Shown: positions 1 through 49,533 of the stretch, piece after piece
Numbering within the stretch: position 1 is the first letter of the stretch
How the letters are laid out: each line of letters starts with the position of its first letter
Source of the DNA: Chloroflexota bacterium
GTDB taxonomy: Bacteria; Chloroflexota; Dehalococcoidia; Lucifugimonadales; HRBIN23
Direction: 5' to 3'
Length of the DNA stretch: 49,533 bases
Assembly: GCA_016210325.1 (NCBI GenBank)
Contig: JACQUK010000090.1
Span: 1-49,533 of the forward strand
Position numbers and translations under genes: made by a program
Notes under the pieces: generated by a model
Databases searched by the model: none
The model's input: only the letters and a program-made list of their open reading frames with translations
What the model was told of the DNA's origin: nothing

Positions 1-1
1 A

Positions 2-123
2 AATAGCGATTGACCTCCGTAGGGCATCCCGACACGTCCCGACTCATCGGGACACGTCGGGACAAACCTGCCCGGCCACGCTGGTCGGGTTGGGAAACCC
101 GACCTACAGATCGAATCGCTATT
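2..123. repeat. MITE-like family A, copy 1 (inverted ends AATAGCGATT / AATCGCTATT)
   Basis: Matches inverted copy 25018-25109 and partial copies 43233-43290, 44364-44403. Confidence 0.8.
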
Positions 124-357
124 CTTGGGGCTTCTTGCCTGCGTGCGCACCATTATAGGTTGCATGGCAACGGAGGGTCAACCTGAGCAGCCACCGTTCT
201 GCCCAAACACGAAAACAGCATACGCTCCCGCTAGCGGCCGGTGACGGGGCCTGGCAGGGGCCTGCTCGAACAGGGACGCCCTGGAGACGGGACCCGCATG
301 TTTATGGCACCGTGCAGCAGGATTGCGCTGGTCGGCAAGTTCCTTAGGAAGCTAGCG

Positions 358-386
358 TTGACATGTGAGCTATCATATGATAGAAA
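358..386 (+). promoter_or_regulatory. Putative promoter with palindromic operator CTATCATATGATAG (370-383) between TTGACA (358-363) and TAGAAA (381-386)
   Basis: Perfect 14-bp palindrome inside a -35/-10 spacer; its core CTATCATATGA recurs at the TetR gene start (~32152). Confidence 0.5.
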
Positions 387-425
387 ACGTTATGGGGGAT
401 TATCATCTGGGAGGGGGAGGGTGTT

Positions 426-887
426 ATGCCGCTCATCGAAAGGACCACCTTCGTGGACGCCCCGGTGGAGCGGGTCTTTGCCATCCTTGACGACCCCATG
501 CGCACTCCAGAGTACGCGGTAGGCCTCGTCGGGGTAGAGGACGCCATGCGGACACCCGAGCGCGTGGGCGATTCCTTCCGGTTCACCTATAGTGTCATGG
601 GCTTGCGCTTTCCAGGGAAGCTGACGGTCCAGGAGTGGGAGAAGGACAAGCGCGTCGTGTTGAGGATGGAAGGCGCCATGCCCGGCACCACGACTCTCAC
701 CTGCGAGCCTTTCGCCAGTGGTACCAGGGTGACATGGAGCATTGACTACACGATGAAGGGCGGCATCCTGGGGAGGGCCCTCAACAGGCTGCTGGTGGAG
801 CGGATGAACGAGAAGAACCATGAGCGGAGCCTGGAGAACCTGAAGCTGCTCTGCGAGGCTGAGGTCCAGCGGCGCGAAGCGGCGTAG
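426..887 (+). CDS. SRPBCC-family (polyketide cyclase/START-like) protein
   Basis: 153 aa ORF with SRPBCC-like pattern (MPLIERTTFVDAPVERVFAILDDPMRTPEYAVGL...SFRFTYSVMGLRFPGKLTV...); SD-like ggaggg upstream of ATG. Confidence 0.8.
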   Translation: MPLIERTTFVDAPVERVFAILDDPMRTPEYAVGLVGVEDAMRTPERVGDSFRFTYSVMGLRFPGKLTVQEWEKDKRVVLRMEGAMPGTTTLTCEPFASGTRVTWSIDYTMKGGILGRALNRLLVERMNEKNHERSLENLKLLCEAEVQRREAA

Positions 888-1017
888 CCGCTGGCTTTGT
901 TCACTTCCTGCCATCACATCCGCTCATGGTGAGAGCTTGTGAAGAAATGCCGAGTGCAAAGTTGTGACATGCAGCCAGTCAAAGCTGGGGGTACCGATTT
1001 CTTCACAGCCTCTGAGT

Positions 1018-1080
1018 TCGTCGAACCATGAGCGGATGCGTCTAGGGTCCGCTCACCCTGAGCTTGTCGAAGGGCGAGCG
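1018..1080. repeat. Repeat family C copy (CGAACCATGAGCGGA...GGTCCGCTCACCCTGAGCTTGTCGAAGGGCGAGCG)
   Basis: Related copies at 22377-22450 and 47366-47470. Confidence 0.75.
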
Positions 1081-1165
1081 AAGAAGTTGACGCCGGAACA
1101 ACGGTGGGCGATTGGGAAGAAAGCGGCGGCTGCGCAGTGATCGGCTCGGCCGGATACCCAGTGGA

Positions 1166-2107
1166 CTACCCTTGCTGAACTTGCTGGATTACGGGTTGAA
1201 CAACTTGCTGCTTCACTAGCGCCGTGCCCAAGTGGTTCTCAATCATCTTGTAGGATGGCGTGTTCATGAGGCTGTGCATGTAACTGTGGTGGACGGTCAA
1301 TACGAGGTCTTGTAGCTGCGGGCAGTCCTCAAGCCGCTCAACGACCAACCCCATATCATGGCATTCATCGTAGTGGATGTGGCGAGAGTGGGTCTTGTTC
1401 CCGCTGTAGTCAGTGAGTTTAGCTACTATAGCCGCCGCCTTAGTCTTCGCGTCCTTCTGCCCGCCGAACATAACCGATTCCAACTGCTCTTGGACGAAGG
1501 CGTTCGACCAGTCGATTGCATTCTGGCACTGACTGAGGAACGTTGGGCGGTACTGGCTGATTATCGCGTGCCATAGAGGAGCTTTGCTGGGGTCACGCTT
1601 CACTTCTTTACAGGCACGCTCAAACTCCTTGATCACACCGTAGGCTGGGACACCGCTGAGCTGTGGGTCGATTGGGCCGAGGTTGGAGTGCGTCGCCATG
1701 ACGATACTACGACACGAACAGGCGAGCATGGCTCCAGCAGACATAGCGATTTGGGGCACAATGGCACGAATGTCGTTGCCGAACATCTTGTGCAAGTAAT
1801 CAGCGATGGATTGGGTGGCTGCGATGTTCCCGCCAGGGGTATGAAGGATGAGGTCTAGGCCCTTCTTACGCTCCAACCTGTGAACGGCCATCATGAAACC
1901 GTTCTTGTCCTCGTCGTTGATATCCTCTTGGAGAATTCCGGGCTTGGACAAGAAGCCAGAATAATAGGCGATGACATTCCTGCCTGTGTACTCGAATAGC
2001 TGTTTCAAATAGCGACGGCGAACGACGTCAACGGCGCCTCGGGCCTGACCAGCATGCTCGTCTCTGACGGCGTTGATCTCTGTAAGAACGTCACTCCAGT
2101 TCGGCGT
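1166..2107 (-). CDS. SDH-family Clp-fold serine proteinase (SppA/ClpP-like)
   Basis: TGRNVIAYYSGFL, LHTPGGNIAATQSIADYL, VPQIAMSAGAMLACS, NLGPIDPQLSGVP motifs; reading frame continues upstream of the annotated TTG (2008) to an ACG preceded by AGGAG. Confidence 0.8.
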   Translation of the reverse strand, partial: TPNWSDVLTEINAVRDEHAGQARGAVDVVRRRYLKQLFEYTGRNVIAYYSGFLSKPGILQEDINDEDKNGFMMAVHRLERKKGLDLILHTPGGNIAATQSIADYLHKMFGNDIRAIVPQIAMSAGAMLACSCRSIVMATHSNLGPIDPQLSGVPAYGVIKEFERACKEVKRDPSKAPLWHAIISQYRPTFLSQCQNAIDWSNAFVQEQLESVMFGGQKDAKTKAAAIVAKLTDYSGNKTHSRHIHYDECHDMGLVVERLEDCPQLQDLVLTVHHSYMHSLMNTPSYKMIENHLGTALVKQQVVQPVIQQVQQG

Positions 2108-2115
2108 GGCAGCTC

Positions 2116-2307
2116 CTAGATCGGCTCTTCGTATGCCCCATAGGTCGTGACGCTCTGTACGATCTTGAGGGGAGAGGGTTGCTCAAGGTTATCGCGATAG
2201 GGTTGCGCGGGCACGGGGACTTGCACCATCTTGACCAACTCGGCGTATTTCTCTTCCAACCGCGTCGTCTTGGCCTTCTGCTCGTCTATGTTGACTCTCG
2301 TAGCCAT
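2116..2307 (-). CDS. Small hypothetical protein, possibly coupled to the SDH protease
   Basis: 63 aa ORF ending immediately upstream of the protease SD, same strand. Confidence 0.4.
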   Translation of the reverse strand: MATRVNIDEQKAKTTRLEEKYAELVKMVQVPVPAQPYRDNLEQPSPLKIVQSVTTYGAYEEPI

Positions 2308-2539
2308 CAGGCCCTCCCTGCTGAGTTCCTAGATACTACTATTTTACCAGATGCTTGACTAGCAGATGGATATCCCCTTGACACTGCGTGAGCGACCAAG
2401 GCTGGGGCGCAGCCCTGCGGTTGACAGCAACGTGGACTGGCCCAATAATCTTTACTGTCCGTTCACAACCCCCAACGACGAAGCGAGCAGGCCGTCGCTC
2501 CGGGGACCGAACACCGCTGGTGGCGATGCAAGGAGTACC

Positions 2540-3550
2540 GTGACCATCAAAGAGCTGAACCTGGTGTGCATGTCCGGTCAGGGCTCGGTGCAGGCAGGCG
2601 AAGTGCTCGCCAAGGTGTATGCCGAGCATGGCTGGTTCGTCTCGGTGAACGTCTACCCCGGCACCAGGGCGCGCAGCGCCCCGGTCATCAACTACATCAA
2701 GATCTCCGACTCGGAGGTCCTGGCCAGCTCCGCCAACTACAAGCCTACAGAGGTTATCATCTTCCAGGAGGAGCTGCTCCAGACGGCCAAGCACAACACC
2801 CACGAGCTGGTGGCCGATGCCATTGGGCGGATGAAGAAGGGCGTCCTCATCGTCAACAGCCCCAAGGCGCCGGAGGAGGTGGAGTTGCCCTTCGCCTTTG
2901 AGGGTGTGGTTGCCACGGTGGACGCCACTGGCATCGCTGAGCGCTTGCTGAAGCGGACGCCGCCGCCGGTGGGGCTGACCCTCCTGGGCGCCTACGCACG
3001 CCTCTCCGATGGCGTGGAGTTGGGACCTCTGCAAGCGCAGGTCATGGAGGCCTTCCCGGGCAGCATCGGCCGGCTCAATGCCCAGGCCGCTCTGGAGGCT
3101 TACCAGACGGTGCGGGTCCTCTACGGTGCCAAGGCGGCCCCTGGCAGGACGCCAGCGGGCTTTCGCCACAAACGGGTCGAGGAGCTGGAAGAGTACTACC
3201 GCTTCGACCGATACGAGCGACTGCCGGGCTTCACTCGCGGCAGCCCCTTTATCTGGCGCGACAAGGTGCCAGTGTGCAATGACACCAAGTGCATCTGCCC
3301 CGGCTCCTGCATCAGCGAGGTCATGTGCCCCGACGGCACCGGGTTCATTGTGCGGGCCGGCCTGCCCCACCAGGGCTACCGCATTGATGTGGAGCACTGC
3401 CGGGGCTGCGGCATCTGCGTCCAGGTCTGCGTTGGCTCAGCGCTGACGATGGTGGACGAGGACCAGGTGCGTCGGGAGCGCCCCGACTACAAAGGCATCA
3501 CCGTGACGCCGCACCTCGCCCAGGCCCCCGTGGCCTCGGAGCGGGCCTAG
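2540..3550 (+). CDS. 2-oxoacid:ferredoxin oxidoreductase, fused gamma + ferredoxin-like delta subunit
   Basis: N-terminal POR gamma pattern (LNLVCMSGQGSVQAGEVLAKVYAEHGWFVSV...); C-terminal Cys cluster CRGCGICVQVC; GTG start with AAGGAGT SD. Confidence 0.85.
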   Translation: MTIKELNLVCMSGQGSVQAGEVLAKVYAEHGWFVSVNVYPGTRARSAPVINYIKISDSEVLASSANYKPTEVIIFQEELLQTAKHNTHELVADAIGRMKKGVLIVNSPKAPEEVELPFAFEGVVATVDATGIAERLLKRTPPPVGLTLLGAYARLSDGVELGPLQAQVMEAFPGSIGRLNAQAALEAYQTVRVLYGAKAAPGRTPAGFRHKRVEELEEYYRFDRYERLPGFTRGSPFIWRDKVPVCNDTKCICPGSCISEVMCPDGTGFIVRAGLPHQGYRIDVEHCRGCGICVQVCVGSALTMVDEDQVRRERPDYKGITVTPHLAQAPVASERA

Positions 3551-3559
3551 CCAAGGAGA

Positions 3560-4825
3560 TTGACTGTGTCCTCTGCCGGTGCGACCAAACGTATCGCTTT
3601 GACGGGCAACAAGGCCGCGGCCCAGGCCATCAAGATGGCCAAGATTCAGATGCTCTGCTTCTTCCCCATTGGGCCTTCCGATGAGGTGGGTGAAGAGGTA
3701 GCCCGGATGATCGGGCGGGGCGAGCTCAACGCCAAGCTCATAGAGCTCCAGAACGAGCGAAGCGTGATGAACGCCCAGCTTGTGGGGGCCCAGTCAGGGG
3801 TGCGGACCTCCTTCGCCACCAACTCCGAGGGGCTGCTCTACGCGGCCCAGCAGCTTATCTTCGGCTCCTACGCCCGTATCCCCATCGTCATCGTCGTGGC
3901 CCACCGTGCTCTGGAGCCGCCCGCAGTGGTGCGCACCGATGACCAGGACACCATCATGTTCCGGGACATCCACTGGCTGCACTTCCACTGCGAGAACTCG
4001 CAGGAGGTCTTCGACACGGTGCTCCAGGCCTACCGGGTTGCGGAGGACCCCTCGGTGCTGCTGCCGGTCTTTGTCACCTATGACGGGTGGGAGGTGTCCC
4101 ACAACAGCTACCCGGTGGTCCTGCCCTCCCAGGAGGCCGTGGACCGCTTCCTGCCGCCTTTCCAGTTGCCGCCGGAGATTGACTTCATCAAGAACATGGA
4201 CTTTTCGGCCTACTATGGTGGCCCCCGCATGAGCGGCTACGGGTATGTGGACGTGGACCGGGAGTACATGGAGCGGCGCTACCAGATGGACCACGCCCTG
4301 AACCACAGCGCCAAGGAGGTCATCAAGAAGGCCCACCAGGAGTACCAGGGCCTCTTTGGGCGCGGCTACGGTGGTCTCATCGAGACCTACAATCTAGAAG
4401 ACGCCGAGGTGGCTGTCGTCGCCATGGGCTCCCTGGCGGCCACGGCCCGCTTCACCGTCCACCAGCTCCGGGAGCAGGGGAAGAAGGTGGGGCTGGTGAA
4501 GGTACGTGCCTTCCGCCCGTTCCCCAGCGAAGACCTGGCACAGGCCCTGAAACACGTGAAGGCGACTGTAGTGCTGGACCGCAACACCGTGGCGGCGGTG
4601 TACCACGACCTGCGGAGCGCCCTCTTCGGGCAGCCGCAGGCCCCCCTGGTTCTGGGGCGAATCGTGGGCCTGGGTGGGCGCGACGTGACCAGCTACAACA
4701 TCATGTACCTGGTGGAGGAGGCCTACCGTGCCGTGAGGCAGGGCCGTGCGGAGAAGCCCCTGGCCTGGCACTTCGACGTCATTGAGGATGAGGCGATGCT
4801 GCAACAGGCGCTGGCCGCGTCCTGA
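3560..4825 (+). CDS. porA: 2-oxoacid:ferredoxin oxidoreductase alpha subunit
   Basis: ALTGNKAAAQAIK..., PIVIVVAHRAL, TYDGWEVSH motifs; operonic with gamma/delta and beta. Confidence 0.88.
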   Translation: MTVSSAGATKRIALTGNKAAAQAIKMAKIQMLCFFPIGPSDEVGEEVARMIGRGELNAKLIELQNERSVMNAQLVGAQSGVRTSFATNSEGLLYAAQQLIFGSYARIPIVIVVAHRALEPPAVVRTDDQDTIMFRDIHWLHFHCENSQEVFDTVLQAYRVAEDPSVLLPVFVTYDGWEVSHNSYPVVLPSQEAVDRFLPPFQLPPEIDFIKNMDFSAYYGGPRMSGYGYVDVDREYMERRYQMDHALNHSAKEVIKKAHQEYQGLFGRGYGGLIETYNLEDAEVAVVAMGSLAATARFTVHQLREQGKKVGLVKVRAFRPFPSEDLAQALKHVKATVVLDRNTVAAVYHDLRSALFGQPQAPLVLGRIVGLGGRDVTSYNIMYLVEEAYRAVRQGRAEKPLAWHFDVIEDEAMLQQALAAS

Positions 4826-4841
4826 TGGGAGGGCAACCAAC

Positions 4842-5702
4842 GTGAAGATGCTGCTGGAGAGCCCAGAGCAGAAGGTCCACCTCAACATAACTGCCAACCA
4901 GTGCCCCGGCTGCCCCTCGAACCTGGCGGCGCGGCTGGTGATGCAGGTCACCTTCGAGACGCTGAAGAACCAGCGACCTATCATCTTCGGCCAGGGCTGT
5001 GGCATCGGGCGGGACTTCCTCCAGCGCAGCGGCCTGGGGACCCACGACAGCGGCATCGCTGCCATGAAGACGGCTATGGCCATCCGGGGCATTGACCGCC
5101 CGGTGGTGGTCATAGATGGCGACGGCCAGATAGACATGGGGCTGGCCGACATGGCAACGGCGTTCCAGTTGGGGTACCAGTACGTTCACGTAGTGTGCGA
5201 TAACCAGGCCCACGCTGCCAGCGGCAGCCACACCACTGGCGCCACCGACATCCTGGCCAGGACCAGCGTACGCTCCGCTGGGGAGCCCCGTCCGCGGAAG
5301 CTCTTCCCGCTGATGCTGATGTTCAGCGGCGCTGCCTACGTGGCCACCGCCTCGGTGTCCCACCCGCAGGACCTGGAGCGGAAGCTGAAGAACGCCTTCA
5401 CCCGGATGCCGGCCTTTATCCAGGTGCTGACGCCTTGCAACCCTTCCTGGGGCTACGACGATGACAAGGGCACCCTGGTGGCACGCCTGGCGGTGGAGTG
5501 TGGCATGTGGCCCCTCTACGAGTGGAAGGACCGAGTCTTCGGGCGGCAGAACGTGCCTCGGAAGGCAACGGTGAAGGACTACGTCTCCCTCCAGCGGCGC
5601 TACGCCCACCTGGACGAGGAGGGCATCCAGGTGCTGGAGCGCTACGTCGGCGGGCTGGACGACCTGATGGCAAAGCTGGAGCAGGGGTTTGGCGAACCCT
5701 AG
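4842..5702 (+). CDS. porB: 2-oxoacid:ferredoxin oxidoreductase beta (ThDP-binding) subunit
   Basis: NQCPGCPSN...GQGCGIGRDF, VVVIDGDGQIDMGLADMATAF, CDNQAHAASGSHTTGAT; GTG start. Confidence 0.88.
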   Translation: MKMLLESPEQKVHLNITANQCPGCPSNLAARLVMQVTFETLKNQRPIIFGQGCGIGRDFLQRSGLGTHDSGIAAMKTAMAIRGIDRPVVVIDGDGQIDMGLADMATAFQLGYQYVHVVCDNQAHAASGSHTTGATDILARTSVRSAGEPRPRKLFPLMLMFSGAAYVATASVSHPQDLERKLKNAFTRMPAFIQVLTPCNPSWGYDDDKGTLVARLAVECGMWPLYEWKDRVFGRQNVPRKATVKDYVSLQRRYAHLDEEGIQVLERYVGGLDDLMAKLEQGFGEP

Positions 5703-5829
5703 GAGCTGTCCGGAAGCTCGCTCGGACACCGCCCCCTAATGCAGTTCAACAACTTGTTTGGGTAACGGCTGCTCCATGAGAGGGTGGGGTATGCCACGCC
5801 CTTCAGGGGGTGGTATTGGGGGGCTCACT

Positions 5830-5857
5830 GCCGCATCCTTCCGCGGAAGGATGCGGC
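5830..5857. repeat. 28-bp perfect palindrome GCCGCATCCTTCCGCGGAAGGATGCGGC
   Basis: Self reverse-complementary; related hairpin at 23675-23700. Confidence 0.85.
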
Positions 5858-6006
5858 ATGTCTCCTCATCCACGTCAAGCTTGCCCATTACCCGATTAAG
5901 TTGTCAAAGACCATAAGGGGGCGGCATGATGCCCCGCCGACATATCGGGGGGTGTGGAAAAAGAGACGGTTAGGCTCCTAGTGCTAGAGCGCTGGTTGTC
6001 TGGGTA

Positions 6007-7686
6007 ATGCCTGGGGTGTGTGGGGAGCAGTCATGTCGTGTGGAGGCGGATGTGGCCCAACCCTGGCTCAGTTTCTACCCGCAGGGGATTCCGCGCAGCC
6101 TGGCCTACCCAGCGGGGCCGCTCTACGCCTTCCTCCAGGGGGCGGCAGCCCGCTGCCCTGACAGGCCCGCCATCATCTACTACCGCGACGAGGCCCTGGG
6201 AAACCCCCAGTTCCTCTCCTACCGAGCTTTGGACGAGGCCTCGGACCGCCTGGCTGCGGCCCTGCTGGCGATGGGGGTGCAGCCGGGGGAGCGGGTGGCC
6301 TATTTCCTGCCCAACAGTCCGGAGCTTGTGGTCACCTACTACGGGGTGCTGAAGGCCGGCGCTGTCGTGGTGCCGTGCAACCCCATGTACCGGGAGCGGG
6401 AACTGGCCGGCCAGCTTGCCGACGCCGGGGCGAGGGTACTGGTCACCGCTGAGGAGCTGTGGCCCGTGGCCCAGGTGGCAGTGGACGGCGTTCCCGGCCT
6501 CCAGACCATCCTCGTGGGCGGCCCCGCGCGGCCGGGCGTTCTCTCCTGGGACGAGCTGCTGGCCCAGCACAGTCCGCTCCGGCAGCGTCCGGCCATCCGC
6601 CCCGGGGAGGACCTGGCCTCGCTGATGTACACCGGCGGGACCACCGGACCATCCAAGGGGGCCATGCTCACCCACGCCAACCTGGTGGCTAACACCGTCC
6701 AGTTCCGCACCTGGTACGGGTGCCGAGAGGCGCAGGAGGTCTTTATTGCGGCCCTGCCCCTCTCCCACATCGGCGGCATCATGGGGGCCATGAACGTGCC
6801 GGTCGCTGCCGCCGCCACCCTGGTGCTGTTCCGTCGCTTTCACCCGCGGACAGTGCTCGCCGCTATCCAGCAGCATCGTGCCACCCGCTTCCCGGGGGTC
6901 CCCACCATGTACCTGGGCATCCTGGCCCAGGAGGGCGCTGCCTCCTATGACCTCTCCTCGCTGGGGCCTTCTCGGACCGGGGCTGCGCCGCTGCCTGTCT
7001 CCGTCAAGCGTCGCTTCGACGAGTTGGTGGGCCACGAGGTGCTCATCGAGGCTTACGGCCTGACCGAGACCTCCTCTGTCACTCATGCCAACCCCCTCCA
7101 GCGGGCCAAGGCGGGCTCCATCGGCGTCCCCCTGCCGGATACGGAGGCACGGATCGTGGACCCTGACGGTGGGGCGCGGGAGTTGCCTCCAGGCGAGGTG
7201 GGCGAGTTGGTCCTCCGGGGTGTCCAGGTGATGCGCGGCTATTGGAGGAGGCCGGAAGAGACGGCCAAGACCCTGCGCGACGGCTGGCTCTACACCGGCG
7301 ACCTGGCCTCCATGGACCACGAGGGGTACTTCTACATTGTGGACCGCAAGAAGGATGTCATCAACGCCGCCGGCTTCAAGGTGTGGCCCCGTGAGGTGGA
7401 GGAGGTGCTGTACCGCCACCCGGCCGTGCAGATGGCCGCGGTCATCGGCGTGCCGGACGCCTACCGGGGGGAGACGGTGAAGGCAGTGTTGGTGCTCAAG
7501 GGGGACATGCGGCACCTGCCCCACGACGGCCTGAAGCGAGAGCTGGAGGCCTTCTGTCGGGCTGAGCTGGCGGCCTACAAGGTCCCCCGCATCATCGAGT
7601 TCCGCGAGGCGCTGCCGGTCAGTGGCGCCGGCAAGGTGTTGCGGCGGGCCCTGCGGGAAGAGGCCTCGCTAGAAAGCAGTGATTAG
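6007..7686 (+). CDS. AMP-dependent acyl-CoA synthetase/ligase
   Basis: MYTGGTTGPSKGAMLTHANL, GYFYIVDRKKDVINAAGFKVWPREVE motifs. Confidence 0.92.
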   Translation: MPGVCGEQSCRVEADVAQPWLSFYPQGIPRSLAYPAGPLYAFLQGAAARCPDRPAIIYYRDEALGNPQFLSYRALDEASDRLAAALLAMGVQPGERVAYFLPNSPELVVTYYGVLKAGAVVVPCNPMYRERELAGQLADAGARVLVTAEELWPVAQVAVDGVPGLQTILVGGPARPGVLSWDELLAQHSPLRQRPAIRPGEDLASLMYTGGTTGPSKGAMLTHANLVANTVQFRTWYGCREAQEVFIAALPLSHIGGIMGAMNVPVAAAATLVLFRRFHPRTVLAAIQQHRATRFPGVPTMYLGILAQEGAASYDLSSLGPSRTGAAPLPVSVKRRFDELVGHEVLIEAYGLTETSSVTHANPLQRAKAGSIGVPLPDTEARIVDPDGGARELPPGEVGELVLRGVQVMRGYWRRPEETAKTLRDGWLYTGDLASMDHEGYFYIVDRKKDVINAAGFKVWPREVEEVLYRHPAVQMAAVIGVPDAYRGETVKAVLVLKGDMRHLPHDGLKRELEAFCRAELAAYKVPRIIEFREALPVSGAGKVLRRALREEASLESSD

Positions 7687-8763
7687 CCCCCTGCCTGGGT
7701 AACCCCGCTCCAGGTCGGCGAACGCCTCGTTGATGTCTTCCAGGCGGTACTGGCGGCCCACCAGGTCGTCCAAGTCCAGCTTTCCCCTCAGGTAGAGGTC
7801 CAGCATGGTGTGCATGTCCACCGTGGGGCGGGCCGAGCCGTAGTAGGTGCCCTTCAGGGTCTTTTCGTCGCGGACCAGGTTCACCAGGTCTACCGCCGCA
7901 CGGTCGCCCACGGGGGCGATGCCGGCTATCACCACGGTGCCGCCCTTGCGCGCCGCCGTGTACGCCAGCTCCGCCGTCTCCGCCGAGCCGAAGGCCTCGA
8001 ATGTGTAGTCGGCGCCCTGGCCGTCAGTCAGCTCCCGGATGCGGGCCACGGGGTCCTGGTCCTTGGGGTTCACGAAGTCCGTGGCGCCGAACTTGCGGGC
8101 GAACTCCAGTCTCGCCTCGTTGATGTCCACGGCGATGATCTTGCTGGCGCCCAGCAGCTTTGCCCCCTGGATGATGTTGAGGCCAACGCCGCCGCAGCCC
8201 ACCACGGCGGCAGTGCTGCCCGGCCGCAGGTCGGCGCTGAACATCGCCGCTCCTACCCCGGTGGTCACGCAGCAGCCGATAAGGGCAGCCTGTGGCATTG
8301 GGACGTCCGCAGGGATGGGGATGCAGCCGGTCTCTGGGACTACCGCCTGCTGGGCAAAGCAGGCCACCTTGCCCATGTGGCTGATTCGCTGCGCGCCCTT
8401 GTGGAGGCGGGTAGTGCCGTCGAAGAGGTTGGCGCCGGTGCGGGCATGCGCGTCGCAGAGGTTGCTACGCCCGGTAAGACAGAAGCGGCAGCGGCCGCAG
8501 TTGGGCACGAAGCAGAGGATGCCGTGGTCGCCTGGTTTCACCGAGGAGACGCCCGGCCCCGCCTCCTCCACAATAGCGGAGCCTTCGTGGCCCAGGACGG
8601 ATGGCAGCTTGAGCTTCGCTTCGCCCTTCATGAAATGCAGGTCGCTGCGGCAGATGCCGGCGGCGGCGATGCGCACGCGCACCTCGCCGGCTTTGGGTGG
8701 GTCCAGCTCAATCTCTTCCACCGCCAGCGGCCGGTTTACCTCGTAGAGGACAGCGGCTTTCAT
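7669..8763 (-). CDS. Zn-dependent alcohol dehydrogenase
   Basis: MKAAVLYEVNRPLAVEEIEL, GICRSDLHFMKG, GHEGSAIVEEAG, CGRCRFCLTGRSNLC, AAVVGCGGVGLN; convergent 18-nt overlap with the synthetase. Confidence 0.92.
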   Translation of the reverse strand: MKAAVLYEVNRPLAVEEIELDPPKAGEVRVRIAAAGICRSDLHFMKGEAKLKLPSVLGHEGSAIVEEAGPGVSSVKPGDHGILCFVPNCGRCRFCLTGRSNLCDAHARTGANLFDGTTRLHKGAQRISHMGKVACFAQQAVVPETGCIPIPADVPMPQAALIGCCVTTGVGAAMFSADLRPGSTAAVVGCGGVGLNIIQGAKLLGASKIIAVDINEARLEFARKFGATDFVNPKDQDPVARIRELTDGQGADYTFEAFGSAETAELAYTAARKGGTVVIAGIAPVGDRAAVDLVNLVRDEKTLKGTYYGSARPTVDMHTMLDLYLRGKLDLDDLVGRQYRLEDINEAFADLERGYPGRGLITAF

Positions 8764-9135
8764 GGCTCCCCTCCTTGCTCCGGTGCTGGGACGAGTGCAC
8801 AATACCACACCTGGGTGGGCAGGCCAAGGTGCACTCTGGCTGCCAGTGTCCGGCTGTAGCTATGCTGGGCCTCGGCTGGACCAGGTCTCCCTTGCGTCGT
8901 TAGACTCGCCTTGCCCGCTTCTTGGTGCGAACTCACCCGAACTCTGTTCTAGAACCGATTCCCTGTTTTCCGCCTAGCACTCCAGCCATACTGAGTGTAA
9001 TCCCTTCAGCAATCGAGGCCAGGCCGGGACCGCAGACGGTGTCCGGGGGCCTTGAGGGAAGGTAGACAAGGCTCTGACAACTGGCGAGACCGGTGCCCTA
9101 GACTAGGAAACGCTAGTCAGGAGTGGGGGAGGCAG

Positions 9136-9178
9136 CGCCCCGGTGCCAAAGTCCGTAGGGACTTTCGGTGCCGGGGCG
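9136..9178. repeat. Long hairpin in divergent intergenic region
   Basis: CGCCCCGG-tgcc-AAAGTCC / GGGACTTT-cggtg-CCGGGGCG. Confidence 0.6.
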
Positions 9179-9315
9179 TTGCGTTTCAGCATTCGCCGCA
9201 TGAAGACCACATTCCCGCCCTGTTCTCCCGGGTTTGCCTGTGTACGGCACTCGCGATAGGGACCGGGACCTTCTCCAGTATTGGCTACCCTCCCAGGCAG
9301 GGTTTTTTCCTTCTT

Positions 9316-9418
9316 GCCCCCTCTCTGACTCTCCCCCACGCGGGGGCGAGGAGGGTCCCTTCCCCCGTTTCCGGGGGAAGACTAGGATGGGGGCGAACGA
9401 GCGACAATGAAAAGGCCC
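9316..9418. repeat. Intergenic repeat family B, copy 1
   Basis: gccccctctctgactctccccc...gaggagggtccctt...actaggatggggg...caatgaaaaggccc. Confidence 0.75.
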
Positions 9419-9634
9419 TACCCCCCGGGCTTTGCCTTTCCTTCCATAGGCCATGATGGGCGTCACTCTTTGGCAGGGCGCCTGCGACAATGGTGTCCAC
9501 AGGCTTTCTGCCAGTTCAGCGCTGCTCCTGCACGACGGTCGGCATGCCTACTATCATGGAGGATGGCAGTGCTCACTGGTGGCCGCCGGGTGCTAGACAC
9601 GGTGCCCGTGCACGGTTTCCAAAGGTGCAGATGC

Positions 9635-10864
9635 ATGATAGGCCAGGAAGAACTTCAGAGGGCGGCAGGCCGCTACCGCTGGGCTGTCATCACCCTCTGG
9701 ACCCTGTGCATGACGTCCAGCTACATGATGTCGGAGACGCTGGGGCTGCTGCTGCCCGCCATCAGCGCCGACCTCTCGCTGTCGCCGGGGCAGCAGGGGC
9801 TGCTGGCCTCCGCGCCCTTCTGGACCAGCCTTCTGCTCGCCATCCCCCTGAGCACCTGGGTCTCACGCTACGGGCCCAAGGCGCTGACGGCTGTGACCCT
9901 GGGGCTGGGCGTGCTCTTCCTGTTCCTCCAGGGCTGGGCCTCGAACCTGGGGGTGCTGCTTCTTGGCCGGATGGGGTTTGGCATCGGCATCACGGCCCGG
10001 GAGACGGCCCGCGCCCTGCTGGCGAGGCAGTGGTTCAGCAGCCAGGAGGTCACGCTGGTCAACGGCATCGGCAGCGCCCTCTACAGCCTCATCGTTGGTG
10101 GCGGCATGCTGGTGACCCCGTTCCTTCTGGCAAGCATGGGTAACGACTGGCGGAAGGTCTTCTACACGTTCGGACTCTTCCTGGCTGGCCTCACCCTCCT
10201 GTGGTTGGCTGTGGGCCGCGAGCGCCCGCCTACTCAGGAGCAGGTGCAGGAAGCGGCTGTGGAGCCGCGGCTACTTCGGAACGTGGTCAGGCACCGGGAC
10301 CTCTGGGTGGCTAGCCTGGGGCTGTTCGGCGCCGGCTTCGTCAGGTCGGCCTTCTTGGCCTTCTTCCCCACGCTGATGCTGGAGTCGGGCCGCGCCAGCC
10401 TCCAGGCCTCCGGGACTGTGCTGGCCGTGGCGACCCTGGTGTCCGGCGCAGCGGGCCTGGCGGCCGGGTACCTGGCCACCACCCCCCGCAGGACGAAGGC
10501 CATGCTGGTGGCCCTGGGTGCCTTGATGGTCGCCAGCTACGTGGGGATGGCCCTGGCCGGGTCGGTCCCGCTGCTGGTGCTGCTGGCCTTTGCCAACGGC
10601 GTGGCCTGGGGCTTCTTCCCGCTGCTGGTGACGGTCCCGTTTCAGCTTCCGGGCACCACGCCCCGCGAGGCGGCCGTGGCCCAGGCCGTGACCATGACCG
10701 TGCTGGCGGGCGGCTTCGCCCTGGGCCCCGTGGCCGTCAGCCTGCTCCGGGGGGCCTTTGCGGACCTTCAGGCCGCCCTGCTGGCCGTCAGCATGGTGGC
10801 CCTGGCCCTGAGCGCGGCGGGAATGGCTCTTCAAGGCAGCCCAGGCGAACCACGCGGCATCTAA
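9635..10864 (+). CDS. MFS transporter
   Basis: About 12 hydrophobic segments; LLLPAISADLSLSPGQQGLLASAPFWTSLLLAIPLSTWVSRYGPK; ATG 9635 likely start. Confidence 0.85.
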   Translation: MIGQEELQRAAGRYRWAVITLWTLCMTSSYMMSETLGLLLPAISADLSLSPGQQGLLASAPFWTSLLLAIPLSTWVSRYGPKALTAVTLGLGVLFLFLQGWASNLGVLLLGRMGFGIGITARETARALLARQWFSSQEVTLVNGIGSALYSLIVGGGMLVTPFLLASMGNDWRKVFYTFGLFLAGLTLLWLAVGRERPPTQEQVQEAAVEPRLLRNVVRHRDLWVASLGLFGAGFVRSAFLAFFPTLMLESGRASLQASGTVLAVATLVSGAAGLAAGYLATTPRRTKAMLVALGALMVASYVGMALAGSVPLLVLLAFANGVAWGFFPLLVTVPFQLPGTTPREAAVAQAVTMTVLAGGFALGPVAVSLLRGAFADLQAALLAVSMVALALSAAGMALQGSPGEPRGI

Positions 10865-10941
10865 CTCCTCTGGTGCTATGAAGTAGCCCGGCAACGCGGT
10901 ATGCTTGAGCACGACGATCGCAAGCAGAATGGGGGCCGTGC

Positions 10942-12180
10942 ATGATACGTCGCTTGCATGTTCAAAACGTGTTGTCGCTAAAGGATGCTACGATTGACTT
11001 CAGCCGATTTAATATCTTCATCGGCCCCAACGCCTCCGGAAAGACCGCAGTCTTTCGCACGTTTATGCTGCTCGCACAGCTACTTCGCAGACCGCTTCGA
11101 GGCCAATATGGCGACTTTGCGGTGGCGCCCGGGATAGACCTCGACCGGGTTGTGTGGCGCGGGGATGACACGTTGCCGCTGACTGTTGAAGTCTGGTTTC
11201 ATGATACGCCCGAAGGTCCACCCGCGTATGCGCTGGAGATTCGCAAAGTGGCGCAGGGGTGGAGTGTGACAAGAGAAACGTTTCACCTGAGCAATTTTGA
11301 ATTCGATTCTGGGAAGACACCCTTCGAACATCCAACAGAGTTCCGTGGGGTCATCAGGTGGGAACCGCCCTATCTCGGGACTTTGTCTACTCTTGTGTAC
11401 CGGTACCGGCGGGATCGTGCGGCGGCGCAGGTGATAGCGCCCATCCTGGAACCTAGCCAGCGAATTGGTCAGGTCTGGCGGTACCGGGTAGCGGCCGCCA
11501 GGGTCGCCGAAGCAGTTTTGCCACCTGTAGGCGAGTCAGCCCGGGTACCAGGGGCTCGCTTCGCGCCGCAAGAAGGGGAAATCTATGTACGGGAGGACGG
11601 CTGGGGCCTTGTTTACGTTCTTCAGCGACTCCAGGGCGCGGATAGAGACCTGTTTGGCCGTATTGAGAAAGATTTTCTTGAGTGGCACCCGCACATCAAG
11701 ACCGTCAACTTTGAGCCAGTGGGGAGCGGGGTTCGGCTGGCGTTCATCACAACCCGGAGTGCAAAGCTTGTGCCGGCCATGCTGGAGTCCGATGGCGTAT
11801 TGCACACACTGTTCCTGTTGTGGCGTCTCCATACCGCAGAGCCGGGGCTGACAATCTGCTTAGAAGAGCCGGAAAATGGGACACACCCGCACCTGCTAGC
11901 CAAACGGTACGAGTTGCTACGTCGCTTTGCGAAACAGGAAGGTTCAAATGCCTTTCAGCAGGTCCTGGTAGCTACCCACTCCCCCGATCTGCTGGCAGCG
12001 ATCGAGGATACCCACGAAGCACTGGACGCTGTTCGTATTGTGGAGCACAGCTCCGAAGAAGGCACCAAAGTTCACAAGCTTGCGGACTCGCGCCAACTCC
12101 GGCTACTCCTGAAGGCGTTCAAAGGTAACGTTGGGGACCTATGGTGGTCTGGAGCCATTGGGGGTATCCCGCAAGAGTAG
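10942..12180 (+). CDS. AAA family ATPase (AAA_21/SMC-like), probable defence ATPase
   Basis: Walker A GPNASGKT, Walker B LTICLEEPENGTHPHLL, switch THSPDLL; C-terminus GDLWWSGAIGGIPQE. Confidence 0.85.
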   Translation: MIRRLHVQNVLSLKDATIDFSRFNIFIGPNASGKTAVFRTFMLLAQLLRRPLRGQYGDFAVAPGIDLDRVVWRGDDTLPLTVEVWFHDTPEGPPAYALEIRKVAQGWSVTRETFHLSNFEFDSGKTPFEHPTEFRGVIRWEPPYLGTLSTLVYRYRRDRAAAQVIAPILEPSQRIGQVWRYRVAAARVAEAVLPPVGESARVPGARFAPQEGEIYVREDGWGLVYVLQRLQGADRDLFGRIEKDFLEWHPHIKTVNFEPVGSGVRLAFITTRSAKLVPAMLESDGVLHTLFLLWRLHTAEPGLTICLEEPENGTHPHLLAKRYELLRRFAKQEGSNAFQQVLVATHSPDLLAAIEDTHEALDAVRIVEHSSEEGTKVHKLADSRQLRLLLKAFKGNVGDLWWSGAIGGIPQE

Positions 12181-12186
12181 CAGAGG

Positions 12187-12846
12187 GTGCGCAACACAAT
12201 GAACCTTGTTGTTCTCGGCGAGGGCCCTGACGAGATGGGGGCTGACTGGAGTAGACGCCACCCTTTGGTCGAAGTTGCGGAGCATGAACTTGGTGCTCTG
12301 GAGATCCTGGTTCGGAGGGTAATGGCCGAAATTCACAGCACTGCCATCGTGTGTCTTGGTCTACCTCGTCTGCGCCGCGACACGATAGCAACGCCGCCCA
12401 GCACCATGGAGGTGCTCACAAACCTGAACTTGCTGGAGCGCCTTCTCATCGCTGCTTTCCTCGCACCATCTCCAGCCAGGCGTGCGGAAGGCGCTCTGAT
12501 AGTGTGCGACTCGGATCACGGTTGCAAGGTGCAGAGGGTCGTAGGAAAAGTTAGAAGCCGAGTTGCCCTCTACGGGAAAGTGGTTCTTGTCATCGTTCGG
12601 CCAGAGTTCGAGGCCCTGTTGTTGGACAAGGCCGCCGTCGAAAAGGCTACGGGGAGCCGACGTTGCTCGAAGGGCCCATCCCCTGACCCAAGCTGCTTCG
12701 TTCGAGGCGGCCTTAAAGAGGCGTTCCAACAATGGGCTGGCATTAGGGATGCAGCCAAGTATGCAGAAATAGCGCAGCAAGTCAACGTCAAGTCAACTAA
12801 CTTGGCCGTCGCTGACTTCAGGACAACACTCAGGGAACTACTGTGA
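12187..12846 (+). CDS. TOPRIM/DUF4276-like partner of AAA ATPase
   Basis: 6 nt downstream of the ATPase; N-terminal LVVLGEGPDE and central LIVCDSDHGC acidic motifs fit TOPRIM. Confidence 0.55.
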   Translation: MRNTMNLVVLGEGPDEMGADWSRRHPLVEVAEHELGALEILVRRVMAEIHSTAIVCLGLPRLRRDTIATPPSTMEVLTNLNLLERLLIAAFLAPSPARRAEGALIVCDSDHGCKVQRVVGKVRSRVALYGKVVLVIVRPEFEALLLDKAAVEKATGSRRCSKGPSPDPSCFVRGGLKEAFQQWAGIRDAAKYAEIAQQVNVKSTNLAVADFRTTLRELL

Positions 12847-12904
12847 TGTTCCTAAAGAATAAAAAGGGCCGCCCGAGGGCGACCAAATCAAAAACGCTAT
12901 GCAC

Positions 12905-12936
12905 CATGACTATACCCATGACTATACCACGGTATA
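12905..12936. repeat. Tandem 2 x CATGACTATACC followed by palindrome TATACC-AC-GGTATA
   Basis: Direct reading, between the AAA/TOPRIM pair and the IS1595 insertion. Confidence 0.8.
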
Positions 12937-12969
12937 TGCCAGGCGTCAAGGGTAGTGGAAATTGAATAC

Positions 12970-12997
12970 TTGACACACCACAAGGGTGTGGTATGAT
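12970..12997 (+). promoter_or_regulatory. Sigma70-like promoter in left TIR (TTGACA 12970-12975, 16-nt spacer, TATGAT 12992-12997)
   Basis: Near-consensus hexamers reading into a non-coding region. Confidence 0.6.
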
Positions 12998-13003
12998 AAA
13001 AGT

Positions 13004-13155
13004 GCCCCCTTGCGGGGGCTGCTCCTATATTATGGTCGCCTGGACTACCATCCAGGCCGCCATAGTGACTGAGAACCTAGCCATCTGGCACTCCTTTCCG
13101 GCGCTGGAGGGTTGATGGCCTGAGAACCTGGAGGCCCTCCAGCGCCTAGCTTTAT
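13004..13155 (+). ncRNA. Candidate structured non-coding RNA inside the IS1595 element
   Basis: Three hairpins (13004-13019; 13033-13062; 12-bp perfect stem 13100-13111/13135-13146, followed by tagctttatt), repeated CTGAGAACCT (13069-13078, 13120-13129), upstream promoter, no plus-strand ORF. Confidence 0.45.
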
Positions 13156-13205
13156 TCCGCACGGGTGCCTCACAACACCCGCTAACGGCCCACTGATCTC
13201 ACCGC

Positions 13206-13952
13206 TCACAGTTTCTGCGATGATTCTTGCCTCTCGTACTTGTTCAGCTTATCAACAAGGTCAAAGACCCATGTTCGGTCGTCACCTTCAAGCTCCCAGA
13301 GGTTCACCGATAGAGAGAGGCTGACAGTTCCGCCACTCCGCAGCGTGATGGTCTTGGGGGGTGAGCCTTGCCCGTGACTTGTGTCACCTTTTCCGGCAAG
13401 GTTCTTGCTGCTGCTATCGTCCGGCAACTCACTTCCAGGGGTGCCCCGCCTTCTCCGAGAGCGTGGTGCGGTCTTGTTCAGCTTCTTGCCGCTGCCCCAG
13501 TGCGGCGACACGTCTAGACCAGTGAACTTCGCAGCAGCGAGGTAGAACCGGATAGCCCTATCCAGCGTGGTTCCGCTGACACTGTAGCCGCGCATGGCTT
13601 CCTGAAGTTGTGCATACGACCCGTTCTGTTTGGCGAGCGCCAAAAGTGCCGAATAGCTGACCTCCAGAATTTCCTTAAGGATAATTTTGAACTGCTCGTC
13701 GTTCCGTTCGGCATGGGCAGCCACTAAACGTTTCAAGACCGACTGAACTGCGCCATCCTTATCAATGAGTCCAAGGAACCTGAACGCGCTGAGAATCTGC
13801 CCCTGTACTGCTCCGCTCTGTGATGGGAACACAGAGCGGTCCAGTTTGACCGGGAGTGCCTGGCCGAGTGTCTCCACGGCGGTGCGGAATGTAGGAAACG
13901 GGATGTACACCGCAGGTGGCCCATGTCGTTCTGTGTCCGTTGTCGTTACCAT
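13206..13952 (-). CDS. DUF5343-like protein (IS passenger)
   Basis: YIPFPTFRTAVETLGQALPVKLDRSVFPSQSGAVQGQILSAFRFLGLIDKDG...SYAQLQEAMRGYSVSGTTLDRAIRFYLAAAKFTGLDVSPH resembles DUF5343; upstream TTGACA-N18-GATAAT. Confidence 0.7.
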   Translation of the reverse strand: MVTTTDTERHGPPAVYIPFPTFRTAVETLGQALPVKLDRSVFPSQSGAVQGQILSAFRFLGLIDKDGAVQSVLKRLVAAHAERNDEQFKIILKEILEVSYSALLALAKQNGSYAQLQEAMRGYSVSGTTLDRAIRFYLAAAKFTGLDVSPHWGSGKKLNKTAPRSRRRRGTPGSELPDDSSSKNLAGKGDTSHGQGSPPKTITLRSGGTVSLSLSVNLWELEGDDRTWVFDLVDKLNKYERQESSQKL

Positions 13953-14014
13953 GTCTCCCCTCCGGTTTGTTCCGTGCAGTAATGCCCTGAGTGATGCCCT
14001 CATGTCTCGTCAAC

Positions 14015-14044
14015 ATTATCCGACATCACTAGGGTCGTTGTCAA
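14015..14044 (-). promoter_or_regulatory. Promoter of DUF5343-like gene
   Basis: Minus strand TTGACA (14044-14039), 18-nt spacer, GATAAT (14020-14015). Confidence 0.5.
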
Positions 14045-14121
14045 CACCGTATTGGCTGTGTCGCAGATGATTTTTGAAATTGCCGGTCGGAACTGCTACT
14101 GTGGGGGCAGGAGGTGGGTCA

Positions 14122-14328
14122 ATGGAAGCTGGCGATATGGTGTGGCTACGGGCCTACGGTGGCGAGAAGATTGCCCGCCGCGTGGTTGAAGTGAAAGGCG
14201 ATGTCGTGGTGGTCTGCCAAGACAATGAATACCAGGCCGCCGCAAAGGAGGGAAGGCCTCCGATCGCTGTGGGATTCAATGTTGAGGATGTACTGGGTGA
14301 GGCCAGTCAGCGTACAATGAAACCATGA
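14122..14328 (+). CDS. Small hypothetical passenger protein
   Basis: MEAGDMVWLRAYGGEKIARRVVEVKGDVVVVCQDNEYQAA...; ATGA overlap with next ORF. Confidence 0.55.
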   Translation: MEAGDMVWLRAYGGEKIARRVVEVKGDVVVVCQDNEYQAAAKEGRPPIAVGFNVEDVLGEASQRTMKP

Positions 14329-14528
14329 CGGCCCAGAAGAGGCAACATAAGAATACGCGGGTCTCGCTAGCGCCACTCACCTTTGAAGAGGCGATAGTGG
14401 CGCTAGCGAAGGCTCCTAAGCGTAAGGGTTCTCAGGCTGAGCCGTCTGGCAGTACCACAGAACCCGCCCCTGAGTCTGCCTCACCAGCGCAGCGAACCGC
14501 TCAGCATCCTGAATCTTCCGACGGTTGA
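14325..14528 (+). CDS. Small hypothetical passenger protein (RVSLAPLTFEEAIVALAKAP motif)
   Basis: ATGA translational coupling; 3' half antisense to the transposase 3' end. Confidence 0.5.
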   Translation: MTAQKRQHKNTRVSLAPLTFEEAIVALAKAPKRKGSQAEPSGSTTEPAPESASPAQRTAQHPESSDG

Positions 14529-15408
14529 AGCGGAACTCGAACTCGTTCAGGTAGCTGGGTAGATAGCCTTCGCTGAGATGGTGGAACACCCCGTAGACGC
14601 CCCGCTTCAGCAAGCTCCAGTAGTTCTCGATGCCCTGAATGTGCACATCCCCGCGCACGTACTCTACTTCGTGGTCAATGACCTCGTGCGGTAGGTAGTG
14701 CTTTATCTGCCGGTAGGCCGGGTGACCATCAGTCATCAGCCGGGCGTTCTTCATGTCAATCATCTTGCCCATGATGGGCCGTAGGACGGGGCCAGTGGCA
14801 GCGGGAACCTTTACGGTCCGCGCCTTACCACCGCGCTCCAGTATCCCGAACACCGTCGGGTTGTCCTGATAGGGGGCCTTCTTGTCCGGTGCTGGCCGTA
14901 GCCCCATCTCGATTTCATCCTGTACCCGCTCGTGCCAGACCTTGTGCCCTCTCCGGGTCCGGGGATGAATGTAGGTTTCGTCCGCTTCAATGGTGCCTGT
15001 CAGAAGCGGAAGCTCGCCCTTGTCCCGCATGGCTTCCCTGATCCGGTGGCACATGAACCAGGCGGACTTGTAGGTAATGTCTAGCTCCCGGTGAAGCTGG
15101 TGGGCGCTCATGCCCTTCTTTGAAGCACACATGAGATATATCGCAGCGAACCACCTGCTCAGGGGGATATGGCTGTCCTCGAAGATGGTCCCGACGGTCG
15201 CTGTGAACTGCTTGTGGCAGGCCCGGCACTTGTAGAGCTTCTGGACGGTGTTCTTGGTCTGAGACTTGCGAGTCATACGGTACGGCTCTGTGGCCCCACA
15301 CTTGGGGCAGCGGGGGCCGTCAGGCCAACGCATGGCCTCTAGGAACTCCCGGCACTGTTCATCCGTCCAGCGAAGGACTTCTTGAAAGGAAACTTGCTGC
15401 GTAGTCAT
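14416..15408 (-). CDS. IS1595 family transposase
   Basis: N-terminal zinc ribbon CPKCGATEPYR...YKCRACHKQFTATVGTIFEDSHIPLSRWFAAIYLMCASKKGMSAHQLHRELDITYKSAWFMCHRIREAM; ISXO2-like catalytic region. Confidence 0.95.
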   Translation of the reverse strand: MTTQQVSFQEVLRWTDEQCREFLEAMRWPDGPRCPKCGATEPYRMTRKSQTKNTVQKLYKCRACHKQFTATVGTIFEDSHIPLSRWFAAIYLMCASKKGMSAHQLHRELDITYKSAWFMCHRIREAMRDKGELPLLTGTIEADETYIHPRTRRGHKVWHERVQDEIEMGLRPAPDKKAPYQDNPTVFGILERGGKARTVKVPAATGPVLRPIMGKMIDMKNARLMTDGHPAYRQIKHYLPHEVIDHEVEYVRGDVHIQGIENYWSLLKRGVYGVFHHLSEGYLPSYLNEFEFRFNRRKIQDAERFAALVRQTQGRVLWYCQTAQPENPYA

Positions 15409-15540
15409 GTGTGCCCTCTCCTATCTGGTACAATAGGATACTAGCACAAATGGCTGGGTGTGTCAAGTATCTAATTGCCAGGGTAGTTGGCACCCCTGCG
15501 GGGCGATTAGTCACGGCCGGTCGCAGTGCCCCGGGCCTTC

Positions 15541-17187
15541 CTACAGCGCCCTTCTTAGCGAATAGGCCGTCTCCTGGCTGGTGATGAACTCCAGCAGGGC
15601 CGCGCGCCCCTCCTCGGTGGCCTTGCGGGCGCGGCGGATGGCTGGCGCAATCTCCGCCGGGCTCTCCACCCGCTCGGCGTAGCCGCCCAAAGCTCGCCCG
15701 ATGTCCGCGTAGTTGCCCCCCAGGTCCCGCGCCTGGTACCGCTCGTGGGACACCCGCATGGCGGATGTCTCGATGGCCATGGAGGAGTTGTTCAGGACGA
15801 TGGTCAGGATGGGGATGTTGGACCGTACGGCAGTCTCGAAGTCCAAGCCTACCATGCCGAAGGCGGCGTCGCCCATCAAGTTGATGCAGAACTTGTCGGG
15901 CGCCGCCAGCTTGGCGCCCATGATGAGGCCCAGCCCGGTGCCCAACTGGTGCGACCTGCCCCAGCTCAGGTAGCTCCGGGGTGTAGGCGCCTGGTAGAAG
16001 GGGATGATCTGGTCCCGCGGGCTACCGGAGTCGTGGGTGATGATGGCCTCCCGTGGGTCCACCGTGTGCATCAGCTCCCAGATGACACGGTAGGGGTTGA
16101 TGGGCACCTGGTCAGAGGTGAGCTTGGGCATCCACTCACTGAGCCACGCCTCCCTGACCGACTGCACCTCGGCGGCCACGGCGCCATCGGCGCGGCGGTC
16201 CGCCTTGCCCAGGCGGTCTTTGACGGCTTCGATGAGCTGTCGCAGCACCAGCCGGGCGTCGCCGATGACCGGGTAGTCCACCGGATAGTTCTTGTTGATG
16301 TCCCGCTCGTCGCCCGTGGCATGGATGATGACCTTGCCGGGTGGGATGTTGAAGGACATGGCGTGGCGGGTGAAGCTGCACCCGATGCCGAAGACCACAT
16401 CGGCCTTGCGCAGGAAGTGGACCAGCGGCCCCGTCACCACGGCGCCGCCGGTGCCCAGGGCCAAGGGGTGGCCCTCCGGGAAGGCGCTCTTGCCCAGCAG
16501 GGTGGTCATCACCGGCGCCTGGAGCAGCTCTGCCAGCTCCACCAGCTCGGCGGTGGCCTCAGCGTACAGCACGCCATGGCCCGCGTGGACCACCGGGGCC
16601 TTGGCACCCACCAAGACACGGGCCGCATCGTCCACATCCCTGGGATCGGCGGCAGTGCGGGCTGGCCGGACCGGGCGGTAGGCCGCAATCGCCTCGCCGA
16701 CGTCCTCCATCGCCACGTCGGCGGGCACCTCCAGCATGACGGGGCCGGGCCGCCCCATCCGCAGGCGCGAGAAGACGCGGCGCATGATCTCGGCAATTCG
16801 TCCTGCCTGGTTGACCTGCTCCACCCACTTGGTGACTGCCTCATAGCCGCGCACCGCGCTGAAGTGGGGTGCTACCCCCGCCTGGCTGCGGGCGTAGCCC
16901 AGGGGCAGCAGCAGGACCGGGGACGAGTCGGCGTAGGCGGTGGACACGCCGGGGAAGGCGTTCTCCGCGCCGGGGCCGAACTGCATGGCAAAGACGCCCA
17001 CGCGCTTGCCGTTGGAGACGCGGCTGAACCCGTCGGCGATGCCCACCCCCACGCGCTCCTGGCGGCAGACGATGGGGCGCAGCCCCGCCGCCGCTGCTGC
17101 GTCAATCAGCGGGGTGGTGGGGTAGCAGCTCAGGAACTCCACGCCCTCCCGCTTCAGCACTTCTACAATGGCGTCAATGGTCTTCAT
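15541..17187 (-). CDS. ThDP-dependent enzyme (acetolactate synthase-like/2-hydroxyacyl-CoA lyase-like superfamily)
   Basis: MKTIDAIVEVLKREGVEFLSCYPTTPLIDAA...RQERVGVGIADGFSR; INLMGDAAFGMVGLDFETAVRSNIPILTIVLNN. Confidence 0.85.
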   Translation of the reverse strand: MKTIDAIVEVLKREGVEFLSCYPTTPLIDAAAAAGLRPIVCRQERVGVGIADGFSRVSNGKRVGVFAMQFGPGAENAFPGVSTAYADSSPVLLLPLGYARSQAGVAPHFSAVRGYEAVTKWVEQVNQAGRIAEIMRRVFSRLRMGRPGPVMLEVPADVAMEDVGEAIAAYRPVRPARTAADPRDVDDAARVLVGAKAPVVHAGHGVLYAEATAELVELAELLQAPVMTTLLGKSAFPEGHPLALGTGGAVVTGPLVHFLRKADVVFGIGCSFTRHAMSFNIPPGKVIIHATGDERDINKNYPVDYPVIGDARLVLRQLIEAVKDRLGKADRRADGAVAAEVQSVREAWLSEWMPKLTSDQVPINPYRVIWELMHTVDPREAIITHDSGSPRDQIIPFYQAPTPRSYLSWGRSHQLGTGLGLIMGAKLAAPDKFCINLMGDAAFGMVGLDFETAVRSNIPILTIVLNNSSMAIETSAMRVSHERYQARDLGGNYADIGRALGGYAERVESPAEIAPAIRRARKATEEGRAALLEFITSQETAYSLRRAL

Positions 17188-17269
17188 GGGCCGCTCCCTT
17201 CTGTCCCAGTGTCGCGCGGATTCTACACCCGGCCGGCGGTGGGTGCCACTGTTGCGGCCTGGCACTCTG

Positions 17270-17394
17270 GGGCTTTTCATTTTCACCCCCTCTCTAACTC
17301 TCCCCCGCACGGGGGGGAGGACAGTCCCTTCCGCCGATGCTTGTAAACCATACAAGGCTAGGATGGGGGTCGAATGACCCACAATGAAAAGGCC
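17270..17394. repeat. Intergenic repeat family B, copy 2 (ends GGGGCTTTTCATT / AATGAAAAGGCCC)
   Basis: Shares blocks with 9316-9418; inverted ends. Confidence 0.75.
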
Positions 17395-17462
17395 CAGAGC
17401 AACGCGCTCGGCGTCAGAACACCAATGCTTGGAGATTGCTATAATAGGAAGTCGCCGCTTTC

Positions 17463-18665
17463 TTGAAGCTCAACAGGGAGTCGGGGCAGTTGGAGGACAA
17501 CGGAGCGCTCCCCCAGGCAAAAGCCCAGCCTGGCGCCGGCAGCGGCCCACTACCCTACAGCCGCATCGTGGTCAAGGCCGGCACCAACCTGCTGACCGGC
17601 GGGACCGACCGCTTGGACCTGGAGGTGATGGCCTCGTTGGTGGGGCAGATCGCGCGGCTGCGCGACGGCGGCGCCCAGGTGATCCTGGTCTCCTCGGGGG
17701 CCGTGGCCGCCGGGGGCCAGACGCTGCACATCCCACGGGAGCGCCGGCGGGACATCCCCTTCCGCCAGGTGTTGGCGGCAGTGGGCCAGAGCAAGCTGAT
17801 GCACGCTTATGAGCAGCTCTTCGCCTGGAAGGGCATTCCGGTGGCCCAGGCCCTGCTGACCCGCAACGATGTGTCGGACCGCCTGCGCTACCTGAACACC
17901 CGGAACACCCTGTTGGCCCTGCTGGGGCTAGGCGTGGTGCCGGTGGTCAACGAGAATGACGTGGTGGCCGCCGAGGAGTTGGAAGGGGAGAGCTTCGGTG
18001 ACAACGATACGCTCTCGGCCCTGGTGGCCAACGTGGTGGACGCCGACCTGCTGGTGATGCTCAGCGACGTGGCCGGCCTCGCAACAGCCGACCCCCACAC
18101 TGACCGGGAAGCGAAGCTTGTCCCCAGGGTGGAGCGCATTGATGAGGCCATCATGGGGCTGGCCGGAAAGTCTCACAGCGGTAGAAGCCGCGGCGGCATG
18201 GTGACCAAGCTAGAAGCGGCCCGCCTGGCCGCCGCCTCAGGCGTGGCCGTGGTGATTGCCGACGGCCAGGTGCCCGACGTGCTGGTGCGCCTGGCCCAGG
18301 GCGAGGAGATCGGCACCTTCTTTGCTGCCACAGCCAGCAGGCTAGAGAGCCGCCAGCGCTGGCTGCTGAGCGTCTGCTCCAGGCAGGGGGCTATTCAGGT
18401 GGATACGGGCGCCGCCCGCGCCCTGCGCCAGCACGACCGCAGCCTGCTGCCGGCCGGGGTCAGGGAGGTGCAGGGCGAGTTCCAGCGGGGCGAGGTGGTG
18501 CCCATCCTGGGGCCGGACGGCCAGCGCATCGCCGCCGGCCAGGTCAACTATGGCGCTGAGGAGCTTCGACGCATCCAGGGGCGGCGCTCCCGCGAGATCG
18601 CCACCATCCTGGGGTACCAGTACGGAGAAGAGGTGGTGCACCGCAGCAACCTGGTGCCGGTGTAG
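17463..18665 (+). CDS. proB: Glutamate 5-kinase with PUA domain
   Basis: RIVVKAGTNLLTGG, LVSSGAVAAGGQTL, NENDVVAAEE, DNDTLSALVANVVDADLLVMLSDV, C-terminal PUA. Confidence 0.95.
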   Translation: MKLNRESGQLEDNGALPQAKAQPGAGSGPLPYSRIVVKAGTNLLTGGTDRLDLEVMASLVGQIARLRDGGAQVILVSSGAVAAGGQTLHIPRERRRDIPFRQVLAAVGQSKLMHAYEQLFAWKGIPVAQALLTRNDVSDRLRYLNTRNTLLALLGLGVVPVVNENDVVAAEELEGESFGDNDTLSALVANVVDADLLVMLSDVAGLATADPHTDREAKLVPRVERIDEAIMGLAGKSHSGRSRGGMVTKLEAARLAAASGVAVVIADGQVPDVLVRLAQGEEIGTFFAATASRLESRQRWLLSVCSRQGAIQVDTGAARALRQHDRSLLPAGVREVQGEFQRGEVVPILGPDGQRIAAGQVNYGAEELRRIQGRRSREIATILGYQYGEEVVHRSNLVPV

Positions 18666-18704
18666 GGGCAAGCTGGCGACTGCTACAGTTGTGACAAGCG
18701 CTGT

Positions 18705-19835
18705 ATGTCCGTATGTGGTGTCGATCCACCGGCGCAAACCGGTTGGTCGACATGGAGGGAATGGGTGGCCCGAGACCGGAATGAAGCGACGCTTCTCATC
18801 GGACAACTAGATAGAGCAACAGGGCTGTCAGCGAACATCCTCAGGAATTTCGACGCGAGGGCGCCTCTCAGCTCGGTGCTAAGTACTGCACGCGGTCTAG
18901 CTGCACTGAGGGGTGATACAGAGACAGTGGCGCTAATTGATTTCATGATATATGGCGTCGGCCAAGTTCCGGGGATTCAAGTGCCCTACAGCGATCCCGC
19001 GTACTTGAAGGCCCTTGACAGGTTTTGGAGCATATTCAGTGTGGTAGACTCCGAGAAAGCATTGTTGGCCGCTAGCTCTAACCAGCGCAACAAGGTGTTA
19101 CCACGGGAGCTTGTTGCTACGGCCGCGGTAAGTGTGTTGGAACAGGGCGATGCCCCCACAGCGCTCCAGCCGGGTGCCAGCGCGGGACAGTTCCATCGGT
19201 GGTTGATACTAAAGCATTCTCATGACCAAACGCAGGCAGCACTGTACCGAGCAAAAGCGTGGGTCTATCAGTATGTGTTCAATGTATCGCAGCAAGCGGC
19301 CCTTGAGAAGCAGGCCCTATCGCTGCTGGGACCAGACTACCGCATTGTGCTTAGTAGTTTGGCTGTTCTCGACACCGAGGTGGGCGCGGAGCTGAGGGCT
19401 GCCCTGGATGCCTTGGGCTCAGACAACCCAGCCAGTTGGGCGCTGGCGGCGTTGGGATGTAGGAGTGTTGTCTTGAAGCTTGGACGGCTATTGTGGAAGA
19501 GCAATGTTCCTACGTACAATTCCCAGTTGCACAAACGCAAACTAACCATACAAGCAGACCAAACTGGTGACAAAGAGGTCAACAAGCTTTGTGCGTATAT
19601 GGATAACGCGGCCGAGAATGCCCTACAGAGCGATAAGAAACTGCTGGAAGAAGCTGACGGGCTGCTTCACGTAGTGTATCAGGTAGGTTCCAAGGGGAAA
19701 GGGGGGGCCGAAAGTGCCCGTTACTCGGAGGCACGGAAGATCGTGGTCGATACGTTTCGACTCGTAGACATACTTGTGCAGGTCACAGGGCTGACGCCAC
19801 TGGTTACGCTTCCCAACGCTCAGCCGCCCAGCTAG
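18705..19835 (+). CDS. AbiTii-like protein (putative abortive infection)
   Basis: RNFDARAPLSSVLSTARGLAALRGDTETVALIDFMIYGVGQVPGIQVPYSDPAY resembles the AbiTii N-terminus; C-terminal ALAALGCRSVVLKLGRLLW...KLCAYMDN region as in AbiTii proteins; located between proB and proA. Confidence 0.5.
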   Translation: MSVCGVDPPAQTGWSTWREWVARDRNEATLLIGQLDRATGLSANILRNFDARAPLSSVLSTARGLAALRGDTETVALIDFMIYGVGQVPGIQVPYSDPAYLKALDRFWSIFSVVDSEKALLAASSNQRNKVLPRELVATAAVSVLEQGDAPTALQPGASAGQFHRWLILKHSHDQTQAALYRAKAWVYQYVFNVSQQAALEKQALSLLGPDYRIVLSSLAVLDTEVGAELRAALDALGSDNPASWALAALGCRSVVLKLGRLLWKSNVPTYNSQLHKRKLTIQADQTGDKEVNKLCAYMDNAAENALQSDKKLLEEADGLLHVVYQVGSKGKGGAESARYSEARKIVVDTFRLVDILVQVTGLTPLVTLPNAQPPS

Positions 19836-19883
19836 TCAGGCACAGGCGCGAAAGGTTAATCCCGGCGATAGACGAGGTCCAAC

Positions 19884-21164
19884 ATGCAGAGCGTTGCGAT
19901 TTCCGATGACTTGCTGGCCAAGGGGCGCGCCGCCCGCGCCGCCGCGCGCCAGCTCGCCAAGCTGCCCACGGGCACCAAAGACCGTGTCCTGCACACCCTG
20001 GCTGACCTCTTGGAGGCCCGTCAGGCGCAGGTGCTGGCCGCCAACGCCCAGGACGTGGCGATGGGCCGCGCCGGCGGCCTCGCCGAGGCGCTGCTGGACC
20101 GCCTGCTGCTGACCCCCGAGCGCCTGAAGGGCGTAGCTGCCAACGTGCGCCAGGTGGCGGCGCTGCCGGACCCGGTAGGCGAGCACTTCGACGTGCGGAC
20201 GCTGCCCAACGGCCTCATCGTAGGCCGAAGGCGGGTGCCACTGGGGGTCATCGGCGCCATCTACGAGAGCCGCCCTGATGTGACGATTGACTTCGCGGGC
20301 CTGTCCCTCAAGTCAGGCAACGCCTGCATCCTGCGGGGCGGCAGCGAGGCCATTACTTCAAATACGGCCCTAGTAGCCCTGGCGCGGGAGGCGCTGGCCG
20401 CCAACGGCGTCACGCAGGACGCCGTGCAGTTCGTGGAGAACACCGACCGGGCCCTGGTGCTCCAGATGTTGCAGATGAAGGAGTACATTGACCTGCTGGT
20501 GCCCCGGGGCGGCGCGGAGCTCATCTGCTTCGTAGCGGAGCACGCCGCCATGCCGGCGGTCACCGGTGGCGTTGGCGTGTGCCACACGTATGTAGACCGG
20601 GCCGCCGACCTGGGCAAGGCCGTGCCGGTGGTCTACAACGCCAAGGTGCAGCGGCCCAGCACCTGCAACGCCCTGGACTGCGTGCTGGTCCACACCGGGG
20701 TGGCCCCTCGCTTCCTGCCCCTGCTGGCCCAGGAGTTGGGCCCTGCCGGGGTGGAGCTGCGGTGCGACTCCCGCAGCCTCAGCCTGCTGGGGCCAGAGTC
20801 GCTGGCCAAGGTCGTCCCGGCCACGCAGGAGGACTGGGGCAAGGAGTTCCTGGCCCTGGTCCTGGCGGTGAAGGTGGTAGACTCGCTGGAGGAGGCCATC
20901 GCCCATATCGAGCGCTACGGGTCAGGGCACTCCGAGGCCATCCTGACGGAGGACTACGGGACTGCCATGCGCTTCCTGGACGAAGTGGACGCGGCAGCGG
21001 TGTTCGTCAACGCCAGCACCCGCTTCACCGATGGCGCCCAGTTTGGTTTGGGGGCGGAGGTGGCCATCTCTACCAGCAAGATGCACGCCCGAGGACCCAT
21101 GGGCCTACGGGAGCTTACTTCGTACAAATGGGTGGTGCTGGGAAACGGGCACGTACGGCAATAA
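19884..21164 (+). CDS. proA: Gamma-glutamyl phosphate reductase
   Basis: PLGVIGAIYESRPDVTIDFAGLSLKSGNACILRGGSEA; STRFTDGAQFGLGAEVAISTSKMHARGPMGLRELTSYK. Confidence 0.96.
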   Translation: MQSVAISDDLLAKGRAARAAARQLAKLPTGTKDRVLHTLADLLEARQAQVLAANAQDVAMGRAGGLAEALLDRLLLTPERLKGVAANVRQVAALPDPVGEHFDVRTLPNGLIVGRRRVPLGVIGAIYESRPDVTIDFAGLSLKSGNACILRGGSEAITSNTALVALAREALAANGVTQDAVQFVENTDRALVLQMLQMKEYIDLLVPRGGAELICFVAEHAAMPAVTGGVGVCHTYVDRAADLGKAVPVVYNAKVQRPSTCNALDCVLVHTGVAPRFLPLLAQELGPAGVELRCDSRSLSLLGPESLAKVVPATQEDWGKEFLALVLAVKVVDSLEEAIAHIERYGSGHSEAILTEDYGTAMRFLDEVDAAAVFVNASTRFTDGAQFGLGAEVAISTSKMHARGPMGLRELTSYKWVVLGNGHVRQ

Positions 21165-21215
21165 GACTTGTGAGTGCAGTGCGCCAGGGCGCGGCGTGTC
21201 CCCTTCGCCCTGGCC

Positions 21216-21539
21216 ATGCAGGAGACGGATGTGACGGCCTACTACTTTGAACGGGAATGCCGCACCGCTAACTCTGAGTGCTACTCCATTATGGAAGATG
21301 ACCGCTCCGTTGGGCGGCTGGACCTGCACTTCACCCACTCGGTGGTCCATGCCACCCTCTGCGTTGACGAAAGCATGACGCAGGAGAGCATCCACGAGCT
21401 TATTGAGATCATTGATGAGGAGCTGGTGGACGCCGTAGGGGTAAACCGGGAGGAGTTCATCGTTCACGTGCACCAGGGCCGCGACCTGGGAGTCTTCAGC
21501 GACCACGAGTTTGGCGAAAACGGCGGCGAGGCCGTGTAA
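21216..21539 (+). CDS. Hypothetical protein, about 107 aa
   Basis: MQETDVTAYYFERECRTANSECYSIMEDDRSVGRLDLHFTHSVVHATL...; followed by terminator. Confidence 0.65.
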   Translation: MQETDVTAYYFERECRTANSECYSIMEDDRSVGRLDLHFTHSVVHATLCVDESMTQESIHELIEIIDEELVDAVGVNREEFIVHVHQGRDLGVFSDHEFGENGGEAV

Positions 21540-21557
21540 CAACTGCCCGGAAATAAC

Positions 21558-21583
21558 AGCGGGGAGGTTCTAGCCTCCCCGCT
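21558..21583. terminator. Bidirectional terminator hairpin
   Basis: AGCGGGGAGG-TTCTAG-CCTCCCCGCT between convergent genes. Confidence 0.8.
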
Positions 21584-21601
21584 TTCCATTCCCCCCTGTC
21601 C

Positions 21602-22126
21602 TTACTTGCCAGTGAGCTTGCTGACGGCAGCTTTCAGGGCATCGAAATTGGGCTGGCTCCCTACCTCTGGTACATACTCGACGTACCGAATCACATCGCT
21701 CTGGTCAATGAGGAACACCGCCCTGGAGTGGTGGCCTCGCTCCTTCACCAGCACGCCGTACTGCTCCCCGAACTGCTTGTCTTTGAAGTCGGAGAGCGTG
21801 ACCACCTTGTCCACACCGTTCGCCCCACACCAGCGGCCCTGCGTCACCGGCTGGTCCATGCTGACCACGGCGATGACGGCGTTTTCGGGCAGGGTGGCTG
21901 CCAGCTCGTTGAACTTCTTGGTCTCCTCAGTACAGACCGACGTATCCAGGGAGAAGACCGAGGCCAGGACCTTGAATTTACCCTGGAAGGACTTCAGGCC
22001 GGCCGGTTGGTACCGCCTGTCCAGACAGGTGAAGTCAGGGGCCTTGTCCCCCGGCTTCAGCGCCGGGCCCACCAGGGTCAGTGGCTTCCCCCCCAGGGTC
22101 ACTGCACCAGCACGCTCCTGTGGCAT
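21602..22126 (-). CDS. tpx: Thiol peroxidase (atypical 2-Cys peroxiredoxin)
   Basis: VTLGGKPLTLVGPALKPGDKAPDFTCLD...SVFSLDTSVCTEETKKFNE. Confidence 0.88.
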   Translation of the reverse strand: MPQERAGAVTLGGKPLTLVGPALKPGDKAPDFTCLDRRYQPAGLKSFQGKFKVLASVFSLDTSVCTEETKKFNELAATLPENAVIAVVSMDQPVTQGRWCGANGVDKVVTLSDFKDKQFGEQYGVLVKERGHHSRAVFLIDQSDVIRYVEYVPEVGSQPNFDALKAAVSKLTGK

Positions 22127-22376
22127 AGCACCCCCCTTTGTAACTTGCCTCCGGCGACATCAAATACGCAATTCTTATTCTTTCAATCTTTTTGCTTCAC
22201 GTCAACCTGAAGGGCTATGAACCTTTTCGGGAGCAAGATCGTGGAAGCTGCGGCGTTCCAGGGACCTGTCCCCAAGGACCCCCACCATTAGCTTCTCCCT
22301 GAGACCTGGCAGAGGGGCAGCCCCAAGATGAGCCTAGGGATGAGACGGCGTTGTTGATACCCTGCCACTTCTTCGG

Positions 22377-22450
22377 CTCGTGGTGAGCTTGTCGAACCAT
22401 GAGCGGAGGTATCCCGGGTCCGCTCGCCCTTCGACTCAGGGCGAGCGGAC
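22377..22450. repeat. Repeat family C copy
   Basis: gctcgtggtgagcttgtcgaaccatgagcgga...gggtccgctcgcccttcgactcagggcgagcggac. Confidence 0.75.
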
Positions 22451-22506
22451 GATGCCAACGGGCCGCGTATGACGTCCGGAGGTGGCTGATAGCCTGCTGC
22501 CGCCGC

Positions 22507-23586
22507 TCATAGCGCGTAGTGCCGCCGCGCCGCCTGGTGCAGAGGGTCGTTCAGGCGGAACACGTCGGGGTTGCGCCCCAGCTCCAGGGCCAGCCAGTAG
22601 GTGAAGAGATAGAGGGGCGTCAAGTAGACGATGGGCGTGAAGAACTCCGGGACAGGTGGCAGTGACAGGACTTCGTGGGCAACGGCCGCCATGTCCTTGT
22701 CGCCCTCCTGGACCAAGGCAGCCAGGTGGGCGCCCGTCTCACGGACGGCCCGCCCTATCTCCAGGGCGCGCTCGTACCCCGGCCCCGGCGGCGCAATGAG
22801 GGTGACCAGGCACCCTGCTGTGGTGGCGACGAAGGGGCCGTGGAGGAACTCCTCCATCTCAAAGGCGGTGGTGACAGGGTACGCTGCCTCGTTGATTTTT
22901 AGCGCTACCTCGTAGGCGGTGGCGGCGTTAGGCCCCCACCCGGCGAAGCAGAACCATCCGGATCCCTTGACGCTTTTCGCCCACTGGCGTACCTGTGGCT
23001 CCAGGGCTAAGGCGGCTGTGACCTGTTCCGGCAAGGCTCGAAGAGACCCCGCGTGGGCCTCTCCGCCAAGGTGTACAGCCACCATCGCCAGGGACGTCAT
23101 GGCTCCGGTGTTGCTGATCGTGAAGGCTGAAGAGCGGTCCTGGTAGCTGGTCCGGAGCACCACGTCGGCCAGGTCCACCCTGGCGGCCGAGTCCTGGCCC
23201 GTCACCACGGCGGTCAGTGCCCCTGCCTGCTTCGCCAGGGCCAGGGCCTTGAGGGAGTACTGCTTGGTGCCCCGGTGGCTCAGCACAATGACCACGTCTC
23301 CGGCACCGAGCCGAGGCGGGTAGGCGCAGAACTCAAAAGAGTTCCAGGCGCGGGCGTCATCCCTGCCACCCACCTGGCGCAACAGGTGCTCACCCACCAG
23401 GGAGGCGTGCCAGGAGGTGCCGATGCCAACGATGTGGACCTGTCGCGCAGCGAGGACTCGGGCCGCCAACGCCTTGGCAGCTTCGCCCTGGGAGTCCAGG
23501 ATGCCGCGGACGGCTTTGGGCTGGTCGTGAATGCACTCGTACATGTGGTAGGGATGAGCAGAACGGGGTGCGGGTGGAGTTGCCAT
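22507..23586 (-). CDS. SIS-domain protein (GlmS isomerase-domain-like)
   Basis: HMYECIHDQPKAVRGILD, VHIVGIGTSWHASLVGEHLL, LSHRGTKQYSLKALALAKQAGA, EEFLHGPFVA. Confidence 0.85.
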   Translation of the reverse strand: MATPPAPRSAHPYHMYECIHDQPKAVRGILDSQGEAAKALAARVLAARQVHIVGIGTSWHASLVGEHLLRQVGGRDDARAWNSFEFCAYPPRLGAGDVVIVLSHRGTKQYSLKALALAKQAGALTAVVTGQDSAARVDLADVVLRTSYQDRSSAFTISNTGAMTSLAMVAVHLGGEAHAGSLRALPEQVTAALALEPQVRQWAKSVKGSGWFCFAGWGPNAATAYEVALKINEAAYPVTTAFEMEEFLHGPFVATTAGCLVTLIAPPGPGYERALEIGRAVRETGAHLAALVQEGDKDMAAVAHEVLSLPPVPEFFTPIVYLTPLYLFTYWLALELGRNPDVFRLNDPLHQAARRHYAL

Positions 23587-23674
23587 GCCTTACCTCCTTT
23601 ACACAGATGCCTGGTCCGACTAGAAGCCGCTGGGCCTCTCCAGGGCTACAAACTATCCCGAAATTGCCCGGGCA

Positions 23675-23700
23675 CCGCATCCTTCCACAGAAGGATGCGG
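23675..23700. repeat. Hairpin CCGCATCCTT-CCACAG-AAGGATGCGG, relative of 5830-5857
   Basis: Direct reading. Confidence 0.8.
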
Positions 23701-24054
23701 CATCATGCCCCCAGAAGCATTTTGGGATGAGTTCTAACACCATGCCCGGCTGGGCCAATCATAACTCACTATGCCTCCTACCGCTCCCTCCCAGAGGGAG
23801 TAGCCCCCAAGCCATTCGCCTTGCGGCAGGCATGAGGAGCACCCCCTTGGCGGGCCGCTGCACCCCGGCCCCTCCATCAGCATCCTATAGGACAGCACCT
23901 GTGGGATGCGACGTTTTCCGCACAGGAGAACGGCCATAGTATAATATGGGCCGAAAGCAGGTGGCCACTTAAGCGTTGCGGGGGGCCATTACGGCCCACG
24001 AAAGCGGCGAGGCGCTTTCTCACAGGTGGACCAAAGCTATGAGGTGAGGCAAGG

Positions 24055-24987
24055 ATGAAACCCGATTACGATGTGGTGATCATTGGCGGCGGGGCCGCGG
24101 GCCTGAGCGCGGCCCTCTATGCGGTGCGGGCGCAACTGAAGACCGTGGTCATCGAGAAGCTGGCCTGCGGCGGACAGATCCTGACCACCGACGTCATCGA
24201 GAACTACCCCGGCTTCCCCCAGGGCATCAAAGGGCCAGACCTGGCCAAGCTCATGGAGGAGCAGGCGGCCCGCTTCGGCAGCCAGGTCATCTATGACCAG
24301 GTGGAGAAGCTGGATGTCGGGGGCAAGGTGAAGGCAGTGATAGGCGCCGAGAAGACCTACACAGCCAGAGCCGTCATCATCGCCACGGGCGGCGAGCACA
24401 ACAAGCTGGGGGTGCCTGGCGAAGAGGAGTACGCGGGCCGCGGCGTCTCCTACTGCGCCACCTGCGATGGCAACTTCTTCGCCAACATGCCGGTGGTGGT
24501 GATTGGAGGCGGCGACGCCGCCATTGACGAAGGGCTGTACCTGACCCGCCTTGCCCAGCAGGTTACAGTGGTCCACCGCCGGGACGAGCTGCGCGCCAGC
24601 AAGGTCTTGCAAGAGCGGGCCCTGGCCAGCCCCAAGATGGACTTCCTGTGGAGCCACGTGGTCCGGGAGGTCCGCGGCAACAGCGAGGTGGACCGGTTGC
24701 TTGTCGAGGACGTCAAGACTGGCAAGCAGCGGGAGTTCCCCACCAAGGGGGTCTTCATCTACGTCGGCTTTCACCCCGCTACGGAGTCCCTCAAGAGTAG
24801 CGCGGTGCCCCTGGACAAGGCAGGCCACGTGATCACCAACATCCGCATGGAGACGGCCATCCCCGGCGTCTTCGCCTGCGGGGACGTGCGCCAGTTCTCC
24901 GACCGCCAGCTTGGCAGCGCTGTAGGCGACGGCATCACCGCCGCCCTCTCTGCCTACCGCTACATCACCGAAGGCCCGGAGGGCTAG
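24055..24987 (+). CDS. trxB: Thioredoxin reductase
   Basis: YDVVIIGGGAAGLSAALYAVRA, GVSYCATCDGNFF, VVVIGGGDAAIDEGLYL, GVFACGDVR. Confidence 0.94.
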   Translation: MKPDYDVVIIGGGAAGLSAALYAVRAQLKTVVIEKLACGGQILTTDVIENYPGFPQGIKGPDLAKLMEEQAARFGSQVIYDQVEKLDVGGKVKAVIGAEKTYTARAVIIATGGEHNKLGVPGEEEYAGRGVSYCATCDGNFFANMPVVVIGGGDAAIDEGLYLTRLAQQVTVVHRRDELRASKVLQERALASPKMDFLWSHVVREVRGNSEVDRLLVEDVKTGKQREFPTKGVFIYVGFHPATESLKSSAVPLDKAGHVITNIRMETAIPGVFACGDVRQFSDRQLGSAVGDGITAALSAYRYITEGPEG

Positions 24988-25017
24988 CGCGCCGTCAGGC
25001 CCACGCCGGGTCCCAAG

Positions 25018-25109
25018 AATAGCGATTCAAGCTGTAGGTCGGGTTTCCCAACCCGACCGTCCGCCGCGGGCAGGTTCGGAAACCTGCCCTACGGGGGTCA
25101 ATCGCTGTT
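25018..25109. repeat. MITE-like family A, copy 2 (inverted orientation)
   Basis: AATAGCGATTcaagctgtaggtcgggtttcccaacccgacc...gggcaggttcggaaacctgcccta...AATCGCTGTT. Confidence 0.8.
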
Positions 25110-25150
25110 TTCGGGCCGGGTCCAAGGTCCTCACTGGGGGCAAAAACACA

Positions 25151-25179
25151 CCGCCGTCCCGACTCAGTCGGGACGGCGG
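25151..25179. terminator. Bidirectional terminator
   Basis: CCGCCGTCCCGA-CTCAG-TCGGGACGGCGG then TTGTTGT, between convergent trxB and HesB genes. Confidence 0.85.
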
Positions 25180-25207
25180 TTGTTGTCAGGCAACGGTGCC
25201 AGGATAC

Positions 25208-25558
25208 TTACTCCTCGTGCTGACCGTGTCCGCCGCAGGAGCACTGGCCGCCGCAGGCACAGCCCTCGCCCATCGGCACGTTGGGGTTGGATACCACAAA
25301 CCCGCTCCGCATCAGGTCGTCAATGTAGTCAATGTTGGCCCCCTCCAGCACCGGGGCGCTCTCGTTGTCTACCACAATCTTGAGGCCTTCGGCCTCAAAG
25401 GTAAGGTCGTCTTGACGAGGCTCCTTCTCCAGGGTCAGCATGTACTGAACGCCGTGGCCGGATGGCACGACCAGGATCCTCAGCGCCGAGTCTGGCGCGT
25501 TCTCTTCAACCAGAATCTCCTTCAGCTTCTCCACCGCCAGCGGACTTACGGATATCAT
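25208..25558 (-). CDS. HesB/IscA-family iron-sulfur assembly protein
   Basis: MISVSPLAVEKLKEILVEEN...LRILVVPSGHGVQYMLTLE...CACGGQCSCGG C-terminal Cys-rich tail. Confidence 0.88.
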   Translation of the reverse strand: MISVSPLAVEKLKEILVEENAPDSALRILVVPSGHGVQYMLTLEKEPRQDDLTFEAEGLKIVVDNESAPVLEGANIDYIDDLMRSGFVVSNPNVPMGEGCACGGQCSCGGHGQHEE

Positions 25559-25661
25559 GCCGCTCCTTTCAGGTCCCCCGCGTTTTCGGCCCATGCAAGG
25601 CGCCACAAACGATACTAGCACGGCCCCATAGGGGAGTCAAGGCAGACCGAACGCACCGCCA

Positions 25662-25782
25662 GGGTCAGTTCATTGTGGGTCATCCACCCCCCATCCTAGC
25701 CTCCCTCCGTTCACAGGGGAAGGGACCCTCCTCACCCCCGCAAGGGGGAGAGTCAGAGAGGGGGCGAAAGCGAACAGGCCCT
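25662..25782. repeat. Intergenic repeat family B, copy 3 (inverted)
   Basis: cattgtgggtcatccacccccatcctagcctccctcc...agggaccctcctcacccccgcaagggggagagtcagagaggggg. Confidence 0.75.
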
Positions 25783-25899
25783 GGGCACTCGCCCGGCATG
25801 TTCTCGACCACGGCTCCGGCGTGTATACTGTGGGCGACCTGCGGGCAGCCCGCGTGTCCATTTCCACGAGAGACCTACTCCACACCAGAAGGAGGCGTT

Positions 25900-27573
25900 A
25901 TGGGCAGCACAGTCCACGGCGGCAAGCTGGTGGCCAAAGCCCTCAAGGCCGAAGGCGTCCAGTACCTCTTCACCCTCAACGGCGGCCACATCGCCCCCAT
26001 CTTCGATGGCTGCATTGACGAGGGCATCAAGCTTCTGGACGTCCGCCATGAGCAGTCCGCCGTCCACATGGCCGACGGCTGGGCCAGGGCTACTGGCCGG
26101 CCCGGCGTCTGCGCCCTCACCGCCGGCCCCGGCGTCACCGACGGGATCACCGGCATCGCCAATGCCTACCACTCGGCCAGCCCCCTCATCATCCTGGGCG
26201 GCGCCCACCCCCTCAACAAGCACCAGATGGGCCCCCTCCAGGAGATGGACCACGTCTCCATGGTGCGGCCCATCGTCAAGTGGATAGGCACTTGCTACGA
26301 CACTCAGCGCATCCCGGAGTACATCTCCATAGCGTTCCGGCACGCCACCACCGGACGGCCCGGCCCCGTGTACCTGGAACTCCCGGAGGACATCCTGGGC
26401 AAGAAGGTGGACGACGCCCTGGCCCCGCTGGCTACCCAATACCGGACGGCAGCGCGGCCCCACGGGGACCCGGCCATGGTGCGGCAAGCGGTGGAGCTGC
26501 TGATGGCAGCGGAGCGGCCGGTGGTCATTGCGGGAAGCGGCGTGTGGTGGTCGGGGGCGGGAAAGGAGCTGCAACAGCTCATCGAAGCTGCCGAGCTGCC
26601 TCTGGCGCTCACCGAAATGGGGCGCGGCGCCGTGCCCGAGGACCATCCACTGTGCTTCGGCCCGAACCGCGTCGGGGTGCGCCAGGCCGACGTCATCCTG
26701 GTGATGGCGACCCGCCTCAACTACCAGCTCGGCTACGGCCGCCCACCCATGTTCCCCGAAAACGTCAAGGTCATCCAGGTGGACATCGAGCCTTCGGAGA
26801 TCGGGCGCAACCGGCCGGTGGAGGTAGGCATCGTTGGCGACGCCAAGGCCATCCTGGGCCAGATGAACGATGAGATCCGCCGGCGCCAACTCACTCCCAA
26901 GCACACCGGCTGGGTCGAGGAGTGCCAGGCCTACATCCAGAAGCGCCGCCAGGACATGGAGGCTGACGCCACCTCGGACCAGACTCCCATCCATCCCCTG
27001 CGCCTGTGCACTGAGATTAACAACTTCCTGCCGCCCAAGGCCACCATGGTCGCCGACGGCGGCGAGATCTCCATCTGGGGCGCCCTGGCCAAGAAGATGA
27101 AGCTGCCTGGACGCTGGATGGACAACGGCCCCTTTGGCGCGCTGGGTCCCGGTTTCGGGTTCACCCTGGCGGCCAAGCTGGCCCGCCCCGACGAGCCTGC
27201 CCTGCTCTTGAGCGGCGACGGGACCTTTGGGCTGAATGGCATGGAGGTGGACACCGCCGTCCGCCATAACATCCCCTTCGTGGTGGTCGTTGGCAACGAC
27301 GGCGGCTGGGGCATGAGCCGCCACGGCCACTGGATGGACTACGGCCGCGAGCGGGGCGAGCAGCTCGCGGTGCGCCTGGGCGTCCGGCCCTACCACAAGA
27401 TGGTGGAAGGGCTGGGCGGCTACGGTGAGCTGGTGGAGCGCCCGGAGGACATCCGGCCGGCCCTGGAGCGGGCCTTCGCCTCAGGGCGTCCCGCCTGCGT
27501 CAACGTGGCCATGGACCAGGAGGCCATGCCTGGCGGCCGCCAGCGCCGCCGCCAGCACCCCGGCCCGGCCTAG
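25900..27573 (+). CDS. ThDP-dependent enzyme (acetolactate synthase/oxalyl-CoA decarboxylase-like), paralog 1
   Basis: VQYLFTLNGGHIAPIFDGCIDEGIKLLDVRHEQSAVHMADGWARATGRPGVCALTAGPGV...LLSGDGTFGLNGMEVDTAVRHNIPFVVVVGND. Confidence 0.88.
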   Translation: MGSTVHGGKLVAKALKAEGVQYLFTLNGGHIAPIFDGCIDEGIKLLDVRHEQSAVHMADGWARATGRPGVCALTAGPGVTDGITGIANAYHSASPLIILGGAHPLNKHQMGPLQEMDHVSMVRPIVKWIGTCYDTQRIPEYISIAFRHATTGRPGPVYLELPEDILGKKVDDALAPLATQYRTAARPHGDPAMVRQAVELLMAAERPVVIAGSGVWWSGAGKELQQLIEAAELPLALTEMGRGAVPEDHPLCFGPNRVGVRQADVILVMATRLNYQLGYGRPPMFPENVKVIQVDIEPSEIGRNRPVEVGIVGDAKAILGQMNDEIRRRQLTPKHTGWVEECQAYIQKRRQDMEADATSDQTPIHPLRLCTEINNFLPPKATMVADGGEISIWGALAKKMKLPGRWMDNGPFGALGPGFGFTLAAKLARPDEPALLLSGDGTFGLNGMEVDTAVRHNIPFVVVVGNDGGWGMSRHGHWMDYGRERGEQLAVRLGVRPYHKMVEGLGGYGELVERPEDIRPALERAFASGRPACVNVAMDQEAMPGGRQRRRQHPGPA

Positions 27574-27735
27574 CGCTCCACCTGAGAACAGGCTGCAAGG
27601 GGGGCTGGCACCAGCCGGCCCCCCTGGTTATGTGGGCTTGTTGAGCTTGTCCCATGGAGCCTTCATCAAGTTCTGGCACAGCTCCGGAGACAGAGTCCAA
27701 AGAGTGACTGTGAAGGAGGAGCCTGATGATCGCGG

Positions 27736-29253
27736 TCATGAGCTGACCGGGACGCCGCTACTTCCAGGCGTTTGTTCGCCATTGAATGCGTCAATCTGCT
27801 GCTTCAGGTAGGTTACCAAAGGTACGAAGTCTGATTCCCGATCTCGGATCCAGAGGTTTACAAATGCTCCTTTCACAACGACTTCGGGGATGAACCCCAA
27901 ACGTATTCCGATTTCGTTGAATATCACGTGAGGATCGCGGTTAGTCAATGACACTTCTTGAAGAACCTTCCTCACGCAATCTTGTTTTGTCGGTGGCAAT
28001 TGCATGGACACAGTTAGAATAGCAATGTTATTCAAGATGTGCTGGTAGACATCCCCGAAAACCTGAAGTTCTGGTTGCGCCCCTGGTAGTCGAAAGACGC
28101 CGGCTTGCTTGTCTTCTGGTTGCTGTGAATCACCATCAATCACACACAACGATTTATGACGCGCAGATGGATCTTGCAGACGATTTCGGTGTATCTTCAC
28201 AGCATTTCCATCGCCTGATACAGCATGTACCTCCTCCTGCTCGAATCGATCACTAGCAAACTCACGGAGCAGCGCCTCAACCACGAAACGCCCGAAGTCA
28301 TCCTCGGTATATACGGCCAGTGCTGTGTCAACCTTCCCGGAAATGGCGCGTAGCGTCTTGATGCTTAGTTTGCCCTGTTGGGTCGCGCCATCAAGGCAAG
28401 CCCAAACAGCTTCTTGGGGCAAGACAGAGAGCGCTTCATCACTATGGGTCGTGAAGATGGCTTGTATCCGACGCCTTTCCGCAGCCGAAATCAGATACTC
28501 TACCAGACGACGGGTCGCCACCGGGTGAAGCCCGTTCTCAATCTCTTCGATAAGAATGAGGGAGCTGTCTGGAACACGCTCGATATTGGTGACAATCCTA
28601 ATTATTGATGACTCTCCCGCGCCAAAGTGAAACTCGGAGTATTGGTTTCCTCGATTGTGCCCAACATGGAAAGACTCGTCGGAACCGACTTGTGTCCGCT
28701 GAAAGCCGTAAACTGGCCTCCCAAGTATGTGCTCGATTTCTTTGGCAGCTTCATGTGGTATATCTTCGAGTGGTGCGGGGTGCACATAGGACGGCCGCAT
28801 AAGCTTCTTGAACTGCGGCCGCTCTCCGGCAGGTACGGTTCTCCGAATTCCGAAGTAGGATACCGAGCGAGAAGCAACCTCTCCGCGAACCCAGCGCAAT
28901 TGGCGGAATATGCTGCTGCGGCGCACGATACCCCCGGGGTCAAGGTCTTTGTCGATCATCTCGTACGAGACCGACCATTCAGACATTGAGTTGTCACCGA
29001 TGGAACTCTTCGGGAAAAAAGTTCCCGGTTTGATGGTCTTATAGGCGCATGCCGCGGCCCCGAGAACCGTGGATTTACCACCACCGTTGGGGCCAACGAG
29101 CGCGGTCACCGGAAAGTCAAATGTGACTTGAGCGTTAGCAAACCCCCGAACCTTGATAAGGCGTACTGTCTTGAGGTACTTCGCGTAATTGGCACGACGT
29201 ACCCGCTCGGCGAGCGCCGCAATTTCAGACCGGCGTATTTCAGACTGTGGCAT
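27736..29253 (-). CDS. OLD-like AAA ATPase with TOPRIM-like C-terminus
   Basis: Walker A VGPNGGGKST, FGAGESSIIR signature, Walker B SLILIEEIENGLHP, TTHSDEAL; C-terminal YTEDDFGRFVVEALLR and CVIDGDSQ. Confidence 0.75.
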   Translation of the reverse strand: MPQSEIRRSEIAALAERVRRANYAKYLKTVRLIKVRGFANAQVTFDFPVTALVGPNGGGKSTVLGAAACAYKTIKPGTFFPKSSIGDNSMSEWSVSYEMIDKDLDPGGIVRRSSIFRQLRWVRGEVASRSVSYFGIRRTVPAGERPQFKKLMRPSYVHPAPLEDIPHEAAKEIEHILGRPVYGFQRTQVGSDESFHVGHNRGNQYSEFHFGAGESSIIRIVTNIERVPDSSLILIEEIENGLHPVATRRLVEYLISAAERRRIQAIFTTHSDEALSVLPQEAVWACLDGATQQGKLSIKTLRAISGKVDTALAVYTEDDFGRFVVEALLREFASDRFEQEEVHAVSGDGNAVKIHRNRLQDPSARHKSLCVIDGDSQQPEDKQAGVFRLPGAQPELQVFGDVYQHILNNIAILTVSMQLPPTKQDCVRKVLQEVSLTNRDPHVIFNEIGIRLGFIPEVVVKGAFVNLWIRDRESDFVPLVTYLKQQIDAFNGEQTPGSSGVPVSS

Positions 29254-29360
29254 ATCGTTTACTCTCCCTTGGCGAACGTTATCCTCCATACAGATTCCGT
29301 GTCGCCGTCATACTGTCGGATTGCTTCGGGGTCCAGAGCACCTCCGGCTGGACGCCGAAG

Positions 29361-29573
29361 CTAGGCAGCCCCAACCTCGACGAATTCCCCCTCCGAGCTT
29401 GGCGTCGGCACGGGCTGCCCGTCCTGCCTCAGACCATCGAGATGGAACTCGATGACCTCGCGGATGAGCCGTAGCACCTCTTCGCGCGTCTCCCCTACCG
29501 CCACGCAACCTGGCAGGTCAGGGACATGTGCTCCCCAACTCGTCTCGCCGCGCTCAATAACCACCATGTAACG
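29361..29573 (-). CDS. HicB-family antitoxin (orphan)
   Basis: MRYMVVIERGETSWGAHVPDLPGCVAVGETREEVLRLIREVIEFHLDGL. Confidence 0.85.
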   Translation of the reverse strand, partial: RYMVVIERGETSWGAHVPDLPGCVAVGETREEVLRLIREVIEFHLDGLRQDGQPVPTPSSEGEFVEVGAA

Positions 29574-29837
29574 CATTATCGCTACCATTTGTGTGGATTG
29601 TGTGTCGCCATCATCCTATCCACTTGCTTCGTTGCGCGTCAATGCGCACAGCCGCGGCATATCACGGCATTCCAACATTTGGCCCCCACGAGAAAGGTTC
29701 TTGGTGGCCTGCGTTGGCAGTTGGCCCACTCCGGCGCCGCTTCCGCCCCTGCCACCACTGGCGTATACTGGGAGCTTGCTGGTGTGCCCACGAGGGGGGA
29801 AACGGGCCCAGGACGGAGACAGACTGAAGGAGGCACC

Positions 29838-31505
29838 ATGGCTAGCGAGGTCCACGGCGGTAAGCTGGCGGCCAGGGCACTCAAGGCCGAGGGCGTCCAG
29901 TACCTTTTCACCCTCAACGGCGGCCACATCGCCCCCATCCTCGATGGGTGCATTGACGAGGGCATCCGCCTGCTGGATGTCCGCCACGAGCAGTCCGCCG
30001 TCCACATGGCCGACGGCTGGGCCAGGGCCACGCGGGAGCCGGGCGTGTGCGCGGTCACGGCAGGCCCCGGCGTCACCGACGCCGTCACCGGCATCGCCAA
30101 TGCCTACCAGTCGGCCAGCCCCGTCATCATCTTTGGCGGCGCCCACCCCCTCAGCAAGCACCAGATGGGCCCCCTTCAGGAGATGGACCACGTCTCGGTG
30201 GTGCGGCCTATCGTCAAGTGGGTCGGGACCTGCTACGACCCCCAGCGCATCCCCGAGTACGTTTCGATAGCCTTCCGCCATGCCACCACCGGGCGGCCCG
30301 GCCCCGTGTACCTGGAGATCCCAGAGGACATCCTGGCGAAGCGGGTGGACGAGGCGCAGGTCACCTTCCCCACCAAGTACCGCACCACAGCCCGCCCCTA
30401 CGGCGAGCCAGCCCTGGTGCGCAAAGCAGTGGACCTGCTGCTCCAGGCGGAGCGGCCCGTGGTCATTGCTGGCAGCGGCATCTGGTGGTCCGGTGGCGGT
30501 CAGGAGCTCCAGCAGTTCATCGAGGCCGCCGAACTGCCGCTGACCCTCCGCGAGATGGGCCGGGGCAACGTCCCTGAGACCCACCCCCTGTGCTTCGGAC
30601 CCAACCGGGTGGGACTCCAGCAGGCCGACGTGGTGATGGTCATCGGCGGCAGGCTTAACTTTGCCCTGAACTACGGGCGCCCGCCCCTTTTCGCTGAGAA
30701 CGTCAAGCTCATCCAGGTGGACATTGAGCCAAGGGAGATTGGCCGTAACCGGCCAGTCGAGGTGGGCATTGTAGGGGACGCCCGTAATGTCCTGACGCAG
30801 ATGAACGAAGAGCTGCGACACCGCAAAGCCGCGCCGCAGCACCACGAGTGGGTCAAGGAGTGCCAGGCATACATCCAGCGGCGCCGCCAGGAGATTGAGC
30901 CTGACCTGAACTCAGACCAGGTTCCGGTGCACCCCCTGCGCCTGTGCCACGAGATCAGCGACTTCTTGCCCGCCAAGGCCACCATGGTGACCGACGGCGG
31001 CGACAGCGCCATCTTCGCGGCCCCGATTCGGAAGGTGGCCCTGCCAGGCCACTGGATGGACAACGGCCCCTTCGGCTGCCTGGGGCCAGGCCCGGCCTTC
31101 ACCATCGCTGCCAAGCTGGCGCGCCCTGATGAGCCAGCGCTGCTCCTGAGCGGCGACGGCAGCTTCGGCCTCAACGCCATGGAGATGGACACCGCGGTGC
31201 GCCACAACATCCCCATCGTAGCGGTCATTGCCAACGACGGGTCCTGGGGCATGAGCCGCCACAGCCACTGGCTTGACTACGGCCAGGAGCGGGGCGACCA
31301 GCTTGCCGTCCGCCTGGGCATCAGGCCCTACCACAAGATTGTGGAGGCGATGGGCGGCTATGGGGAGCTGGTGGAGCGCCCCCAGGACCTGCGGCCTGCC
31401 CTGGAGCGGGCCTTCGCCTCTGGGCGTCCGGCCTGCCTCAATGTCGTCATCAACGAGGAGGCGATGCCCGGGCGTCGGCGCCAGCACCGAAACAGGCCAG
31501 AGTAG
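29838..31505 (+). CDS. ThDP-dependent enzyme, paralog 2
   Basis: Near-identical N-terminus and high similarity throughout to 25900-27573. Confidence 0.88.
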   Translation: MASEVHGGKLAARALKAEGVQYLFTLNGGHIAPILDGCIDEGIRLLDVRHEQSAVHMADGWARATREPGVCAVTAGPGVTDAVTGIANAYQSASPVIIFGGAHPLSKHQMGPLQEMDHVSVVRPIVKWVGTCYDPQRIPEYVSIAFRHATTGRPGPVYLEIPEDILAKRVDEAQVTFPTKYRTTARPYGEPALVRKAVDLLLQAERPVVIAGSGIWWSGGGQELQQFIEAAELPLTLREMGRGNVPETHPLCFGPNRVGLQQADVVMVIGGRLNFALNYGRPPLFAENVKLIQVDIEPREIGRNRPVEVGIVGDARNVLTQMNEELRHRKAAPQHHEWVKECQAYIQRRRQEIEPDLNSDQVPVHPLRLCHEISDFLPAKATMVTDGGDSAIFAAPIRKVALPGHWMDNGPFGCLGPGPAFTIAAKLARPDEPALLLSGDGSFGLNAMEMDTAVRHNIPIVAVIANDGSWGMSRHSHWLDYGQERGDQLAVRLGIRPYHKIVEAMGGYGELVERPQDLRPALERAFASGRPACLNVVINEEAMPGRRRQHRNRPE

Positions 31506-31515
31506 CCAGGGAGAC

Positions 31516-32061
31516 GTGGGCAAAGTCCGCATCGGCCTCATCTCGGACACCCACATCCCCGAGGCGGGCCCGGAGCTGCCCCAGCAGGTCTACCGGGCCC
31601 TGCGGGGCGTGGACTTGGTGCTGCACGCCGGCGACCTGCACGTGCTGGACGTCCTCGATTGGCTGGAGCGGCTGGCGCCGGTCCTGGCTGCCCGCGGCAA
31701 CGGCGACCACCCCGGCGGCGGGCGCCCAGGCGTGCCCGAGGACGCGCGGATCAGACCGGTCCACCTCCTGGAAATAGGGGGGTTGACCATCGGCCTGGTG
31801 CACGCCTTCCCGCTGCCCGAGGACACCCCCTGGACCACCCCCGCCAACCTGGTGCAGCAGGCCTTCGGCCGCCGGGTGGACGTCATTGTGTGCGGCGACA
31901 CCCATATGGAGTGCATCGCCCAGGTAGACGGGGCGCTGCTGGTCAACCCGGGCAGCCCCACCCTGCCCCACCACTTGGACGGCCGCCTGGGCCACGTGGC
32001 GGTCCTGGAAATAGCCAACGGCCGTGCCGAGGCGCGGATTATCGAGCTGGCCCGCCTCTGA
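31516..32061 (+). CDS. YfcE-type metallophosphoesterase
   Basis: VRIGLISDTHIPEAG...LVLHAGDLH, RGNGDH, IVCGDTHMEC, LLVNPGSPTLP. Confidence 0.9.
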   Translation: MGKVRIGLISDTHIPEAGPELPQQVYRALRGVDLVLHAGDLHVLDVLDWLERLAPVLAARGNGDHPGGGRPGVPEDARIRPVHLLEIGGLTIGLVHAFPLPEDTPWTTPANLVQQAFGRRVDVIVCGDTHMECIAQVDGALLVNPGSPTLPHHLDGRLGHVAVLEIANGRAEARIIELARL

Positions 32062-32112
32062 ACTCGCTCCCCTGGCTCTTGAGACCACGATAGTACAGCA
32101 ACGAAGAAGCCC

Positions 32113-32163
32113 TTGACATCGTCCCGCCATGTGGTAGTATGTAAACGATTACTATCATATGAC
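32113..32163 (+). promoter_or_regulatory. TetR promoter/operator region
   Basis: TTGACA 32113-32118, TAGTAT 32135-32140, TAGTA-N10-TACTA dyad and CTATCATATGA motif overlapping the start codon. Confidence 0.5.
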
Positions 32164-32758
32164 TACACCACATCACACAACCGAGATAAGGCAGCAGGAG
32201 ATTGTCGAAAAGGCTCGACAAATCCTGGCGGCGCGAGGCATGGATGCCCTGACCATGCGCGCCCTGTCGCAGGCGGTGGGCGTCACTGAGGGAGCCATCT
32301 ACCGCCACTTCCGCGACAAGCACGAAATCCTGCTGGCCCTGATTGACGATGTCGAGGAGAACTTGCTTGCTGGCCTTGAGAGGGCCAAGAGCCGAGGCCA
32401 CCGGCCTCTCGACTGTCTGGAAAACGTGCTGCACGAGCGCCTCTCCTCGGCGGAGCGCCGTGGGGGCATCTCCGTCCTGGTGATTGGCGCTGTGCTGCGT
32501 AGCGGCGACGCAGGCCCAAGGCAGCGGATGGGAGCGGCCGTTGACCGGTACGTGGCAAAGGTGCAGGAGATTCTGGAGGAAGGGGTAAGGCAGGGACAGG
32601 TCCGGCCAGACATTGACCCAGCGGCTGCGGCGCTGGCCTTCTACGGCCTGATGCACGGGGCCGTAGCCCTCTGGCGCCTCAGCGGCGGCAGGCTTCCGCT
32701 GTCCCAACGCTCCCAGGCCCTCTGGGGCATGTTCCGCAGGGGCATCGCCGCCCAATAG
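32159..32758 (+). CDS. TetR/AcrR family transcriptional regulator
   Basis: N-terminal HTH: EIVEKARQILAARGMDALTMRALSQAVGVTEGAIYRHFRDKHEILLALI. Confidence 0.92.
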   Translation: MTTPHHTTEIRQQEIVEKARQILAARGMDALTMRALSQAVGVTEGAIYRHFRDKHEILLALIDDVEENLLAGLERAKSRGHRPLDCLENVLHERLSSAERRGGISVLVIGAVLRSGDAGPRQRMGAAVDRYVAKVQEILEEGVRQGQVRPDIDPAAAALAFYGLMHGAVALWRLSGGRLPLSQRSQALWGMFRRGIAAQ

Positions 32759-32956
32759 TGGGCGTGACAGGCAAGCCACCGCCAGAATAGCAGCCGCGCT
32801 CCTCTATCTACCGCGGACTTCACCCTGCCAGGGGACAGCGACCTGCCAAGTCTGCGTATCGTCATCCCATTCCAGACTATGCGTCACGCTGAGGCACTCC
32901 AGGCCGGCGGTCTGCCACAGCGGCTCTGGTGCCCAATACTCACTGGGAGGCAGGAA

Positions 32957-34183
32957 ATGGGACCAAAGCTAGTAGTCCGTAACTTGTGGAAGGTCTTCGG
33001 CCCTCATCCCCAACAAGTCCTCCACTCCGAATGGCGCCACAAGAGCCGCAACGAAGTCCTCCAGGCAACGGGCCACGTTATCGCTCTTCGAGACACCAGC
33101 TTCGAGGTGGCTGACGGCCAGACCTTTGTGGTCATGGGGCTATCTGGCAGCGGCAAGTCCACCCTGGTGCGCTGTCTGCTGCGCCTCATCGAGCCCTCGG
33201 AGGGCCAGGTGCTCATTAATGGGCAGGACATCCTCGGCTTCCATCACCACCAACTCATTCAGTTCCGCCGCAAGATGGCGGGCATGGTGTTCCAGCGCTT
33301 CGGCCTGCTGCCCCACCGAACAGTACTGGACAATGTGGCCTTTGGGCTGGAAGTCCAGGGGGTAGACAAGAAGGTCCGGCTCAAGCGGGCCCAGGAACTG
33401 GTGGAAGTGGTGGGTCTCCAGGGATGGGAGCACAGCTACCCCAGCACCCTCTCTGGTGGCATGCAGCAGCGGGTGGGCCTGGCCCGGGCCCTGGCCCCCG
33501 ACCCTGAAGTCCTGTTCATGGACGAGCCCTTTAGCGCCCTGGACCCCCTGATCCGCCGAGAGATGCAGGACGAGTTGCTGCGTCTTCAAGAGCGCCTCAG
33601 AAAGACCATCATCTTCATCACCCACGACCTGCAAGAAGCCCTCAAGATGGGAGAGCGCATCGCCATCATGCGGGATGGCGCCATTGTCCAGCAGGGCACC
33701 CCCGAGGAGATTCTGACGGCGCCATCCGACGAGTACGTGGGCGAGTTCACCAAAGACGTGCGGAAAGCCGCGGTGCTGACGGTCCGGTCGGTGATGCGCC
33801 CACCCGGAGTCCTGGTCTCGGCGTGGCAGGGCCCACGGGCAGCCGTCCATGCCATGCACCAGGCGGAGGAAGAGCTAGCCTTCGTGGTGGACAAGCACGA
33901 GCGGCTGTTGGGCATCGTTACGTTCAAGGCTGCCTCCGAGGCGGCCATGAAAGGGAGTGCCTGCCTCCAGGAGTTGATAACCAAGTCACCACTGGTGGTG
34001 CCTGCCGATGCACTCCTGGAGTCCTTGCTCACCATGACGGTGGACTACGACTGGAGCATAGAGGTGCTGCCGGTGGTAGAGGCCGATGGCAGGCTAGTGG
34101 GCGAGGTGCGCCGAGCCTCGGTGCGTGACGTAGCACTCGCCGCCAAAGCCCAGCAGCCTGCGGCCCCAGTTTCACCCCAGTGA
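32957..34183 (+). CDS. proV: Glycine betaine/proline ABC transporter ATP-binding protein with CBS domains
   Basis: [69 protein letters not shown]. Confidence 0.93.
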
Positions 34184-34193
34184 CGAGGAGTAC

Positions 34194-35300
34194 ATGAGCA
34201 TGACTCAACTACGTCCACCCGTAACCGTAGGGCCTGAGCAGGGCCCAGCGCTCACCCGTTTCCTTCGCGTAGCCCGGAAAAGTTGGAGCGCCGCCGTCAA
34301 CGCTGTAGACAACACCCCACTGAAGTATGTGGTCGCACCGCTGCGGGCGGCCGCCGCCATGCCCAGGTGGGTGTGGCTGGTTGCTATCGCCCTCACTCTG
34401 GGAAGCGTCTGGTCCTTTGGGGCCATCGCCAACATCCCCCAGGGGATGCTGGTAGGTCCAACCGTCTCCCGAGCCGTGGACCGCGGTGTGGACTGGATGG
34501 TGGTGAACTGGGATGTCGCCCTTCGCTCACTCAACTTCGCCTTGTTGCAGCACTTCCTGCTTCCGCTGGAGCGGTGGTTGGTGGGGCTTCCCTGGTGGCT
34601 TGTGGCCGGCGTCGTTGCTCTGGTGGCTTACAGGGTGACGGGCCCGATTATGGCCTTCCTGGCCACGGGCATGATCGTGGCCCTGGCCGCTCTGGGGCTC
34701 TTTGACCTAGCCATGACCACCCTTGCTATTGTTATCACCTCGACGGTGCTCGCCGTAGCTCTGGGGGTGCCCACCGGCATCGCCATGGCCAAGAGCAACT
34801 TGGTGGACCAGGCCGTCCGGCCGGTCCTGGACCTGATGCAGACCATGCCCAGCTTTGTCTACCTGATACCGGTCATCATGCTGTTTGGCATTGGCAAGGT
34901 GCCTGGGGTCATTGCGGTGGTGTTCTACGCCGTGCCCCCTATCATCCGTCTCACCAACCTGGGCATCCGGCAGGTTGATGCCGGCGTCGTGGAGGCGGGC
35001 CGTGCCTTTGGCGCCACCGGTACCCAGTTGCTCCTCAAGGTACAGCTACCGCTGGCGCTGCCCGCTGTCATGGCTGGCCTGAACCAGACCATCATGATGG
35101 CCCTGGCCATGGTGGTGGTCACCTCCATGATCGGCGCGCCGGGACTGGGTGTAGAGGTGCTGAATGGGATAGCCAGGCTGGAGGTGGGCCGCGGCCTGCT
35201 GGGCGGCATCGGGATCGTGATCATGGCCATCATCCTGGACCGAATCACCCAGGGATTCGCCAAGCAGCGACAGCCCGCGAGAACGACTGTTGCCAGGTAG
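34194..35300 (+). CDS. proW: Glycine betaine/proline ABC transporter permease
   Basis: VRPVLDLMQTMPSFVYLIPVIMLFGIGKVPGVIAVVFYAVPPIIRLTNLGIRQVD. Confidence 0.93.
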   Translation: MSMTQLRPPVTVGPEQGPALTRFLRVARKSWSAAVNAVDNTPLKYVVAPLRAAAAMPRWVWLVAIALTLGSVWSFGAIANIPQGMLVGPTVSRAVDRGVDWMVVNWDVALRSLNFALLQHFLLPLERWLVGLPWWLVAGVVALVAYRVTGPIMAFLATGMIVALAALGLFDLAMTTLAIVITSTVLAVALGVPTGIAMAKSNLVDQAVRPVLDLMQTMPSFVYLIPVIMLFGIGKVPGVIAVVFYAVPPIIRLTNLGIRQVDAGVVEAGRAFGATGTQLLLKVQLPLALPAVMAGLNQTIMMALAMVVVTSMIGAPGLGVEVLNGIARLEVGRGLLGGIGIVIMAIILDRITQGFAKQRQPARTTVAR

Positions 35301-35448
35301 CGGACCAATCCTAGCCTTGCTCTCCAGCGAGCGAAGGCGAGGGGAAAACCGCAACGGAGTGGGGTGAGGCCTATGACCCTTGAAGACGATGGTCCGGACC
35401 GCCTGGGCCGGACATCCGCTTACCTCGAATTCGATCAGGAGGACACGC

Positions 35449-36501
35449 ATGAGGACCCGTAACTGGCAGAGACTGGCAGTGCTGCTGGTGGCCGTGGTAG
35501 GCGCAGCTTTCATCGCCGCAGCGTGCGGAAGCGGGGAGAAGGCTGCACCGGAGGCACCCAAGCCGACCATCAAGCTGGTGGACCTACAGAGCGAGCAGAT
35601 GTGGATCGAGAACGCCGTTGCCAAGATCATCATTGAAAATGGCTACGGCTACCCCGTGGAGTCGGTGGTGATGACGACACCCGTGAGCCAAGTCGCCTTA
35701 GCCAGAGGCGATGTTGACGTCATGATGGATACCTGGCCCCAGTACTACCTGGAGTGGTACACGACAGAGACTGCGGCAGGGAACGTCGTTGACCTTGGGA
35801 TGATATACGAGGGACCGCCTCAGCCTTTCATCATCCCTAGAGTTGTAGCCGAGCGGTACAACATCAAGACCATCGAGGATATGAAGCGTCCCGAGGTAGT
35901 TGCCCTCTTCAAAGACCTCGAAGATCCCACAAAGGGTGCCTTCATCAACTGCATCATCGGCTGGCAGTGCGCCGAGATCAACCGGGCCAAGCTAGAGGGC
36001 TACGGATTGGACAAGTACTACAATGCGGTCAGCCCGGGCAGCTCGGGTGCTATGATGGCCGCCTTGGCGGGTCCTATGAAAACTGGCAAGCCCGTCTTCG
36101 GCTACTACTGGTCGCCCACGTCCCTCTTGGGGTCCTACGACTGGTACTACCTGGAGGAGCCGCCTTGGACTGAGCAGTGTTGGGCCGAGGTGTCTAAGGG
36201 ACAATTCGACAGGACCTACAGGCCCAAGCAGGCCTGCGCCTACTCGGCTGAACCCATTACAACAACTGTCCATAAGAGCTTTCTCCAGAAGGCCCCGGAC
36301 GTGGTGGAGCTGTTCAGGAAAATGGTGATGACCGTGGACTCCCTCAATGAGGTCCTAGCCTGGGCCGAGCAGAATGACATCCAGGGCAATTGGGAGAAGG
36401 CCGCTGTCTACTACCTGAAGACCTATGAGGAGCAATGGAAGACCTGGGTGCCGGACGACGTGTACCAGAAGGTCAAGGCGGCGCTGGCGAAGGCTGAGTA
36501 A
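35449..36501 (+). CDS. proX: Glycine betaine ABC transporter substrate-binding lipoprotein
   Basis: Lipobox-like AFIAAACGSG; PTIKLVDLQSEQMWIENAVAKIIIENGYGYPVESV; GDVDVMMDTWPQ. Confidence 0.88.
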   Translation: MRTRNWQRLAVLLVAVVGAAFIAAACGSGEKAAPEAPKPTIKLVDLQSEQMWIENAVAKIIIENGYGYPVESVVMTTPVSQVALARGDVDVMMDTWPQYYLEWYTTETAAGNVVDLGMIYEGPPQPFIIPRVVAERYNIKTIEDMKRPEVVALFKDLEDPTKGAFINCIIGWQCAEINRAKLEGYGLDKYYNAVSPGSSGAMMAALAGPMKTGKPVFGYYWSPTSLLGSYDWYYLEEPPWTEQCWAEVSKGQFDRTYRPKQACAYSAEPITTTVHKSFLQKAPDVVELFRKMVMTVDSLNEVLAWAEQNDIQGNWEKAAVYYLKTYEEQWKTWVPDDVYQKVKAALAKAE

Positions 36502-36524
36502 GACGAGTTCCCCCGGAGCACACC

Positions 36525-36561
36525 CATCAGGGAGCAGCCCGCTGTGGGCTGCTCCCTGATG
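36525..36561 (+). terminator. Long terminator-like hairpin after proX
   Basis: CATCAGGGAGCAGCCC-GCTGT-GGGCTGCTCCCTGATG (16-bp stem), weak T-tract. Confidence 0.7.
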
Positions 36562-36693
36562 CTTAGGTAACGCTGCCCTGCGTGGCGGTCAGGTGGCATG
36601 GCTTTCGGCGCTGGGGTACAATAGCCCCAACATAATCACATCCAAGGGGCACATCCGAGGGGCGTCCGGCCCCTCCATAGTGGGGAGTAGATC

Positions 36694-39312
36694 ATGGTCA
36701 GCGGGCCATCCTTCGCCAAAGAGGTCAGGCAGGTCAGGATCGAGGAGGAGTTGCGCACCTCCTACCTCGACTACGCCATGTCCGTCATCGTGGCACGCGC
36801 CCTGCCGGACGTGCGCGACGGTCTGAAGCCGGTCCAGCGCCGCATCCTCTTCGCCATGCACGAGCTGGGGCTACGCCCCAACAGCGCCTACAAGAAGTCC
36901 GCCCGTATCGTCGGCGAGGTGCTGGGCAAGTACCACCCCCACGGCGACGCCCCGGTCTACGAGGCCATGGTGCGCCTGGCCCAGGACTTTACCATGCGCT
37001 ACCCCCTGGTGGACGGCCAGGGCAACTTCGGCTCCATTGACGACGACCCGCCTGCGGCTATGCGCTACACCGAGGCCCGCCTGGCGGCCATTGCCGAAGA
37101 GATGCTGGCGGACATCGAGAAGGACACGGTCGACTTCATCGCCAACTTCGACGGCTCCCTCCAGGAGCCGGTTGTGCTGCCCGCCCGCCTGCCCAACCTG
37201 CTGGTCAACGGCGCCGCCGGCATCGCTGTGGGTATGGCTACTTACATCCCACCCCACAACCTGGGAGAGGTCTGCGACGCGGTGGTCCACCTCGTTGACC
37301 ACCCCGACGCCTCGGTGGAGGACCTGCTCCAGCGGGTCCACGGCCCGGACTTCCCCACCGGGGCCATCCTCCTGGCGGGGGAGGACCGCCAGCGCCTCCT
37401 GGAGGCCTACTCCACGGGGCGGGGACGGGTGGTGCTCCAGGCACGGGCGGCCATCGAGGAGCAGAAGCGTGGCGGCCGCCGGCAGATCGTGGTCACCGAG
37501 ATCCCCTACCAGGTCAACAAGGCGGCCCTGGTGGAGCGCATCGCGATCCTGGCCCGCGATAAAAAGGTAGAGGGCATCAGCGAGGTCCGGGACGAGTCCG
37601 ACCGCCACGGCCTGCGCGTGGTGGTGGAGCTAAAGCGCGAGGCCCAGCCTGAGATCGTCCTCAACAACCTCTACAAGCACACACCCCTCCAGACAGCGGT
37701 GAACTTCAACATGCTGGCGCTGGTGGAGGGCCAGCCCGTGACTCTGGGCCTCAAGCCCTTGCTCCAGCACTATGTGGACTTCCGTCGAATCGTGGTCACC
37801 CGCCGTGCCCGCTTCGACCTCAAGAAGGCCAAGGACCGCGCCCACATCCTGGAAGGGCTGCGCATCGCCATCAACTTCCTGGACGAGGTCATCGCCATCA
37901 TCCGCAACGCCCCGGATGTGGACACGGCCCGCCAGGGCCTCATGGCCCGCTTCGCGCTCGACCAGCCCCAGGCCCAGGCCATCCTGGACATGCAGCTCAG
38001 GCGGCTGACCGCCCTGGACCGGGAGCGGCTGGAGGAAGAGTACCAGAAGCTGCTCCAGCAGATTGCCGAGCTGGAGGCCCTGCTGGCCGACCCGTCCAAG
38101 ATCGACGCCAAGGTCAAGGAAGAGACCCTGGAGATCAAGAAGACCTACGGCAACGAACGGCGCACCGAGATCGTCGGAGAAGGGCCCCGGGACTGGACGC
38201 CAGAGGAGACCGTCCCCCACGCCCAGGTGGTGATTACCCTCTCTGTCAACGGCTACGTCAAGCGCATTCCCCTCAGCACCTACCGCTTGCAGCACCGGGG
38301 CGGCAAGGGGGTGAAGGGACAGACCACCCGGGAGGACGACGCCCTCCAGCACGTGCTAGTGGTGGACACCCACGACATGCTGCTGCTGTTCTCGGAGCGG
38401 GGGCGGGTCTACGCCATCAAAGCCTACGAGATCCAGGCCGACACCTCCCGGGCCACCCGTGGCACGTTGGTGACCAATCTGATGGGCATCGGGCCCAAGG
38501 AGCGGGTCACCTCGGTCCTGGCAGTCCCCGACATGGCCATGGACGCCAGCCTGCTGCTGTGCACCCAGCAGGGGGTGGTGAAGCGAGTCGAGTTGGCCGC
38601 CTTCGGCAACATTCGCAACGCCGGGCTCATCGCCATGGACCTGCGTGCCGACCAGGAGCTGGTGGCGGCCTGCCTGGCCACTGCGCAGGACGATGTCGTT
38701 CTGATAACACGGCAGGGCCGTGGGCTGCGGACCCGCGTGGCTGAGTTCCCCATGCGCTCGCGCCAGGCCGGTGGGGTGAAGGGCATCCGACTGGGCAGGG
38801 GTGATGCCGTGGTGGGCATGGACCTGGTCACGCCCGATGGCAGGGTGCTGATGATCAGCGCCCTGGGCTTCGGCAAGCTGACCCCCCTGAGCGACTTCCG
38901 ACCCCTGCACCGGGGTAGCCAGGGGGTGGTGGCCTTCCGGGTCAGCCAGAAGACGGGCCCCGTGGCGATAGCCCAGGTGGTGGACCCGGACGCCGAGGAG
39001 CTGACAGTGGTGACCACCACCGGCATCGTCTCCAAGGTGCCGCTGGCGGAGGTCCCCCAGTACGGGCGCGATAGCCGTGGCGTGACCATCATGAACCTGG
39101 GCCATGGCGTCCAGGTGGCCTCGGCCGCGGTGCCGAGGTTGCTGGGGACAACGCCCCCAGCCCTGGAGGCGGCCACCCGCCGAGCAAGGGAGTCCCTCAA
39201 CGGGCACGCGCGGCCCCGGGCCTCCTCGCAGGATGGGGCGAGTGAGGCCCCTCAGGAGGGACCAGAGCCTCCAGATGAAGGCGGCGAGGCGGAAGAGGGC
39301 GAGGAAGAGTAG
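36694..39312 (+). CDS. gyrA: DNA gyrase subunit A
   Basis: [59 protein letters not shown]-terminal beta-pinwheel repeats. Confidence 0.97.
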
Positions 39313-39412
39313 GCAGGGGTCCAAAGCTTGGTGAGGAGAGTACCTGTCCTGGTCGAGGCTTGACCGGGGCACCGCGAGGCATGGCAACTCCGCGGATTGG
39401 CGTCGCCTCCTG

Positions 39413-39844
39413 CTAGACGCCTACCCAGCCCACCTTGGTGTCGCCGGTCACTCTGCGCTCGAGCACCGGGCGCTCGCCGCTATATCTAGCACGGAAAACC
39501 TGCGGCCTACGGCTGGCCTGAACTTGCTGAACCACCTTTTGAACTACCGAGACAAGGAGGCGAACCTGGTCCCGCAGGCCCATTCCCGCCTTTGGCCGAT
39601 GGATCTCAAGTACATGGACCCCCGCCTGCAAAAGTGCAGGAGCGTAGGCCCGCTTCGCAGCCTCATCAGTAGTAATCCAGAGCCCACCAAAGGAACCTAT
39701 CCAGTTGATAATCGCGAGGTCTTGCATGCCGGGCTGCGGTGCCGTGGCCTTGAAATCCATAATCTGTAGTACGGCCACAAGCTGAGGCGCACAGAGGCTT
39801 TCATCAACGACAAGAGTGGGCTCAGCCTGCCCTGGCCCGCTCAA
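39413..39844 (-). CDS. PIN-like (VapC45/PIN_10-type) toxin
   Basis: LVVDESLCAPQLVAVLQ...DLAIINWIGSFGGLWITTDEAAKR...VHVLEIHRPK; overlaps the upstream DUF433 gene. Confidence 0.6.
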   Translation of the reverse strand: MSGPGQAEPTLVVDESLCAPQLVAVLQIMDFKATAPQPGMQDLAIINWIGSFGGLWITTDEAAKRAYAPALLQAGVHVLEIHRPKAGMGLRDQVRLLVSVVQKVVQQVQASRRPQVFRARYSGERPVLERRVTGDTKVGWVGV

Positions 39845-40556
39845 GCTTGTCCTCCCACTCCAGAGACCGCTGGACTCCCTCTTCAGGGATTCTGTACGCC
39901 CGGGCTATAGCCTCTGGTCTGTCCCCCCCCCGGCTCATACTCCAAATCGTTCTCGTCGGTATCCTGGTCTTTGCGACACACGGTGCCCCGAACTGAATCT
40001 CCGGGTCCAGCACTACCCAAGGATGCGGCTGCCATTTGCTAGCTACGCGCCAGCAGTTGACACGGCGATCGAAAGCCAAATCGGCAGCGTCAAAGCGAGG
40101 CAGGCGCTCCAGCCAACTGCGGATGATGTCCAGACCAAACTGGCCTCTTCGGCTGACGGAGATGAGTTGGCGTTCAATGTCGAAGAAAATGTCTCCCCTT
40201 CCGACCCAAAGGTCATGAAGAGCGAAGGGTTTCGGGTAGCCGAGGTTGCGCACCGACCACTCATGCACTCGACGGATGTGCTGGGAGGAGAAACCACTCT
40301 GCCGCAGAGCTACGATCATCCGAAGGGACACTAAGTCCTCAAAGCTGAGCCGTCTCTCTCGCCGCGGCCGAAACGCTGCTCCAGGGCTGGGAAGCCCCGT
40401 AGTGACCCAGCGCAGCAGGACTCGGTAGCTGGGCAAGGAATCACGGGGCCCCGTAGCCCTCAGGTACGCGGAGACCTCTGGAACAAAATACACGCCACTC
40501 GCAGCGATCATAGTTTCCATTGACTGGCCTTGCCCCTTGGTCTCTGTAGCAAACAT
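39822..40556 (-). CDS. DUF433 antitoxin with N-terminal MerR-like HTH
   Basis: YFVPEVSAYLRATGP...SFEDLVSLRMIVALRQSGFSSQHIRRVHEWSVRNLGYP; C-terminal FGAPCVAKTRIPTRTIWSMSRGGDRPEAIARAYRIPEEGVQRSLEWEDKL. Confidence 0.75.
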   Translation of the reverse strand: MFATETKGQGQSMETMIAASGVYFVPEVSAYLRATGPRDSLPSYRVLLRWVTTGLPSPGAAFRPRRERRLSFEDLVSLRMIVALRQSGFSSQHIRRVHEWSVRNLGYPKPFALHDLWVGRGDIFFDIERQLISVSRRGQFGLDIIRSWLERLPRFDAADLAFDRRVNCWRVASKWQPHPWVVLDPEIQFGAPCVAKTRIPTRTIWSMSRGGDRPEAIARAYRIPEEGVQRSLEWEDKLERARAG

Positions 40557-40606
40557 ATTCTACCACCCTACCCAGCCCAACAGACCGGGGCTTGACCGGA
40601 TGTCTC

Positions 40607-41851
40607 CTATCCCTTGGGCGGCGTGTCCCGGATGACCTCGGTCTTGCGCAGCTCTGCCAACTCCTCGGCCGAAAGGGCCAGCAGGCCGCCGAACACGGAG
40701 TCGTTGTGCTGGCCGTAGCCAGGCGGGTTGCGGTAGAGCTTGGGCGGCGCCCCAGAGGCGCGTGCCCAGAACCCCTGCTGCGGATAGGTGATCCCCTGGG
40801 GCGTGGCGTACTCCGCTACCTCCACCAGGCCGCCGGTGGCCTGCACGTGGGGGTCATGGACCAGGTCTTGGACCGTCAGCACCGCGCCGGCCATCACCCC
40901 GGTCCCTTGAAGGCGGTGCATCACCTCGTACTTGGCGTACCGGCGGGTCCACCCAGCCAGGTGCCGGTCCATCGCATCCTCGTGCTGCTTGCGTCCTGCG
41001 GCAGTGGCGTACTCGGGCCGCTGCGCCCAGGCCGGCTCCCCCAGGGCCTTGCAGAAGGCTTTCCACTCCTCATCGTCGGCAATGGCGATGGCCACCCACT
41101 CGTCCTCACCCTGGCACGGATAGACGTTGTGGGGCGCCATCGTGGGGTGGCGGTTGCCGGTGCGCCCCGCGTCGCGGCCATTCATCGAGGCGTCCATGAA
41201 CACGTCGCCCACCATGCGAGTCACCGCCTCCAGGTGGCTCACGTCCACGTAGCAGCCACGGCCCGTCCGCTGGCGGTAGTGCAGGCACACCAGGATGGCC
41301 AGGGCCGCATTGAGGCCCGTGATGGGGTCACCATAGGCTATGTTGGAGCGCATGGGGGCGCCCTCCGGGTAGCCGGTGATGCCTGCCAGGCCACACATGC
41401 TGTCAATAATCTCGCCCCAGCAGACGTAGTTCTTGTAGGGGCCGCTGGCGCCGTAGCCGGGCATGGCGATGTAGATGACCTGGGGATTGACCTCTTTGAG
41501 CCTGGGGTAGTCGAAGCCCAGGTTGGGCATCACCCGCAGGCTGAAGTTCTCAATGACCACGTCACTGACCTTGACCAACTCCCTGAACAAGTCCTTGCCA
41601 CGGGGCTTGGAGAGGTCCAGGGTGACCGCCTTCTTGTTGCGGTTCAGGGTGCAGAACCAGGGACGGCCCACCGGCATAGCCCCAGTGGCGCGGTCACTCG
41701 CCAGGCCCAAAAGGCCGCGACCACGGTCCGGGTTGTAGGGCCCTTCCACCTTGATGACCTCGGCCCCCATGTCAGCCAGAAGCTGGGTGCCCTGGGGCCC
41801 AGCGTAGACGTGGGTCAGGTCCAGGATGCGGACGCCGTCCAGCATGCCCAT
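40607..41851 (-). CDS. CaiB/BaiF class III CoA-transferase
   Basis: LDGVRILDLTHVYAGPQGTQLLADMGAEVIKVEGP; NRNKKAVTLDLSKPRGKDLFRELVKVSDVVIENF. Confidence 0.93.
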   Translation of the reverse strand: MGMLDGVRILDLTHVYAGPQGTQLLADMGAEVIKVEGPYNPDRGRGLLGLASDRATGAMPVGRPWFCTLNRNKKAVTLDLSKPRGKDLFRELVKVSDVVIENFSLRVMPNLGFDYPRLKEVNPQVIYIAMPGYGASGPYKNYVCWGEIIDSMCGLAGITGYPEGAPMRSNIAYGDPITGLNAALAILVCLHYRQRTGRGCYVDVSHLEAVTRMVGDVFMDASMNGRDAGRTGNRHPTMAPHNVYPCQGEDEWVAIAIADDEEWKAFCKALGEPAWAQRPEYATAAGRKQHEDAMDRHLAGWTRRYAKYEVMHRLQGTGVMAGAVLTVQDLVHDPHVQATGGLVEVAEYATPQGITYPQQGFWARASGAPPKLYRNPPGYGQHNDSVFGGLLALSAEELAELRKTEVIRDTPPKG

Positions 41852-41898
41852 GACGTCAGGCTCCTCGCCGAAGTCTCTTCGCCGCGGGCAAAAGCTGC

Positions 41899-43161
41899 CT
41901 AGATAACCCCTGCCCGCCTAAGCCCGCTCAGCTTGCGCTTGGAATACCCCAACCACTCCCCGTACACCTGCGCGTTGTGCTCGCCCAGCAGGGGCGCCCG
42001 CCCCATCTGCCACCCGAACTCGCTGGGCCGGAATGGGCCGCCGGGGTAAAGGAGGGGGCCGGCCTCGGGGTGGTCCACCTGCTGGAAGTACCCCCGCTCC
42101 TTGAACTGGGGGTCCTGGGGAAGCTGCGTCATCGTGTAGGTGTAGCCGCAGGGGATGCGGTACTCCCCGCACAGCTTGAAGATTTCCTCCTGGGTGCGCT
42201 CACGGCACCATCCGCCGACGATGTCATCTAGCTCCCGGGTGTGCTGGCCCCGCTTGGGCCAGGAGTCGAAGCGGGGGTCCTCCCGTAGCTCAGGTCTGCC
42301 CAGCATCAGGGTCAGCATCTCCCACTGGTTAGGGGCCTGCACCGCCAGGTTGATGAAGCCGTCCTTGCAGCGGTAGACCTCGGTGGGGTGGCCCAGGGGA
42401 GCACCATTGGCATCCTTCATGGTCCGCCAGCGGTTGCCGTTGCGGGCGAAGACCTTGCCGGTGTGGGTGTAGTGGGCGATCCCGAACTCCACCAGGTTCA
42501 TCACCGTCTGCATGATGGAGACGTCAATGTGCTGCCCCTGGCCCGTGAGGCGCTGGAAGTACAGGGCCGCCGCCGTCCAGATGGCGGCGTTGAGGCCCGC
42601 CTGGAACTGCGCCTGGTTGCCGCCTGATTTCACAGGCTCCCGGTCCGGCAGGCCGATGACATAGGTGAGTCCTCCCATCGAGTAGGCCACCAGCTCGTCC
42701 GCGTGGTAGTCGCGGTAGGGGCCAGTTTGGCCGAAGGTGGAGATAGAGGTCATCACCAGGCGGGGGTTGATGCGGGCCAGGGTCTCGTAGTCCAGCCCCA
42801 GGGAGGGCATGACGCGCGGCTCGAAGTTCTCCACCACCGCGTCGGCCCCGGCCACCAGCTCTTTGAAGATGGCTGCACCACGCTTCGCCTTGAGGTCCAG
42901 GGTTACCCCCAGCTTGTTCTGGTTGAGGTACAGGAAGGTGCCGCTGCGCTCCGGGTGGGACTGGTCTTTGGGGAAGGGGCCCAGGCGCCGCGCCGGCTCA
43001 CCCCAGGGTGGCTCCACCTTCACGACCTGGGCGCCGAAGCCAGCCAGGAGTGAGGTGCAGTGGGGGCCAGCGATAGACTGGGTCAGGTCCAGGACCTGGA
43101 TCCCATTTAGCGCGTTGCCATCCGCACCGGCGCGGGCTGAGGTCGCCTGCTGCATCGGCAC
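41899..43161 (-). CDS. CaiB/BaiF class III CoA-transferase
   Basis: LNGIQVLDLTQSIAGPHCTSLLAGFGAQVVKVEPP; NQNKLGVTLDLKAKRGAAIFKELV. Confidence 0.93.
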   Translation of the reverse strand: MPMQQATSARAGADGNALNGIQVLDLTQSIAGPHCTSLLAGFGAQVVKVEPPWGEPARRLGPFPKDQSHPERSGTFLYLNQNKLGVTLDLKAKRGAAIFKELVAGADAVVENFEPRVMPSLGLDYETLARINPRLVMTSISTFGQTGPYRDYHADELVAYSMGGLTYVIGLPDREPVKSGGNQAQFQAGLNAAIWTAAALYFQRLTGQGQHIDVSIMQTVMNLVEFGIAHYTHTGKVFARNGNRWRTMKDANGAPLGHPTEVYRCKDGFINLAVQAPNQWEMLTLMLGRPELREDPRFDSWPKRGQHTRELDDIVGGWCRERTQEEIFKLCGEYRIPCGYTYTMTQLPQDPQFKERGYFQQVDHPEAGPLLYPGGPFRPSEFGWQMGRAPLLGEHNAQVYGEWLGYSKRKLSGLRRAGVI

Positions 43162-43232
43162 CTGACCTCCCTGTCGCGACTAGTGTCATGTCTGGCTATT
43201 ACCTGCACTTACTTGGGACACCCGGTTTCTGG

Positions 43233-43290
43233 CGTAGGGCAGGTTTCCTAACCTGCCCTAGCATGGTCGGGTTAGGAAACCCGACCTACG
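43233..43290. repeat. Family A core (two hairpins without TIR ends)
   Basis: cgtagggcaggtttcctaacctgccctagcatggtcgggttaggaaacccgacctacg. Confidence 0.75.
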
Positions 43291-43353
43291 GTTGCTTGGA
43301 AACAATGGCATCTATGTGTCGGACGGGACGCTAGGCGCAAGCGCCGCCGGGCA

Positions 43354-44130
43354 TCAGCGGCCCTTGAACTCCGGGGTCCGCTTCTCGGCGAAGGCCTGCG
43401 GGCCCTCCTTGGCGTCCTCGGAGGTGTAGACGATGTTGGCCACCATGACGTGGTACCGCAGGGCCTCCTCCCAGGACATGGACATGCCCCGGTAGAAGAG
43501 GTCCTTGGTGGCCCGGACGGCAAGCTGCCCGTTCTCGCTGATGCGCTTGGCAACGCGCTCCACGGTGGGCATCAGCTCCTCGTGGGGCACCACCTGGCCC
43601 ACCAGGCCGATGCGCAGAGCGTCCTGCGCCGAGATGAACTCGCCGGTGAGCAGCATCTGGAGCGCTGGGGCAGCAGGGATAAAGCGGGAAAGCTTCAGGG
43701 CGCCGTAGGCGTGAAGGACGTTCCACTTGACCTCAGGAGTGCCCAACTGGGCCTTCTCCGAGGCGATGCGGAGGTCGCAGGACAGGGCCACCTCCAGGGC
43801 GCCCGCCAGGCAGTAGCCGTTGATGGCGGCAATGAGGGGCTTGGAGCACTCCAGCCCCTGGGTGACATTGCTGGGCCGCCAGGGGCGGAAGCCCTCCAGG
43901 CCACGGGGGCGATCGTGTCCCCCCATCTCCTTCAGGTCAGCCCCAGCCGAGAAGGCGCGCCCGGCCCCGGTGACAATGCCCACCCAGACGTCCGGGTCGG
44001 TGTCCATTTCTCTCCACGCCTCGGCCAGGCGGGCGCTCATGGCGCGGTTGATGGCGTTCAGGTTCTCCGGGCGGTTCAGGGTCACGTGGGCGATGTGGTC
44101 GCGCTTTTCGTACAGCACGATGTCTGCCAT
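43354..44130 (-). CDS. Enoyl-CoA hydratase/isomerase family protein
   Basis: HVTLNRPENLNAINRAMSARL, GRAFSAGADLKEMGG, KPLIAAINGYCLAGALEVALSCDLRIA. Confidence 0.94.
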   Translation of the reverse strand: MADIVLYEKRDHIAHVTLNRPENLNAINRAMSARLAEAWREMDTDPDVWVGIVTGAGRAFSAGADLKEMGGHDRPRGLEGFRPWRPSNVTQGLECSKPLIAAINGYCLAGALEVALSCDLRIASEKAQLGTPEVKWNVLHAYGALKLSRFIPAAPALQMLLTGEFISAQDALRIGLVGQVVPHEELMPTVERVAKRISENGQLAVRATKDLFYRGMSMSWEEALRYHVMVANIVYTSEDAKEGPQAFAEKRTPEFKGR

Positions 44131-44363
44131 GCATCATCCTCCGCAAGGTGTTGCCAGAATCGCTGCCTTTTCCTGTCCAGAATCACCTTTGGCAAAGTGC
44201 CCCTGTTCTAACATAGCCCTGGGGGGCTGTCAAGGACGGGGGCCTCAACCCAGGGTCTTTCGGTTATCGTCCTTCGTACCCTAAGGGGAGTTTGAGGGGC
44301 GAAGCCCCTTAAGGTTACTCAATCCCCCTTCTCCATGTGGAGAAGGGGGACAAAGCCACGACA

Positions 44364-44403
44364 GTCGGGTTGGGAAACCCGACCTACAGATTGAATCACT
44401 AAT
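44364..44403. repeat. Family A half-copy
   Basis: gtcgggttgggaaacccgacctacagattgaatcactaat. Confidence 0.7.
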
Positions 44404-44425
44404 CTTGGGTCTCAACCAACTCCCC

Positions 44426-45163
44426 TCAGTTCCGCCAGGAGGGGAAGAAGAAGGGCATCACCGTCAACTCCTCGATGTTGACACGCGGCGGCTGGGACAC
44501 CAGCCAGCGTACCGCTTCGGCCACATCCTCCGGGCGCAGCATCTGCTCCAAGCGCTCCGGAGGGAACTCCGGTCGGCGCGTCAGTGGGGTAGCCACAGCG
44601 CCGGGGTAGATGCCATGCACCCGGATGCCGTACTCGTGCACCTCGTTGGCCAGCACCCGCGTCAGCCCTATCAGGCCCATCTTGGAGGCGACGTAGGCGC
44701 CATAGCCAGGCACCGCCTTGGAGGAGTAGATCTGGTTGGAGATGACGTTGACGATGACGCCGCTTCGCCGCGGGACCATGTGGGGCAGCACCGCTCGCAC
44801 GCACAAAAAGGCCCCACGCAGGTTGACTGCCATCAGCTCGTCCCACTCGGCGGTGGAGGTGTTCACCAGCAGGGGTTTGGTCCCCAGTAGGCCAGCGTTG
44901 TTGACCAGGATGTCGATCTGCCTATACGCCGTGAGGGTCTCGCGCACCAGCCGCTCAGCATCCGCCTCCTGGCTGACATCAGCCACAATAGCCACGGCCT
45001 TGCCGCCATCCTTGACGATGGCCGCGGCCACCCCTTCCAAGGGAGCGCGACGGCGGCCCGCCACCACCACCGAGGCACCTTGTCTGGCCAGGGTGCGAGC
45101 GATGGCCTCGCCAATGCCGCTCCCACCCCCCGTGACGATGGCCACTTTGCCGGACAGCTCCAT
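44426..45163 (-). CDS. SDR family oxidoreductase
   Basis: AIVTGGGSGIGEAIARTLARQGASVVVAGR; ILVNNAGLLG; YGAYVASKMGLIGLTRVLANEV. Confidence 0.94.
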   Translation of the reverse strand: MELSGKVAIVTGGGSGIGEAIARTLARQGASVVVAGRRRAPLEGVAAAIVKDGGKAVAIVADVSQEADAERLVRETLTAYRQIDILVNNAGLLGTKPLLVNTSTAEWDELMAVNLRGAFLCVRAVLPHMVPRRSGVIVNVISNQIYSSKAVPGYGAYVASKMGLIGLTRVLANEVHEYGIRVHGIYPGAVATPLTRRPEFPPERLEQMLRPEDVAEAVRWLVSQPPRVNIEELTVMPFFFPSWRN

Positions 45164-45243
45164 TCTGCCTCCTTTCAGGCTGGACTACAGCCCCATGCGA
45201 GGGGGCACCAACCGGCAGGGCAAGGCGCACCTCCCCGACGGCC

Positions 45244-45837
45244 TTAGAAGAACAGGTGCTGCACCCCCTGGACGATGAGCCGGACGGCGATGGCTGCCAG
45301 CAGCAAGTACGTGACCTTGGCGGTCGCCGCCAGGCCACCTTTCCCCAGGAACACCCCAAGGACAGCTGACTGACGGAGGATGGCCCAGGCGACAACCAGG
45401 TTGGCGGCAAAGGCCAACAGCACCGGCCCGATACCGTACAGCGCAATCAACACCAGGAGGGTGGTGATGGTGGCCGGGCCAGCCAGCAGGGGCGTCCCTA
45501 TCGGCACCACCTCCACCATCTCTTCCTTCGGGGGCACCTCGGGAGGCCGCGAGCTCAGCAGTTCCCGCATCGCCAGGGCCAGCAAGATAACTCCACCCGC
45601 CACGGCGAAGTGGTCCACGCTGATCGAGAGCACCCGGAGGATGAAGCGCCCCAGGAACAGGAACAGCAGCCCCACCGCTGCTGCCGTGAAGACAGCGATG
45701 TTCACCGCGCGGCCACGCTCCCTGGACGTGGCCTCCCCAAAGAAGCCCAGCATGATGGGCACTACGCCAATGGGGTCGATGGCGACGAAGAGAGGGACAA
45801 AGGCCAGACCTGCGTCCAGAAAGAAGCTGACTACCAT
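45244..45837 (-). CDS. MarC family membrane protein
   Basis: FFLDAGLAFVPLFVAIDPIGVVPIMLGF; PIGTPLLAGPATITTLLVL. Confidence 0.88.
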   Translation of the reverse strand: MVVSFFLDAGLAFVPLFVAIDPIGVVPIMLGFFGEATSRERGRAVNIAVFTAAAVGLLFLFLGRFILRVLSISVDHFAVAGGVILLALAMRELLSSRPPEVPPKEEMVEVVPIGTPLLAGPATITTLLVLIALYGIGPVLLAFAANLVVAWAILRQSAVLGVFLGKGGLAATAKVTYLLLAAIAVRLIVQGVQHLFF

Positions 45838-46092
45838 AGTCGTTCGCCTAACATGGTCAATCGCTGCCCATCAGGTATCTTCACCACAAGGCGAGGATGG
45901 CTTTCCCAACGGCGCAAGGCGTCCTGGTGAGACAAACCCTTCCCTTGGCCCTTCCTGGACAGGAGGACCGGCTGGCATTATAGGCCATCAAGGGCAACCA
46001 CGCCTCGTGCAGGCGCGAGCAAGGCCCCAAATGGTGGCGGACCCTGGTGAAGAGAGGCAGACTGGTGCCAGCCAGATGAAAGGGCAGGACCC

Positions 46093-46584
46093 CTAGCGGA
46101 GCCGGCCGATGGCGATGGCCAGGCCCACGATGAAGGCGGCAACGGTGAAAAGGCTTCCCCAGGACACCAGAGGGGTCAGCAGTTGCAAGCCTAGGAAAGC
46201 CACAATGTACCCCAGGACAGCGATGGCCTGGAGCAGGCCCCCCCGCTTGCGGTTTGTAGCCAGGCTCACGGCCTCCCCTACCAGGTAGCCGGCGCCCAGG
46301 AAATACCCAGGGGCCACCCACACAGCGAGGAACAGGGGGACCATGCCCAGACGCACGATCACGGCCAGGGCCAGGCCCAGCGCCAGCCCAGTCGCCAGGC
46401 CAGCCACAAGCCCACGGAGCAGGACAACGGGCCTGACAGCATATGTGGGCAGGCGGCTCAACCGGGCGCAGTCGCGGCAACGTGCCCCCACAGGCGTCTG
46501 CACCAGGCAACGGGGGCAGATAGGTGTTTCGCACTTGCTGCAACGCAGGACCGTTTCGGTGTCAGGGTGGTAAGTGCACTGCAT
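46093..46584 (-). CDS. B-box-type zinc-ribbon membrane protein
   Basis: CTYHPDTETVLRCSKCETPICPRCLVQTPVGARCRDCA then hydrophobic segments. Confidence 0.75.
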   Translation of the reverse strand: MQCTYHPDTETVLRCSKCETPICPRCLVQTPVGARCRDCARLSRLPTYAVRPVVLLRGLVAGLATGLALGLALAVIVRLGMVPLFLAVWVAPGYFLGAGYLVGEAVSLATNRKRGGLLQAIAVLGYIVAFLGLQLLTPLVSWGSLFTVAAFIVGLAIAIGRLR

Positions 46585-47258
46585 CAGGAGCCTGCTCTTC
46601 GGGAGACCTCGGGCTTGAGTGCCCGGGCGGTGTCCCGGTCATACAGAGCGCGGTACAGCAGAGTCTCCACCCATGTCTGGCCCGCCGGCGGAAGTTGCCA
46701 GTTGGCCACGAGACGCTTGAGCAAGAGGATGACCACCAGGGCCAGCGAGAAGCCGAAAAACTCCCGCTCCGGCCGCAGGAAGGACCAGAGGGGGACCAGG
46801 AGCATGGCGATGCCCACCCACAGGGCCACGCTTCGCGTCAGCAGCCAGCCCAGCACGCCCACCACCATGAACCCCACCAGCTCCCAGGGGACCCCACCCA
46901 GCGGCAAGGCCAGCAACACTCCAATGCTCGTCGACACACCACGTCCCCCGGTGAAACGGAGGTACAGAGACCAGTTGTGCCCGGCCACTGCGGCCAACCC
47001 AATGGCCATCTGGGCATCCAGGCTCAACCCCAGTAGCTTGGCAATGGCCAGGGGCAGCGCGCCTTTCCCCAGGGAATCGAACAGCCCCACCAGAAGGCCC
47101 ACCCGTGCCCCCATGAGGCTACGGATGTTGGAGGCCCCCACGTTGCCAGAGCCGATGCGGCGCACGTCTACCCGCCGTTTGTAGCGGGCCACCAGGTACG
47201 CCGTCGGCACCGAGCCCCACAGGTAGGCTGCCAACACGGCTAATGCTGTCGTCAGCAT
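46584..47258 (-). CDS. plsY: Glycerol-3-phosphate acyltransferase PlsY
   Basis: YLWGSVPTAYLVARYKRRVDVRRIGSGNVGASNIRSLMG; VAGHNWSLYLRFTGGRGVSTSIGVLL. Confidence 0.92.
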   Translation of the reverse strand: MLTTALAVLAAYLWGSVPTAYLVARYKRRVDVRRIGSGNVGASNIRSLMGARVGLLVGLFDSLGKGALPLAIAKLLGLSLDAQMAIGLAAVAGHNWSLYLRFTGGRGVSTSIGVLLALPLGGVPWELVGFMVVGVLGWLLTRSVALWVGIAMLLVPLWSFLRPEREFFGFSLALVVILLLKRLVANWQLPPAGQTWVETLLYRALYDRDTARALKPEVSRRAGS

Positions 47259-47365
47259 CTGCGAAACACCAACCCCCGTTGCGCATCTGCCCTGGAGTGA
47301 AGCGCCTTCACCTGGACAAGTACCTGGTTGCGCAAATCCGCGTACATATGGCCCTACCCGACCCC

Positions 47366-47470
47366 ACTCACCCTGAGTCGAAGAGTCCCAACAAGTCGGG
47401 ATCGAACCATGAACGGAACCCTGTTAGGTCCGCTCACCCTGAGGCTCTCGAAGGGCGAGCGGACAATGTC
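47366..47470. repeat. Repeat family C copy
   Basis: actcaccctgagtcgaag...tcgaaccatgaacgga...ggtccgctcaccctgaggctctcgaagggcgagcggac. Confidence 0.7.
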
Positions 47471-47524
47471 AACAGAACCTAGTGTCCTGGGTCAGAAGTT
47501 CGCTGCATAATGCGCGGTCTAGAT

Positions 47525-47612
47525 TGTCATGCTGAACGAAGTGAAGCATCTGGCGGGGAGGCAGCCCCACCACCAGATTCTTCGTCCCGACGGGTCGGGA
47601 CGAAGAATGACA
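47525..47612. repeat. MITE/REP-like inverted element TGTCATGCTGAACGAAG...CGAAGAATGACA
   Basis: Inverted termini and internal hairpin CGTCCCGA-cggg-TCGGGACG. Confidence 0.65.
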
Positions 47613-47640
47613 TTTTTCAACGGATTCCTGATTCACCACA

Positions 47641-48561
47641 CTAGTGCCTCACCTGACGGCGCCGTCCTCCGGCCAGGGCTAACAAGCGATGGGCCACCTC
47701 CAGTGGAGGCCCCACCATCCCAGGCTCCACCTCTCCAGGGGTGCCCAGGGCATGGTAGTCGCTGCCACCGCAGGGGACCAGGTCCAGCTTGTTGGCCAAG
47801 CCCAGCAGCAACTCTACTTGTTCAGGTGTGTAGTGCCCGTAGTAGACCTCTACCCCCACCAGCCCTATCTGCTTCAGGGCGGTCAGCAGCGGTTCGCCAT
47901 TGCCGCTCTCTATCGGATGGGCCAGCACCGGAAGGCCACCATGACGGATGAGCAGTGGCACCGCCTCCTCAGGGGTCAGCTTTTCTCGCTCCACGTAGGC
48001 GGGACCATTGCGCCCGATGTAACGGGCAAAGGCATCCTGCGGGTAGGTTACGTAGCCACGCTCTACCATGGCTTGAGCAATGTGGGGCCTCCCGATGGCA
48101 CCACCACCCGCCAGCTCTACCACCCGCTCCCACGCTATCTGGATGCCCAGTTCGTTGAGCTTCTCCACCATTCTCCGGGCGCGGACCTCCCGCCCATGGC
48201 GGAAGTGCTCCAGGAGCTGCTGGAACTCCTGGCTCTCCTCGTCAACAAAGTAGCCCAGGAGGTGGACCTCGCTGCTGGGGATGTCCGTCGACAGTTCGAC
48301 GCCGGGGACCAGCGTGAGGCCAGGGTGCAGGGCAGCTTCTGCCCTGGCTTCCGCCAGCCCCGCGGTGGAGTCGTGGTCGGTGATAGCCACCACCTTCAGG
48401 CCACGCTGCGCCACCAGCCGGACGAGCTCTTGCGGGGCCAGCCGCCCGTCGGAAGCGGTGGTGTGCAGGTGAAGGTCTACCTGCGCCTGGTACCGAGGCG
48501 CCTGCGCCTCAGCCTGCGGGATGACTGCGTGGCGGGACGCCTTGAATTCTTCCCCGTTCAC
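47641..48561 (-). CDS. PHP-domain metal-dependent phosphoesterase
   Basis: VDLHLHTTASDGRLAPQELVRLVAQRGLKVVAITDHDSTAGLAEA; GVELSTD; CGGSDYHA; GTG start adjacent to YmdB stop. Confidence 0.9.
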   Translation of the reverse strand: MNGEEFKASRHAVIPQAEAQAPRYQAQVDLHLHTTASDGRLAPQELVRLVAQRGLKVVAITDHDSTAGLAEARAEAALHPGLTLVPGVELSTDIPSSEVHLLGYFVDEESQEFQQLLEHFRHGREVRARRMVEKLNELGIQIAWERVVELAGGGAIGRPHIAQAMVERGYVTYPQDAFARYIGRNGPAYVEREKLTPEEAVPLLIRHGGLPVLAHPIESGNGEPLLTALKQIGLVGVEVYYGHYTPEQVELLLGLANKLDLVPCGGSDYHALGTPGEVEPGMVGPPLEVAHRLLALAGGRRRQVRH

Positions 48562-48563
48562 TG

Positions 48564-49337
48564 TCAGCCCGTCTCCCTGTCCACCCGGACGATGTGCAGG
48601 GCCCTCCCTGTGGTTTCGTCCACCTCGATCAGTACCGCGTTGAGCTGGACCGGTCCGCTGGGCACGTTCAACGCCTGAGGGGTCTGGTAGAGGAAGCGCC
48701 GCAGCACATCGCCTGGCTCGTTGCCGATGATCGAGTCGCGTGGGCCACACATCCCTACATCGGTGACGGCAGCGGTGCCCTTGGGCAGCAGGCGTGCGTC
48801 CGCTGTCGGCACGTGAGTGTGGGTCCCAACCACGGCGCTCACCCTGCCGTCCAGGTACCAGCCCATGGCCTGCTTCTCAGATGTAGCTTCGGCGTGGAAG
48901 TCCACAACAATCATCCTGGGGAGCGCACCCCGGGCCAGCAAGGCATCCATAGCGCGGAATGGGCAGTCCAGGGTATTCATGAAGACCCTACCCATGAGGT
49001 TGACGACCAGAACGCCGTTCTTCTCGAGGTGGCCCCGACCTGGCACACCGGGCGGGTAGTTCAGGGGGCGCACCAGTGGCAGCTCGCCATCCAGATGGGG
49101 AACGATCTCCTTCTTGTCCCACACATGGTTACCCGTAGTGATGACGTCCACCCCCGCCTGGAGGATCTCCTCCACCGTCTCTGGGGTGAGGCCGAACCCG
49201 CCGGCGGCGTTTTCGCCGTTGGCGATCACCAGGTCCAGGCGATGCTCCTGGCGCAGGGCCGGCAACAGCGCCTTGAGGGCGCGGCGTCCTGGGCGGCCCA
49301 CCACGTCACCCATCATGAGGATGCGGCGCATCGGCAT
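48564..49337 (-). CDS. YmdB-family metallophosphoesterase
   Basis: RILMMGDVVGRPGRRAL, VIANGENAAGGFGLT, DVITTGNHVWDKKE, VVDFHAEATSEKQAMGWYLDGRVSAVVGTHTHVPTAD. Confidence 0.93.
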   Translation of the reverse strand: MPMRRILMMGDVVGRPGRRALKALLPALRQEHRLDLVIANGENAAGGFGLTPETVEEILQAGVDVITTGNHVWDKKEIVPHLDGELPLVRPLNYPPGVPGRGHLEKNGVLVVNLMGRVFMNTLDCPFRAMDALLARGALPRMIVVDFHAEATSEKQAMGWYLDGRVSAVVGTHTHVPTADARLLPKGTAAVTDVGMCGPRDSIIGNEPGDVLRRFLYQTPQALNVPSGPVQLNAVLIEVDETTGRALHIVRVDRETG

Positions 49338-49486
49338 TTTCCTGCCTAGGACATCTCCGTAGTTACAAAGCCAAGGGATTCAGTATAGGACAGCCCCTGC
49401 TACAACACAACGGAGCGTATTCACTCACCTAAAATGTTACCGGAAGGGGTAGGGTTCCCTCAGCCAGGAATGTTACCGAGGGGACC

Positions 49487-49533
49487 ATGCTGCGAGAAGA
49501 CACGATGAGCGTGGACGAACGGCGCAAGTACCT
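49487..49533 (+). CDS. Truncated N-terminus of a possible transposase/integrase ORF at window edge
   Basis: MLREDTMSVDERRKY...; preceded by direct repeats AATGTTACCG (49433-49442, 49469-49478). Confidence 0.35.
   Translation, partial: MLREDTMSVDERRKY

Follow-up and report, generated by a model that had tools for sequence, protein, structure and literature searches.

The element described here probably combines a fixed backbone with an exchangeable cargo slot, in the manner of the transporter insertion sequences (IS) of the IS1595 family. It occupies positions 12957-15479 (2,523 bp) of the window, by which we mean the whole 49,533-nucleotide stretch of DNA that was analysed, and it is present in one copy in its host genome, a fragmented Dehalococcoidia-like MAG (2.29 Mb, 157 contigs). 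To the backbone would belong the pair of TIRs, each with an inward -35 box, together with the DDE transposase and a microprotein (14325-14528) that is small and basic. The cargo slot would hold a DUF5343-type gene and its promoter, an ATGA-coupled 68-aa orphan and a distal structured RNA. The boundaries and backbone features are the following:

12949..12956, no strand: left copy of the 8-bp TSD, AGGGTAGT, read from the sequence
12957..12980, + strand: left (distal) TIR, 24 bp, GGAAATTGAATACTTGACACACCA
12970..12997, + strand: promoter-like site reading inward from the left TIR, TTGACA-16-TATGAT, with extended -10
14325..14528, + strand: putative backbone microprotein, 67 aa, motif SLAPLTFEEAIVALAKAPKR, supported by HMM, relatives and alignments
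14416..15408, - strand: IS1595-family DDE transposase, 330 aa, from profile matches
15438..15466, - strand: promoter-like site in the right TIR, directed inward to the transposase, TTGACA-17-TAGTAT
15456..15479, - strand: right (transposase-side) TIR, 24 bp, GGCAATTAGATACTTGACACACCC
15480..15487, no strand: right copy of the 8-bp TSD, AGGGTAGT, read from the sequence

A sequence-only reading had placed an IS1595-family element with passenger genes at these coordinates, bounded by a perfect 8-bp TSD and by TIRs that match at 20 of 24 positions and share the 14-bp block ATACTTGACACACC. All of these figures proved exact when the sequence was read again, the transposase domains, TIRs and TSD bear out the family assignment, and the share of the unit taken by the transposase, put at about 40%, was measured at 39%. 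The element has the ~25-bp TIRs and 8-bp TSD by which the IS1595 family is defined and, within its TIRs, the passengers unrelated to transposition (the DUF5343-type gene and the 68-aa orphan) that define a transporter IS. Judged by its sequence, the unit is thus a transporter IS, a known kind of element, with predicted mobility. The same reading had suggested comparing the locus with empty sites; the empty site GGCGTCAAGGGTAGTTGGCACC was found in none of 98 related genomes. The insertion adjoins a candidate anti-phage system, an AAA ATPase and a 219-aa partner located upstream (window 10942-12846), a pair that matches PADLOC HEC-01A/HEC-01B (1.1e-31 and 2.5e-7).

The transposase matches PF12762 (1.7e-30) and NF033547 (3.9e-59; IS1595-type, ISXO2-like DDE) and has an N-terminal Zn ribbon (PF12760, 8.5e-17, residues 15-67). 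Across 20 transposase relatives D143 and D227 are invariant and E261 nearly so; from knowledge of the family, we take these three to be the catalytic residues. The closest relatives belong to Chloroflexota/Dehalococcoidia. Most elements have inward TTGACA-like boxes within their TIRs. A -10 box follows the TIR -35 at 42 of the 64 transposase ends, against an expectation of 5.9, and at 19 of the 53 distal ends, against 3.6. The enrichment at transposase ends makes it likely that the transposase is expressed from its own TIR. Distal TIR promoters showed no correlation with gene orientation across elements.

Bacterial genomes contributed 52 loci to our transposase search and viral contigs 80, among which automatic delimitation (a TIR match of at least 15/22 and a perfect 8-bp TSD) yielded 66 elements. 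When the downstream sequence was shuffled, 0 of 66 loci were delimited, so the delimitation of 66 real relatives is not due to chance. These relatives measure 1,778-5,890 bp and all 66 contain non-transposase DNA: since a transposase of ~1 kb never fills an element of 1.8-5.9 kb, passenger DNA is the rule in this clade, and in size the window element is typical of it. This is the comparison with related copies that the first reading had called for, and the cargo differs among them.

In pairwise alignments of close relatives, TIR and transposase are homologous, then nothing is, then the distal TIR is homologous again, and the microprotein is kept while the neighbouring cargo is replaced. In L012/L014, L010/L103 and window/L002 the microprotein gene adjoins the transposase inside the conserved block; in L023/L028, L107/L116/L118/L121 and L091/L117, where it is distant, it constitutes its own conserved block of ~50-80 nt amid unrelated sequence. 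Cargo is, by these comparisons, swapped between elements as cassettes. AIPR/AbiU cargo is found in L008 with a homologue in L103, and these two are not sisters in the transposase tree; GmrSD_N occurs in L012 and L096, RelA_SpoT/PDC-S33 in L014 and L035, a large N6 methylase in L041 and L105, PemK in L002 and L005, and DUF3800 in L013. The PDC-M24A/B pair (PADLOC), which is not cargo of the window element, is carried by L081 (71% identical transposase) and by L116, where PDC-M24B recurs in a pair homologous to that of L102; PDC-M24 cargo thus occurs on different transposase lineages. Further Pfam domains in the cargo set are PIN, HipA-like, NYN, SocA/Panacea and DUF4258, and PIN/VapC cargo is present on two named plasmids. 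The predicted cargo of sister elements often consists of anti-phage or toxin genes, a descriptive statement for which the flanks served as control in the R[ND]xxxH test only. In that test, itself prompted by the data, the motif was found in 19 of 31 right-end genes versus 9 of 199 flank ORFs (p=2e-13). Small proteins with R[ND]xxxH are the right-end genes of L013, L019, L023, L028, L033 and ~14 others, often divergent from the microprotein gene. They are possibly HEPN nucleases outside Pfam: the right-end helical protein has an all-helical model, with no more than a sub-threshold Pfam match. A fold search of this model against PDB gave no significant match, and for this reason we do not claim HEPN identity.

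The sequence-only reading had counted everything outside the transposase as cargo, including both ATGA-coupled small ORFs. The coupling of the second ORF to the 68-aa gene stands (14325-14328), but the claim that all of this DNA is cargo is not supported: ORF 14325-14528, which overlaps the transposase 3' end in antisense, is a clade-wide component of the backbone, kept across changes of cargo. The window ORF matches L002-L005, L039 and L060. An iterated HMM recognized the microprotein in 55 of 67 elements (E<0.02), with two strong matches in 482 kb of flanks as control; L022, L046 and L160 bear a third sequence type, absent from the flanks, which brings the total to ~58 of 67 (L015 is borderline). 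Among the 67 elements, no recognized copy was found in the transposase clade L036, L133, L137, L141, L149, L150, L155 or in L041, which implies that not all IS1595 transposition requires the microprotein. The sister transposase clade comprising L133, L137, L141, L149, L150 and L155 has a TIR-to-transposase leader of ~190-220 bp.

In a genome-wide search of 29 genomes, 24 of 26 microprotein matches lay within ~1.5 kb of an IS1595 transposase, a linkage that is in part by construction because the seed of the first HMM came from loci picked by transposase, although that seed excluded several of the linked genome matches and all plasmid loci. In Chloroflexota, seven of nine matches are beside a transposase and one more is at a contig end. 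Six of seven named-plasmid transposase loci, which were reached by transposase search first, have a microprotein, recorded as a hypothetical protein where it is annotated; a tblastn search of plasmids with the microprotein gave no matches, probably because the query is too short and of low complexity. On the transposase tree, microprotein presence requires 4 changes, versus 9.5 in shuffles. Seven copies show amino-acid constraint (pooled pS 0.58, pN 0.26), and the family is basic, with a median pI of ~10. Three sequence types can be distinguished, ISLxPLxFEEAxxAL..P (window), RRDEVLKRMLxTPPKPH and RFxEAAREL...FxxxLxxIAKxKP, which have in common a short amphipathic stretch, a Pro/Lys end and the basic pI. 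Weak scores hint that the three are homologous, or they may be unrelated tails that look alike. Pfam, NCBIfam and PHROGs returned no family match, and the open-access papers searched describe transporter IS in general, with no mention of this gene. Two loci look like remnants: a truncated transposase running directly into microprotein-like sequence (L039:1422-2000), and a lone microprotein with only the last 23 transposase codons (L183, G022:C57, ~3830-3970).

Could the microprotein serve the cargo rather than the element? It lies directly 3' of same-strand cargo in 19 elements, with a -4 overlap in six, and in these it could be cargo-linked; in many other elements it is divergent from a right-end gene with R[ND]xxxH, a motif enriched in such genes (19/31 vs 9/199). 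Since cargo is often toxin- or abortive-infection-like, the microprotein might be a generic antitoxin or damper, kept for that reason, with coupling or divergence setting the dose of its partner. We consider this unlikely: the microprotein is kept with AbiU, GmrSD, RelA/SpoT, MTase, PIN and DUF3800, which hardly share one antitoxin, it stays when the cargo changes, and the supposed HEPN genes have no fold match. Less likely still is an ordinary transporter IS in which both small ORFs, like all non-transposase genes, are arbitrary passengers. Such elements are established in the IS1595 family (PMC3129680), tISCpe8 and MTnSag1 being examples with passenger genes (PMC5704250), and the cargo slot indeed varies without rule; however, one small ORF is found in nearly the whole clade, as a separate conserved block between unrelated cargo, and clade recurrence, genome-wide linkage and pairwise alignments already contradict this account. 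It is highly improbable that what is conserved is a signal in DNA or RNA (a transposase terminator or an end-like site) with an incidental reading frame: in the window, the sequence that encodes the motif forms a perfect 14-bp inverted repeat (14364-14377/14396-14409) next to the transposase 3' end, but pN is less than half of pS over seven copies, the perfect hairpin is, by eye, not kept in other copies, and the gene is far from the transposase in many elements.

We retain the reading of a fixed backbone with an exchangeable cargo slot. Driven by the promoter that lies in its TIR, the transposase would move the whole unit and generate the 8-bp duplication. The microprotein would serve transposition or the control of the element: acting in trans, it would most likely make contact with the transposase, with the ends or with the target DNA, and so set transposition. 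The cargo, in many cases a defence or toxin module, would pay its way. A role of the microprotein in transposition, proposed from sequence, is tentative.

The cargo slot of the window element contains these features:

13002..13178, - strand (weakly favoured): structured RNA element, from homology to L004:1605-1778:+ and compensatory changes
13004..13019, - strand: terminator-like hairpin GCCCCCGCAAGGGGGC, then ACTTTTAT
13025..13084, - strand: putative 19-aa peptide ORF in the structured RNA, MARFSVTMAAWMVVQATII, with RBS-like GGAAAGGAG upstream
13206..13952, - strand: DUF5343-type cargo gene, from homologues and a fold model
14015..14044, - strand: promoter-like site for the DUF5343-type gene, TTGACA-18-GATAAT
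14122..14328, + strand: 68-aa orphan cargo gene, no convincing homologue

The DUF5343-type gene probably starts at ATG 13952, which is preceded by the RBS GGAGG, and not at 14003, though the ORF is open to there. The first reading had called its product DUF5343-like; this holds only through its relatives, 17 of 18 aligned family members matching PF17278 (best 2e-8), whereas the window protein itself falls below Pfam detection. Homologues occur in 37 of 400 Chloroflexota genomes, its own included; among those in other genomes are single copies outside IS elements, and the 1.5-kb flanks that we fetched contain a transposase fragment in only one case. Residues 28-172 receive a high-confidence fold prediction, and the protein has neither a solved relative nor, for its model, a significant structural match in PDB. 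The cargo of L034/L043, initially taken for the same family, was rejected as it has no similarity to the window protein. The 68-aa ORF is preceded by a good RBS, AGGAGGTG, visible in the sequence. Searches of phages, plasmids, PHROGs, PDB and 400 Chloroflexota genomes yielded no homologue of it that we find convincing.

The region previously described as hairpin-rich is indeed so, with fold z-scores of -4.6 and -3.6 on the two strands. L004 has a copy of the structured RNA at the corresponding position, with a different gene as its neighbour. Between window and L004, 12 of 36 predicted pairs have changed on both sides with pairing kept (on the opposite strand, the model gives 9 of 36), and these compensatory changes support conservation of the structure at 13002-13178. 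The RNA may encode the 19-aa peptide, whose L004 counterpart, MSACPIIEAAWLEIQATSI, shares with it the end AAWxxxQATxI. Rfam gave sub-threshold chance matches only, and a search of 301 Chloroflexota genomes and of viral contigs gave, besides the window, a single weak match. The combination of DUF5343-type gene, 68-aa orphan and structured RNA, suspected of being undescribed, is indeed absent from every other delimited element and may be new; novelty of this kind is nonetheless to be expected, given how freely the clade varies its cargo.

IS with passengers are usually taken for sporadic accidents. In the present case an entire clade seems to be made up of carriers that share a fixed backbone, which includes an unnamed microprotein that public annotation lists as hypothetical. 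It is possible, if short of probable, that this large IS1595 clade, whose members occur in Chloroflexota, Pseudomonadota and elsewhere, forms a mobile platform of two genes, a transposase and a transposition microprotein not described before, and that its standard slot lets elements exchange defence and toxin genes, its members acting as 2-4-kb carriers of immunity cassettes. If the microprotein controls transposition, this would account for the capacity of very small elements to bear cargo, and if the cargo is mainly immunity genes, the elements would be a compact route for the spread of phage defence. Microprotein, transposase and TIR together offer a simple handle with which to search for new defence candidates.

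Within the reach of these analyses, what is new is the second gene conserved across the clade and the standard cargo slot, the window element being ordinary as a transporter IS. It resembles tISCpe8 and MTnSag1 in its IS1595-type DDE transposase with Zn ribbon, its ~25-bp TIRs, its target duplication and its passengers foreign to transposition (PMC5704250, PMC3129680). However, tISCpe8 and MTnSag1 carry lincomycin resistance or mobilisation functions, whereas the clade of the window element carries the microprotein and cargo that is mostly defence- or toxin-like.
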